From: Charina bottae
Taxonomy: Eukaryota > Chordata > Lepidosauria > Squamata > Charinaidae
Assembly (NCBI GenBank): GCA_023362775.1
Contig: JALMGJ010000016.1
Span: 434,001 to 498,000, forward strand
DNA length: 64,000 nucleotides
Reading direction: 5' to 3'
The notes below the pieces were generated by a model, which ran no database searches, was not told the origin of the DNA, and saw nothing but the letters and a program-made list of their open reading frames with translations. A program made the translations under genes and the position numbers. Shown here piece by piece: positions 1 through 64,000 of the stretch; the first letter of the stretch is position 1, and each line of letters starts with the position of its first letter.

Positions 1-235
1 GGAAGAAGATGAGTATGGTTTTAAAACTAGAGGAAGAAACATCAATAACTTGTGCTATGCTGATGACACTACCCTGATAGCCGAAAAAACAAAGGACCTG
101 CAAGCCCTAGTACTAAACGTCAAATAAAAAAATGGGACTTAAATTAAATAAAAAGAAGACCAATCTATTGACAACAGGTCAACCATCCTTAGACTTGGCA
201 ATGAAGATATCCAAGTGGTATCTGCCTTTTGGGAT
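1..235 (+). pseudogene. RTE-type LINE reverse transcriptase fragment
   Basis: The first 100 bases translate in one frame to a reverse-transcriptase core with the catalytic motif CYADDTTLIAE, preceded by GRNINNL. This is the palm motif seen in the BovB copies further along, but the flanking residues differ, so it is a different RTE-like subfamily. A stop follows at about 125, and the later part (GLKLNKKKT-like) is frame-disrupted. The start lies outside the window. It is a decayed remnant with no intact frame. Confidence 0.7.
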
Positions 236-473
236 CAATCTTCAACAGTAAAGGGACAAGCAATCAAGAAATACACCACAGACAACTTCCAGGTGGAAAC
301 ATTGCAAACTAGCATGTCTCTGCGAGACAGCAGGGATGACACAGAGGCAAAGACCAGCAGCTGGGTGATATGCCTGAGCTAACAGAGCTTCTCCGGATAA
401 GAAGAAGCCATGAGATCACCCACATGAGCTCCAAGGGGACAGCTCCTCACAAGGAAGCCCAGAGAGTCGAGAG

Positions 474-676
474 CAGAGCTTTCCAAACTCTTCATGTTGG
501 TGACACACTTTTTAGACATGCATCATTTCGCGACACTCTCTTACAGCAGGGCACAAGGCAGGCACTAGGACCTGCGTGGAATCCTGGCAGGACTCGGAGG
601 CAGCAGCAGCCGCGACACACCCAGACACTGCAGCCGACACACTAACGTGTCCCGACACACAGTTTGGAAAGCTCTG
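474..676. mobile_element. hAT-type non-autonomous DNA transposon (MITE), 203 bp
   Basis: The ends are inverted: CAGAGCTTTCCAAACT on the left, and AGTTTGGAAAGCTCTG on the right. They are flanked by 8-bp direct repeats that match at 7 of 8 positions (GTCGAGAG at 466-473, GTCTAGAG at 677-684). CAG...CTG ends with an 8-bp target duplication are the hAT hallmark. There is no transposase frame. The related copy at 45541-45917 shares the termini and a GTCGCGACAC-like subterminal motif. Confidence 0.85.
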
Positions 677-799
677 GTCTAGAGAGACACTGTGGGTGAC
701 CTGCGAGTAGAGCACTGGGAGCCACGAAAGAAGACACCATGCTTATAGCCTCTCACGAAGTCTGTCTAAAGGACACTGGGTCTGCCCAATCTTTCTAAG

Positions 800-1056
800 G
801 CAGGTTTAAATGGAGCAAATTTAAAGTGTAAAGAGACCTTCGGAGCAAAAGAGCACCTAAAGCTACCTGGATGAGTTTACCTTTTATCCGGGAAAGACTA
901 AAGTAAAAACAAAGGAACCAGTTACAAAGATTCAAGAAGAATTTAATGGAAAAAGCTTACTGGGATTTTGGAATGAGAAAGTTAGAAAATGGATTGAAGG
1001 GACAGTTAAATTTGGAATATTGCCTCATTTAAAGTAGTTTTGAATTAAATAAACAG

Positions 1057-1107
<51 letters not shown>

Positions 1108-1800
1108 GTGGAAAATACAAACATTTAAATTTGATAAGAAAGCAGATTGGCTGACTGTTAAACAAAGAGGTAAGTAGAAAAAGAAGGGAAACATGAAGTT
1201 CTGAGAAGATCATGTGATTACAGAAGTATAGAGTGCTGCAAGGGACTAAAGTGTTATGGACATGGGACAAAAAAGCCTCTCTTTTATTTGTCCCTCCCCT
1301 TTTAAAAATTATAAATTTGAAATAAAAAAATGGTTATTACTAAAGGGAGTGAAAGTTATAGAAGGGAGGAGAGGATTGTTGGACCACTTAAGAAGAATAT
1401 ATTTGTTTATGACAGATAGATTTAAAGAAGAGGATACTATTTCATCAACCAGTAATATAATTACATGTGTATAAAATGGAGATACAGTATATTGAAGTAC
1501 CCACAATGGAAGATAAAATAATACTTTTACAGAATACTGAAACTTTTATGGACTTTTTGCTCAAAACGTTAAGAGCTAAAATGATGACTTTTAGACTGGA
1601 CAATTGAAAGAGTGTTGAATAAGTGGACACAGGGATTATGGTTAAGTTTAAGAAGGAGGAGGGATAATAATTTTGATTGTAACTGCTGTAATGAAGGTCG
1701 GAAGTCTTCCCCCCCCCTTTTCATTCTTTATCTGTATTGTTTCCTGCACTTTTTCTTTTTTTCTCTTCTTTTCTATATCTTTTATTTTTTTCTTTTAAGA
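800..1800 (+). repeat. L1-derived 3' region, decayed
   Basis: AT-rich sequence resembling the 3' part of the L1-derived element at 3270-4909. Shared features, in order, are a 'ttatggactttttgc' block, a 'gaaggtcggaag' block and a long pyrimidine tract ending in 'ctgcacttttt'. No frame is preserved. The polyadenylation end (aaacctaataaa) found in the other copies is missing here, so the 3' limit is approximate. The assignment rests on by-eye similarity. Confidence 0.5.
1059..1107. repeat. (TATC)n microsatellite
   Basis: About twelve uninterrupted TATC units inside the L1-derived stretch. Confidence 0.95.
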
Positions 1801-1829
1801 ATTTCACATGTACTTCTGTCTCCAGAAGA

Positions 1830-3265
1830 TTGCCCATCACTGACAAAATCTAGCCAAAGAATGCAATCCTATGTATTCTCATTTGCAAGCAAAAATACCC
1901 AGGTAGGTGGGTACAGTATTGGAACTGAAGGCAAGGAATGGAGAGAAAGTAGCTTACAAATCATTGGTGGATGTCATGGAATACCATTATGGTAAGGGAT
2001 GCTTTCCTGGACCTGTGATTTGAGGAGAGTTAATTCAGGAGACCTCCCTCAAAATCAGACAGGGGACCAAAGCAGCACACTGTTCCAGATGCCCCCAAAG
2101 CATGGCATCTTATTTCTTCCAGCCCTCAGCAACAGCACTGACTTGTACTGTAAACAGGAATGCAAGACAGCACTCATCAGGTGGTACTGTTTCACCCAGG
2201 TTCTCTACTGCTGATGAACTGTGATGCATATCTCTTCCCACTGATATATACATAACATTGTATTCTTGATTGTTCCATTTATCGGTTTTCTTTGTTCTGT
2301 GTGTAGGCACAAAAGCATTCCTTTAACAAAATCCTGAAAACAAAGATTTCTTAGCGAGCATTCGGGCCCTCCTTGAAATACTGTTTGGCTGGCAACTTAG
2401 CCTATTGCGGTCTGTGTTTGTTCAGAAGAATGAGGGGTTATTGTTAACTACATCCATTCCCAGTGATCATTTTGCAGCTGAGGCTGAACAAATGAGAGGT
2501 TATCATCTGCAGTGACAGCGCTCAGAGGCACAATGTCAGGTTTCTACAGATGACCTATCGGTGAAGTACCATTGTCTCCATTCAGGCGTCAGGATGAGCT
2601 ATTCTTCTCTCTGTGTGTTGCAGAATGAAAAGAGGCTTCTACTGTTCCTCCAAGGAGAATATATCAGATTTGGTCAGGGAGATGTTTTATTCAGTGAATA
2701 AATAAATCAAAGGCTGCCCTGCCCACTGTTACTACCATTTGGTGCAAAACTCATCTCAAAATGTGCCTTTCCTAGCAAGCAAATAGAACAATATGTTAGA
2801 TTTGGGGTATTTCTTCTATGAAGGATTATTTCATCCTTGAAAGAGGACATCTATACAGGTAGTGCACATCTATTATTTATTTGATTAATCTATATTCTAA
2901 AATTAAACAAAGCCCAGTTGTATTTCTTCTCCACATCTACTACCATTACTGCACATTTATCATTTCTCCACAACTACTACCATTACAGGCTTGCTAAAAT
3001 TTGCCTTACTGTTTCTCAGTTATTTTCTCTCCTTAATTTATCTTCTAATTTCTCTTAATTCTCTGTTGTGAATTTCTTCAGAATTCTTCTTGCACATGTT
3101 TTTGACTTTATTTGATTGTTATAGGTGGGGAGATTCACCATTACTGGTGCTGTGATTTCCACTACTCACCTTTCCATTAATTTGATGCTTCATTGGCTAT
3201 CTAGTATGGAAAAAAAGATCTAATGGGAGGAGCTTTATCCCTGAGATCTTCCATGGAGATTCCTT
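1830..3265. other. no gene seen
   Basis: AT-rich sequence with only short, unsupported frames. No recognisable protein family, RNA gene or clear repeat boundary. Confidence 0.6.
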
Positions 3266-3534
3266 TTTTTTATGCAACATCTATTAAGAAAAGGCAGTAT
3301 TATTTTTATTTTTTTAAAAATTTTTATTGTATGTGGATTTTTTTTCCCCTCTCTTCCCCCTTTTTTCTTTTGAATCTTTAATAATTTTTTATCCCTCTTC
3401 TTTCCTTTTTCTTTTTTTTATTGTTTATAGTGGTTTTCTTTTGTCTTCTGTTATTCTTCTTTTCTCTTTACAAGAATATTATATATAACCTGGTTACTGA
3501 GGTTGCAAGAGTGAAGAGGGATAGAGATAAGGAA

Positions 3535-4211
3535 ATGGAGTCCATGGCTGCACCTTCAGAAGTACCAACATCAGATATGGAAAAAATATTGGATGTGATT
3601 ACAGCACTGAATCAAAAAATAGATGATTCAACTATTGCCTTGGAGGAAAAGATGGATATTTTAACTGTTACCTTGGAGAAAAAGATGGATGACTTAATTA
3701 CTTCTTTAGATATAAAAATAGACAAAAAATGGACAATCTTCTAGATCAACAAGTAGAAGAGAAAATGGAAGTGATGAAGGAAGACTCAAAAAAAGAATTT
3801 AGAAATGAAATACAGATTGTCAAAGAAATTGCAAATATTTTTCCAGGGGATTTTAAAGAGACACAAGGCCAGGTTAAGAAATTGGAGATTAAATCAGATT
3901 CTATTACTATGGAATATAATTTAGATGCTATTATATTAGCAGAAATGAGAGAAGAAGAATTTATTTTGAGTCTGAGAGGAGCCCTAGAAAAAATAGATGA
4001 GAATATGAGAAAATATATAGTTGATACTTTAGTTCAATATTTAGAGATAGAGGAAGAAGACATGGACTCTGAGATAGATAAAATTTTCAGAGTTGACTCA
4101 CGTTACGTTAGAGATAAGAAATTGCCAAGATATTTTGTGAGAAAAATTACAAAAGAGCAAAATCTGAAGAAATATTATAGTGAGAGATCAAAAACAGTAG
4201 GGTTGGTATAA
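3535..4211 (+). pseudogene. L1 ORF1-like protein, frameshifted
   Basis: L1 ORF1 proteins are RNA-binding chaperones with an N-terminal coiled coil. From MESMAAP at 3535 the frame encodes heptad-rich, charged sequence (repeated EEKMD/EKKMDDL blocks). It breaks in an A6 run near 3725 and continues one frame over as VEEKMEVMKEDSKKEF. The part ending at 4211 contains IFRVDSRYVRDKKLPR, like the RRM/C-terminal region of squamate L1 ORF1. A one-base indel in the A run is the simplest explanation of the break. Another frame shift or loss lies near the end, because the usual FVxF segment is shortened. Confidence 0.7.
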
Positions 4212-4430
4212 CTTAAAAGAATTAAATCAGATTTTTTTCTTTTCTGTTTGGAATTTGGGTTGTATAAATAGAAAAATTCTTTTCTTTTTATTTCTATATG
4301 CATAGTATAATAGTATGGTTGGGTATAAATTAAAAGACTTAAACAAGAATTTTTTCTTTTTATCTGGAATTTGGGATGCACAGATAGAAGAAATTTTTCT
4401 CTTTACTTACATATATATAGTTTTGGAAAA
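4201..4430 (+). repeat. direct duplication, about 117-bp unit, in the L1-like 3' region
   Basis: The block starting 'gttggtataactta' at about 4202 recurs as 'gttgggtataaatta' about 117 bp later, with matching 'ctggaatttggg' and 'cagatag/aaatag' segments. The copies are diverged. Confidence 0.6.
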
Positions 4431-4790
4431 ATTAAAGTGTACTAAAAATACAGGAATGGATGTTGAAACTATTAGAAATCGCAGAAAATGACAAATTGAT
4501 TTGCCTATTAAAAGAAAAAAATTAAATTATTATTCTTTAATGAGTGGAAATTTTTGATGGACTATTTGCAAAAAGCAGGAGGAGTAAAGCTAAATATGGG
4601 GTTTTGATGATTAGATTATAGATAAATAGTATATAATAGACAAGGAAAAATATATGAATGTTATATGAATAGCCAGCATGTTAAAACAAACTATCTACTT
4701 TATTCTTATGACCATAGATGGATCGGAGGTTATCCAATTTCTATGTATGTCTTTTTCTTTCTTTATTTTTTTCTCTTTTCTTTACTGCAC

Positions 4791-4825
4791 TTTTCTTTTC
4801 TTTTCTTTTCTTTTCCTTTTCTTTT
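4791..4825. repeat. (TTTTC)n microsatellite
   Basis: Seven or so near-perfect TTTTC units within the pyrimidine block of the L1-derived element. Confidence 0.85.
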
Positions 4826-5239
4826 AATTTGTATTTCTTTTTCCGTTTCATCTTTAACTTTTAGCTTTGTATATTTAAAAACCTAATAAAACTTATGCAA
4901 AAAAAAAAAGAAGTGTCCAAAAACCACTGGAGAGATGATTACACATTCTTTTTAAAAAGATATTCACATATATTTCTTGGCCAGTTTGTATTACAATAAG
5001 TACAAGAACATTACAGTGTACCCATGAGAGTTTCTCTGAAATTCTCTGTTCCTTTGGAATAAAATTTGAAAGTAGACTCTTGCTCTTCTTGAATAAGAAG
5101 AGGTAGAAAACAATACAGAGTAATTTTTCTGCACTGCATCTCCTTTCCCTCCCCTCCATTATTCAACATTTAATATATGATGTTGCCTTACATTAAGTCA
5201 GCATTAAGTCAGAACCTTGGTCCAGCTAACTCAGGCTAG

Positions 5240-5535
5240 TCAGTACTGAGTGGGTGTATATCTCTTGTGTTTCTTTTGCAGAAAGGTTGTTTCCCCCACC
5301 AGTCCTATATAGAGATACTGAGGACTGTAAATTTGTGTATGTTGTCATAGCCCTTTGGAATACCTTACCCCCAGAGCTGAGGCAGGTTTCCTCACTCCCG
5401 ACCTTTCGGAAAGGCTTAAATACCTGGTGCTGCTGGCTTGCCTGGGAGGGAAATGCCAACAGTTCCTCTTGGGGATGGCTGGTCCCATGAAGCCTCCCGG
5501 TATTGCCATTTTTAACATCTTTTATACTTGGATTT
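5240..5535 (+). mobile_element. L2/CR1-like LINE, C-terminal part (left piece)
   Basis: A plus-strand frame around 5310-5440 reads ALWNTLPPELRQ, then SLPTFRKGLNTW (partly in the adjacent frame). This is the motif that ends many CR1/L2/Rex-type reverse-transcriptase proteins. The element continues at 14885-15040, where its 3' tail lies. The 9.3 kb between is two later insertions. The 5' end is truncated and not precisely placed. Confidence 0.65.
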
Positions 5536-5549
5536 AAGACACCTTCCAC

Positions 5550-8058
5550 TCAGGTATGGTCGGAGACATATTTTGTCCCTAGCATTGTCCCAGCAGGACA
5601 AGCAAGTTGTCGTGCCAGATGGACCTCACAACTGGATCAAAGGGTGAGAAAGACATTAGCAGAGGATGACTTACAAACAATTCAATTATCATTTATGTCT
5701 CCTAATACCGCTCAAGACCCATTGATTTTGTACAAAAATTTAATACAAAAATTACAACCATTATTAATTTGCACTCCTAACTCTAACATCAAAAGGGTTG
5801 TGATTCCATCCAAGACATGGTTCGACAGAGTGTGTCGAAGCTAAGAAAGCTCTCACTGCAGCATATCAACTATATAAATCTGAGACTGAGACCAATAACA
5901 ACGTAAACACCAAGGCTCTTGAATATCTTCTTGCCAGTAAAAAACAGTATAAGAGGCTGGTGACGGTTAAGAAGAAGCAGGACATGAAAATCACGTGGAA
6001 ATGTCTTATTGAAGCTTCTAAATTGAAGAACGCTTCCCTTTTCTGGCAATTATTATCTAATCAGACAGCTAGATCATCTACTATTCTAGACTCTCACATT
6101 TCACCAGAGGTTTGGGAACTCCATTTTCAGAAAATGTATGAGGATCCTAATAATGTGATGTTGACACATATGAACGAGGGCCTATCCGAGTGGCCGCCAG
6201 TCTCGGAGACGGAAATCAAATCTCTTATTGGACAACTTAGAAAAGGGAAAGCTCCCGGGATGGATTTTATTTCAGCGGAAGTATTAAACTATAATGCTGA
6301 ATGGTGGACCCCAATTTTAGCTTCACTCTTTACGTATATTTATAATTTGAGGAGAATTCCAGAGGATTGGGGTCTGGCTATTATAGTTCCAATTTTTTTA
6401 AAAAGGGAAGAAAAATGATCCTGCTAATTACAGGCCTATTAGTCTACTGAATATAATTAGCAAGCTTTATGCTAGACATCTGCAAGGAAAACTTAAAGAA
6501 TGGCTGGACCAGAGAAATCTTATTGCGGACGAGCAGGCTGGCTTCAGAGAGGGCAGAGGAACAATTGAACAATGCCTGATTCTTCAACATCTGATTGAAA
6601 AATATAGTAGGAACAAGATAACATCATTGCATGCCACCTATATAGATTTAAAGGCTGCTTTTGATTCTATATCTAGGCCTAAACTGTGGGAGAAGTTGGA
6701 AGCTGCCTCAATAGATAGCAGGCTTCTCTATTTAATTTGTGCCCTATATTTGGACACGGCCTTGAAGGTCAGGTGTAATAGATTTGGGTCCCTTTCCAAA
6801 TCGATCAAAGTGCAAAAGGGGGTGAAACAGGGCTGTATTTTGGCCCCACTACTTTTTAACTTTTATATTAATGATATGGTAAGATGCCTAAATCACCCGT
6901 ATTTTCACCCTCCTAAATTAGGGGACCGAAATATTGCCCTGCTGCTTTATGCAGACGATGCTGTCATACTTTCTAGGACACCTATAGGTCTCAACAGAGA
7001 TTTGACAACCTTGGCCCAGTATTGTTTTAATAATCAGCTTGAAACAAATTTTCAAAAAACAAAGATAAAGACCTTCACCAAAAGGCCAAAACTTTGCACA
7101 TGGAATATTAATGGGCACAGAATAGAGCAAGTGACTAGCTTTAAATACCTAGGGGTAGTCATGCATGCCACTGGATCTAGGAAACCTCACTTTCATTATG
7201 CAGCTGATATTGGACATAAATCAGCAAATGCCATTTTAAAGTTCTTCCGGAATAAAGGAGGGCACTATATACCAGAAGCTCTTAAACTCTTCCAGGTGAA
7301 GACATTAGCCCAGCTACTTTACGGGTCCTGTGTTGGTGCTTTGACTTTAAGTATTACTTCCCTGGAAAGAGTGCAATCAAAATTCATAAGAGCAGTATTC
7401 CAAATGCCCAAGTGTGTTTCAAATGCTTACCTTCGATTAAAAGCCGGCATGGTAAAAGTTGAGGCAAGAGTGCGACTAGCTTCCCTGAACCTCTGGCTAA
7501 AACTTAAGCATTTCCCTCAAGGTTTAGCACCACTCATTTTCCAAGATTACTTTCAATCCTCTTGGTTAAAGGTTATTGAAATTAGTCTTGCAAACCTAGG
7601 ATTTTCTACGGATGCAATTCTTAGGATGGATTACGAACAGGCAAAATTGGTCTTGAAGCAAAGGATAAAGGACATAGAACGACAAATAGACTTAGAGAAG
7701 ACCCCTTATTTCCTAGCTTCAGAGTATTATAAATATATAGTTAATACCACTAACTATCTTACACAACTCGAAATTCCTAGCTATCGGAAATCTTTTTCCC
7801 TAGCTCGAAGCCATGCACTCCCTTCTGCAGATTTGGATGGCAGATACAAAAAAATCCCTTTAGCTGCAAGGTGTGCGTTTGTAACATAGGAGAGATAGAA
7901 ACTACAGACCAAGTGCTCCTTCGCTGCCCTTTTTATAAAGAGCTTAGGAATAAATTAATAATACCTCTGACCAATAAATATCCTAGGCGGCAAGATATAG
8001 TCTCTATGCAAATGCTACTTATAGATGAATATCCAACCGTTACGGCACAAGTAGCCTG
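5550..8058 (+). pseudogene. LINE reverse transcriptase, broken by frameshifts
   Basis: Non-LTR reverse transcriptase. The visible order is a linker (KKALTAAYQLYKSE, 5840-5885), RT motif KGKAPGMD (6244-6267), NYRPISLLN (6430-6455), ADEQAGFREGRGT (6527-6565), YIDLKAAFDSIS (6640-6675), VKQGCILAPLLFNFYIND (6823-6876) and catalytic LLYADDAVIL (6946-6975). The C-terminus carries a Cys-rich motif CVCNIGEIETTDQVLLRC (7874-7927). Frames change near 5830, 6398 (in a T/A run) and 7886. The longest uninterrupted stretch is 6627-7889, 420 codons. The breaks are few, so decay is limited. Confidence 0.8.
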
Positions 8059-8178
8059 ATTCTGTGCAGCTGCCATGAAGATACGCCAGACAATGATGTG
8101 AAAATGTAGTATGGTATTCCTTGTAATAATTTTAAGTGGTATATATATATTATATATTATATATTATATTTTATTTTT

Positions 8179-8183
8179 GTATC
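8179..8183. repeat. target-site duplication GTATC of the gypsy element (left copy)
   Basis: GTATC directly abuts the TG of the LTR at 8184. The same five bases directly follow the CA at 14602 (14603-14607). Confidence 0.92.
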
Positions 8184-8516
8184 TGTAAGGCGCTCCTTCT
8201 GATCGCTATAATCTCTCTGTGCTGAAGTAACTCCCAGGCACCAGAGTTCTTAGAAGCAGAAGAGTTTATTATAGAATACAAAAGTTGGCACTAGCATGAA
8301 ACAAAGACTGGAATGCAGGTAACAGGAACAACAAGCACATTTAAACCTTTCCCTCCCCCAGTGTCCTTTGCTGCTGACACGTGGGGTCAGTCTGTCCGGT
8401 TGTCCAGGCAACGTTTGGCAAGATGTGTATTCCCGATCATCGGTTGAGCACTTCCAGTCTTCTGATGAGCTCTTTGTCTGCTTGCCTTTTTGGCAGAGAT
8501 CGGGTGATCTCTGACA
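8184..8516 (-). repeat. 3' LTR of the gypsy chromovirus (333 bp)
   Basis: Starts TGTAAGG and ends CTCTGACA on the plus strand. It is the same as 14270-14602 apart from one transition. On the element strand it contains a TTTAAA box, a predicted start and AATAAA (8270-8265). AATAAA would serve here as the polyadenylation signal. Confidence 0.95.
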
Positions 8517-8540
8517 TGCTCCTGCCCCAAGACTCACCCC
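8517..8540 (-). other. polypurine tract region of the gypsy element
   Basis: On the minus strand the bases just before the 3' LTR read GTCTTGGGGCAGGAGCA, preceded by a G8 run. This is the expected site for the plus-strand primer, although it is interrupted by a few pyrimidines. Confidence 0.6.
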
Positions 8541-8569
8541 CCCCTATATACAAACCAGACTATTTCCAT

Positions 8570-11500
8570 TCAATGGGGTTTGTCTGGGAACTCTTTATGG
8601 AACTTCTTGACCAATTTAGGGGCGCGTGTGTGTTTGGCGTTGACCCACTCTCTGTCACCAATCGGGAGATGGGTCCATTTGACTAGGTATTGCAGCTGCC
8701 CCCTGTGCCATCTCGAATCCAAGATCCTGTCTATTTCAAAATGTGGTTCTCCCTCCATCAGTATTGGTGTGGGTGCTTCTGGTTCCGGGTGCCAGTGATG
8801 TGAAGCATGATATTGTTTCAGCAAACTAATGTGAAAAACAGGGTGTATCTTTCTCAAAGCCTTTGGCAGTTCCAGTTTCGCCGTTACTGGGTTACTTACT
8901 GCAAGGATCTTAAATGGGCCTATGAACTTGGCCGCTAGTTTTCGTGACTGTTGCGTGGACCGTAAGTTTTTGGTGGATAAGTACACGTTGTCCCCAACTC
9001 TCAATTCCCATTCTTTCTCCCGTTTACAGTCTGCATGTTTTTTGTAAGTAGCCTTGGCTTCTTCTAGCGTCTTTACCATTATTGGCCAGTTGCTGGTGAT
9101 TCTTTCGACCCATTCATCTGCTCTCAGAGGTTGCTCTAAGTCAGTGCTCTGGGTCATTGCCAATTCAGGTATCGTTACAAAGTCCTGCCCTGTAGCCGCT
9201 TTGAATGGTGAAAGCCCTGTGCTTTGATGGAGCGCGTTGTTGTATGCGACTTCTGCGAACGGCAAGAGTTCTGCCCAATCAGTTTGTTGGTAATTTATGT
9301 AGCATCTCAGGTACTGCTCCAGTCTGGCGTTAAGGCGTTCACTCGCTCCGTCTGTGCACGGATGGAACGCACTACTAAGCCCCTGTTCTGATCCAATTAA
9401 CTTCAAAAATGCCCTCCAACATTTGCATGTGAAAGTGCTGCCACGATCGCTGATTATGCGTTCCGGCGTTCCGTGGGCCCTATAGATGTGTTGAATGAAC
9501 AGTCTCGCTAGTTTCTGGGCGTTCGGTATGCCCTTGCATGCAATGAAGTGTGCCTGTTTGGAAAAGAGGTCTGTGACCACCCAGATGGCCGTGTATTTGT
9601 TGCTCACTGGTAAGTCCACTATAAAGTCCATGGCAATTTGCTTCCATGGCTGTGTTGGACTAGCTACCTCCTGTAATTTTCCTGTGGGTTTGCCCATTTT
9701 CCTTTTTGCTGTGGCGCACGTGGGACATTTTCGCACATAAGCTTTCACGTCCGCGCGCAACGATGGCCACCAAAACTTTCCCCTGACTAAGTGTAGTGTT
9801 TTTAGGAAGCCGAAGTGGCCTGCCGTTTTGTGGTCGTGGTGCATACTCAAAACCCTTTGTCTTAAGGATTCGGGGACGTATGCTTTCTTATCTTTCCAGC
9901 CCATGCCGTCTCGCTCCTCTAGCGTGTGTTTGTGCTCCACCCACCAAGTGTCGGTAACCGTTGCCGCTCGCAGGTCTCCTGCGAATGAGTCAAAGTCAGT
10001 CCTGTGTTTCGCGCTGCTGCGGGTGACAGCCAAATTCCCCTCTCCCCTGACCACTGGTGCCAGTTGCGTCTGCTCCTCCCCTGGCTGGGAAGGGATTAGA
10101 GACTCCAAGATCTCCTCCATCTTGCCTTCATGCTGCGGCAGGCACGAAAGCGTGTCCGCCAGGAGGATTTTTCCCCCAGGGAAATATTTCAACGTGAAGT
10201 TGAACCTACTCAGGAACTCTGCCCATCTGAGATGCTTAGGGTTCAATTTTCTCAGGGATTTGAGGGCTTCCAAATTTTTATGATCCGTCCACACCTGAAA
10301 TGGCTCAGCTGTCCCTTCCAAGAGGTGTCGCCACGTGCTTAACGCGTGTTTTACTGCGAATGCCTCTTTTTCCCAAACATGCCATCTTTTCTCCGTTTCA
10401 TTAAATTTCCGAGAAATATAGGCACATGGTCTCAATTTCTCCCTGTCATCTGCTTGTAGCAAAATAGCCCCAACTGCATGGAGTGACGCGTCCGTGTGAA
10501 TTACGAACGGTTTGTCAGGCTCAGGGTGCTTGAGGATGGGCTCCTCCGTGAACAATGCCTTTAGCTTATCAAAAGCTTCTTGGCATTCTTGGGTCCACAC
10601 TAATTTCGTGCTTGGCGGCGGGGCTTTTGCGTTTTTCCCCTTGCCTTTTGTTTTCAGCAAGTCGGTTAGGGGTAGCGCAATTTGCATGAAATCTTGGATG
10701 AACTGCCTGTAGAACCCAGCAAATCCCAAGAATGCTTGAAGTTGCCTGCACGTTCGGGGGGGTTGCCACCCTAAAACCGCCTTGACTTTCTCGGGGTCCA
10801 TTTCAATGCCCGCATTCGAGATGCGGTACCCCAAAAAGTCTAGTTTGTCCTTGTGAAACTCACACTTTTCCAGTTTGACAAACAATTTTGCTTCTAACAA
10901 CTTTTCTAGCACCTTTTTGACCAGTTCCATGTGCTCTTCTAGGTTTTCCGAGAAAATTAAGATGTCATCTAAATATACAATTACCCCTTTGTACAAAAAT
11001 TCATACAATACCTCATTTATGAATCTCATGAAAATTCCCGGTCCGCCCGCAATCCCAAACGGGAGCACCCGGTATTGAAATGATCCTAATGGGCAATTGA
11101 ACGCGGTTTTCCACTCATCCCCTTCCCTCATGCGTACTCTGTAATACGCTTCCCTTACGTCCAACTTCGTGAAGACCTTCCCTTTCGATAGTTGGGCTAA
11201 CATGTCTTTCAGCAAGGGTAGGGGGTACTGGTTAGTGACTGAAATTGCATTGAGCCCCCGGTAGTCTGTGCACAACCGCAGTGACCCGTCTTTCTTTTTC
11301 CTAAATAACACTGGGGCCGCTAACGGGGAATTGGCTGGTTCAATGAAGCCTCGTGCCAAATTTTTATCAATGAACTTGCGGAGCTCCGCTAGTTCTTTCT
11401 GGGTCATGGTATACATCTTGGGTTTCGGGAACGGTGCCCCAGGGATGAGGTCTATCGTTGCATCTGACTGTCTATGGGGAGGCTCTTGGTCGCATTCTTG

Positions 11501-12097
11501 CTTACCAAACACTTCACTAACTGGGAGGTATTTTTCCGGGATTGCCTGTGGGTTGCTTTCGTCCCCTTGTTCCCAATCCTCGTCCCAAAATTCCATCCCA
11601 GCTGCCCCCACTTCCCAGTCATCCACATCTCTTTCTTTGTGCGTCCCCCCATGAGTTCCGTCCAAAAAGTCAATTTCCCCAGAGACCCAATCTACCCTAG
11701 GATTTCTAGCTCTCAGCCATTTCAGTCCTAACACAATGGGTCTTGTTGCAATGGGGGCCACAATGAACCTCAGGGTTTCTACGTGGTTTCCCAAAGTCAT
11801 TTGCACTTCCTCTGTATACTGCTCCACTGGCCCCCCTTTCATCTCCGAACCATCCAATTGACAAAAGGTAATGGGCGTTTTTAGTTCAAAAAGTCTCAGT
11901 CCCAAGTGGTCAGCCATGTCCGGGTGCATCAAACTCCTTGAGCAGCCCGAGTCTAGCATTGTCAACCCAGAGTACTTCCTCCTCCCCCCCACAGCTTCTA
12001 GGCGTACCTGAATGTGCATTGTGGGGTTGCGGCAAATCTTCTCCTTGCGCCCTTTTGTGAAGGCCTGCCCCGCGGCACACTTTAAAGCAGACCTTTC
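8570..12097 (-). CDS. pol: gypsy pol polyprotein with chromodomain, intact
   Basis: The frame is open from 12097 and the first ATG is at 12019 (1,149 codons). Positions from that Met are as follows. Aspartic protease DSG at 23-25. Reverse transcriptase about 205-420 with LCTDYRGLN and catalytic YLDD at 349-352. RNase H about 500-630 with D510, E552 and D579. Integrase zinc site around H727-H735 and C765/C768. Integrase catalytic D798, D858 and E894 (35 residues between the last two). GPF module at 1034-1036. Chromodomain about 1094-1145 (EIDRIL, YLVKWTHLP). All catalytic residues I can check are present. Pol is in the -1 frame relative to gag and overlaps it over 12097-12082. The chromodomain probably directs integration to marked chromatin (family knowledge). 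Confidence 0.95.
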   Translation of the reverse strand, partial: ERSALKCAAGQAFTKGRKEKICRNPTMHIQVRLEAVGGRRKYSGLTMLDSGCSRSLMHPDMADHLGLRLFELKTPITFCQLDGSEMKGGPVEQYTEEVQMTLGNHVETLRFIVAPIATRPIVLGLKWLRARNPRVDWVSGEIDFLDGTHGGTHKERDVDDWEVGAAGMEFWDEDWEQGDESNPQAIPEKYLPVSEVFGKQECDQEPPHRQSDATIDLIPGAPFPKPKMYTMTQKELAELRKFIDKNLARGFIEPANSPLAAPVLFRKKKDGSLRLCTDYRGLNAISVTNQYPLPLLKDMLAQLSKGKVFTKLDVREAYYRVRMREGDEWKTAFNCPLGSFQYRVLPFGIAGGPGIFMRFINEVLYEFLYKGVIVYLDDILIFSENLEEHMELVKKVLEKLLEAKLFVKLEKCEFHKDKLDFLGYRISNAGIEMDPEKVKAVLGWQPPRTCRQLQAFLGFAGFYRQFIQDFMQIALPLTDLLKTKGKGKNAKAPPPSTKLVWTQECQEAFDKLKALFTEEPILKHPEPDKPFVIHTDASLHAVGAILLQADDREKLRPCAYISRKFNETEKRWHVWEKEAFAVKHALSTWRHLLEGTAEPFQVWTDHKNLEALKSLRKLNPKHLRWAEFLSRFNFTLKYFPGGKILLADTLSCLPQHEGKMEEILESLIPSQPGEEQTQLAPVVRGEGNLAVTRSSAKHRTDFDSFAGDLRAATVTDTWWVEHKHTLEERDGMGWKDKKAYVPESLRQRVLSMHHDHKTAGHFGFLKTLHLVRGKFWWPSLRADVKAYVRKCPTCATAKRKMGKPTGKLQEVASPTQPWKQIAMDFIVDLPVSNKYTAIWVVTDLFSKQAHFIACKGIPNAQKLARLFIQHIYRAHGTPERIISDRGSTFTCKCWRAFLKLIGSEQGLSSAFHPCTDGASERLNARLEQYLRCYINYQQTDWAELLPFAEVAYNNALHQSTGLSPFKAATGQDFVTIPELAMTQSTDLEQPLRADEWVERITSNWPIMVKTLEEAKATYKKHADCKREKEWELRVGDNVYLSTKNLRSTQQSRKLAAKFIGPFKILAVSNPVTAKLELPKALRKIHPVFHISLLKQYHASHHWHPEPEAPTPILMEGEPHFEIDRILDSRWHRGQLQYLVKWTHLPIGDREWVNAKHTRAPKLVKKFHKEFPDKPH

Positions 12098-13493
12098 TCA
12101 TTTCTCGCCCTCTGAAATTCATAGTCAGATTCTTCGCTGTCACTGTCTTCATCCACGTATGTGGGGTGGCTCCATTTTGCCATGGCTGCCGCAGTGCCTT
12201 TGCGCTTGTCCCCCACCTCTTTTTCTCTTTTCTTCTCTGGGGGTTTCTTTGACTGTGACTTCTCTCTGGTCGTCGTCCCGTTCTGTGGACAGTTACTGAT
12301 GAGGTGTCCTGTCCGTCCGCATCGAAAGCAACCGCCAACTTTCACTCTCCGATTTCTTTCCTCTTCCCATTGTTTTTGCTTGAACTCCATTCGGGCGGTG
12401 TGTGTGGTGGGTTCAGGTTTCCTCTTCAATTGTTTGAACTTTTTAATGGTCATCAGCTGTGTCTGGCTTTGTTCGATACGACCCGCCAGTTGGATCCAGC
12501 CTTCTAATGTTTTTGGTTCTTCCCTCCCCACCATGAGTTCTAATAAGTCTTGTCTCAGGCCGTACTGGAAGTATTCAATTTGGAATTCTTCCGGCCATTG
12601 TGGTAGTTCGCTAAGGATTCTTTTGAACTCCATAGCATATTCCGCCACAGTGCTTTTTCCCTGATCTAGGTTTCGGAGGCGCACTCTGGCCGACACTTTA
12701 GCCAGTGTGTCTTCGAACCGGGTCCGCAGGGCCCGCATGAACTTATTGAAGTCACGCAGCGCGCTTGCCTTGGTATCGTGCAATTTCACAAGCCAGCTAG
12801 CCGCTTCCCCTTTCAAGAAACAAGACACATATCTGACCTTCGCTTCTTCTGTGTGAAAGTCATTTTCAAATTCTTCCGTAAACCCTTTTACGTGAGTTAT
12901 GAAGCATGCTAAAGTTTTGGGGTCTCCATCGAACTTCATTTTCAGCTATCGCAACCCCACCGGTGCCGTCCTGCTGCCCGGTGACCTCCATTGTGGGGTG
13001 GGTGGGAATGTGTCTGACTCTTCTTCATCTTCCTCCTCCGATTCCTCCCCAGAATCTGTTAAGTTACTATTCTCTTCAGGGGGGGGGTGAATCTGTTTTG
13101 GGTATCGGCCTCTCCCTCCCCTCCAAGAGTGAGATAAGCACATTAAGCCTCTCACTTAATTGCTCCACCTTATAGTCCATGCAAGACACTTTTTCTTCAA
13201 TTGCCCCAATTCGTTGCGTTTGGGTGACACGCTTTTTGTTTTTCTGCACTTTGCATCCCTCCATCCCTTCACCCAGTCCCACTGACCAATCTGCTTTCAA
13301 AGTTCCGTGGGGGTTGGGATGCGGGGGGGGGGGTGTTAGGTGTCTCGATATGTTTAATCTTCATTTGCTTTTTGGTCCCCCCCCCCCGTACCTTTTCCTG
13401 TGTGGAGGCTGAGCTGGGTCCAGGTTCACATGTCTCAGCCATCTCTGCTTCTTCCCGGACTGCCTCCCCTGGCTTGGTATCCTGGGACTCCAT
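12082..13493 (-). pseudogene. gag: gypsy gag, broken by two homopolymer shifts and one stop
   Basis: Gag forms the retrotransposon particle. It starts at ATG 13493 (MESQDTKPGEAV). The frame shifts in the plus-strand G run at about 13322-13332 into a coiled-coil segment (VSCMDYKVEQLSERLNVL). It shifts again in the G run at 13080-13087 into an acidic segment (GEESEEEDEEESD), and meets one in-frame TAG at 12948-12946. It then stays open from MKFDGDPKTL (12939) to 12082. That last part holds the capsid-like core and the zinc knuckle CFRCGRTGHLISNC. Both shifts fall in G/C runs, so sequencing indels are as likely as true mutation. The single TAG would still need explaining. Confidence 0.85.
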
Positions 13494-13841
13494 TCAATCT
13501 TTCAGGATTGGGGTGTTGTCTTCACTATTGGAATCGTTGGGGTTTACTCGCGTACCTCACAGCTTAGATGCGCCCTGCCGCCACGTGGTCTCCGCCACCG
13601 TCTGCCGCCACGTGCTGTCCACTGGCCGCTTGCTGCTTGGGAGCGCTGGTCGCTGCCGCCGCTATGCCACCATGTGGTCTCCGCTGCTCACTTGTTGTCT
13701 GCTAGGGCTCGCCACTCCTTGCTGCTATGCTGCCGCCCCTCTCAGCTGCTGGGATCGCCGCTTTTCAGCTGTTGGGAGTGCCGGTTTTGCTGCTACTCTG
13801 CTGGGGAAAGTCAGTTTCTGCTGCTGGCTGCTGCCGCTGCT

Positions 13842-14130
13842 CAGCTGGTGAGAATCGCCGCTGCTCCGCTGCTGGGCTGCCCCCTCTCAGCTGCTTCTTT
13901 TCCCGGCAGAGTCTCTCAGCTGCTGGGGAAAGCCGGTTCCTGCTGCTGCGCTGCTGCCACCGCTCAGCTGGTGAGAATTGCCGCTGCTCCGCTGCTGGGC
14001 TGCCCCCTCTCAGCTGCTTCGTTTCCCAGCAGAGTCTCTCAGCTGCTGGGGAAAGCCGGTTCCTGCTGCTGCGCTGCTGCCGGTCCGCTGCTGGGCTGCC
14101 CCCTCTCAGCTGCTTTGTTTCTCGGCAGAG
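13842..14130 (-). repeat. leader minisatellite, 123-bp unit, about 2.3 copies
   Basis: The block starting CAGCTGGTGAGAAT occurs at 13842 and 13965 (period 123). A third copy lacks about 27 bp: the GCTGCTGGGCTGCCCCC core recurs 96 bp after the second. The region is GC-rich and made of GCTGCT-like words. Because 123 and 27 are multiples of three, one minus-strand frame remains open through it. That frame has no ATG at its head, and I do not call it a gene. Confidence 0.85.
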
Positions 14131-14253
14131 CCTCTCTCTGAAGGAAAAAAAATTTTTTTTTTCCTCGGGTCTCTGCTTGGTGTGTGTAGAAGCCGGTCTC
14201 AACCACGGAGCTTCCCGAAGGTCTTCAGGTTCGCTCCTGGGAAAACCGGTTGG

Positions 14254-14268
14254 TGCATTCCAGTCTTT
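14254..14268 (-). promoter_or_regulatory. self-priming primer-binding site of the gypsy element
   Basis: One base inside the 5' LTR edge, the element strand reads AAAGACTGGAATGCA. This is the exact 15-nt complement of TGCATTCCAGTCTTT at 14403-14389 in the same transcript, inside the LTR. I see no match to a typical tRNA 3' end (TGG plus a long stem). In Tf1/sushi elements the first bases of the mRNA pair with the primer-binding site and prime reverse transcription; that is known biology. Its use here is inference. Confidence 0.85.
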
Positions 14269-14269
14269 A

Positions 14270-14602
14270 TGTAAGGCGCTCCTTCTGATCGCTATAATCT
14301 CTCTGCGCTGAAGTAACTCCCAGGCACCAGAGTTCTTAGAAGCAGAAGAGTTTATTATAGAATACAAAAGTTGGCACTAGCATGAAACAAAGACTGGAAT
14401 GCAGGTAACAGGAACAACAAGCACATTTAAACCTTTCCCTCCCCCAGTGTCCTTTGCTGCTGACACGTGGGGTCAGTCTGTCCGGTTGTCCAGGCAACGT
14501 TTGGCAAGATGTGTATTCCCGATCATCGGTTGAGCACTTCCAGTCTTCTGATGAGCTCTTTGTCTGCTTGCCTTTTTGGCAGAGATCGGGTGATCTCTGA
14601 CA
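14270..14602 (-). repeat. 5' LTR of the gypsy chromovirus (333 bp)
   Basis: Same sequence as 8184-8516 except one transition. On the element strand TTTAAA (14431-14426) lies about 28 nt before TGCATTCC at 14403, the predicted transcript start. AATAAA lies at 14356-14351. The right flank GTATC (14603-14607) repeats the left flank. Confidence 0.95.
14403..14431 (-). promoter_or_regulatory. predicted LTR core promoter: TTTAAA box and start
   Basis: TTTAAA at 14431-14426 is placed 22 nt before the sequence that pairs with the primer-binding site. If self-priming uses the extreme 5' end of the RNA, as in Tf1, the start falls at about 14403-14405, which is the correct TATA-to-start distance. Confidence 0.6.
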
Positions 14603-14607
14603 GTATC

Positions 14608-14884
14608 ACTCATTTTAATATTTGTATTTTATATTTTTATAATTATGTACAACTGAGAGAATATTAGTCATGAAATGTAAATGAATAAGACTGTTTTTAA
14701 ATTTGATAAGGGGCTCATTTACATTGTGATCTAAATGCATTTTAATATTTAATTGGGACTTGTTAAACTAGATTTAAAACTATTTCAAATCAGAGGGTTT
14801 ATATTTTAAAGCCCAATGTGTTTACCATGTAGAATTCCAACTTGTACTGGTCAGTTGCCGTAATAAATTGAAATTGAAATTGAA
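14608..14884 (+). mobile_element. LINE (clade unresolved), right piece: 3' UTR and GAAATT tail
   Basis: This continues the LINE interrupted at 8183. It ends with GTAATAAATTGAAATTGAAA-like repeats (14862-14884), a short tandem tail typical of LINEs that do not end in poly(A). It is followed directly by the second copy of the 12-bp duplication ATACTTGGATTT. Confidence 0.85.
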
Positions 14885-15003
14885 ATACTTGGATTTTATA
14901 TTATTTATTATATTGTAACTTTATATTTATGTTTTAACTATGTTTTATTGTGAACCACCCAAGGTCCCCAATGGGGGAGATGGGCAGTAATATAAATTTA
15001 ATA

Positions 15004-15040
<37 letters not shown>
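14885..15040 (+). mobile_element. L2/CR1-like LINE, right piece: 3' tail with (AAT)n
   Basis: The continuation of the 5240-5535 fragment. It has 'gtgaaccacccaaggtcccc...gatgggcagtaatataaat', a squamate LINE/SINE 3' end, and then (AAT)n at about 15002-15040. The SINE at 20.04-20.54 kb and the fragments at 49.1 and 59.1 kb carry diverged versions of the same tail. Confidence 0.7.
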
Positions 15041-15044
15041 TATA

Positions 15045-16600
15045 GATTAACTAAATAAGAAAATGAAAAAAATGGGAATGGGAATCATGCTGAATAAAAA
15101 TCTTGGTCACTTAGATAATATGATGGAAACAAGACTCCTAATAACAGAACAGGTTTAGAAGAATTCCTAGGAAATTGTAGAAATAAATAGCTCTGCAGAA
15201 ACTTTTCTTCTATTAAAGAATAGGGTTTAATATATTTTCCCTGTTTCATTCCAATATTGGTCTGAGAATTCATTCTGCTCTGCTGTTTGTTCCATGTTCC
15301 TTCTGATTTAATTTGAAAAATGGGAAAAATTAATTTCAAACTGTCATGAATTTGTTAGAAGTTTTCATTTCATAGCTCTCTTTTTTCTTGACAGGTTGCT
15401 GATCTGCTCCAGTACATGTGTACACTGTTTAAATCTGAGTGCAAAAAAAGGAATCTTGATGCAGTTGTGTAATCCTATCCAGAAACCTTCTTGCACTGCG
15501 ATTTGATGAAATACACTGGAAAACACTAGGATTATCTTTTAATGTTTGTGTGTGGGGGGATGACTTGAAAATACTGGAAAATTCTACTTGCTCAATAATT
15601 TCTAAACAAGGTCTGAGTATCAAAAAATGCAAGAATGTATGTAGAATGCAATCTACATGCAATCAATCCTTTATGCAATTGTTCATATTGGTTGCTCACT
15701 TATTGTGATCCCTGGCCAGAAACCCCAATTCCAGATATTATAATATTTGCATATGCCCATCTGGTAACTCTTAAGTCACACAGGCATGTGAATAGCATCA
15801 GTTGATGTGAATAGCATCAATCATAGTATTTTAGGTTATACTGATTATAAATGATGCTATTCTTAAAGGAAAAACAGATTTTACCTACAATCCCCATTAA
15901 AAAAGATTATCCCCCAAGCCACAAAACACTGAATACAGAAAAAGCTCAGTTCATATGATCAATACATTTGGAAACAAGGATCAATAACTAAAGCAGACTG
16001 CACTGATTCCTCTGCAGTCAAATAATTAACATCTGCCCCTGCCCCAAATCTCAAGATTAGTATACCTCCCTAAATATTTTCTGAACATCACATACTCAAC
16101 TGTCAAAGAAATCCCAGAAACAGACATGGTAAATTCTTTTCTTATGAAGGAGGCACTGGCAGAGATCATAAACTGTACCTCATTGTATTGTATTGTACTG
16201 TATTGTATTGTATTGTATTGATAAGGTCACAGGACTAATCAATTAATAAACTACTACTACTACTACATCAACTAATAGTAAGACCAAGAATAAAAAATAA
16301 TATAAACCCCCAATTTACTTGACCTCTCATGCTCTAAAGGTGGTACAAGGAAGAACCATCTTAAGAGGGTTTTTAAAGGTTAATAGGGAAGGAACCATCC
16401 TAAACATGGAGGCAAGCTGTTTCAGAGTGCGGGGGGGGGGGGGGGGAGAAGGATACAACCAAGGCCTAACTCTAAATTACTGGCTCCTAAAATCCCAGGG
16501 GCCAGATCTTCTCAGTGCTCCTCTTAGCCAGCTCATATTGGATAGGCAGATTTTTACTTGGAGGAGAGAGTCTCAAATGTAACCAGTTCAGTAAAAACAG
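15045..16600. other. no gene seen; simple repeats
   Basis: Contains a (TATTG)n run at 16182-16220, a short (CTA)n run at 16248-16266 and a G16 run at 16431-16446. The short frames have no recognisable domain. Confidence 0.6.
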
Positions 16601-16659
16601 ATGCTGTCTACAGATAGGCTGCACTCCATAGCACTCATCCACTCTCTGGCCTGCTTGTG

Positions 16660-16894
16660 AGCCTCCAGGGACTTGCAACTTCCTGCTGGTTTCCCCATTG
16701 ACTTTGCTTGCTAGAAGCCAGCAGTAAGACACAAGTTATGGTCATGTGAGGTCCTCACTTAACTCTGGAAACAGGGACTGCCAGGATTGCCGTCGCTATG
16801 TGATGCAGTCATGTGCCATGCAGTTTACAACCGTATTGCTTAGCGATGGAAATTCCGGTCCCAATTACCTTTGTTAAGCGAGGACTACCTGTAG
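16660..16894. repeat. decayed interspersed repeat (squamate palindromic DNA element)
   Basis: The right end reads TTAAGCGAGGACTACCTGTAG. The interior has 'cattgactttgcttgctagaag' and 'cttagcgatgg'. I recognise these as words of a very common squamate palindromic repeat with 'ctacaggtagtcctcg' termini. The left end is not clear, so only part is supported. Confidence 0.5.
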
Positions 16895-16899
16895 TTCCT

Positions 16900-19800
16900 T
16901 TCCCCAAAATAATAGAAGGTAGAGCTACAGTCAGAGGAGAACTTCATCCTGTCAGACATCTGACAAAGGGGCAGAAGCAAAAATCTCTGTAATCCCAAAG
17001 CCACCCAGTTTAGAAGCACTTGAGTCAGGGTTGGGAGAAGACTAAGAGGAGCCAGAAATTCTTCAGGGTCACCAAAATTGTCTTGCTAAGGAAAACCTGC
17101 TCACCTTTTTGCTTCAGCAAGGTAAATCACATCATCTTCTCCATGGCACAAAATGCTTTGTCTAACCAAATCTAAATCTCTTTGCACAGTTTTTCTCTCT
17201 CTCTCCCTATCCCTCTCTCTCACTATCCCTCTCATTCCATATCCCTCTCTCTCCCACTCCCCTGATTCCCCCAAATGACACATTCACTGCTCAATTAACA
17301 CATGTAACATTTTCAGATGGACCATGTCCAGCGTTATGAACAGACTTCAAGAGTTTTGCTGCAGGCAATTTTAAAGTTCTTCCTAAATCAGTGGATTAGA
17401 GGACCACCATTTCCCCTTTTGTAGTGATCAGAGCTCACGTCCTGAGCAGGTAAGACCAAAAATTATGGGAGGGAGGGATAGTTAGATAGATAGTTTGGGG
17501 ATTGTTTGGGAGGAGAGGTTAATGGTTAAATGGCTGCCTTAAGCTCTCCTGTTCATTCTACCTCTAAACCTCTTCCCTCTCCCCCTCCCCAATGATTCCT
17601 TTTCCCACTCATTTTTGAAGAGTGGTCTTTGGTATGCCATGCAAAATCTGATATGGCTCACTGGCTGACTAATTTGCACCGTGCTTGATTAAAATATGGG
17701 GTCAGCCTTCAAGATGGCACAGCCCAATGGCATAACCTAGTCAGGAAATCTTTTAATACCATTTCAGGAAATGCGATGTAACAAGGCCATCCTTTAAGCC
17801 AAATTGATGGAGATGCATGCTGTCAGCCTAAATGCTAGCAATATTCTATCTTTGAATTGAAATGGAATAATTATTAATGTATTGTTGAGCAAATGTTACT
17901 CACTGAAATAGATGATCCTGTAAACCTCAAACACCTGCCAATCTTGTTTACCCAGCTGTATGTAAATATCAGTCATTGTTTAATCTCTTGAAGGAAACAG
18001 AGATGGCATGTTAAAAATCAGGAGGATCATGGGTATTGAGTATTCAAAGTTGTTTTTTGAAATGATTATATGTATATATGTGTGTATGTATGCATAAAAT
18101 AATCTGTGTGTGTTGCATACTGTATCTTTTGTCCCTGAGAATTATTTTAATTACATCTTCTCCTCTGGAAATATATCTTTGCTATCTTTTGGTAAATATT
18201 AGAACTAGAGGCCTATTGCAGTGACTTGCACAATTAAAGAACAATTTGTCAGAAATGTAAAAATATTATCAAAGGAAACTGGGAAGCAGAAATAATTTAC
18301 AAGAGATACAGAAACATGTTTAGATATGCATCAAAGGGTTAGAGTTTAATTTATAATTGGTTAGAAAGAAACATTAAAAATCAAACCCCAAGTAAGACTA
18401 AAATAAGTATTTGTTTATCACAGAAGTATCTTTGTTTGAAAAGTTGTGATATATAAATATTCTATTAATAAATATTCAATTTCTTCATACTAACTATCAT
18501 ACTATCACATACTGGATTGTATTACATATTGCCTGTTCTTTGAATGGATTTTTTACACAGATCATAAAAACTGAAATATGTGTCCCTGGCAGATAGATGC
18601 AAAAGATCCTGCCATATTTTTGACTGCATAATAAAACAGTTCAAAGAAAATGCACTACCAAGAAATAGGAGCCTCTATAATTCAGATTAGATCTCCTTAA
18701 ATAGATCCATTTTAGATATTACTTATGGGCATTCTTCATAATTTATGTTTAAAGGTTGTAATTCTAGTTTGGATAAGGGAAGTCCATCCATCACAAATGT
18801 TCAACATCTTAAGAAGTATCAAGTTACTTTGGGTTCCTTTACTGTAACAGTGGGTATTTCACTTTTCTCTATAGTTTTCTCCTTTTTTACATAGGATTTT
18901 TCAATTATTGTTGCATTGGTCAGTTTGCAAATTTGTTTGGTAATATATCCTCATATCGACAATTCTTATTCATGGTTTTGCCATTTTTGCTCTTGAAAAT
19001 TGTAAGTCCAGATCTTCACTGTATCCCTAGTAAATATTTAACAATAGTATCACTGGAGAAAGGTAAGTAACTTCCCATAACTTCTGTTTATAGAAATGAA
19101 TGAGGTTGTTTCTTCCTACTTTCCTTCTGAAGATACATCTAGAAACTAATAGATGCTGTATTGCAGCATCGCATGATAAGAGGAAGGGGCTGAAATGGCC
19201 ACAGCTGTTTCATTCTCTTCCTGGCAGTATGGAAATTACATTTCCACCATATGAAAATGACTTCCTATCAGCTACTGCAGGGAAGAATATATCTATTCTT
19301 GAATGGCATATGAAAATTCATGTTTGTTTTTAGCAGAGGTAGTGTTTACAACTCAAAATTTCTAATATTCCTTTAGCTTTGATCTTTGGCTCACTACCTC
19401 ACATTTATGAATGTTCATCACATGACAGGCTGAGTAATACATAATAGATTTTTAAGTGCTACACTACTGGGTGACTTTTTTCCTTTTTCCATTATTAATG
19501 CAATGCAAAGGTGAATAAGATAGATGATAGATAGATAGACAAACAGACAGACAGACCAGTGTCTATATGAGTATTTTTGCAATTGTCTGACATGGCTTAG
19601 GCTCTAATATTAATAATTGTAATAATTTATTAATCCCATATATTCCCATGCTTTTAGATCATGAACAGGGTACCATTTTCAAGTTTCCACTATGGATACA
19701 TTTAATATCAACAACTTCTTTGGCTTTTTCAGAAAAATATGAGAAAACAAAGAATCCTCACAGTTGTCCTCACCAACCCATCAACAAAAGGAAGCTGATG

Positions 19801-20030
19801 GTCTACAATAAACCTCCAGAGCATTTGTTAAGGTATGAGAAGTGATTAGTGATACAGAACTGTGATAGATAAAACAATACCAAAATAAATAAATATTATG
19901 AGTAATTCTTCTAAAATCTATGCTTGATTATTACCAACTTTGGGGAAAAAACCCACATAATTCTGCAAAAGCAAAATACGGAAACAACCAAAATAGCCTT
20001 GTTACCAGTCTTTCCCACCTTTTCCATTTA
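16900..20030. other. no gene seen
   Basis: AT-rich sequence with a CT-rich tract at about 17195-17265 and a GATA/GACA microsatellite at about 19519-19553. None of the short frames shows a known family. Confidence 0.6.
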
Positions 20031-20040
20031 TGATATAAAA

Positions 20041-20540
20041 GGGATGCGGATGGCTCAGCAGGTTAAACAGCTGAGCTGTAGGCTGCCAATCAGAAGGTCG
20101 GCAGTTCGAACCCCGCGCGCAAGGTGAGCTCTCGTTGCTAAGTCCTAGCTCCTGTCAACCCAGCAGTTCGAAAGCCTAGCATGTAGATAAAATGGGTACC
20201 ACCTTAAGTGGGCTAATTTGCTGGCGTCCTGTTGGGAAGTCGGCTCCACCGAAGGAGAGGATCGGAAGAAGATCGAATGGCAGTGGTGACGACGGACCCG
20301 GATGTGACAGCTACAGGACGTCAGCAGCCGGCTCAAGGCATCCTGGGAATTGTAGTCCAGAGCCTAGTAGAGTCGGTTCCCTCACCCCCCTTCCTTCACG
20401 CATGGTGAATTGAATTTGGTGAATTGTATAATTTGAATTGTTTATATATATATGAATGTAAGCCGCCTAGAGTGCTCCATTAGGGAGGGGATAGGCGGGG
20501 TATAAATATCACTATAAATAAATAAATAAATAAATAAATA
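20041..20540 (+). mobile_element. tRNA-headed SINE with L2-like 3' tail
   Basis: The 5' part has RNA polymerase III promoter boxes: the A-box-like TGGCTCAGCAGGTTAA (20050-20065) and the B-box-like GGCAGTTCGAACCCC (20100-20114). The 3' part has 'taagccgcctagagtg...aggcggggtataaat' and then (AAAT)n to 20540, resembling the LINE tail at 14944-15000. A head that recruits Pol III and a LINE-matching tail make a standard SINE. No clear target duplication was found. Confidence 0.75.
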
Positions 20541-22140
20541 GTAGAGAAACAAAAGTAGAAGGGGAAGACATCTTCTAAGAAAAGAGTAAATTGAATGTGA
20601 TTAATGAGGATGGTCAAGTAAAATACATAATCTCAAGGTAAGAAATATTCAGTGGATTTACAACAAATGCATCATAGGGCAGAAGCCATTTGGCCTCAAG
20701 CCAATTGTCTGGTGACACAAGTCATTTTGTCACTTGTTCCCCAAAGCAAGATCCATTTAATTAGTTACTTTCATAAACTTGTCTCCTTTAAATATCCCAG
20801 AGAAGCGGACAGAAAGGAAAAGTCAATATGCAGTCTGCCATTTAGATGCTGTCCAGGTCCTTTGAATCAAATTTCAATTATTTGCATCAAACATTTTCTT
20901 TCTTTGGTATTTTTGGTACTCAGGAGGCAAATAGCAGACTGTAGCATCAGAACACAAGAATCTTTCTTTTTTCCTTTTCCTTTCTTTCTTTCCAAAATAC
21001 AAGGGGGAATAAACACTTACTTGATGCCATGGCGACCTTGAGAAATGTTCTATGGTCAGTCCTTTCCTAAAGGCTTATCTTGCCTTTGGCTTATATGGGA
21101 GGACACCTCCATTTTCTGTTTACTTTCTCTGCAGTTTCTGTGCTTTCAGAAAACCATATGGTTGATAACAGGTAGGAGGCAAATTGCAGACTGTAGAAGA
21201 TGGACACAAACTCCAGGGGATTCCCAGATCAGGGCAAGTGGGTCCCTAGCCATGGCTGCTGCTACCAGAGAAGAATACAGTCATGGGCTAGCCAAAATTA
21301 GCAGTGGTGGGATCAGAGTAAGCTAGCCAAAATCAGCAGTGGTGATACCAGTGCTACCCAAAGTGGGGCTACTGCTTATTCGAGGCAAGGTCTGCAGATT
21401 GGTGAGAACCCATCTATATTAGAATCATAAACATTGGAATAATTAGAGTGATCCTCTGCTCCTGGAAAACAATTATAAGGAGTGATCTCATATCGTAGAT
21501 CCACCCACCATGGCTGCCATAGGTAAAGCTGATCCAGTTTGAAAGTTCTGCCAGCAGAATGTTCAGAGATTTTGCTGGTTTTGATGGGAAGTGATGAATC
21601 GTTCTCAAGAGCTGGTAAGCTATTAATGCCTTTGTGTATGTGTAGGTGTGTGGGAAGGAGAGATGTGTAGGGCATTTGATGAAGTGGCCAAAAAAGTATA
21701 TGTCATCTTCTGCTTTTGTTTCTTCTTATTGATTCACTCAGTAGCTAGCTGCTAACCAATTAAAAATATCTGGGAAAGAAGTAGCATGGTTCCAAATGAC
21801 AATATTTCAACAGTGAGCTGGAAATGCAGAAACTCAGAGTTCACCACTGACTTTTCCCGTGCACCACAGATTTGTAAACAAATGTTTCAGTGTGTTCTTT
21901 AAGAATGTAAGGGACAAAGTTCTAATAGTATATGCAGTCACTTTCATAATATGCTAACATGTACCAGCCAGTTTGTATTTGACAAGGCCAGAAAAATTTT
22001 CTTCTTCTTTTCTGTCACTGTTTCCTTTTGTAGGAACAGGAAGCAAAAGAGCCACCCTCCTTTTTTTAAAAAAAATGTTGTGCAAGTTATTAAGCAGAAT
22101 TAGAATCATAGAGTGAAAATCTTTTTTCCCTGACATTATA
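20541..22140. other. no gene seen
   Basis: Mixed unique sequence with two partly similar blocks ('aggcaaatagcagactgta' at about 20926 and 'aggcaaattgcagactgta' at about 21177). These may be a diverged short local duplication. No domain-bearing frame. Confidence 0.5.
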
Positions 22141-22864
22141 ATGAGAATTCCGGTGGGAATGGTGTGGGCTTCCGGTGGAAATGGCAGATTGAATGGCTGT
22201 ACCCGCTGGTTCAGTGGGCAGAGCTGAAAACGCGGTAACTTTTTTCGGGCTCAGGCAGGTTTTCCTGAAGCTCAGAAACATTCTCTGGATCAAGGAGAAT
22301 ACTTGGAATCATCCCATCTGTCCTCCAGACAGCTCTTGCAGCTTGCAGAAGGTTGCAAACAGCATTTTGCATTTGACTGGTAAGAGCCGCTGGGAGGCGG
22401 GGACTTCATCACTTTCCAAGCCGCGCTGTAGCCTTAAAGGGACACACAGACCAGCCACCCTATTTCTAAATCACCAATTTGTATTTTTTTAAAGTATATG
22501 TACCTCAAGAGAGGCTTTCTACAGCGAGGAGAAGCTGGTTCTCTTGGTGCTTAACGTTATTTTTGGGATACTTTAAAAAAAATATTTTAAGTTTTGGATT
22601 TTGTTTTCCTTCCAAAGGAAATTCCAAAGATCGAGAGTAAACAATTGTCTTCCTGTTATTATTTTTGTATTAAATTTGAAGATATTAGCATTTTCCTACA
22701 CATTGAATCTGCTGATTTGAACCTTCAGCTTTCTGTTTTCACTTTCCTTTGAGAACTGTCTGCTATCTCACTCTCACTTTATGTAAACATGCTTTGGAAC
22801 TCTTCCATATCTTTGACTTTTGCTGGTTAAGCTCCTGGGGGCGCCAAAATCTACTGCGTGAGAC

Positions 22865-23354
22865 ATGGAGGATTTCAAACAGATTCTTTCTGACTTTCAC
22901 CATGATTTTAAAAAAAAATTCTTCTGACTTCTATCAAACTTTTATGCAAGATATCCAGGAAATTGTGGAAAATATGAGATCTAAAATGTGCCATCAGGTT
23001 GGGGATGTGGTGGATGAAATTGAGGAACTTAAAAGTGATAGAAAGGGTGTTTTTAAGACTGAGATTGCGATTTTTATCGAGATGCTGGATGAAGATTGGA
23101 TAATGGAGTTGGAGAAATCCAGGGGAGAGAGTGATCTGCAAGCCATAATTAAAATCAATCTCCTGGTGGCATGCCATGAAAAGAACCTGGAATTTTGGAG
23201 GGGGGCAGTTGGGCTGTTTGATTCTTTCAAGAGGAAAGCTCTGTGCACAATGTGGGGATATGTAACTGCTTTGGTTTATTTTGAACTGGGAGAATGGTTG
23301 AAGAATGTTCATCTGGTTTGCTTTAAGGATTTGATTGATGCTATTTGCCTTTAA
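22865..23354 (+). pseudogene. L1 ORF1-like protein, one frameshift in an A run
   Basis: ATG 22865 begins MEDFKQILSDF. The frame breaks in the A9 run at about 22909-22917 and resumes as DFYQTFMQDIQEIVENM, open to 23354 (about 160 residues in all). It is acidic and heptad-like, consistent with an ORF1 coiled coil. The part after about residue 85 does not resemble the RRM of L1 ORF1, so homology is supported mainly by context. Confidence 0.5.
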
Positions 23355-23560
23355 AATTTTGGATTTACTGTTTTTAATTGGCTTTGTTTTTTGGGTTTAT
23401 TAAGATTAACATTATTTAAACTGTTTTATTAGGGTTAAAGAATGTATATCTGGTTTGCTTTAAGGATTTGATTAATATGATTCCCTTTTAAAGATATGGA
23501 ATTACTGTTTTGCATTGTCTTTGTTTTTTGGGTTTATTAAGATTGAGATTTGTACTATTA
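23301..23560 (+). repeat. 137-bp direct duplication in the L1-like 3' region
   Basis: The block from 'aagaatgttcatctggtttg' (23301) recurs from 'aagaatgtatatctggtttg' (23438). Both then contain 'ctttaaggatttgatt', 'ttactgttttt' or its variant, and 'ttttttgggtttattaagatt'. Confidence 0.8.
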
Positions 23561-23739
23561 AGTATAATAGCAGACAACCTATGTGCTTTTTAATTTGATT
23601 CTTATTATAGTAGACAGAAATGTATAGAATAGTGGTAGGAAGGGAATAATTAATTTATATGAACTTTTTTTCTTTATTTTAATATATGGGGGAGGAGTAA
23701 CTGTACTTAGTGATTTTTATTATGAGTTAAAGTGGAATG

Positions 23740-24132
23740 TGTGATGTTCCCAATCCGTTGACTATTAAATCAGAGTTCCTGACACAAGCCATTTAGGGAT
23801 ATGAAGGACTCTTTATTTAAAGCCAATGATCCATTGGACATTAAAGACTCGAGTGACTCAAGCCTCCACAACCCAGAGTTTAAAAATCTCCAAGTTCCTC
23901 CCCCCATCGGGATTCATGGCTCGATCACCCTTTGATCTATCCTAGGTCCTGAATCGCTCACCGCGAAACTTTGATTAACATAGTTTAAAGTTCTGTGAAC
24001 ACACCAAACCCCTACTTCACACATCTGGTAGTTTTATTGTGTAGCACCCATAAACGACCCTATGAATTAAACAGACTGGCGGGATGTTCCTTCCTGGTGC
24101 CATGGCAGGATGGCATGGACGGCATCTTGACA
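23740..24132 (-). mobile_element. solo LTR, 393 bp
   Basis: TG...CA ends (TGTGATG...CTTGACA) are flanked by GAATG on both sides (23735-23739 and 24133-24137). AATAAA on the minus strand (plus TTTATT at about 23813) lies about 75 nt from the left end, the same layout as the gypsy LTR, which suggests minus orientation. No internal region remains, so it is probably the product of LTR-LTR recombination. It inserted into the L1-derived element. Confidence 0.8.
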
Positions 24133-24679
24133 GAATGACTTATAGAAATAATGTGATGTTTTGGTTTAATATAGAGTAAGAGATTGATTATGGAAATTGT
24201 TGTATATCATTGCTGTTAAAAGTTGGAAGCCACATGGTTTCGTAATTTAAAAAAAAATCTTGTGGTTTCCACACTTTTTTAGGGGGTTTTTTTTTGTAGT
24301 TTTTTGGTTTTTTTGTAGTTTTTATTCTTCTCTTGAAACCTAATAAAATTTACTACAAAAAAAGAGAATTATACCACCATCTATAAATGCTCAGTTCTTA
24401 CTGTTGCCTTGCATAGGTTTTCAAAGAAATATTCCCTCCACATTTTTGACATTTGGTAAAGTCAAATGTTGAATATCTTTTAAAGAAATCCAATTGTACA
24501 GTAATTTCCTATTGATTCCTATTGATTTCATCAAGGTGTATGTTACAATGATCTGATTAGCAATGACAAGCATTTTTGAACATATGACACCGTCTTATGA
24601 GACAAGTGGAATTTGAAGCCTGGTGTTAGCTATATTCAGGCAATACCAATATTGCAATATAAATACTCTTGCTAAGTCT

Positions 24680-26959
24680 TGTTGTTCAGTCGTTTAGTCA
24701 TGTCCGACTCTTCGTGACCTCATGGACCATACCATGCCAGGCCTTCCTGTCCTCCACTGTCTCCCGGAGTTTACTCAAATTCATGTTCATTACATCGGTG
24801 ATTCTATCTAACCATCTCATCCTCTGCCATCCCCTTCTCCTTTTGTCTTCAGTCTTTCCCAGCATCAGGGTCTTTTCCAGTGAGTCCTCTCTTCGCATTA
24901 GGTGGCCAAAGTATTTGAGCTTCAGCTTCAGTATCTGTCCTTCCAATGAGCAGTCAGGGTTGATTTCCTTTAGGATTGACTGGTTTGACCTCCTTGCAGT
25001 CCAAGGGACTCTTAAGAGTGTTCTCCAGCACCACAGCTCAAAAGCATCAATTCTTCGGCGCTCAGCCTTCCTTATGGTCCAACTCTCACAGCCATACATT
25101 ACTACTGGAAAAACCATAGCTTTCACTATACGGACCTTTGTCGGCAAGGTGATGTCTCTGCTTTTTAATATGCTGTCTAGGTTTGCCATAGCTTTTCTCC
25201 CAAGGAGCAAGCGTCTTTTAATTTCATGGCTGCAGTCACCGTCTGCGGTGATCTTGGAGCCCAAGAAAATAAAATCTGTCACTGCTTCCATTTCTTCCCC
25301 TTCTATTTGCCAGGAAGTGATGGGACCAGATGCCATGATCTGAGTTTTTTTAATGTTGAGTTTCAAGCCAGCTTTTGCACTCTCCTCTTTCACCCTCATC
25401 AAGAGGCTCTTTAGTTCCTCTTCACTTTCTGCCATTAGGGTGGTATCATCTGCATATCTGAGGTTGTTGATATTTCTCCCGGCAATCTTAACTCCGGCTT
25501 GTGATTCATCCAGCCCGGCATTTCTCATGATGTCCTCTGCATATAAATTAAATAAGCAGGGTGATAATATACAGCCTTGTCGTACTCCTTTCCCAATTTT
25601 GAACCAATCAGTTGTTCCATGACCGGTTCTAACTGTTGCTTCTTGACCCGCATACAGGTTTCTCAGGAGACAGGTAAGGTGGTCTGGTACTCCCATCTCT
25701 TTAAGACTTTGCCACAGTTTGTTGTGATCCACACAATCAAAGGCTTTAGCGTAGTCAATGAAGCAGAAGTAGATGTTTTTCTGGAACTCTCTTGCTTTTT
25801 CCATGATCTATCGAATGTTGGCAATCTGATCTCTAGTTCCTCTGCCTCTTCGAAACCCAGCTTGCACTTCTGGTAGTTCTCGGTTCACATGCTGCTGAAG
25901 CCTAGCTTGTAGGATTTTGAGCATAACCTTGCTAGCATGTGAAATGAGTGCAATTGTACGGTAGTTTGAACATTCTTTGGCATTGCCCTTCTTTGGAATT
26001 GGAATGTAAACTGACCTTTTCCAATCCTGTGGCCACTGTTGAGTTTTCCAAATTTGTTGGCATATTGAGTGCAGCACTTTAGCAGCAGCATCTTTTAGGA
26101 TTTTAAATAGCTCAGCTGGGATACTGTCTTCTCTGCTAGCTTTCTTGTTAGTAATGCTTCCTAAGGCCCACTTGACTTCACTCTCTAGGATGTCCGGCTC
26201 AAGGTCAGTGACCACACCATCGTATTTATCAGGGATATTAAGATCTTTCTTGTATAGTTCTTCTGTGTATTCTTGCCACCTCTTCTTAATCTCTTCTGCT
26301 TCTATTAGGTCCCTGCCTTTTTTGTCCTTTATCATGCCCATCTTTGCAAAAACGTTCCCTTGATATCTCCGATTTTCTTGAAGAGATCTCTAGTCTTCCC
26401 CATTCTATTGTTTTCCTCGATTTCTTTGCATTGTTCATTTAAGAAGGCCTTCTTATCTCTCCTTGCTATTCTCTGGAAATCTGCATTCAGTTGGTTATAT
26501 CTTTCCCTTTCTCCCTTGCCTTTTGCTTCCCTTCTTTCCTCAGCTATTTGTAAAGCTTCATCAGTCAGCCACTTTGCTTTCTTGCATTTCTTTTTCTTTG
26601 GGATGGTTTTAGTTGCTGCCTCCTGTACAATGTTACGAACCTCCATCCATAGTTCTTCAGGCACTCTGTCTACCAGATCTAATCCTTTAAATCTATTCCT
26701 CACCTCCACTGTATATTCATAAGGGATATGATGTAGGTCATACCTGATTGGTGTAGTGGTTTACGTTCTTCAATTTAAGCCTAAATTTTGCGATAAGAAG
26801 CTCATGATCTGAGCCACAGTCAGCTCCAGGTCTTGTTTTTGCTGATTGTATAGAGCTTCTCCATCTTTGGCTGCAAAGTATATAATCAATCTGATTTCGG
26901 TATTGACCACCTGGTGATGTCCATGTGTAGAGTCATCTCTTGTGTTGTTGGAAAAGAGT
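24680..26959 (-). mobile_element. BovB (RTE) LINE, 5' truncated, lineage A
   Basis: The 3' end lies at 24680 and the element is truncated at 26959, inside the endonuclease domain. GCTAAGTCT is found at both edges (24671-24679 and 26960-26968), a 9-bp target duplication. Its terminus reads GAGTCGGACATGACTAAACG on the element strand. The protein is nearer to ruminant-type BovB (SLEKTLMLG, DRKAWHGMVHEVTKS) than the other two copies in the window. Confidence 0.9.
24698..26935 (-). pseudogene. BovB endonuclease/reverse transcriptase, truncated and broken
   Basis: The C-terminal part of the endonuclease (DYIL, RPGADCGSDHELLIAKF, decayed) is followed by the reverse transcriptase: NYRTIALISHASKV, VQAGFRRGRGTRDQIANIR, FCFIDYAKAFDCVDH, GVRQGCILSPCLFNLYAED and NNLRYADDTTLMAES. 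There are two visible breaks. A TAG at 25807-25805 replaces the Trp codon between IANIR and IMEKAREF. A one-base deletion near 26345 (GTF to AKMG) shifts the frame. Otherwise it is well preserved. Confidence 0.9.
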
Positions 26960-26969
26960 GCTAAGTCTG

Positions 26970-28360
26970 GACCCTCCCAATTTTACTTGGATGACATCAG
27001 ATTCTTGCGAGCATCCAGGAACTGATATATGTCGAAGGAGAGCTTTTGTGTATATGATTGTACATGTGAAAGCCAACATTTTTTTAGCTGCATTGGCAAA
27101 GGCTTTCTTCTTGAAGACATCCAAGTTGAACGCATAGATATCTCCACAAGATCGACCACAAAAATTGTGTGGGTGGCTGGGTAGGGAAGAGTTGACTTGG
27201 TAAGTATTCAATATTTGAAATACCTTGATATGTTACAAATCTGTTCTTGTCCATTTCAAATGCCATGAGTCCATCAGACATCGCCAATTATGAGAGTTGT
27301 AGTTCAATATCATCTGGGTTTTCTATTCTTGTTTTAAAACTAAAGCAGAGATTCGTGCTCAGCCTGCTGCCACTGGAATTCCTGTAAAATGATGGGAGAT
27401 GATGAGAAATTAATTTGGAAACTTTTGAATATACATCCAGCAAACAATCAATGTAAGTTTATTACATCGTGTTAATTACCTAGGAAAATTATATTTTTTA
27501 ATTATATAATTCTAAATTTTTTAACTTTTTTGAGGGCATTTGCGATAATTTATGTGTCACAAAACATGGCACCAAAATTCTAGAAAATGGATGGCGGAAG
27601 GCAAGTAATGCACAGTCTTGGACTGCCACCACATTTCAGTGGAGAACAGTGAGAAGAAACTTTTATAAATATGTTTCTATTTACTGATTGATCTAATACC
27701 TTTTTTTAAAATTGAAAATGAATGTTTTTAATCATAAACAAGATATTTTTTGCAATATTTGGTTGCCAGTTCTGATCTTTTCATTGAGAAACCCATGATA
27801 ATTTCGAAAAGAACCCTAAGTTCTTCAGAACAATTTCAAGATCACTGCTGTATACTTCCTTGAAAACTTGTAGTATTTTCTACCCTAATGTTTTTCTCAG
27901 TTCTTTCCTCCACAGAAGTTAAAGTTTGTAAAAGTGATCTCCATCTGCTAGGAACAGGTGGCTGGCTATAAGCAAATAACTATTAAAATTCTTTTTTTCT
28001 ATTTGAAGATGCAGTGTTTTTAATTTTATCCAGTGGAATAGAACCATTAATATTTTCTTGCATGGGGATCACTTATTACAATATTATATTTTCACAAGTT
28101 AAAGGACAATTTTTAAGAATTGTTTGTTTAGCAATTTCTAATTGAGAATTTGAATATTATACAGACATTTATTTTTGGACACAAACATTTTGGATCTATT
28201 TCAAAATAACCTCACATTGCGCACACTTTAACATTAAAGATGCCTTTATTTTATATTGTCTGACAGCTCTTAAATCTTAACACCCCTACCCCCTAAAAAG
28301 AAACCAGCCACTCAGTTGGCCACACCCCAGTATAGCACAAACACATGGGCATCTATCTAG
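26970..28360. other. no gene seen
   Basis: AT-rich unique sequence following the truncated BovB. No frames or repeats I can name. Confidence 0.6.
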
Positions 28361-28364
28361 CATA

Positions 28365-28500
28365 ATCTTCTCCAACCTGGATGCTCTCCTGATGTATATA
28401 CTTCAATTCCAAGAATTTTTTTAGACCACCATGGTTATTGTTGAAACATCTGGTAGTTGAAATGCACATATTTGCCAAGGTTGGGGGAGATTGAGTTATC
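28365..28500. repeat. decayed palindromic MITE-like repeat
   Basis: 'ttctccaacctgg' at the left is mirrored by 'ccaaggttgggggaga' at the right. An internal 'acttcaattccaagaatt' resembles the common amniote hAT-MITE word 'acttcaactcccagaatt'. No clear target duplication. Confidence 0.4.
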
Positions 28501-28504
28501 AGCT

Positions 28505-29835
28505 TTTGAAAAATGGGGTAATTACAAAAAAAATCATTTTGAAAAATCTCAAACTATTTTTTTACTCCAAAATTCTGCATATAAACCAAAGTAAATTAAA
28601 AATTGTCCTTTAAAAAGTTGGGTCTATATTTGCCTTTTTATGACTGTAACAGCATTTGCAGCCACCTAAGATAATAATCACTCCATTAGCTAAAGATGCA
28701 TAGCTGCATCAAATTCTTTAGAAAAGAATGGATGGCTGAGAACCAGGAAAGGTTGGTAGAAGGTTGAGGAGTAGCCATTAAGTGCCTTGCTATTGCAGCA
28801 GAGTAGGGAAGGCAGTATAGTGCGCAGTGCCCTGCCAATAACTATCATCTGAAAGAGATGATGAAATCATTGCTGGTGTACTAGAGGATGTGCTGTCATG
28901 CTGCCATTTCCATTGACCTGTAGCACGAAGAATGATGCTGGTCATTGCAGCTGTTCCAGGAGGAAGGAGAATTGCATGCCATACTTGTCTGATTTTTTGC
29001 TACCTCCAGATTCCATAGTAGCAGCATGTTTTTAAAAAGAATAATTGGTTCCCCTACCAGGCTAAGAATACTTGGAATAATCACTCTGGATAATGAGTAC
29101 CCGTTTATCTTGTTGGCACTCTCTAATTTGCTACCCAGTTTAAGACTCTTCCTTGCTACACAGCATGGGTTGCAGTCACTCAGATACTTAACACTTTAGC
29201 TAAATTGCTCTCACTATGTTGTTTCAAAGAATTGTTCTCAAGTGTTATTCAGTTTTTTTCCTCAAGTTATCCTGCCAACAGTTTTTAATCTCTGAAGTCC
29301 AGATTGCTAGTTACCTTACAACTTTTGTTCAAAACTTTTTGAAGACAGCCTTTCTTTCTTTCTTTTTTCCCCCAGCATTTACTCTTTCCTTCTTCCATGA
29401 TTTTGCAAAATTTTCTCCCTTCCCATGTTCACTATTCAGTATAGTATCTGTGTTGTCCAGAAAAAGCAAGGGGAAACAACACATACAAAAAGATAACACC
29501 TGGTTTGTCTCTCTCAGGAAATAGAGGATTTCCAAATCTAATTGCATTGCCTATTTATAGTAAGATTCAGTAAGACATATTCAAGGACTCAGGACCTATT
29601 ATGTATTATAAATGCTACTCACTTAAATTACCAGCATCTTTGTGATTAAGTGGAGCTCTCTTCCAACCCCAAATAACCTTTGCAGTGTTATTTAATAGGG
29701 AAAAAGAGTACTGTATTTGGGCAAAAACTATATTTTGACAGGAAAATGTTTAAATATAGTGCTGTTCTAAAGCTTTCATTGTATCTTTTTTTCATTTTAC
29801 AATTTGGGGAGATTCAGGGTATATTTGTGGTGTGA
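28505..29835. other. no gene seen
   Basis: Unique AT-rich sequence. The short frames carry no recognisable motif. Confidence 0.55.
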
Positions 29836-29845
29836 TAATCTATGG

Positions 29846-29977
29846 CAGCATGTCTCAAACTTGGCAAAGTTAAGATGTGTGGACTTCAACTCCCAGCCAT
29901 TCCCCAACCATGCTGGCTGGGGAATTCTGGGAGTTGAAGTCCACACATCTAAAAGTTGCCAAGTTTGAGAAACACTG
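29846..29977. mobile_element. hAT MITE, 132 bp
   Basis: CAGCATGTCTCAAACTTGGC at the left is mirrored by GCCAAGTTTGAGAAACACTG at the right. The interior is a near-perfect palindrome around 'tggactTCAACTCCCAG'. ATCTATGG is repeated exactly on both sides (29838-29845 and 29978-29985). Confidence 0.9.
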
Positions 29978-30244
29978 ATCTATGGGATAGCAGACTCTCA
30001 AAATTCTTCACTCTAACACTGCAATGGAGATATAATATTAACTAACTAATTCAAGACTGAAACTCTTCCCATATAACTAATACTTTGGTGTGAATTGCAG
30101 TGGTTCTTTCTTTTTTATCTTATATTCAACTTTGGATGAAAATTTAAATAATCTTATGCTTATAACACTGACATCCTAAATGGCAATTAATACTCATAGA
30201 ATTTTTACTTTTCTCTTTTTATTTTCACTACTTTAAGCTTTTTA

Positions 30245-30989
30245 AATAATCAATCAGTTTATTACAGGCTTAAGGCCGGATGCAATAAAATATCTAATAC
30301 TAGAACTGTTACATGCATGCATGCATACATACATCAGAAAAACAATAAGTATAATAGGATTTAAAAAAATAATTAAGAATAGATATAATAAAACAGAATA
30401 AAAATAGTATTATAAGAAGTTCCAAACTTAATTAATGGTACAGCATATCATACAGATGGTAACACAAAACTGGGAGACTTCTAAAGATATTTTTGAGTTC
30501 TTGTCTGAAAGAAGTAACATTAAGTAGAAATCACACTCCCTACCAGGAAATTTCTTCAAGATCGGATAAATGAAGATCTGTCTAGAGTCCTTATATAGGG
30601 AGCAGCCTAGTAGTATATTCCTTAGAGTTTCTATTGAGCCATCACTACATGGACATAACCGAAGATACATAGGAGTACCCTAAAAAGGTCCCAAAGGACT
30701 GCTGAGGGCAATGCATCCAGCCTGGCTAAAGTGATCCAGCCTGGCTAAAGTGAAGGCCTTACAAAATTTCAGAATCGTAATGGATGATAAATAGGAGGCT
30801 GGAGCAAACCCTTTTGGAAGAATATGATAAATATGGGGGTGTGACACCTTGCCTAAATTTGTTTGGAGATCTATATCCCAGATTTGTTGTTTGAGGGCAA
30901 TTCTAGCATCAAAACCTAATGAGCACAAACTTTCCATAGAGAAGCCCAGTAAATGAATTTTATCTAGGGCTTTTTTAAGCTACAATGAT
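30245..30989 (-). mobile_element. old copy of the unresolved LINE family, 3' piece
   Basis: On the minus strand this encodes frames similar to the C-terminus of the LINE at 5.5-8.1 kb: SLGFDARIALKQQIWDIDLQ, KAFTLARLDH, then LCPCSDGSIETLRNILLGCS. Its 3' end (TGTAATAAACTGATTG) parallels GTAATAAATTGAAATTG at 14862. It is interrupted at 30990 by the full-length LINE and resumes at 34932. Frames are broken, and it is clearly older than the 5.5-kb copy. Confidence 0.8.
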
Positions 30990-31050
30990 TTAAAAACAAT
31001 CATTGGCGATCACTCGTAGCCGAGTAAGGTTGTCTTCCAAAGGTAAAATT

Positions 31051-34000
31051 TTAACGGTGGATCCGTAAGTGGCTATAAAGGCCAATTCTGGATCCGCACA
31101 ACCTCCCACAATGAGGGCATAGGTTTCCGGGTGGGAGACGGTCATGATGAGGGTTTGCCTGACGTGCCTTCCTTTTAGCTCTTTTCTCCTTTTCGCCCTG
31201 TACTCGTGCTTCTTCAAAGTCCATAGCGCCATTAATAAAGGATGACTTCCAATTGAAACGCTCATGAGTTAGGGCTTCCCAGTTCTCAATGCTGATATTA
31301 CATTTTTTTAAATTAGCTTTGAGAGTATCTTTGAATCTCTTTTGCTGTCCACCAATATTCCGTTTTCCATTCTTAAGTTGGGAGTAAAGTAGCTGCTTTG
31401 GAAGACGATGGTCAGGCATTCGAACAACATGACCGGTCCAGCGAAGTTGATGTTGGATGATCATTGTTTCAATGCTGGTGGTTTTCGCTTCTTCTAATAC
31501 GCTAACATTAGTCCGCCTATCTTCCCAAGTAATTTGCAGAATTTTTCGGAGGCAGCGTTGATGGAATCTTTCAAGAAGTTGGAGGTGGCGTTTGTAGAGG
31601 GTCCATGTTTCACAGGCGTACAGAAGGGTTGGTAGTACAATGGCTTTGTAAACAAGCATTTTGGTCTCCCTGCGAATGTCCCGATCCTCAAACACTCTAC
31701 GCTTCATTCGGGAGAAAGCTACACTCGCAGAGCTCAGGCGATGCTGAATTTCAGCGTCGATGTCGGCTTTTGTAGATAGATGGCTGCCGAGATAAGAAAA
31801 GTGATCGACATTTTCTAGTGACACACCTTTAAGCTGGATTGATGGCGCTGCGGAGGGATTGGTTCGAACTTGCTGGTAAAGCACTTTGGTTTTTTTAATG
31901 TTAATCGAGAGGCCGAGTTTTTCATATGCTTCTGCAAAGATGTTTAGGATAGTTCGAAGATCTTCCTCGGAGTGTGCACAGACTACGTTATCATCAGCAT
32001 ATTGAAGTTCTATAACAGAAGTTGCAATTACCTTATTTTTTGCTTTCAGCCTACTAAGATTAAAAAGCTTTCCATCTGTTCGATATATAATTTCTACACC
32101 AGTAGGAAGTTTCTCTTCAACAAGGTGCATAATCATAGCGATGAAGATAGCGAATAAGGTTGGAGCAATAACACATCCCTGTTTAACGCCGGATTCCACT
32201 TTAAATGGATCGCTTTGAGAGCCATTGTTATTCAGGATTGTTGCCATCATGTCGTCATGGAGTAACCGCAAGATGTTCACAAATTTATCAGGGCATCCGA
32301 TTTTCAGAAGGATGGTCCAGAGAGCAGTACGATTTACAGTATCAAAGGCTTTAGTCAGATCAATAAATGCCATGTATAGAGGGCGGTTTTGCTCCTTGCA
32401 TTTTTCTTGAAGCTGTCGTGCAGTGAAGATCATATCCACTGTTCCCCTGGAAGGGCGGAAGCCATTTTGCGTTTCAGGGAGGATGTCTTCTGATACAGAT
32501 AGGAGACGGTTTGCAATGATCTTTGCCAGGATTTTGCCTGCTGTGGCTAGAAGGGAGATGCCTCGATAGTTTCCACAGTCTGTTCTATCACCCTTTTTAA
32601 AGAGAGTGATAATTATGGCATCCCTAAAGTCTGCTGGAATCTCCTCCCTCATCCAGATTTTTTCAATGAGCTTATGAAGTTGTTGTGTAAGTTCAGGCCC
32701 GCCTTCTTTAAAGACTTCAGCAGGAATCCCATCAGGTCCACTAGCTTTGTTATTTTTCATTTGTTTAGTGGCTTTACTGACTTCCTCCAAACTAGGGGGT
32801 ACTGCAAGCTCATTTCTTATTTGTTTTTGTGGGATTTGCAAGAAGACTTCATCAGCCACAGTAGAGTGACGATTAAGGAGATTGTAGTAATGCTCTTTCC
32901 AGCGCAGTGCAATAGACTCTTTGTCCTTTAGAAGTTTAGCACCATCTACTGAGCGTAAGGGATTTGTACCATGGTTTGTTGGTCCATAGATGGCCTTTAT
33001 GGCATTAAAAAAGCCCCGTGCATCATGAGCATCTGCAAAATGTTGGGTTTCTTGGGCTTTTTTTATCCACCATATGTTCTTAAGTTCTCTAGTTCTTCTT
33101 TGAACTTCTGCTTTTGCACTGGCGTAGATTTTTTTCTTAACGGCACAGTTAATATCTTTTTGCCATATCTGGAAGGCTTTCCTTTTCTTGTCAATAATAT
33201 GTTCAATCTCACTATCGTTCTCATCAAACCAGTCCTGATGTCTCTTAGTCTGGTATCCGATAGTTTGTTCACAGGCTGAAATAATAGAAGTCTTCAATTT
33301 ACTCCAGTGTTCCTCAACATTTTCAGGAAGTTCCATAGGCAGATGTTTCTTGAGAGTTGATTGAAAGCAAGCTCGTTTGATAGGATCTTGAAGGGCCAGT
33401 GTATTCATTTTACGCCTTGGTTTTCTTCCTTGGAGCCTACGATGAGGGACAATCTTTATGGCCATCGTGGATCGAATTAATCGATGGTCTGTCCAGCAGT
33501 CATCGGCGCTCGTCATGGCTCTGGTGAGAAGTACATCACGGCGATCTCTAGCACGGACAATTACATAATCTAAAAGATGCCAGTGCTTCGACCGTGGGTG
33601 CTTCCATGATGTTTTAAATTTATTTTTCTGGCGAAAGAGTGTGTTAGTAATGACAAGGTTATGCTCTGCACATTTAGTCAGAAGTAAGATTCCATTCGTG
33701 TTGCTGTTGTCAACTCCTTCTTTCCCAATGATCCCTGGCCACAAATCAAAATCACGCCCAACTCTTGCATTGAAATCGCCCAGGAGGATAATTTTATCCT
33801 CCTTTGGTATCTCTGATAAGATGGTGTCCAGCTGGGTATAAAATTTTTCCTTGATATCCTCATCTGCATCTAGTGTTGGTGCGTAAGCACTTAGGATAGT
33901 TGCCTGTTGGTTTTTGGCGAGTTTTATTCGCAGAGTTGAGAGTCGTTCGTTAATCCCAGTGGGAACTTCTGACAAGAGCTTCACAAGGTCGTTTTTGATA

Positions 34001-34236
34001 GCAAAGCCTACCCCATGTATTCGTCGTTCTTGTTCAGGCAGTCCTTTCCAAAAGAAGGTATAACCTCCTTTTTCTTCCTTCAACTGTCCTTCTCCTGCTC
34101 TTCGAGTTTCTTGGAGTGCTGCTATATCAATATTAAAACGTCTCAGCTCCCTTGCAATAATGGCAGTCCTACGTTCAGGTCGTTCACTATCCATATTGTC
34201 TTGCAGTGTCCGTATATTCCATGTTCCAAAATTCAT
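31051..34236 (-). CDS. LINE endonuclease/reverse transcriptase polyprotein, intact, 1,061 codons
   Basis: The ATG at 34236 starts MNFGTWNIRTL. An apurinic-type endonuclease comes first: WN6-7, E43 (ALQETR), SAYAPT at about 116-121, LLGDFNARVG at 151-160 (D154, N156) and WTDHR at 248-252 (D250, H251). The reverse transcriptase spans about 490-800: KASGPDG, NYRGISLLA, NGFRPSRGT, FIDLTKAFDTV, GVKQGCVIAPTLF and catalytic YADD 746-749. The last 22 residues form a C2H2-like motif, CPHC...HLRIH, possibly nucleic-acid binding. No stop or shift was seen, so it could be active. It is not a host gene, although such proteins are often mislabelled 'craniofacial development protein 2-like' in databases. 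Confidence 0.95.
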   Translation of the reverse strand: MNFGTWNIRTLQDNMDSERPERRTAIIARELRRFNIDIAALQETRRAGEGQLKEEKGGYTFFWKGLPEQERRIHGVGFAIKNDLVKLLSEVPTGINERLSTLRIKLAKNQQATILSAYAPTLDADEDIKEKFYTQLDTILSEIPKEDKIILLGDFNARVGRDFDLWPGIIGKEGVDNSNTNGILLLTKCAEHNLVITNTLFRQKNKFKTSWKHPRSKHWHLLDYVIVRARDRRDVLLTRAMTSADDCWTDHRLIRSTMAIKIVPHRRLQGRKPRRKMNTLALQDPIKRACFQSTLKKHLPMELPENVEEHWSKLKTSIISACEQTIGYQTKRHQDWFDENDSEIEHIIDKKRKAFQIWQKDINCAVKKKIYASAKAEVQRRTRELKNIWWIKKAQETQHFADAHDARGFFNAIKAIYGPTNHGTNPLRSVDGAKLLKDKESIALRWKEHYYNLLNRHSTVADEVFLQIPQKQIRNELAVPPSLEEVSKATKQMKNNKASGPDGIPAEVFKEGGPELTQQLHKLIEKIWMREEIPADFRDAIIITLFKKGDRTDCGNYRGISLLATAGKILAKIIANRLLSVSEDILPETQNGFRPSRGTVDMIFTARQLQEKCKEQNRPLYMAFIDLTKAFDTVNRTALWTILLKIGCPDKFVNILRLLHDDMMATILNNNGSQSDPFKVESGVKQGCVIAPTLFAIFIAMIMHLVEEKLPTGVEIIYRTDGKLFNLSRLKAKNKVIATSVIELQYADDNVVCAHSEEDLRTILNIFAEAYEKLGLSINIKKTKVLYQQVRTNPSAAPSIQLKGVSLENVDHFSYLGSHLSTKADIDAEIQHRLSSASVAFSRMKRRVFEDRDIRRETKMLVYKAIVLPTLLYACETWTLYKRHLQLLERFHQRCLRKILQITWEDRRTNVSVLEEAKTTSIETMIIQHQLRWTGHVVRMPDHRLPKQLLYSQLKNGKRNIGGQQKRFKDTLKANLKKCNISIENWEALTHERFNWKSSFINGAMDFEEARVQGEKEKRAKRKARQANPHHDRLPPGNLCPHCGRLCGSRIGLYSHLRIHR

Positions 34237-34770
34237 GTGTTTTTTACGACCGCTAGATGGTGACCCTACTGGTCGCGGTAATCCAGTCAGGGAGAAAAAT
34301 GAGGCAGACTATGTTTAGGGCACCTTTTCTAGCCCCCTCCCCATATGGGGTGAGCAGAGTGGATCCTAAATAGGGCTGCTCAGTCGCGGATACAGCTGCC
34401 GAACTACTCAACTGCCTCGATCCTTGAGTCAGGGCGACTGAATCCGTATCCACCGCCCATGTGCTGGTCCATGACTAGGAGCTTCCGGATTTCACAGTCC
34501 TGCCCCCGTTGCCATTCGTCAGTCGCCATGGGACTTTTGGTTGTTTTGGGTTTGGTGTGGTTGGAAGACGCCTGTGCGTGAATTTGTTTTATGTGTGGAG
34601 ATCGGTGCACAACGATCAGCACACAACCTTCACAGAAAAAGGCTCTAATCCAATGGCATGGATACCATGACGATTGGTGACCTTTTGTCTGCTGCAGCCT
34701 TCATCCGCCTTCGCAGCCGTTGTAACAATACACCTTATCTTCCGCCTGTTCTGCCGTTGAGGACTTTCTT

Positions 34771-34920
34771 GGATCGTTCTTTGTCTGGTTCCTCCCCCTG
34801 GACCTTACCGCCATGGGTGACCCTGCCAGGAGTACATGACTCCCGACGGCTTCGCTCACAGGGTTCATTGGGAACACACAAGCCCACTCACCACAACAAG
34901 GTGACGATCCAGCGAGTGAG
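34771..34920 (-). ncRNA. HDV-like self-cleaving ribozyme at the LINE 5' end (predicted)
   Basis: On the element strand the first nucleotide is 34920. P1 pairs 34920-34914 (CTCACTC) with 34889-34883 (GAGTGGG), 7 bp including one G-U. P2 pairs 34910-34904 (GGATCGT) with 34777-34771 (ACGATCC). P3 pairs ACC (34902-34900) with GGT (34892-34890), closing a 7-nt loop, TTGTTGT. P4 pairs GTTCC (34875-34871) with GGAAC (34792-34788). The joint to P2 holds CAGACAAAGA with the candidate catalytic C at 34783. Cleavage would occur exactly at the target-duplication boundary. HDV-like ribozymes are established at 5' ends of R2 and RTE-type LINEs. Confidence 0.75.
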
Positions 34921-34931
34921 TTAAAAACAAT

Positions 34932-35500
34932 ATATAAGTACTAATAGGGCCAAAGTCCTATTAGGGAGTAGGATTAACTTTAGTCAAAAGGTAATAAGAA
35001 GAAACTATGCTCTAGCATCCAATGAGACTATACCTGTCTCTACATGAAACATGGCATTTTGGATACCTTTTAGAACCATCAGTATGGCTTGAATAAACTT
35101 TTTTTCTTAGTTTCAAGAATGTTAAGCTTTGTAAAAGAGCAAATTAGGGAGCCATAAAGAAGCTGAGGGACTATCTTAGCTTGGAAAACCTTGCAAACTG
35201 CAGGGATATAATGGGCTTCTTTTGAGTGGTAAAATCTTATGATAGCTGTAGAGGTATGTTGTATGACACTTGCCCAGAAAAAAAGAGAGAGAGAGAAAGA
35301 GAGAGAATTTCAGGACAGAGAAGCATGGAACTGCACTCCAAGATATTTATACGTAGGTGCACACCTGCTCAATTTGAGTCCCATTTATTTGCCATTTGTG
35401 AATTTTATAACATCGGGAAAACACTAAAACTTTGGTTTTCTGATAGTTTATTGATAGCTTTTGTTCTGTACAGAATAAAGCTAGTACCCTAAGTGCTTTT
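34932..35500 (-). mobile_element. old copy of the unresolved LINE family, 5' piece
   Basis: On the minus strand, broken frames read ALFCTEQKLSINYQKTKVLVF and then WQINGTQIEQV-like and PQLLYGS-like segments. These are collinear with LAQYCFNNQLETNFQKTKIKTF, WNINGHRIEQV and AQLLYGS of the LINE at 5.5-8.1 kb. The 5' limit near 35500 is approximate. A short (GA)n run lies at 35281-35307. Confidence 0.75.
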
Positions 35501-35504
35501 CTCA

Positions 35505-38500
35505 TTCCCACCTGTGAAGTAGACATAATAACTACATCAATGTTTCTCAGCCTTGGCAGCTTTAACTCTTTTAGGCTTTAACTTAGTAGACAACTGACCC
35601 ATGCAACTTGAGACTCATCAGGTGTACACAATCCATCAACTGTGTGTGTCAGCCATTTGCAATTCAATTAACCCATTTTACTCCTTTTCTGGAACTTCAA
35701 AGGAAATTTCCCCAAACCCCAGATCTGCTACAGAATTTTGTAGAATATAGTGGGGGTGGGGAAGAGAGATTTCTCTTTAGATGCATCATCTGAACAATTC
35801 GGAAAGCTGCTTAAAGGTGTTATTAGGATATGAGCTAAATTCCTCAGGGAAATTTCTCACATCCTTATCAGCTACTAATTGGAAAGGATATTTATACTGG
35901 TTTCCAGAGGGAATATGATGTTAGGCTTTTATAGAAAATACCACAAAGAAGGCTTGGGGCAACTTAAGTGCTAAAATATTTATTATCACATCAGCTTTCA
36001 TGTATTACATCTACTGGGTTTGATGAACTGGACTGTGATCCACAAAAGGTTTGCAATAATAACTTTCTTAGTTAACCTTTAAGGTGTCACAAGCCTGTTG
36101 CATTTCTTATGTTACCTATTTCCATACAACACTTTGGGGTAACACCACTCAGTTCCTTTCCCCAGCCCACCCCCCCAACATTCACTATACCTTGTGAATT
36201 TTTGCTGTGCAAACAGTTATTAAAATATGGAAGCTTTCACAGCAAATGTGAAGGCAACATTGTTTTATTCTTTCTCTGCTTAAAGCAGAGGGGTTTAAAC
36301 CACAACTCATGATGTACTTAGAAAAAGACTTGCTGATAATTACATTCTCAAGCTGCCTTTAATAAGATCCCTATTGTATTTCTAAGAATCATTTCATGTC
36401 AGAGAAGACCAGTATCGCTAACCAGGGGACATATTTGGAAGCGAGGAAGAATGTTGCAAACCTGCTCAGGAAATGACTGCTCTGGGACGAAGGGAAAGAA
36501 TTATGATCATGGCCATATTTGCCAGTCACAAAACATGCATTGGCTCCAAAACAAATTGAGGAGATGTTCAATTATCAAGGATACTTTGTAGCATCTCTCC
36601 TTACCTTTGCCTTCTCAGGACAGCTTGGAATACCTGCACGTTCCCAACCAAAGCACTGAGCTCCAGCCACCTGAGGCCCTATGAAAACAGCATTCAAAAG
36701 ATTGTGTTAATTAGATAGATGTATGCCAGTTTGTTTATTTGGGAATGGCCTGCTTGTGATCACTACTTAAATTCTTTGTTTTAAAAACAAAGGTGTTTAA
36801 AAAACTTTAACTAGCTTCATAACTGCTGTTGCCTCTCTTCTGCTAATTTGATTGCTTTCAAGAAAGCTTTCATTGTCATAACCATGCTAATTCTTGCTGC
36901 AGGTGTATACCTGCACCAGGTCATTGAAAAAGCCTAGTACGAAATTAACTCTGGAAATGAAGCATAGTGGCTAGTTTTATTATCAGCTCCAAGCCAGAGA
37001 TCACTGTCGTGCAAATGTTAACTACAAATTGGCAAATACACATTAAGGAGATGTTCAGTAAGGTGGAATCCTGCATGAGTATACAATTGCATCCTCAGGA
37101 AAGTGATGTGTGCTATGACCGAGTCTTCCTGTAGGTTCCTAGGATTTGATCTAAAAAACTTAGTGAAAAACACCACTTCAGGCTTTCCCCCCCTTTCTTG
37201 AACAAACAGAATCCAGTTTCACTTTCAGATGCATTCCTCTGCAAGACTATTTACAGTTTGCCAAGCCAAGCCTGTCTCTCCCACCTTCCCTTGGTTGCTA
37301 TTATTGGTAAGAAACCAAGACAAGAGCGAAGGTTCTGCATGAGAACTAAAATGTCTTGTAACTGGATTTTTTCCCCATTTACTGAATAGTGCAACCTAAA
37401 GCTTCTAGAAGCATGTATATGTTTGCAAGATATATTCTTAACTTAGTGTATGTGTGCCTATATTTCTAAATACTCTCATTGCTATTATCAAGAATTAATA
37501 AAGGACTTAAAGACACTGGCCAGCAATATCCTTCCGTTGGTCAACCTGGCAACATTTTTTCCTCTGGCTGGTAAAATTCTTTTCTATCTTTTTCAATCCC
37601 TGAAGAATAATCTGTAAAGGGATCATCTTCCACAACATTCCTCCTCTTCATCTTTGGCCATATCTCTGAATTGCTGCCTCTCCACCTTCCACCATCCCAG
37701 GAACAGAACAAAGCTTCAACAGTGTGACACTGCCCAGTCAATTTCAGGTCTTCTGGTTACCCATGTGCTTTTGTAAAACCAACTGCCCATCTTCAGCAGC
37801 CAAATCTGTCTAGATCCACCTTAGTTGGCAGCCATTTTACACCTCCCTCCATTCCAGTTCTTTCTCCCAGTTCTCTTTCCCAAAGTTCCTATGTTAATTT
37901 AAGAGTCCATCTTGAATACCTTCCTCCTCCTATGGGAACATTTTCCTATGAAAAACTAAAACTAAAAAAAAAATCCTTCTACTCTCATGTTCTCTTATCA
38001 CCTAGCTAGCACAAAGCAGTTGCTTGGGTTTCTGCACTGGCACATTAATAGCCAAGAGGAAGCCATGTCTGAAGTTATCAATGCTTTTGGAGGTCTTTTC
38101 ACATGACAACATCTCTCTGTAATAGTTTTCATTCGAATGACGTATTACTGTTATCTTGCATCATATCTGCCACTATGGACATACTGTGTATCCAGCATTC
38201 GCACCCACTCACTGCTTATGGCAGTACAATTCCCAACACAAGCAGCTACTGTACATACATTATTGCCACTACAGAATGTTGAGCCTTCATACCCCAGTAG
38301 CTTTCAAGTCATGTCTCTAACATGTAAATGAAAACTTCTGAGCTTTATTTCATGTATATTAAACTCCAGTGGTTATGGGGAAGAGTTACATGGAAGGTCA
38401 TGTATTGATCAACTGTGCTAGGAACTTTAATTGAAGCTATTAACATTTCCATTTTAAGAGGCTATTGCTTATAGGGTTGTTTAAAAATTAAGAGTCCAGT

Positions 38501-38660
38501 GACCAAATCTGCTCCGTTCCCCCTCTGTATTCAAGTTGGCTAGCCAGCAATAAAAAAATCAATTTGGGAAGGTCAGAGTAATCATCCATAGTATATTTAT
38601 GTACTGAATGCATCATTCTCATCTCATTTATGCAGATCAATAAGTAATCTAAACAGGAAA
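35505..38660. other. no gene seen
   Basis: Largely unique sequence. 35541-35590 ('tttctcagccttggcag') resembles one end of the 29.8-kb hAT MITE. No open frame with a known domain and no RNA gene found. Confidence 0.6.
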
Positions 38661-38664
38661 GTAA

Positions 38665-38682
38665 AACACACACGCATACACA

Positions 38683-38723
<41 letters not shown>
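38665..38723. repeat. (CA)n microsatellite
   Basis: A CA run, interrupted at its left end and then pure. Its reverse strand produces an artificial Cys-Val repeat frame. Confidence 0.95.
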
Positions 38724-38725
<2 letters not shown>

Positions 38726-39026
38726 CAAAACTACCAATCTTCAACATTCATATCTGCATCATACGGACAATCGTTTTTTCCCCTTCTTGGGTAACATTTG
38801 ACTTAACAAAAATAGTGATGTTGATGGATGGAAAATCATGTTTACATACCTCCTTCACAAAATCATCACTTTCCAAATACTTGATTGATAGACAGCTATT
38901 GAAAATTGAGATACAATCCATGTCAGAGTCACATGTATCAATCAATTTTAGTGTGTGAGTGTGTACACATAAATACAGTTTCTCTCTCTCTCTCTCTCTC
39001 TATGTATGTATGTATAGAGAGATATA

Positions 39027-39522
39027 CCGTATTTTCCGGCGTATAAGACGACTTTTTAACCCAGGAAAATCTTCTCAAAAGTCGGGGGTCGTCTTATATG
39101 CCGGGTGTCGTCTTATACGCCGGAAAATACGTACTCGCCGTATAAGACCTCTCCTGGCCAAGTGCAGCCGCTCGCCGGAACGCAGCCCCCAGGGAAGAGC
39201 AGGAGGACGAGTTTGGAGCCCGTCGTGGAGCCACTGCATTTTGCCCCCTCCCTTCCCAAGGCTGCTCTGAGGGAATGGAGCTCGCTCCCCCCTCCCCGCG
39301 TTTCTCCTTCGAGCGACGGGACCCAATGCAGTAAGCCGCCCCGTGCTCATCCTCCTGCTCTTCCCTGGGGGCTGTGTTCCGGCGAGCGGCTGCACTTGGC
39401 CAGGAGAGGTCTTATACGGCGAGTACCATATTTTCCGGCGTATATCCCAAACTCTATATTTTAACTGGAAAAGTTGGGGGTCGTCTTATATGCCCAGTCG
39501 TCTTATACGCCGGAAAATACGG
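39027..39522. mobile_element. compound foldback element with TA target duplication, 496 bp
   Basis: Outer ends CCGTATTTTCCGGCGTATAA and TTATACGCCGGAAAATACGG are inverted and flanked by TA (39025-39026, 39523-39524). Each flank (39027-39131 and about 39427-39522) is itself a ~100-bp palindromic unit with the same ends. Between them lies a second inverted pair, 39129-39210 with 39348-39426. This pair has TACTCGCCGTATAAGACC termini around a GC-rich core. Tc1/mariner-type mobility is suggested by the TA. No transposase is present. A (TC)n run precedes it (38980-39001). Confidence 0.8.
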
Positions 39523-39526
39523 TACA

Positions 39527-39533
<7 letters not shown>

Positions 39534-39566
<33 letters not shown>
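39534..39566. repeat. (AC)n microsatellite
   Basis: A pure AC run with (TA)n on both sides, directly after the foldback element. Confidence 0.9.
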
Positions 39567-39569
<3 letters not shown>

Positions 39570-39574
<5 letters not shown>

Positions 39575-40310
39575 CATGCATGCATATATCTGGTATATGC
39601 AGTTTGTCCACAAGTATACATCCTCCTTTCCTGGACCCTTTTTTCCCATCTTCTTATATGCAAAATGTGCAGATAACAATGTTGCTAGTGAAGTACATTC
39701 ACTGCTGTTAAATGCTGTGACAGAGTAGATTTTGGTGGATCTTGTCAATTGTCAGTGGATTCCTTTGCTGTCTGTTTAAGCAGTATCTGCATTAGTAGTT
39801 CAGGTCTGAAGGCATCTGAATGAAAGACTCATCTAGGTAAAATAGATGTATATCCAGTCCATACCATTATCAGGTACATTATTCACCATAAGCCTGACAC
39901 CATCTCATCTGAACATGAATACACAAAAGCATTCACTTTTAAAGGCATGCAACATATATTTTACAAGTATTTTTTTCTCAAAGCATGCAGCTCTAAGCAT
40001 CATTTGATACATGTCATCTGCAATCAATTATGTCTTAATATTCAGAGCAAAAAAATGTGAAATGCAGAATATAGTAAAATAGAGATATCCCATTGGATTG
40101 GGTTCTGCTTGTGGACTTCATATTGTCCCTGGGGGAAAAGAGTGTAAAACCAGAAAGGCCTTTAGTCTGATCTGGCTGCACTCTTATATGTATCAGACTT
40201 GTAAAGTTCTAGAAAGTTCCAAACCCTCAAGCATCCCTACTGTCTGGACAATCCTATCTTAGCACAGCTAGGATAGAATCTTTGAAAGAATAGAGGGATT
40301 ATCTATTTGT
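39570..40310. other. no gene seen
   Basis: Unique AT-rich sequence without supported frames. Confidence 0.55.
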
Positions 40311-40327
40311 TTCTCACTAGGGTGCCT

Positions 40328-40674
40328 AGTGAGAAATGGGGGCATGGTGGCTCAGTGGGTAAGACGCCAGGCTTGTAGATCGGAAGATCACAAGTTAGGA
40401 GGTTCGAATCCCTAGCCCCGCGTGATGGAGTGAGCTCCCGCACTCACCCCAGCTCTTGCCAACCTAGCAATTCGAAAGCATGCAAATGCAAGTAGATGAA
40501 TAGGTACCACTTTGGTGGGTAGGTAACAGCGTTCCACGTGCGTCATGCCAGCCACATGACCGCGGAAGCGTCTTTGGACAGCGCTGGCTCTTCGGCTAAC
40601 AAATGGAGATGAACACCGGCCCCTAGAGTCGGACACGACTGCACAAATGTGGGGGGGGGGGAACCTTTACCTTT
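40328..40674 (+). mobile_element. tRNA-derived SINE, Sauria-like, mobilised by BovB
   Basis: Pol III boxes are present: the A-box-like TGGCTCAGTGGGTAA at about 40350 and the B-box-like GGTTCGAATCCC at about 40401. The 3' part reads GAGTCGGACACGACT (40627-40641), almost the same as the terminus of the BovB copy at 24.7 kb. It is followed by a G10 run and AACCTTTACCTTTT. AGGGTGCCT is repeated on both sides (40319-40327 and 40676-40684). The tail match explains how it was copied: Sauria SINEs are known to use BovB enzymes. Confidence 0.88.
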
Positions 40675-40689
40675 TAGGGTGCCTGGAAT

Positions 40690-41790
40690 GAAGCAATGCT
40701 ACTGGTCTTGAGACTATATAAAAGGCAGTGGATGGACCCTGTTGATTAAACTCCCAATTCTGGGGGTAAGGTCCACAGTTTTAAAATTTAACCTGCAACC
40801 CTGGGGTGCAAATTATTTCACCACCAGTTATTCCTCTACTGTTCTGTGGACTATAACACCAGCATAAAGAGAATAGATGAAGCATTCATACACTCACATG
40901 CACAAGATAAAGTATAACTAAATTGCAATTGTTCAATCAACCATTCAGTCATTATTGATAGTCACTATGTTGCACATGTTGCCATTTCACAAATAAGAAT
41001 TGAGTATATTTTTGTACATTTGGAGCACTTTTTTCTGGATAACCAAAGAAAGCTCAGTTTCCTAAAAGATGGGGCATTTTCTATAGAGGTGTGGGGGGGG
41101 GGGGAAACCCTAGTGACAAGGCTATTAAGTAGCTCGTGAAACTCACATATTAACTTAGTGATGGTCAGTGGACTAAAGGCTCAATTCTTGTTGATTTGTA
41201 CTGCAGATTTTTCATTGCAGTGCCCTGAATTACCAGAACAACCATCCTTATCCTAATCTGTAACCTTTCTTTTTCCACTGTGATCTCATCAGCCATCAAA
41301 TTTCACAGTAGGAACAGATCAGTTTCAAATGAAAAACTTCCTATGGCTGAAGGAGGTCAGCACACACAATCCAGCAGGTAGTTTTCTTCTACTGTGACCT
41401 TGCTGAAATTCCAGCTTGAGTAAAACTATGCCTTCAGCCTAATTCTTATGTATAGAAACAATTATATGCTGATGTCCTTCTCTTCTCTCAAGTCCAGGTG
41501 ATAATAAACTACTGCCACACATCACTGCATAATTGCCTGAACTTCAGTCATTAATAAAGAAGACATGCATCCATTTATTAGTCAGAAGTCTTTGGAACAC
41601 TTCAGGTAAAATCATAGAGCTTTCCCCCCTCAAGGGTATATAAAACTCAAGAAAGATCCTGATCATTTACTTACAAACCCCTTCTCAAATCTTTTTATCA
41701 CTATTAAATATAATGGTGCTTCCATGCTATTAACTTTCCAGGATCAGATCATTTTCAGGGTATGAAAAGGTAACTCCTAAAAATAATAAA
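40690..41790. other. no gene seen
   Basis: Unique sequence with a G12 run near 41093. No supported frame. Confidence 0.55.
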
Positions 41791-41791
41791 C

Positions 41792-41837
<46 letters not shown>
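41791..41837. repeat. (TTA)n microsatellite
   Basis: About fifteen TTA units. Confidence 0.95.
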
Positions 41838-41984
41838 TGGATTTAGAGGTATCAATTTTGTAATCTAAAAACAGACTGGGAAATAGATCTCATTAACCCT
41901 ATATCAGAGACTGATGTGTCCTGCCTTTGTGGATAAGCACCCAGTGAACATTTTTTGTTGTTTATTCGTTCAGTCGCTTCCGAC

Positions 41985-44749
41985 TCTTCGTGGACCAGCC
42001 CACGCCAGAGCTTCCTGTCGGCCATCACCATCCCCAGCTCCCCCATGGTTGAGTCCGTCACCTCCAGAATATCATCCATCCATCTTGCCCTTGGTCGGCC
42101 GCTCTCCCTTTTGCCTTCCACTTTCCCTAGCATCAGCTTCTTCTCCAGGGTATCCTGCCTTCTCATTATGTGGCCAAAGTACTTCAGTTTTGCCTTTAAT
42201 ATCATTCCCTCAAGTGAGCAGTCTGGCTTTATTTCCTGGAGTATGGACTGGTTTGATCTTCTTGCAGTCCAAGGCACTCTCAGAATTTTCCTCCAACACC
42301 ACAGTTCAAAAGCACCTATCTTCCTTCGCTCAGCCTTCCTTATGGTCCAGCTCTCACAGCCATAGGTTACTATGGGGAATACCATTGCTTTAACTATGCG
42401 GGCCTTTGTTGTCAGTGTGATGTCTCTGCTCTTAACTATTTTATCAAGATTTGCCATTGCTCTCCTCCCAAGAAGTAGACGTCTTCTGATTTCCTGGCTG
42501 CAGTCAGCATCTGCAGTAATCTTTGCGCCTAGAAATACAAAGTCTGTCATTGCCTCCACTTTTTCTCCCTCTATTTGCCAGTTATCAATCAAACTGGTTG
42601 CCATAATCTTGGTTTTTTTGAGGTTTAACTGCAACCCAGCTTTTGCACTTTCTTCTTTCACCTTCGTCATAAGGCTCCTCAACTCCTCCTCGCTTTCAGC
42701 CATCAAAGTGGTATCATCTGCATATCTGAGATTGTTAATGTTTCTTCCAGCCATTTTAACTCCAGCCTTGGATTCCTCAAGCCCAGCACATTGCATTATG
42801 TGTTCTGCGTACAGGTTGAATAGGTAGGGTGAGAGTATACAGCCCTGCCGTACTCCTTTCCCAATCTTAAACCAGTCCGTTGTTCCGTGCTCTGTTCTTA
42901 CCGTTGCTACTTGGTCGTTATACAGATTCCTCAGGAGGCAGACAAGATGACTTGGTATCCCCATACCACCAAGAACTTGCCACAATTTGTTATGATCCAC
43001 ACAGTCAAAGGCTTTAGAATAGTCAATAAAACAAAAATAGATGTTTTTCTGAAACTCCCTGGCTTTCTCCATTATCCAGCGGATATTGGCAATTTGGTCT
43101 CTAGTTCCTCTGCCTTTTCTAAACCCAGCTTGTACATCTGGCAATTCTCGCTCCATTAATTGCTGGAGTCTACCTTGCAAGATCTTGAGCATTACCTTAC
43201 TGGCATGTGAAATAAGTGCCACTGTTCGATAGTTTGAACATTCTTTAGTGCTTCCCTTTTTTGGTATGGGGATATAAGTTGATTTTTTCCAATCTGATGG
43301 CCATTCTTGTGTTTTCCAAATTTGCTGGCATATGGCATGCATCACCTTGACAGCATCATCTTGGAAGATTTTAAACAGTTCAGCTGGGATACCATCGTCT
43401 CCTGCTGCCTTGTTATTAGCAATGCTTCTTAAGGCCCATTCAACCTCACTCTTCAGGATGTCTGGCTCTAACTCACTGACCACACCATCAAAGCTATCTC
43501 CAATATTATTATCCTTCCTATACAGATCTTCCATATATTCTTGCCACCTTTACTTGATCTCTTCTGCTTCTGTTAGGTCCTTTCCATCTTTGTTTTTGAT
43601 CATACCCATTTTTCCCTGGAATTTACCTCCGATGTTTCTAATTTTCTGGAAGAGATTTCTTGTCCTTCCTATTCTATTGTCTTCTTCCACTTCCGCAAAT
43701 TGCTTGTTTAAAAATAATTCCTTATCTCTTCTGGCTAACCTCTGGAATTTTGCATTTAATTGGGCATATCTCTCCCTATCACTGTTGCCTTTTGCTTTCC
43801 TTCTTTCTTGGGCTACTTCCAGTGTCTCAGCAGACAGCCATCTTGCCTTCTTGGTTTTCTTTTTCTTTGGGACGTTTTTTGTTGCCGCCTCCTGAACGTT
43901 GTTGCGAACTTCTGTCCGTAGTTCTTCCCGGACCCTATCTACTAAATCTAGTCCCTTAAATCTATTCTTCACCTCCACTGCATATTCCTTAGGAATATTA
44001 GTGAACTCATATCTTACTGATGTGTGGGTCTTCCCTATTCTCTTTAGTCTGATTCTAAATTTTGCAATAAGAAGTTCGTGATCTGAACTACAGTCAGCTC
44101 CAGGTCTTGTTTTTACCGACTGTATAGTTGTCTGCCACCTTTGGCTGCAAAGGATGTAGTCAATCTGATTTCGGTGTCGACCATCTGGTGAAGTCCATGC
44201 ATAAAGTCGTCTTTTAGGTTGTTGGAAGAGAGTGTTTGTTATGCACAGTGAGTTGTCTTGGCAAAATTCTATCAGCCTATGTCCTGCTTCATTTTGTTCT
44301 CCCAGACCATGCTTGCCTGTAATTCCAGGTGTCGTCTGACTACCCACCTTAGCATTCCAGTCTCCTGTAATGAAAATAACATCTCTTTTTGGTGTATTAT
44401 CCAGTAGGTGCTGCAGATCCTCATAGAAATGATCTACTTCTGCTTCTTCAGCATCTGTGGTTGGGGCGTATATTTGGATCACTGTGATGTTAAATGGCTT
44501 ACCCTGAATTCGAATTGAGATCATTCTATCGTTTTTTGGATTGTATCCAAGCACTGCTTTAGCCACTTTATTATTAATTATGAAGGCTACTCCATTTCTT
44601 CTGTGGTCCTCTTGTCCACAGTAGTAGATCTGGTGGTCATCTGATGTGAAGTGGCCCATTCCAGTCCATTTCAGTTCACTGACACCTAAAATGTCTATAT
44701 TTAATCTTGACATCTCACCAATAACCACATCCAATTTGCTCTGGCTCAT
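41985..44749 (-). pseudogene. BovB endonuclease/reverse transcriptase, one internal stop and a tail deletion
   Basis: The frame is continuous through the endonuclease (NIDILGVSELKW, YAPTTDAEEAEVDHFY, FITGDWNAKVG, NQIDYILC, CSSDHELL) and the reverse transcriptase (AAGDDGIPAELFK, NYRTVALISHASK, FCFIDYSKAFDCVDH, NNLRYADDTTLMAES). One TAA at 43549-43547 replaces a Lys codon (EEIK-stop-RWQEY), an AAA-to-TAA type change. Near the C-terminus about 8 bp are missing compared with the 59.5-kb copy ('cttcgtg...gacc'), which shifts the last residues. The ATG at 44749 follows the TWNVRS motif, so the natural start may lie slightly upstream. Confidence 0.92.
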
Positions 44750-44829
44750 AGATCTTACATTCCAGGTTCCTATGGTGTGTTGATCTTTAGAACATCAGAT
44801 TCGTCGTTCACCACCAGCACCGTCGGCCG

Positions 44830-45024
44830 CTAGCCGTCCTTTCGGCTTTGAGCTAGCTGCGTCATCACATCTGGGTCTAGTTGAACGTATCCTCTGTTCC
44901 TCCCCAGTAGCATTTTGACCATCTTCCGACCTGGGAGTCCCATCTTCCGATGGTATACCGACATATCTCTGGTTTTACTGATCCATTTAGTTTTCACGGC
45001 AAGAATACTGGGGTGGGTTGCCAT
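44830..45024 (-). CDS. short upstream frame of BovB (64 codons)
   Basis: A MATHPSILAVKTKWISK-type frame in the 5' region of the full-length BovB. It ends about 80 bp before the main ORF. It may be a small ORF1 or only leader sequence. I see no domain. Confidence 0.4.
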   Translation of the reverse strand: MATHPSILAVKTKWISKTRDMSVYHRKMGLPGRKMVKMLLGRNRGYVQLDPDVMTQLAQSRKDG

Positions 45025-45037
45025 TACCTTCCCCAGG

Positions 45038-45168
45038 GATCGTATTTAGTCTGACCTCTCTGCCACGACCTTTCCATCTTGGGTGTCCCTTCACGGTTTA
45101 GCTCATGGTTTCATTGAGGTGCTCAAGCTCTAGCACCACGACAAGGTAACGATCTACTTTGCTGGAGC
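45038..45168 (-). ncRNA. HDV-like self-cleaving ribozyme at the BovB 5' end (predicted)
   Basis: The first nucleotide is 45168. P1 pairs 45168-45161 (GCTCCAGC) with 45134-45127 (GCTAGAGC), with one C-A mismatch at 45164/45131. P2 pairs 45154-45149 (GATCGT) with 45043-45038 (ACGATC). P3 pairs ACC (45147-45145) with GGT (45137-45135) around a 7-nt loop, TTGTCGT. P4 pairs ACCTC (45120-45116) with GAGGT (45058-45054). CAGACTAAAT links P4 to P2, with the candidate catalytic C at 45049 followed by UAA as in HDV. The layout matches the fold at 34920 strand for strand. Confidence 0.72.
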
Positions 45169-45289
45169 CAGTTAACATTATTTCAGTAAATATATGAAAT
45201 ATGCAGTAAGATATATAATCAAAAGTTCTACATCAAACTAGAGAGAGATATTGTGATATTCAGCTGCTATGAAGCTGAATTAATATTTG

Positions 45290-45532
45290 CATTAAATACC
45301 TGGATGAGGAACTGGTGTCCAGTTATGGATATCCGACTTGAAAAGGATTTAGGGAAATCAAAGCAAGTTCAGAGAAGAACAATGAGGATGAGCAGAGGAT
45401 TAAAAACTAAATCCTATGAAGTTAAAATGAAGGAACTTGGGATGTTCAGTCTTGAGAATAGAAGACTGAGGAAGGATAGCATTTTTCAAATCTGACAGGA
45501 TGTTACATAAGGTCAAGACCTATTCACTATCA
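45290..45532 (+). mobile_element. CR1-like LINE fragment, left piece
   Basis: A decayed frame with QVQRRTMRMSRGLKTKSYEV and LGMFSLENRRLRKD matches the CR1/Rex C-terminal pattern (VQRR...Y..RL..LGLFSLEKRRLRGD). The collinear continuation follows the hAT insertion at 45926. Confidence 0.7.
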
Positions 45533-45540
45533 TTCTAGAG

Positions 45541-45917
45541 CATAGCTTTTCAAACTGTGTGTCGCGACACAGTACTGTGTTGCTTGCGGGGCCCAGGTGT
45601 GCCACGCAAAAACCTGGAAGCGCTGATGGTGTGCTGCCGTCGCATGTGGCAGTACATACGGTGGTGGCGGGCCATCAGCGCTTCTGGGTTTTCGTGCGGC
45701 ACACCAGGACACTGCTACTGCCACCGCCGTGCGTGAAAACCCAGAAACACCGCTGCTGTGGTGGTGGGTGAAAACCCAAAAGCGCTGTAGCAGCGGTGCA
45801 CGAAAACCCAAAAGCGCTGCAGCAGTGGCGCTTCCGGATTTTCACCCGCCACAGCACTTCCGGGTTTTCGCGCGCCACCGTTGGTGTGTCGCCAACTGAA
45901 AAGTTTGGAAAGCTCTG
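45541..45917. mobile_element. hAT MITE, 377 bp
   Basis: CATAGCTTTTCAAACT at the left is mirrored by AGTTTGGAAAGCTCTG at the right (14 of 16). TTCTAGAG is repeated exactly on both sides (45533-45540 and 45918-45925). The interior is GC-rich with repeated 'aaaacccagaagcgctg'-type blocks. No transposase. It is related to the 474-676 element. Confidence 0.9.
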
Positions 45918-45925
45918 TTCTAGAG

Positions 45926-46010
45926 TGTAAGACATGAATAATGGTTTTAAGTTACAGGAAGGCAGATTACAAATGAATGTTTGGGGAGTGGGGGGGACTT
46001 CTGAAAGTAA
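45926..46010 (+). mobile_element. CR1-like LINE fragment, right piece
   Basis: 'agacatgaataatggttttaagttacaggaaggcagatta' matches the common squamate CR1 3' region and continues the 45290-45532 fragment after the hAT insertion. Confidence 0.6.
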
Positions 46011-46014
46011 AATG

Positions 46015-48290
46015 TCTCTGTCTCATACTTATATCCCACTGAGGAGATCAAAGCATTCACAGGGAGATATCTCTTCATTTTATCCTCCAAACAACAAATT
46101 TGTAATAATCATTAGGCCAAGAGAGTGAGACAGGCTCAAAGTCACTCAGTGAGGGATACAGAACTGTATCCCTTCAAAGTTTAATATAATTTAAAAGAAA
46201 AAGAATTATGGGGGGGAATTGTAAGGGGAAAAAATGTTGATGCATAGTATGGGACGGGCCTTGCCTATTACACTTCTACACTATGTTCCCAACGTTTTTT
46301 GGCCTTCCAAATGTGTGTTAATTGCCCCCTCCCCAGCCACCAAAAGGTATGTATATCTGATCTATAGTATCCATGAACTGTGTTCCCATTCATCAATGTT
46401 CTGGTGATGCAATTGTCAAGCCATTTGAACATACTACATACAGATTTCCCCTAATGGATTTGAACAGCAGCTCCCCTCCTGCAATTTCACAGGCTCCAGG
46501 CTTATGGATATTTAAATCCTCTGCTAGAAGGACTAGTTTATTTATAGGCCTATTCAATCATTTACCTCTCTTCACAGCCACTGGTCCTCCAGAAAACATT
46601 TTCTGCGATCACCACTGCCAGTGGAACAATAGACTTTCTTGCAAGCTCCTGCTGTTGGCTTTTCTCAGAATCTAGAAAAAATGGAGAGGGAGGGGGAAGG
46701 GTTGCTGCAAAAGACTTTGAAATACAAGAGCTACAGTGGAGGAGGCTTTTAATTAAAAAATAATGAGTTCTATCCATAAATTTAGCTTTTAAAATGGAAT
46801 GAGATCATTTGCATACAGAAGTCCCAATGACTGCCAAGAAAGAATTGTTACCAGAATTTAAAAACATGCATTTCACATTTTGTTTTTTTTAAAAAAAATC
46901 AATAATATGAGTCACAATATTAATTATGATATGAGAAGATTAGAAGTTTCAAAAGTTGAGTTATGACCGAGAGCTCATTATGTGAAGATTCCCCCTAGTA
47001 TTTGTGTTGCTCTTAGAATACAAATTGCATGGCTCAGTTGTATTTTTCAGCAACAGTTAAAATTCTTAGCAGAGCCTGTGATTTCATCAACATGACTGCA
47101 TGAAACATTCAACTCTCAGCCGATCTGGAATAATTTAAAACTTTCCATGTACTTGATGAATTACCAGGGTCTACTGGCAAATCTTTTGTGTACATATCTC
47201 CTTCTGTGCATCTGTTATAGTTTCCTTCAGTCCTGTACGATACCTCACTCACTGACAGCCCTATACGGTAGACCAGACCAAGAAACCAATGCTATATAGG
47301 TCTAAAACTACTTTTATTAGAGCAGCTATAGTGACAGAATCTTGCAAGTCTGAATATGCTTCCCTCCTCTCTCACTTTATCTTCAGGTGAATTAGGGAGG
47401 GGCCTGTCTGAGATGTTTTCTCAAGTCAGTTTCTTGGAATGGGCTTAAGCCATATATCTGATCATTACCTTGGTAATGCACCTTCCCACTGTCTTTCATG
47501 GCCATTCTTTATACCTTCTACTGTATACTCACCCACCCCTCCATGCAAATTTCTCATATGCTGATGAGAAATATGTGAGATTTGGATAAATTTTAGAGTG
47601 TAGCAAAGAGGAGGCCCAGCTGTGTGGGAGCACCTAGCTGACCTTGGTTGATTTCAGAATACTACTTGGTTAATATACAGTATGGATGGAAGAACACTAC
47701 TAAATCGTAAATAGGCTTGATTGGGAAATTGAAAAAAAAAGATCCTAGTAGAAGGCAATAGCAAACTACTTCTGCAATGCTGCCATGAAAACTACATGGA
47801 TAGGTCTATGCAATTAGAAGCGGTCAAGCCTTTCCAAGAGGTAAAGAAGAGGTTATCTTTAGCAGAAAGGAATGAAAAACCTCTCAAGTAGCTCCTTTGA
47901 AAATTATCTCACACAAGTTCAGATTTGTATCAGAGCTGGAGATCCTTGATCTCTTGATCTAAACATCTTTAGAGATTTCATCAGAAGGCAGCATGCAAAC
48001 CGTAAGTTGTGTCATGATTTACCTACAAAAAACATAGGGCTTTTCTCAAAGATATGCAGTGTAATTTTCTACATGCTACATTTTCATCTTTCTTCAGACT
48101 CAGGTGTAACTTGCAAGAAGGGACTGGTGTCTTCTAAAAGATGTGTGAGATGTCATCTTTTGAGCATTCAACCTCTCTTATACATACATTTCCTAGATTC
48201 CTGAGATCAAAGAGAAAGATAAGAATCAGGTTGGTAATTTGGTAGAGCCATTACATTCTCTATGACTGGAGAAATGGAAATGAGAATTGT
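46015..48290. other. no gene seen
   Basis: Unique sequence. The stretch 47240-47560 has an AATAAA on the minus strand and a loose LTR look, but no flanking duplication was found. Confidence 0.55.
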
Positions 48291-48294
48291 GTTT

Positions 48295-48295
<1 letters not shown>

Positions 48296-48335
<40 letters not shown>
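48296..48335. repeat. (AAT)n microsatellite
   Basis: About thirteen AAT units. Confidence 0.95.
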
Positions 48336-48339
48336 TATT

Positions 48340-49055
48340 TAAACTTTTAAAACTAAAAGCAAGCTGCAACTATTCTACAGAGTAGAAATATGTCTTGCTG
48401 TGGCTTGTGCCTATTATCCAAGTGAAACATGATGATAATTAGACCTTAACTTGATTTCTGGTAGCATCCAATCACAGTTCCAACAACCAACATTGTTGTT
48501 CCAACAACAAAATGCTAAGATTGTTTTACACTGAAATCACTACACATGCATTAGCTTGCTTAGTATCTCTGTCTGTCTGTTGATTTGCCTTGACAGAGTC
48601 ACTAATTGTCTCTTTGATCCTTCATAATGTTTTGCTTTAACCAGCACATAACACCACATTTTTCTGTAATCTCAAAATACACACAATGAAAACATCTTGG
48701 TGTCCCTTACACCTGCAGTTTTCAACTGACAGCTGTGAGCAGTTGACAATATATCAAATGTCAAGAAATCAATCACTGTTCTTTCCCCCAGCATTCATTC
48801 ATATAATGTAGCAGCAAATGAGCACCATGCTCTGTAAGTATATACAGATTCCAATCCAACATTCTGTAGCTGTTCCAATGCTTTAGTCATCAGCCGAAGA
48901 CTGATCACAGAAGTTTCACTGCTATTTTTCCCCCCTTCTTTTTGGGTGGTTGACAAGTATATACAGTGGATGGGGGTTGAGAAAGAAAGCTGGAATTTGG
49001 TTCTGGTATGCCATTACCCTCTGTAACAGGCCTATGCAACATATAGCCTGCCAAG
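48340..49055. other. no gene seen
   Basis: Unique AT-rich sequence with no supported frame. Confidence 0.55.
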
Positions 49056-49059
49056 CAGC

Positions 49060-49060
<1 letters not shown>

Positions 49061-49111
<51 letters not shown>

Positions 49112-49180
49112 TTGTTTGTTTGTTTGTTTGTTTGTTTAATTTATAAGCCGTCTGCTTCCAGCAACTCTGGGTGGTTCATG
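49061..49180 (-). mobile_element. L2-like LINE/SINE 3' tail, minus strand, with AAAC/AAGT microsatellites
   Basis: On the minus strand it reads TGAACCACCCAGAGTTGC...GACGGCTTATAAATT. This is the tail type at 14944-15000. It then runs into (AAAC)n (49139-49113) and (AAGT)n (49110-49061). Confidence 0.6.
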
Positions 49181-49184
49181 TGGC

Positions 49185-51390
49185 CTATTGGCATTTTTTG
49201 AAAAATAACCAGTACACTGCCACCAAACATCACTGGAGCCAGAAAGGATCTGCTGCTGCAGTTTCTGCAGCCACTTCCATCCTGAAAGACATGCTACCAA
49301 GCACTTCCAACACCTCCAGGCCTCACAGACACTGCCAGCTTCCTATTTGCCACCACACCACTAGCCACTAAACAGTTGATAGTATACCAGCTATTCCTAT
49401 TTTTAAGGTTTCAGTCTGGCTCTTCCCACTCTATGAGGTTTGCAGGCCTGCTCTACAACAAGAAGAAAGTTACAAGGAGGATGCCCAAATGAAAAGAAAA
49501 TAAGCATCATGGTCTACTTTTAAGACTTTTGTTGAAGTTAACATTTTGAGTGAGATATATCTTGTTTTGGCTGATAAGGGTCACTTGAAAATGGATGCAT
49601 ATACAAGAGCTTTGTCTTCTCTTGTAATTTTTCCATATAGGAAAAAAAAAAGTCAAAGAGAGACAGCCGTGTTTGGTTAAAGATGTAGAATAGTTTCCAT
49701 GGCTTAAATCTTGGGAGTGGGTTTCCCTAAGCTAGGCTTTTCACCTACTTCTATTGAGGTGGGTGGGCAGCTCTACATACACAAAGTGTAGTGGTATGTG
49801 GGAAAGACCTTGAGAGATGAGGTGAGGAAATGCTGCCTAGGGAATGGTCAGATAAGAGAGGGCATAGTCCGCAGCAGCAATGTGGGCAGAGCAAGAGGCT
49901 CAGAAGGGACCCTCCCTAGCTTCTCAGACTGTAAAGGAGACGGCGGGAGATATGTACTTTCAGACTTGCACGATTCTGTTAATGTAGGCTTACAATAAAA
50001 TAGAATTAGTTCATCTGGTCGTGTTTCCTGTTTGGTCTACCTGGGAAGGATGAACTTCCAGTAGAAGAGAATATGTGTAGCTGTGTATTGCGATAAACAT
50101 CTATAATAATAAATTTATATTTGAAAGGAAATCTATGATCACTCGTAATAAAAATACCAGGCAGTTGTTATGGCAACCTCTGAGATTCAACTGCACACTT
50201 CATACAATTTGAAGCAGATATCACATACTTTACAGCTGAATAAAATTAAAATTCAGTATCACTGCACTGGTTGACATTAAGAATTTGACAATATGTTGCA
50301 TGCCTCATTTGGCACAAAAGTTATTAGACCTTAGTCATGACTCAATGAGTAAATCCACACATTTCATACTTAGCAACCAATATAATTTGTCATTAAGTCT
50401 GGGCTTGCTGCTGATTTGGCTTTATCTGCCTAAAATATTGATTGTGCTAGCAAAGGAACTGCAAATATTTTGGGGGTAAGGGGCAATTAAGTTTAAAATC
50501 CATATATCTAGGTGAAATATCAAAACTGTGGGAATGTGGGACATGTACAAAGTCTCTTTCTTGCATATTATGGTTGCAGATCGGTTCTATCTTAATAACA
50601 AGACTTTTTTTTTTCTTTGAACATTTGGTTTAGGGTTCCTTCTCATTTATACAAGCAAGGCTGGTCCTACCATTGGACTCAATGAAGCTGCCACTTCAAA
50701 GAGGACTGGAATATGAATGGCATGGGGTGGGGACAAGCCCCAATCCACTACTCCCCTTTCCTAGGGCCTAAAACAGTTGCTTCCTTGTGCCTAAGGAATG
50801 CTGCTCTGTCATCTACTGCAGCCATCTTACAATGCATAGCTTGGTGAGGATCATATGTCAGGTATGTGGTGGCACTACTGACACCAGGGAGGGGGACAGG
50901 AAGTTGCTGTTGGTGCACCTTTTATGTAGAACACTCTATATTCTCATATAGCCCATATAAAAAAATTAACAGAGTTTGGAATGTTTTAATTGTAAAAAAA
51001 TAATGAATGGTTATTCTTCCAACTATTTTCCCCAATTACCTTTGACCTCATTAAGGAATATGAAATGATATAATTTGGGCAGTAGAAATTATTTTTTTCT
51101 AATGCACTTCTTTTCTTGACTGCCTTAATACTGTGTCCTGTGCTGAATGTATCTATGGGTATTCAGTGCAAAACATGGAGCCAGGCAGAGGGGTGCCATA
51201 AAATGATGGGTCCACTGCTAACATCTGCTGTTTTTCTGCCCTGTGTTCCAGCAGGGATAGGAAGGTAACTCAATGATTTGTAGTACCCATGGTAGTACCT
51301 GAAACAACATTGCATTGGGTCCAGTGTATGAGATAGGAAACGAAGAAAAGACCTAGCTGTCCAATGCAGAGATCTAGATACTTCTGTCAA
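49185..51390. other. no gene seen
   Basis: Unique sequence. The short frames have no recognisable domain. Confidence 0.55.
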
Positions 51391-51397
51391 AAGCCCT

Positions 51398-51469
51398 ACC
51401 AGATGAGGAGTGGTCACCAGATGAGGAGTGGTCACCAGATGAGGAGTGGTCACCAGATGAGGAGTGGTC
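51398..51469. repeat. 18-bp tandem repeat, four copies
   Basis: ACCAGATGAGGAGTGGTC repeats four times at 51398, 51416, 51434 and 51452 with no differences seen. Confidence 0.95.
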
Positions 51470-51474
51470 TCATT

Positions 51475-52550
51475 ACCTGGGCAGCTTCCAATGTAGAGCC
51501 TGAGAAAACAACTTTATTCAGAAAACTATTATTTAATTGAACTTACAAGCCATTTCATCCAAAGGGCCCCAAGAAAAGTAACTACTGTATATATTATGTC
51601 TATGAAGGTTCTCAGTCATCCAGGTGGAATTGTCTGTAGTTTGAATCATGTCAACTGGATTTCTATTTTCTCAGTGGAAACGTTTCACTCCTTATCCAAG
51701 GAGCTTCTTCAGTCTGAGTAAAGTTAGTAAGGGAATCCTTAAATATGTTTCTAGGTGGCTGTGTGACCTTGCACCTGGGGCTAGGTCATGGTTATTTGAG
51801 ATGTTTATTTCTAAGTCCCTTTATCATCTAAAGGAGGATCGTTAAGATTACCATGCTGCTGTTGAGCTTGCGAAATGGTCTTAATCTTCCTAGGCACAGA
51901 AGACAGAGCAGGAAGGAAAATAGGGGAAAAAAGTATACTCTGTCTGTATGTATATTTATATTACACACAGAGAGACAAAATATACTGTAACCTCTATCAG
52001 AAATTTGAAAAGCAGGCTCAGGATCAGAGACGGTGTAAGAATTGTTAGGTTGTGCAAATCCTTCAAAAGAGGTGCTTGAAGACATGCCTGGAGGGGGGGG
52101 AAATGAAGCAGTGTGGCTGTTCATCCAGATGCAAGTGGAGACAGCTTTGAACAATTTCCAGAACAGTAGTAGAAGTCTGGGAAAAGACCCAGCTGCGTTA
52201 ATAGTTCAAAAAGAGGCATGTCATGTTTGCTACTTCATATTCTTCATGGAGAAAATCTATCTATGTTGTCGCTAAGAGTTGACAATGACTTGATGGCACA
52301 TAATCACTTCCTATTCTGAAGCACCTCTTTCCAAGCATTGGCAAAGCCCTAATAATTGTCCTTCTCTACTACCTGACTATGACATAAAAATTCAGTAATG
52401 GACTGAAAAAGATCCAATGGAGATATAACAAAGGTATCTTTGTTCCATTCACCTTTGCAGAGCTCTAATTGCTTGCGGTTAAGCAATACAAAGTTGAAAT
52501 TGAAAGCTGACTAGCAGCCAATGAGATGGACTTGTGACTCTTTCCTAGCT
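51475..52550. other. no gene seen; one interspersed repeat scrap
   Basis: 51600-51720 ('ttctcagtcatccagg...ggaaacgtttcactccttatccaaggagcttcttcagtc') is a widespread vertebrate repeat word, recognised by eye but not assigned to a family. The rest is unique. Confidence 0.5.
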
Positions 52551-52552
52551 TG

Positions 52553-52614
52553 AATGAATGAACGAATGAACGAATGAACGAATGAACGAATGTCTGTCTG
52601 TCTGTCTGTCTGTC

Positions 52615-52669
<55 letters not shown>
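52553..52669. repeat. compound microsatellite (GAATGAAC)n-(TCTG)n-(TATC)n
   Basis: Three adjacent tetranucleotide-type runs: about 52553-52590, 52591-52613 and 52614-52669. They lie at the 3' end of the R4-type LINE fragment. Confidence 0.92.
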
Positions 52670-52674
52670 CCTTC

Positions 52675-53265
52675 TCACCCCTATGGCTGGTACTGTATGT
52701 GTCTTCCTCAACTTTGGGTCCTTTATCAGAGGCCTGGGAGTTTGAGGGTTCTGTGCAGTATCGTAGCTGTTCCTAACACTACACTCTTCTGGACAGAGAG
52801 CTCTGATGTTGTTCCTGGGATCTGTTCGAGCCACTCTCCCAGCTTAGGAGTCACAGCCCCGATTGTTCCTACCACCACTGGGACCACTTTGGCCTTTACT
52901 TTTCACATCCTCTCTAGCTCCTCCTTCAGGCTCTGGTACTTCTCCAGCTTCTCATACTCCTTCTTCCTGATGTTGCTGTCACTTGGCACCGCTACATCTA
53001 TCACCACCGCCGTCTTCTGGTCCTTGTCTACTATCATGATGTCTGGTTGATTGGCCAGTACCTGCCTGTCCATCTGGATCTGGATGTCCCACAGGATCTT
53101 AGCCCTGTTATTCTCCATGACCACATGTGGATTCTCACAACTGGACTTGGGAGGGTCTAGCCCATACTCTGTGCAGATGTTCCTGTACACAATGCCAGCT
53201 ACTTGGTTGTGCCATTTAGTGTATGCTGTTCCTGCCTGCATCTTACACCCTGCCAGTATGTCTGG
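52675..53265 (-). pseudogene. R4/Dong-type LINE, C-terminal endonuclease region
   Basis: On the minus strand the frame reads CKMQAGTAYTKWHNQVAGIVYRNIC, a Cys/His motif. PDIMIVDK and VVIDVAVPSDSNI follow, a PD-(D/E)xK restriction-like endonuclease core as in R4/Dong/Rex6 LINEs. A TGA at about 52905 interrupts it, and the frame resumes with VVPVVVGTIGAVTPKLGEW through QKSVVLGTA to a stop near 52730. The reverse transcriptase is missing (5' truncated). Confidence 0.8.
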
Positions 53266-53266
53266 G

Positions 53267-53267
<1 letters not shown>

Positions 53268-53332
<65 letters not shown>
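53268..53332. repeat. (TC)n-(TA)n microsatellite
   Basis: A TC run to about 53302, then a TA run. It abuts the truncated 5' end of the R4-type fragment. Confidence 0.92.
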
Positions 53333-53334
<2 letters not shown>

Positions 53335-53335
<1 letters not shown>

Positions 53336-54275
53336 TCTTCTTTTCCCTCTACTTCCTCCTCTTTCTTAGCAATAAAAAGAATCATTCAACAAAGCAGTAC
53401 AAAGCAGTTCCTTCCTCCTCCTCCATTTTTCCTTAATATGAAAGAGAAAGACCCATTGGGAGGGTTGCCAAAAAAAAAAAAAGACATCTGATATCATCCA
53501 GTTTGCATACAAGAATCCAGTGAAGTTATGGTGGAATGTAGACTGAATATGCATGGCCAAGAATGGAGATATACTGTATATTTTTAGATCACTCCCAATA
53601 TCATTTAACAAAATTAAATTGGGAAGGGTAATCAGAGAGAGAGAAATTATCCTGATAAACGTTCATGTTGCTGTTGTTTTTTTGGAAGTCATTTATACTG
53701 TATATGCCATCTGAACTTTTAAAGTAAAACAACAAAAACAAAAATGCAGTATCCAGGCTTTTTTACAAGCAAAACAACAATCATAAAATGAATTAATGAA
53801 TACAGAACAACAGACATAGTTGCATAATCCAGAAGCCAAATAAAAGCAGCTGGATGTAAATCAAGGAAATTAAATTCTAGTTCTTATTATCATCATTTAT
53901 CTTAGCTAGGCAGAGAAAGATAAAGAGCAGTCTGAGTAGAGACCTTGAGGAAGGGAGACTAATAAATTGAAAATGAAAACTGTCCATGGATACCTTGGTA
54001 GGAACCTCCCTATCAGATCTTAACAGTAGGTGTTCTAATGCAGATTGATGCATTCTAATGCAGAGCATAATCCAGATTTATGGATTAACACGTATAAAAC
54101 AATTTTCCATCTTTGCTGTGTACCTGGAATTAATGTCAAAGACACAAACTCCTTCCTTTGGGAGAAAAGGGACCTGTGGTGTGATTGTTTCATTTATATT
54201 GATACTATTGCTATAATTTTAAGCAGAGACAAAAAGTAATCCAACCAATATTTCTGAAATACTCTACTTTTAATA
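53335..54275. other. no gene seen
   Basis: Unique AT-rich sequence without supported frames. Confidence 0.55.
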
Positions 54276-54278
54276 GTA

Positions 54279-54402
54279 GATGGACTGATGGATGGACAGA
54301 CTGACAATCCTTCTCAGCAGCCCCTAACGTTGCAACATTTAACATTTAATTCCTAGTCCAAGGATTCTAGATGTGTATTAACAAACTGATAGATAGCATT
54401 TA
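54279..54402 (+). repeat. direct repeat of about 124 bp, copy 1
   Basis: From 'gatggactgatggatggacag' to 'gatagatagcattt'. A second copy starts at 54949 and is split at 54986 by the LTR element, resuming at 56156. The two are about 90% similar by eye. Confidence 0.8.
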
Positions 54403-54404
54403 AT

Positions 54405-54840
54405 AGTAGTAGTAGCTGTTATTTCATTTTATGGTACATTTTGAATATATTATAACTGAATTCAAACTTCACATCAATGCTGATAAGTGTAATTATTTAC
54501 GTGTAGAATTATAGAGATACATACTGTATAGGTTACACTTTACATTTAACTATCAAATTACATGTAGATACTGTAGGACTCTTAACACAGGCCTGCAGTA
54601 GGCTTTACCTTAATCAAGAATAAAGGAGAGGAAAAGCCAAAAGGCTAAGCCAGTGTTTCTCCACCTCACCAACTTTAAGCTGTGTGGACTTCAAGACCCT
54701 CAAATGAAGACCCTGAAATCACTCTAGGACCAGCAGATGATAGAGCCGCCTAACGTGCTTTCCGAGATGGCATGGGTATACTGAGGCACAATGGGGCTAA
54801 CACTCTTTGGCACAGCATCCCATTCTTTTTATCATTTTGA
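54405..54840. other. no gene seen
   Basis: Unique sequence. 54650-54690 ('agtgtttctccacctcaccaacttta...gtgtggacttcaag') resembles one half of the 29.8-kb hAT MITE. Confidence 0.5.
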
Positions 54841-54844
54841 AATA

Positions 54845-54985
54845 TGGACAGAAGGACAAATGGACGGACAGATTGATGGACAGATGGGCTGATGGACAGA
54901 CGGACGGATGGACAGACGGATGGATAGATGGATGGACAGACAGACCGATGGACTGATGGATGGACAGACTGACAATCCTTATCAG
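54845..54985. repeat. degenerate GGACAGA/GGATGGA tandem tract
   Basis: Irregular units of 'gatggacagacgga' type run into the second copy of the 124-bp direct repeat. Confidence 0.8.
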
Positions 54986-55247
54986 CTGTCCTGTTCCGAC
55001 TAAGGCTGGACACGGAAGCGTTACTGAAAATGACTTTATTTACACAGTTACACAAGCAGCCCAATTTATACTGTCCTCTTCTTCTTCTGCAGACTGTACA
55101 ACAACAAGTCCGGGAAATGCTCCTGGCCCAACCGGAAGAACCGGAGAGGGTGCAGGCGTGGTGGTAGATGCTGCAGCCGGCGGCGATCCGGAGGTGGCAG
55201 GCAAGGTGACCGCGGGCGTGGAGTTAGCTTGGCTGTTGGGGCTGGGA

Positions 55248-55499
55248 GTAGACCGGGGCCCGACAAAGGCAACCCACTGGTGACCGGTGTCGGCTGGGCT
55301 GGGCTGATGCTCTTTGCCAGAGGGTGTCTGGGTAGACCGGGGCCCAACAAAGGCAGCCCATTGGTTACCAGCGTCAGCTGGGCTTGGCTGAGGATCTGGG
55401 CTAGTGGGCGTCTGGGTAGACCGGGGCCTGACAAAGGCAGCCCACTGCTGGCCGACGTCGGTTGGCCCCGGAGCGGAGGGCAACGGAGAATTGTTGGCG
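55248..55499 (-). repeat. 84-bp minisatellite, three copies
   Basis: GTAGACCGGGGCC starts at 55248, 55332 and 55416, a period of 84 bp. On the minus strand the unit reads as 28 residues with the core QWAAFVGPRSTQTP. Confidence 0.88.
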
Positions 55500-55669
55500 C
55501 AGGCAGTCGGGAGAGAAGCAGGCAAGGCAGCAGCGCTTACCCCGGTGCTGTCTTCTTCCGCAGGGAAAAGGAGGGCTCCGAAGGACGTTCTGAAGCTGGA
55601 AACTCATGGGACGGAGGCGCGGCAACAGGAGGAGGTTCGGGCATGAGGCCTGACACGGCAGCAAGGTAA

Positions 55670-55850
55670 GGCTTGGTTCCAAGGCTTGGCGCAGCAGCGA
55701 GGCAAGACGGGGAATCAGGGTCCAGCGTGGCAGCAGGGCTGGGCTCGTCAACGAGGTCCAGAATGGTGGCAAGGCAGGGCTCTAGGTCGAGGTCCGGGGC
55801 GGCAGCAAGGCAAGGCTCGGGAGCAGGGTCTGGCGCGGAGTCTAGAGGCT
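55670..55850 (-). repeat. about 45-bp minisatellite, diverged
   Basis: Repeated 'gcagcaaggcaaggctcggg' and 'ggtccggggcg' type blocks. On the minus strand they read as roughly 15-residue units such as PEPCLAAAPDLD. Confidence 0.65.
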
Positions 55851-56155
55851 TCGGCGTGAAACAGGTAGAACGGTTGTCTCCGGCAGCTGAGGTAAGTCGC
55901 GCCAGCCTTTTATTTCGTTTTTCGCACCTTGGGAGAGCAGGGGCCAATCGGGCTTCACGTTGCTCGGCCTGCCTTTCTGCTCTCCTTTGGCGCGCGCTGA
56001 TTGGCGGAGGCGTCTTTCTTTCCGAGCCTCTGCCAATCAGCGTTTCCGGGTCTCCAGTCGGTTTCGCGCCAAACCTGCTGCCTCCTGTGATTGGCTCCTC
56101 CTCCTCCGAGTCCAGCATGTAAGCCGGCAGCCAGGTAAGTCCCCGAAACCTCACA

Positions 56156-56237
56156 TCAGCAGCCCCTAACGTTGCATCATTTAATTCCTAGTCTAAGGAT
56201 TCTAGATGTGTATTAATAAATTGATAGATAGCATTTT
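56156..56237 (+). repeat. direct repeat of about 124 bp, copy 2 (right part)
   Basis: 'tcagcagcccctaacgttgc...gatagatagcattt' continues the copy interrupted at 54986. Confidence 0.8.
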
Positions 56238-56239
56238 TC

Positions 56240-58060
56240 TTTGGGAAGTTCAAATGTTTTGGAATGGTGGTCAGTCCAGATTAAGAAGCAGAGAAGTTCT
56301 ACTTAGCTTCACAAGGTTGCTTCAGACTGAATATGAAGATCAAAGAGACCAATTGTATACTTTGGGTTAAAGGTTTGCTGAAAAAAATACAGAATTTACT
56401 TATTTTTCTATTCTGTTTATAATTATGCATTTTTAAAATTGTATGCTATTCTGATAGGTGAGAATAGCAGACTAAATTTACTAACAAACAGAAAATTAGT
56501 TTTAGCTTTGCTTTCTTTGTTCATCTCAGTTTGTTTTCTTTTATGGCACACTTCATTCTGTTCCAGTTTAAAATGAGCTATTAAATGTTTTGTTTTGTTA
56601 TTAGGTTGAGAGGTTGTTTCATGCCACCATGGCCTAACATGAGAAATAGTCTTAATTATTGTAAACTCTGGGTCACTTTACATAGCCAGCCATTGATTAC
56701 AGAAAGTGTCATCTGTGCCCACCAACTACAATTAGATTCACTCCTGAAAAGACATTCTGGGAAAAATCAATTTCAAAAGGATGCTAGACCAATTTCACAG
56801 CGTAATCCCACGCAAGATTACTCGGAAGTGAGACCCATTAAATTCAATAGGGCTTATTCTCTGGCAAATGTACCTCATATTATGGCCTGTGGGATTTTTT
56901 AAAAAGAGTTTCTCATAACTGTGAAACCCACAGGAAGGCAAGGCAGTCAGTCTTGGGCAGAATGAAAAGAAGGCCATAAAGATAGTCATATCTCTTCAGG
57001 AAAAGGAGGAAATACAGACCAACTCCCAAGCCATTTCTCTTCACTTTAATTCATATTTAAACAATTCCTATGTGACCTTGAATTTTAGGCTTCATTATTA
57101 GCATTTTAAAAAGGTGATATTAGCATTTCTAACATGGCAGTCTAGGCCTCTTTTCTAACATTAGGAAAGCATGTTTTTCTTCTGGGCCAAGGCCATTTCT
57201 TTTGGTATGTGAGAACTTGCCTTTTCAGCAACTAAACAATAGAGAGCATATTCTAAAAGTTCTTGAATACACTTGCAAGTTTTAAAGATACAAACCTGGC
57301 TGGGAAAGGAAGTCATGTAACCTGTAAATTTGCCATTTGTGGAATGTTATCTAGAATCAATGCTTTCTATTTTCCAATTCTCACATGGAATCAATGTATT
57401 TTATTGTTTGATTATTTGCTTTCTGATGTATCACATATACCAAATGTATGTATCATTTGTTTCTGTACTCTGTAAAAAGATCTGACCCCCTTAATAAATG
57501 CTTTTGCTTTGCCTGAATTACTTGGTGATTTGCATTTTCGGGTAGACAAAAAGCCACCTTTGCAAAGGGAAAATTGTTTTCTCTCCCAAATTCAGGGAAT
57601 AGATCTTCAGCTCCATGCCACGTGGGGTGCTTGAGTTTTTAAGGCAACATCTACAAGGGGTGGGGAGTCCATTCATGGCATTTTATTCCATTTATATAAT
57701 TTTGCATATCATAGTTACTCTGCAGAGGTTGTGGTAGCAGCAAATGTCTTTAGTTTCATCACTTCTTTCATACCATGTCAGGCCACTGGCATTCCAGGGG
57801 GAAAAATAAATAATGATTACTATTTTTGTGTGTGATTTCTGTACCTGGTGTAAGCACAGAAGGCAGCTGGCACCACAACTGGCAACTAAACAAGAAAGCT
57901 GAAGAAGTCTCCTGCCGCTGTTCCTGACAGCATCAGCCATCTTGTGGAGGCCACATGATAAGAGGAGGTGGAGCTTTGGAGAAGAAAGAACACTTTTCAT
58001 GGGCAGATACTGGCCCTGATATAATTTGTTTTCTCCCTGTCCTTTTTTCCTTCATCCTGT
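56240..58060. other. no gene seen; one ancient repeat
   Basis: 56785-56880 ('ttactcggaagtgagacccattaaattcaatagggcttattctc') is a diverged copy of a common amniote interspersed repeat ('ttactcagaagtaagtcccattga'). The rest is unique. Confidence 0.5.
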
Positions 58061-58065
58061 TAGTG

Positions 58066-58125
58066 AGGAAGGAAGGAAGGAAGGAAGGAAGGAAGGGAGG
58101 GAGGGAGGGAGGGAGGGAGGGAGGG
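58066..58125. repeat. (GGAA)n-(GGGA)n microsatellite
   Basis: A purine-only tract, with GGAA units passing into GGGA units. Confidence 0.95.
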
Positions 58126-58129
58126 CCTT

Positions 58130-58698
58130 TTTTAAAAAATGTAGATATAATTCAAATTCCTGGTATTCTTGTATCACTGTAAACTCATTACTGCAAATTG
58201 CCTTGTTGTAGTTTTTCCCCCCTCAAACAGCACATTAATAATGCAAGTAAGCACAGCCTTTTTCCTTTATTTAATGTAATACTGAAAACAGGAAATGTTC
58301 TACATTTACTTCATATGGGAAGCTCATGTCAAAAGTGCAATCAAATTAAAAAGTTGAATGCAGGTGGAACATAAGAACACTCTTCAACCACCTACTGTTC
58401 AAATAATTACTAGGCAAGGACTGCTATTGCTGATTTCTCTCTTTCTCTCTCTCTTTTAAAAAAAGCCAGATTTCAGGTGTTTTTTTAAAGTTACTTTTAC
58501 AGTTCCTACAATTAGAGAAAACAGAAGATGCACCTGTTCTTTTTAACCTCATGCTAGCATGAAAGAAAAGCAAGCTAATGGGGTGTCTCTCAGTTTAAAT
58601 GCTATAGATTAAATGTCCAAATACGTCAGTAAGGAATCATCTTACGTTGTAGCTGACTAACAGCAGGATGTTTCTTTCAGTATTGGGAAGCAATATTT
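58130..58698. other. no gene seen
   Basis: Unique AT-rich sequence without supported frames. Confidence 0.55.
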
Positions 58699-58706
58699 AA
58701 TTAAGA

Positions 58707-58975
58707 CAGGGGTGGGGAACCTTTTTTTCTGCCAAGGGCCATTTGGATATTTATAACCGGGGACCGGGGGGTGGAGGGCAGGGTTTCTGGGATTTCCGCG
58801 GACCGGGGGCCGGAGTTTGCAGGCAGGAGCCAATCACAATCACTCGGGGGCGGGATTTATGGGTGTGAGCCAATCGCGTGGAAGGGGTGGGGTTTGCAGG
58901 CAGGAGCCCCGCGGGCCTTAGGCAGGAGCCCCGCGGGCCTTATATGGCCCACGGGCCTGACGTTGCCCACCCCTG
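58707..58975. mobile_element. hAT MITE, 269 bp
   Basis: CAGGGGTGGGGAACCT at the left is mirrored by ACGTTGCCCACCCCTG at the right. AATTAAGA is repeated exactly on both sides (58699-58706 and 58976-58983). The interior is GC-rich with a short repeated 'ggcaggagccccgcgggcctta'-type block. No transposase. Confidence 0.92.
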
Positions 58976-58989
58976 AATTAAGACAATTC

Positions 58990-59485
58990 AGCAAGATATG
59001 GTTCTTTATTATTATAGAATATTAGGGGCAAGGAATCATCTGGACATCCAAAGAAAGGGGTTGTTGTGGGGAAAACCAGAGGTAGAAGAGTTATGTATGC
59101 TGCCTTGAGTTATATAAAAATAAAAGGTGGGACATAAATCTAATCTAATAATCTGATGACATAACTTCTATATTTGAATCAGACATCTTGACATACTGAA
59201 ACAAATTACATAAGGGCATCATTTGTGGAATGATGTTATGCTGTATGTGCTGCTGTTTGAATGTTGTTGCTTGAAATGGATACCTCTGGCTAGAACAGGA
59301 TGGTGGCAAGGAAGGTGGTGAATTTAGTTTAATTCAGGATTGTAAAAATTCCTGGATATGAAAAATATGATTGCCTTGTTTTTGTTATTATTACATACTG
59401 TCCCTGGTTATGGATTTGCGGGTTCAGATAAAATACAAAATAGGTGCACAAGCCTGAATTCTGACCATCCCCTGGCTTAAAACAT
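58990..59485. other. no gene seen; L2-like tail scrap
   Basis: 59095-59155 ('gctgccttgagtt...ggtgggacataaatctaatctaataa') resembles an L2/CR1-type LINE 3' tail. The rest is unique. Confidence 0.45.
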
Positions 59486-59490
59486 GGTTT

Positions 59491-59910
59491 GTTGTTTATT
59501 CGTTCAGTCGCTTCCGACTCTTTGTGACTTCATGGACCAACCCACGCCAGAGCTTCCTGTTGGCCGTCACCATCCCCAGCTCCCCCATGGTTGAGTCTGT
59601 CACCTCCAGAATATCATCCATCCATCTTGCCCTTGGTTGGCCCCTCTTCCTTTTGCCTTCCACTTTCCCTAGCATCAGCTTCTTCTCCAGGGTATCCTGC
59701 CTTCTCATTATGTGGCCAAAGTACTTCAGTTTTGCCTTTAATATCATTCCCTCAAGTGAGCAGTCTGGCTTTATTTCCTGGAGTATGGACTGGTTTGATC
59801 TTATTGCAGTCCAAGGCACTCTCAGAATTTTCCTCCAACACCACAGTTCAAAAGCATCTATCTTCCTTCGCTCAACCTTCCTTATGGTCCAGCTCTCACA
59901 GCCATAGGTT
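59491..59910 (-). mobile_element. BovB (RTE) LINE 3' fragment, lineage B, cut by copia
   Basis: The C-terminal 107 codons (SNQSILQEIKPDCSLEG to GLVHEVTKSRKRLNE) and 3' end are about 95% like the 41.95-kb copy by eye. The match stops at 59910 in 'cagccataggtt', exactly where the copia LTR begins. In the full-length copy the sequence continues 'actatgggg', so the remainder should lie beyond the copia element. Confidence 0.9.
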
Positions 59911-60551
59911 TGTTAGATGATGGTGGCCTTTGGGTTTTCAGGCTTGAAGTAATCCAAACAACGTGTTGTAAGGCTAACAATATCTTTATTGATAGCATAA
60001 GGCAATAATGGATGTATGGTGCATTATTGCAAAAAGGAAAAAATCAAAGCATAAGCAGAGTTCCATCACCAGAATGGAAAGAAAAACATCATGGTCTGTG
60101 CAAAGACCAGGCATAGTTACAGTTCAGATACAAGTACATGTAGATAGCAGTCTACATAAAGAAAGCATAGGAAGAACATAAGCGAGAATGAATACCCATG
60201 GTTCATAGCTGAAATATACCCATGGTACACAATTCTGATTGGTTAATATGGGCTAGGCAACCAGTTCAGTTTACAGTTGTTGTACTTACTATAAAGCGTC
60301 ACACGATGGCAGTGTTGCGCATTGGCTTTCCCTCGAGATGCTTTCACATGGGAAAAAGGCTGATAACGGTTTGTTTTGGCTAGAAGAGCACCTGTTGTTT
60401 ACTCTTACAGCAGAAACGCTTGGAAATTTCCACTTTGTTTACTCTTACAGCAGAAACACTTGGAAATTTCTACTTTCTGGCCCGATTCATAGTGAAGAAA
60501 ATGCCATGCGTTTGATTTTGCATAGCATAACTTCACCAAATAACTTTAACA
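59911..60551 (-). repeat. copia 3' LTR (641 bp)
   Basis: TGTTAGATG...TTTAACA has inverted TGTTA/TAACA ends typical of copia LTRs. AATAAA on the element strand lies at 59990-59985. A 40-bp perfect-spacing tandem duplication lies at 60396-60475, in the U3 part. Confidence 0.85.
60396..60475 (-). repeat. 40-bp tandem duplication in copia U3
   Basis: TGTTTACTCTTACAGCAGAA and what follows recurs after exactly 40 bp, with two base differences. Tandem U3 duplications often act as enhancer repeats in LTR elements. That role here is inference. Confidence 0.8.
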
Positions 60552-60561
60552 TCCCTTCCGC
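60552..60561 (-). other. copia polypurine tract
   Basis: GCGGAAGGGA on the element strand abuts the TGTTAAAG start of the 3' LTR. Confidence 0.7.
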
Positions 60562-60624
60562 ATGGATTTTCGAAACGCTGTGGGGGAAAACTCATTTCAC
60601 AGGCACACAGAGACACAAATGATT

Positions 60625-63600
60625 TTATTTCAAGCACGTTTTCTCTAGTCCCAAGCTGGTTACCATGGTTGCATGCTTCTCAAGAGGAAGTGCTTTCGTG
60701 AAGATGTCTGCAATGTTTAGTTCAGAAGGACAATATTCTAACTGGATAAATACTTCTTGAATTGCATGTCTTACATTTTTGTATTTCACATTGATATATT
60801 TGGTATGGCCTCTGACTTTTTCAGAGATAGCAAGTGAAAGACAGGCCTGGGAGTCTTCATACACTGTCATTGGTGAGGTTATATCTACAGAAAGATCTAC
60901 AAACAATTGTTTTAACCAGTGTATTTCATTGATTGCCTCACTGAGGGCCGCGAATTCGGCCTCGCACGTGGAAACGGCTATTGCATTTTGTTTTCTTGCT
61001 CTCCAGGCAATGGGTGTATTTGCAAACAAACAAACAAAGCCACTCACAGACTTTCTGTCTCCCTCTTCTGCAAAAGAGCTGTCAGCATAAATCACAGGCA
61101 TTTCAGCTTTAGTAGCTGACACTTTAAGGCAAAAATCAGCTGTGCCTTTAAGGTAACGTAGGACCCTTTTTAACCCTTGCCAATCTCGCATGGATGGTTT
61201 GGCAACCTTACGACTTAGTACTCCAACTGAGTAAGCTAAGTCAGGGTGTGTCCATTGTGTTAAGTGTAGCAAACTTCCTACAGCTGAGTGATATAATTCA
61301 GATTGAGGACAAGATTCTTCACATACATCACCCTTTAGGAAATCAAGAGTCATTGGTGTTTTGGTTGGTTTTGCATTTGACATTTCAAGTTGACTCAACA
61401 ATTGGTCAATTTTTCTTTTCTGACTCAGATAGAATTCACCACTCTGAGCTCTAGTGACTTCAACACCTAGATAGTATTTCAGCTCACCTAGGTCTTTCAA
61501 TTGAAAGTACTGTCTTAATTGTGTTGCAAACTCTTGTACAAGGTGCAAAGAACCAGTTGCTAGGCAAAAATCATCAACATACATTAGCAACACCGTGTAA
61601 TCACTTCCAGAACCTCTTACATACACACAAGGATCAGCAACTGATTTTTTAAAGTTCAACTCCATCAAAGCTTTATCTAAACATTGATGCCAACAATGTC
61701 CAGCCTGCTTTAATCCATACAGTGCCTTGCGCAGCCTGTACACCTTCTGAGAATTGCCACAAGCATAGCCAGGAGCCTGCTTCATGTACACAGTTTCAGG
61801 GAGATCTGCATTCAGATATGCTGTGTCAACATCAAAATGATGGACAACAAGTCCACGCTGTGCAGCCAGAGAAAGTACCATACGTAAAGATTCTGGTCTA
61901 GCTGTGGGTGCATATGTGAGATCATAGTTCAAAAACCTCTCTTGTGCAAATCCCTGAGCAACAAGCCTGGCTTTGTACTGCACTGTATTATCAGGAAGAA
62001 GCTTCTTTCTGAAAACCCATCTGGAACCAACAGCTTTCTGGGATGGGGGCAAATCAGTGACCTCAAACACCTTTTGATTCACTAATGCCTCAAACTCCTT
62101 ATCCATTGCTGTATTCCACTTCTCCTGCTCTTCAACAGGCAGAAGCAACACCTCCTGGAAAGACTGAGGTTCACAGGTGATTTGACACACTCTCACCTGC
62201 TGAATCACAAACCTGTCAGGTTTCACACCCTTTGTGGAACGTGCAGACCTACGAGGAATTACCACTGCCTCTTCCTCATCACTGTCCTCTGCCTTTTCAC
62301 TACCTGATTCCCCCTTCAGGTCCTGAACCTGCTCAGGTGAAATTTCCTCCTCCTTCACCTGAGGGGACCCTCTCACCACACTAGGAGACTGGGAACCAGA
62401 AGGCAGCTGAACTGGTTGTTGTCCAGCCGCAGGAGCATGGACAGTTGGCTGTACACTAGATTGCAACAATACCTCTGAACTAGCATTCAACCTATCCCAA
62501 CCAGTAGGGTGCTCAAAATAAGCACTCCTGGAGACTACCACACGACCATAGCCTGCAGAAAAACGGTAACCCTTAGATCTAGATGAATAACCAACAAACC
62601 TTAAGCGTTGTGCTTTTGGCTGGTTCTTCCTTCGCTGAGACTTAGGGATGTGAACATACGCAAATGTTCCAAAAACACGCAGGTGCTTCAGCGAAGGGCG
62701 CTTGCCAAGCAAAAGGAAGTAAGGAACTTCATTTACAGATGAATTCCACACCCTGTTAGTCAGATACACTGCAGTCATGGTAGCCTCACCCCAAAAACGG
62801 GCTGGCACCTGGGCATCTAACACCAGGCTATTTCTAATGGTATTAACAACACCAATCTTCCTTTCTGCTATTCCATTCTCAGCAGGAACACCAACATTGG
62901 CAAGTCTATGGGAGATTCCTTTCCTACGAAGCCAATTCTGGAACTGATGACTTAGGAACTCTCCTCCACAATCCGATTGAAACTGACCTACTTGATAGCC
63001 ATAGTTTCTCTCCACCATTGCAACAAACTCCTTAAAGCAAGCAAAAGCCTCTGCTTTAGATTTGAGCAAATAACAAAACGTATAGCGAGTATGGTCATCC
63101 ACCAAAAGGAACATGAAACGTGCCCCCCCTTCACTAGGAGCATTGGGGCCGGCTAAGTCTCCATGAACCAACTGAAAAGGTCTAGTTGACACTCTGTCAC
63201 TTTTCCTAGCAACAGGAGCAGCCTTAATTTTGGATTGTTTGCACACAGTACAATCAAGAAAGTCATCACACTTTTTGGATCCTAACTCAGGATACACCTT
63301 GGCCATTTGGGACAAACTTCCCCATCCGGGATGTCCCAGAACTCTGTGATAATAGTGAATGCATTTGTTATGTGGGGGAACATTGGAAATACAATTTCCT
63401 GACACAATCCCCTGCTTAGGAAGCATTTCATATAATTGATTCACTAACCTCCCCCTAGGACATTCAATTCCATCTTTTTCAATGGAACATCCAGTACCCT
63501 TGAACACAACAGTATATCCAGATTTCACCAGGGCTGGAACGCTAAGGAGGGAAAAGTCAAGTGTAGGAACACACAACACATTCTGTACATTTATCCCCAA

Positions 63601-64000
63601 ACAAGGAATGTATACTTCACCCTGAAAGGACACATCAGCCATGGATCCATCAGCCAGAGCAACCTGTTGGATTTTAGGCTTGCTTTTTGATAACAACAAC
63701 TGTTCATTGTTCACAATGATTTTGCTACAGGCTGAGTCCAAAAGCCAAGTGTCTGAAGACCGTCTGCTCACAGCCGTGAGCAAAGCAGACACCTGGGTAC
63801 GTTGTCTAGGCGCTTGCTTCCCCTTCTTTCGCACAAACCTCTTTCCACTGGTTCCACCGGCTGGGCGAGGTGGCTGGGGACAGTCTCTCATGAAGTGTTG
63901 GGTCAAGTTGCACCGGTAGCATGTCCTCACAGCACACGCAGCCTCTGTTCCAGCTGGAAAACGCTGTGCAGAAGCCTCAGGAACAGCAACAGATGGCTTA
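60625..64000 (-). CDS. pol: copia gag-pol polyprotein, intact as far as seen, N-terminus outside the window
   Basis: The frame stays open to the window edge. Numbering is from a GTG codon at 63930, which is not a real start. Gag zinc knuckle CYRCNLTQHFMRDC at 4-17. Protease DSA at 65-67. Integrase zinc site H195, H200, C227 and C230. Integrase catalytic D258, D320 and E356 (35 residues between the last two). Copia RT 620-860 with ARLVAQG, FDVDTAYLNADL and catalytic YVDD 784-787. RNase H D950, E990/E992, D1026 and the terminal ADIFTKALP. The protease-integrase-RT order defines Ty1/copia. No stop or shift is visible over 1,101+ codons, which suggests recent activity. Confidence 0.95.
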   Translation of the reverse strand, partial: KPSVAVPEASAQRFPAGTEAACAVRTCYRCNLTQHFMRDCPQPPRPAGGTSGKRFVRKKGKQAPRQRTQVSALLTAVSRRSSDTWLLDSACSKIIVNNEQLLLSKSKPKIQQVALADGSMADVSFQGEVYIPCLGINVQNVLCVPTLDFSLLSVPALVKSGYTVVFKGTGCSIEKDGIECPRGRLVNQLYEMLPKQGIVSGNCISNVPPHNKCIHYYHRVLGHPGWGSLSQMAKVYPELGSKKCDDFLDCTVCKQSKIKAAPVARKSDRVSTRPFQLVHGDLAGPNAPSEGGARFMFLLVDDHTRYTFCYLLKSKAEAFACFKEFVAMVERNYGYQVGQFQSDCGGEFLSHQFQNWLRRKGISHRLANVGVPAENGIAERKIGVVNTIRNSLVLDAQVPARFWGEATMTAVYLTNRVWNSSVNEVPYFLLLGKRPSLKHLRVFGTFAYVHIPKSQRRKNQPKAQRLRFVGYSSRSKGYRFSAGYGRVVVSRSAYFEHPTGWDRLNASSEVLLQSSVQPTVHAPAAGQQPVQLPSGSQSPSVVRGSPQVKEEEISPEQVQDLKGESGSEKAEDSDEEEAVVIPRRSARSTKGVKPDRFVIQQVRVCQITCEPQSFQEVLLLPVEEQEKWNTAMDKEFEALVNQKVFEVTDLPPSQKAVGSRWVFRKKLLPDNTVQYKARLVAQGFAQERFLNYDLTYAPTARPESLRMVLSLAAQRGLVVHHFDVDTAYLNADLPETVYMKQAPGYACGNSQKVYRLRKALYGLKQAGHCWHQCLDKALMELNFKKSVADPCVYVRGSGSDYTVLLMYVDDFCLATGSLHLVQEFATQLRQYFQLKDLGELKYYLGVEVTRAQSGEFYLSQKRKIDQLLSQLEMSNAKPTKTPMTLDFLKGDVCEESCPQSELYHSAVGSLLHLTQWTHPDLAYSVGVLSRKVAKPSMRDWQGLKRVLRYLKGTADFCLKVSATKAEMPVIYADSSFAEEGDRKSVSGFVCLFANTPIAWRARKQNAIAVSTCEAEFAALSEAINEIHWLKQLFVDLSVDITSPMTVYEDSQACLSLAISEKVRGHTKYINVKYKNVRHAIQEVFIQLEYCPSELNIADIFTKALPLEKHATMVTSLGLEKTCLK

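Follow-up and report, generated by a model that had tools for sequence, protein, structure and literature searches.

A candidate HDV-like ribozyme at the 5′ termini of BovB and a second RTE-like LINE in the genome of Charina bottae

The first stretch of the LINE BovB in Charina bottae, from +1 to about +131, very probably is an HDV-like self-cleaving ribozyme that forms the 5′ end of the element, the cleavage itself being predicted. The window analysed here (64,000 nucleotides of contig JALMGJ010000016.1, positions 434,001 to 498,000 of the forward strand) holds one such copy, together with a second, RTE-like LINE that has a comparable fold. A preliminary description of this DNA had proposed that BovB carries its own 5′ processing ribozyme, and the proposal is strengthened by the fact that the copies read begin with the fold and by the recurrence of its P1 arms at thousands of places in the one genome searched. 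The helices pair and covary between the two element families, the 5′ ends are exact and the flanks before them are unrelated. If this reading is true, a 5′ end made by a ribozyme would account for full-length copies with exact starts and no internal promoter, and it would offer an easy test of which BovB 5′ ends work as well as a mark for complete copies in other genomes.

The fold and the start of the element

The topology of HDV-like ribozymes, for which passages of PMC3774820 and PMC4908430 were followed, is found in the BovB stretch: a P1 of about 7 bp, with its 3′ arm coming right after P3/L3, a P2 that pairs across it to give the pseudoknot, and a P4. P2, P3, P4 and the joint between P4 and P2 had already been recognized and are present on the minus strand as described (Table 1). 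The loop L3 of the window copy contains the U and the G expected of HDV-like loops, and a P1.1 made of a single G-C pair is possible between the first C of J1/4 and the third base of L3 (G45142), in both families and without variation. In both family majorities the putative catalytic C in J4/2 and the G of L3 are present in position and identity. P4 is longer than 5 bp, with three additional inner helices that pair in both families. One base separates P2 from P3, J1/4 is 7 nt long and, in J4/2, the putative catalytic C is followed by 5 nt; in HDV, both J1/4 and the part of J4/2 that follows the C are shorter. The CPEB3 ribozyme of mammals has a seven-base L3 with conserved U and G, a P1.1 of a single pair and a C-N-A-A joint; BovB likewise has a seven-base L3, a possible single-pair P1.1 and C-N-A-A, and differs in that CPEB3 lies in a host intron and not at the end of an element.

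The boundaries of the two elements were set from their target-site duplications (TSDs), independently of the fold. BovB begins at C45167 of the minus strand and the second LINE at C34920, and each of these bases is also the first base of P1 in its own fold. The two copies of the BovB TSD (AATGTTAACTGG/AATGTTCACTGG) match at 11 of 12 positions, which is equalled in 3 of 1000 shuffles when one mismatch is permitted; with zero mismatches permitted only 6 bases are left, 359 of 1000 shuffles equal them, and the figure is uninformative. For the TSD of the second LINE, 3 of 1000 shuffles are equally good. The start of BovB is placed at C45167 because the TSD ends flush before this base, and the CTC found there in 35 of 38 BovB copies confirms it. 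G45168 is a copy of the target site and not part of BovB; therefore P1 is CTCCAGC/GCTAGAG, seven positions counted from 45167, with one C-A mismatch. The earlier P1 was right about the single mismatch and wrong about its start at 45168, since element and P1 both begin one base later in the reading direction.

The small ORF that follows the fold was located in 37 copies and has 64 codons in 30 of them; a protein search with it returned no match. It overlaps the endonuclease-reverse transcriptase (EN-RT) frame, which can begin with MDQYNQRYV in 28 of the 36 copies where this place was located. The frame encodes an APE endonuclease and an RT and, among the best 120 of 5208 protein matches, those of Anolis are 77–89% and those of Bos 62–74% identical. 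We take the element to be BovB, a name that appears in none of these best 120 of 5208 matches. Four BovB-type RT proteins (P0005, P0006, P0012 and P0016) are assigned to Staphylococcus aureus, Mycoplasmopsis arginini and Babesia ovata, and are probably host DNA in those assemblies. Two more BovB pieces lie in the window, at 24679-26960 (76% identical) and 59481-59910 (95%), both without the 5′ end.

Table 1. Features of the two elements, in window coordinates
Feature	Position	Strand	Sequence and remarks
BovB 5′ TSD	45168..45179	(-)	AATGTTAACTGG; flush before C45167
BovB P1, 5′ arm	45161..45167	(-)	CTCCAGC; C45167 is +1, first base of the predicted cleavage product; TSD flush
BovB P2, 5′ arm	45149..45154	(-)	GATCGT
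BovB P3 and L3	45135..45147	(-)	ACC/GGT around L3 TTGTCGT
BovB P1, 3′ arm	45128..45134	(-)	GCTAGAG; GCTGGAG in 34/38 BovB copies
BovB J1/4	45121..45127	(-)	CTTGAGC; same in second family, hence unvaried
BovB P4 domain	45054..45120	(-)	ACCTC/GAGGT, CCATG/CGTGG, CCGT/ATGG (majority ACGG), GGG/CCC
BovB J4/2	45044..45053	(-)	CAGACTAAAT; putative catalytic C 45049; second family CAGACAAAGA
BovB P2, 3′ arm	45038..45043	(-)	ACGATC
Small ORF	44833..45024	(-)	64 codons, MATHPSILA...; ATG at +144, 12 nt after the fold
BovB EN-RT frame	41953..44794	(-)	Broken in the window copy
BovB EN part	43550-44794	(-)	
BovB RT part	from 43534	(-)	Open frame passes the element end to 41852
BovB 3′ TSD	41941..41952	(-)	AATGTTCACTGG; BovB copy is 45167-41953
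Second LINE 5′ TSD	34921..34931	(-)	ATTGTTTTTAA; exact, 11 bp; 3′ copy at 30990-31000
Second LINE fold	34772..34920	(-)	RTE-like; P1 CTCACTC/GAGTGGG, P2 GATCGT/ACGATC, P3 ACC/GGT, P4 GTTCC/GGAAC
Second LINE putative catalytic C	34783	(-)	
Second LINE EN+RT frame	31051..34236	(-)	Uninterrupted, 1061 aa

Genome copies and covariation between two families

The genome searched was the window's own (1.80 Gb, 278 contigs). The core GATCGTNACCTTGTNGTGGT has 6,973 exact matches in it, and the reversed control none; both perfect BovB P1 arms stand around the core at 4,407 places and both perfect second-family arms at 1,416, again with none in the controls. From 100 of the 6,973 core matches that were listed, 48 copies were taken in order on contig 1 and, with the two copies in the window, they form a set of 50 (38 BovB and 12 of the second family), within which L157 and L158 have a common upstream flank and are not independent.

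The family's own CTC is at +1 in 44 of the 50 copies (35/38 for BovB and 9/12 for the second family). Averaged over pairs of the 38 BovB copies, identity is 0.25 at –1, 0.85 at +1 and 0.9–1.0 thereafter, and in the second family it is 0.23 at –1, 0.56 at +1, 0.68 at +2 and then 0.83–1.0; the DNA upstream of +1 is thus unrelated among copies. Identity among BovB copies also climbs to 0.38 and 0.51 at –12 and –11, which would fit an endonuclease with a dinucleotide preference for its nick, one TSD length before the element. An exact TSD of at least 8 bases was found at the expected 3′ end in 19 of the 30 fetched BovB copies with sufficient downstream DNA; 15 of these 19 are flush at +1 and the other four lie within 3 bases (at –3, –2, –1 and +1), one of them in a simple repeat. 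The second family has an exact TSD in 2 of 10 copies, both flush. Such a TSD is missing from 11 BovB and 8 second-family copies, and in some of these, such as L172 and L152, the match lies at a shorter distance. In L140 and L143, of which one is BovB and one belongs to the second family, the first ~14–16 nt are partially repeated directly upstream of +1, a 5′ duplication reminiscent of template jumping at the RNA's 5′ terminus.

P1 pairs at all seven positions in 30 of the 36 BovB copies in which the 3′ arm of P2 (P2′) was located and in 8 of 11 second-family copies, and the P1 of the BovB majority is a perfect CTCCAGC/GCTGGAG. The C-A mismatch, for which the earlier description had asked whether it is private to the window copy, nearly is: it is found in two of the 38 BovB copies, namely the window copy and L172. 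The putative ribozyme of the window copy is probably weakened by it.

The nearest protein to that of the second LINE is from Anolis carolinensis (80% identical). The C-terminus of the second LINE's own protein resembles a C2H2 finger by eye, with no Pfam match reported. The identity of this protein to P0032, a BovB-type relative that takes the place of the BovB protein because the frame in the window is broken, is 30%. When 24 blocks of BovB are compared as DNA with the second LINE, the first one, of 131 nt, scores highest (72, the next being 44, and local scores of 30 shuffles not exceeding 30), and the alignment ends with P2′; by BLAST the likeness of the two 5′ regions is weak (E 0.003 and 0.13). 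This likeness would fit either an RNA structure kept amid protein divergence or an exchanged 5′ module.

The covariation comparison covers two families, represented by the majorities of 36 BovB and 10 second-family copies, and 33 pairs in P1, P2, P3 and four P4 helices. Pairs were counted by script on hand-placed helices because MAFFT misaligned P1 of the second family, and four rows were left out (L125, L136 and L148, in which P2′ is absent at the expected place, and L144, which has a deletion). Twenty-two pairs are identical, three have a one-sided change that keeps the pair, eight are double compensatory changes (three in P1, four in the outer P4 helix and one in the inner P4) and none is broken; random letters at the changed sites keep every pair in 10 of 200,000 trials. 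The covariation that had been noticed between the two sequences of the window therefore holds for the family majorities. The two P1 helices do pair in the same places, as had been said, but they are not completely different in sequence, given that three of their seven pairs are identical. P2, P3, L3 and P1.1 show no variation that would probe pairing, the GGG/CCC of P4 is invariant, and hence none of them has support from covariation. Between families L3 is TTGTCGT or TTGTTGT, J1/2 measures 6 or 4 nt and J4/2 is CAGACTAAAT or CAGACAAAGA; within families some P4 changes at CpG sites are present and were excluded from the count.

A third family, with all six letters of P2 changed, was sought and rejected: 173 places were obtained against 71 with the reversed control, and 10 of the 173 were inspected. 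Six of these belong to an unrelated repeat, three to BovB fragments that are truncated, rearranged or altered in P2, and one is unrelated. The repeat (L173-L177 and L180), which carries AGGGCCTACCTTGTGGTGGT and variants of it, has the P3-L3 word by chance and seems to belong to a coding repeat rather than to a ribozyme.

Specificity of the fold and alternative explanations

A strict descriptor (7-bp P1, 6-bp P2, 3-bp P3, L3 of 7–8 nt, CNAA joint and 5-bp P4) has a single match on the two strands of the 64-kb window, at 34920, and one match in total in 60 dinucleotide shuffles of the window, a mean of 0.017 per window. Allowing one P1 mismatch adds 34924 (another register) and 45167 to the window match at 34920. 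The descriptor becomes uninformative once P4 and J4/2 are left free, because 7 starts in the window compare with a shuffle mean of 3.8. Among the 48 genome copies the strict descriptor falls exactly at +1 in 33 and misses 15, with no match elsewhere in 441,920 strand-bases. Chance pairing within a repeat could invoke the fact that the descriptor was written after the folds had been seen and that the core alone does occur in bacterial DNA. The negative control consisted of such chance cores, at least 120 bacterial matches from GTDB contigs and four viral ones from IMG/VR: a P1 of 7 bp is present at 1 of these 124 loci, compared with 38 of 47 element copies, and the full descriptor matches once in their 1,896,760 strand-bases. 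Together with the shuffles and the compensatory changes between families, these counts make chance scarcely credible.

In terms of nested folding energy the two window stretches are ordinary, being equalled by 22 and 13 of 200 shuffles, and the minimum free energy structure of the window BovB stretch is without P1. Nested folding of the majorities predicts P1 and P4; in the BovB majority P1 has a probability of 0.50–0.54 and P2 of 0.30–0.44, a split that is expected of two helices that jointly form a pseudoknot, and the probability is at most 0.02 for P3 and for P2 of the second family. The HDV families of Rfam (release 15) gave no match at E 10 in the short stretches nor at the gathering threshold in the window, and the RF00094 covariance model matched nowhere in the genome, a negative of little weight because its control matched nowhere either; by score, the BovB fold is not a member of the Rfam HDV families. 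The core pattern occurs at four places in IMG/VR, none with ACGATC nearby; searches of IMG/VR with the EN and second-LINE proteins and with an RT alignment confirmed no relative, and searches of phage and plasmid DNA found no relatives. The Bos BovB-type RT matched 12 plasmid records, all below 60% identity, and no phages. A match to this RT (25.7% identity, E 7e-37) lies at 20274-21725 of NZ_CP104070.1, a 39.8-kb Alicyclobacillus fastidiosus 'plasmid', where the annotation table has no gene.

The observations on the 5′ end can also be read in other ways. A conserved 5′ RNA of HDV shape that no longer cuts, kept for the binding of an element protein or for the start of translation, would fit the same covariation, and the small ORF does begin 12 nt after the fold; this reading is nevertheless unlikely, since it leaves unexplained why P1 starts at the exact end of the element in both families and why the C-N-A-A joint and L3 are kept. 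Exact 5′ ends, taken by themselves, also fit an internal promoter with a fixed start at +1 and an incidental RNA fold; such promoters are encoded by some non-LTR elements, as a passage of PMC3774820 states, and an A-box-like word occurs in 38/38 BovB copies. This would not explain the compensatory changes, and the pol III pair of A and B boxes is absent from the first 200 nt, where a B box (up to 2 mismatches) is found in 0/38 BovB copies and in 1/12 copies of the second family, the latter without an A box. An internal promoter is thus very improbable.

Another class of ribozyme, twister or hammerhead, is more improbable still. Both have been connected with the same superfamily, and twister with the same place: in passages of the respective texts, a review citing work 'in preparation' mentions that elements of the RTE superfamily have truncated twister ribozymes at their 5′ end (PMC7761336), and hammerhead-like RNAs overlap DNA annotated as RTE-BovB in a schistosome (PMC5993326). 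Against this, no Rfam twister or hammerhead model matches the window or the short stretches, although truncated twisters may escape the models, and the helices are arranged as in HDV, P1 being at +1.

Proposed mechanism and comparison with known systems

If the 5′ stretch is an HDV-like ribozyme, a host promoter upstream would drive a longer RNA that includes the BovB copy, and the nascent RNA would fold into a double pseudoknot, with P1 formed by the first seven bases of the element, P2 and P3 stacked beside it and P4 stacked on P1. The C at 45049 in J4/2 would then assist cleavage immediately before C45167. The product would be an RNA that has a 5′-OH and starts exactly at the element, and this RNA would be translated and then serve as template where new target DNA has been nicked. 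As such an RNA begins exactly at the element, new full-length copies would start at +1 whatever lay upstream; as it would be uncapped, its translation would have to be cap-free or to follow capping by another route.

A wider picture can be offered tentatively, as a possibility with the odds rather against it. BovB may have no promoter of its own and live on host read-through, with the ribozyme alone setting the 5′ end and the small ORF, 12 nt further on, taking over from it; such host-promoter independence might let BovB work in any animal that it reaches and would then be among the causes of its horizontal spread. The putative ribozyme might also move between elements as an exchangeable 5′ module, because it is the part best conserved in DNA between elements whose proteins are ~30% identical.

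Widespread horizontal transfer of BovB between animals is described in passages of PMC4844689 and PMC6036668, and the former gives AviRTE an ORF of ~3.2 kb and a 5′ UTR of ~800 bp. The words 'promoter', 'UTR' and 'ribozyme' are absent from the main text of PMC6036668, where the start of BovB RNA is not treated. Among the papers listed by the literature searches, no report of an HDV-like ribozyme in BovB was found; an earlier mention in Ruminski et al. (2011) is possible. In three of the texts that contain words for both subjects (PMC6275457, PMC5993326 and PMC6850104), the relevant passages hold no HDV-like ribozyme in BovB; BovB appears in a reference only in PMC6850104 and elsewhere in the text in PMC6275457. 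The combination of 'Bov-B' and ribozyme led to one spider genome, in excerpts of which the words stand in unrelated places.

The kind of ribozyme proposed here is already known, because HDV-like ribozymes have been published in non-LTR retrotransposons including the RTE clade (Ruminski et al., 2011, as reported in passages of PMC3774820). The BovB fold resembles them in its position at the 5′ end of the element, in topology, in its predicted cleavage at the 5′ junction, which is described for theirs, and in its RTE-clade host, and differs from them in the 7-nt J1/4, in the single base between P2 and P3 and in the large and ordered P4. The R2 ribozyme, in the account found in passages of PMC3774820, shares with BovB the P1 arm placed right after P3/L3 and compensatory changes in P1, there between fruit-fly species, and it has the catalytic C and the role in 5′ processing that are predicted for BovB. 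However, R2 resides in rDNA and, in the species tested, is mostly cut within the 28S rRNA upstream of the element, whereas P1 of BovB lies wholly inside the element and its flanks are unrelated; furthermore, J1/4 is 0–2 nt in R2 and 7 nt in BovB. Ribozymes of the drz-Agam-1 type (RF01787), present in a mite genome and said to process non-LTR retrotransposons in Anopheles (a passage of PMC6275457), are likewise an HDV-like class tied to non-LTR elements, but the BovB and second-LINE stretches do not match RF01787. Pr77 of the trypanosomatid L1Tc/ingi elements is also a retrotransposon HDV-like ribozyme, described as one that frees RNAs from cellular co-transcripts (a passage of PMC4035085); it belongs to another element clade and is likened here by description. 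To these systems the present analysis adds the presence, the exact position and the covariation of such a fold in two LINEs of one genome, BovB and a distant RTE-like element.
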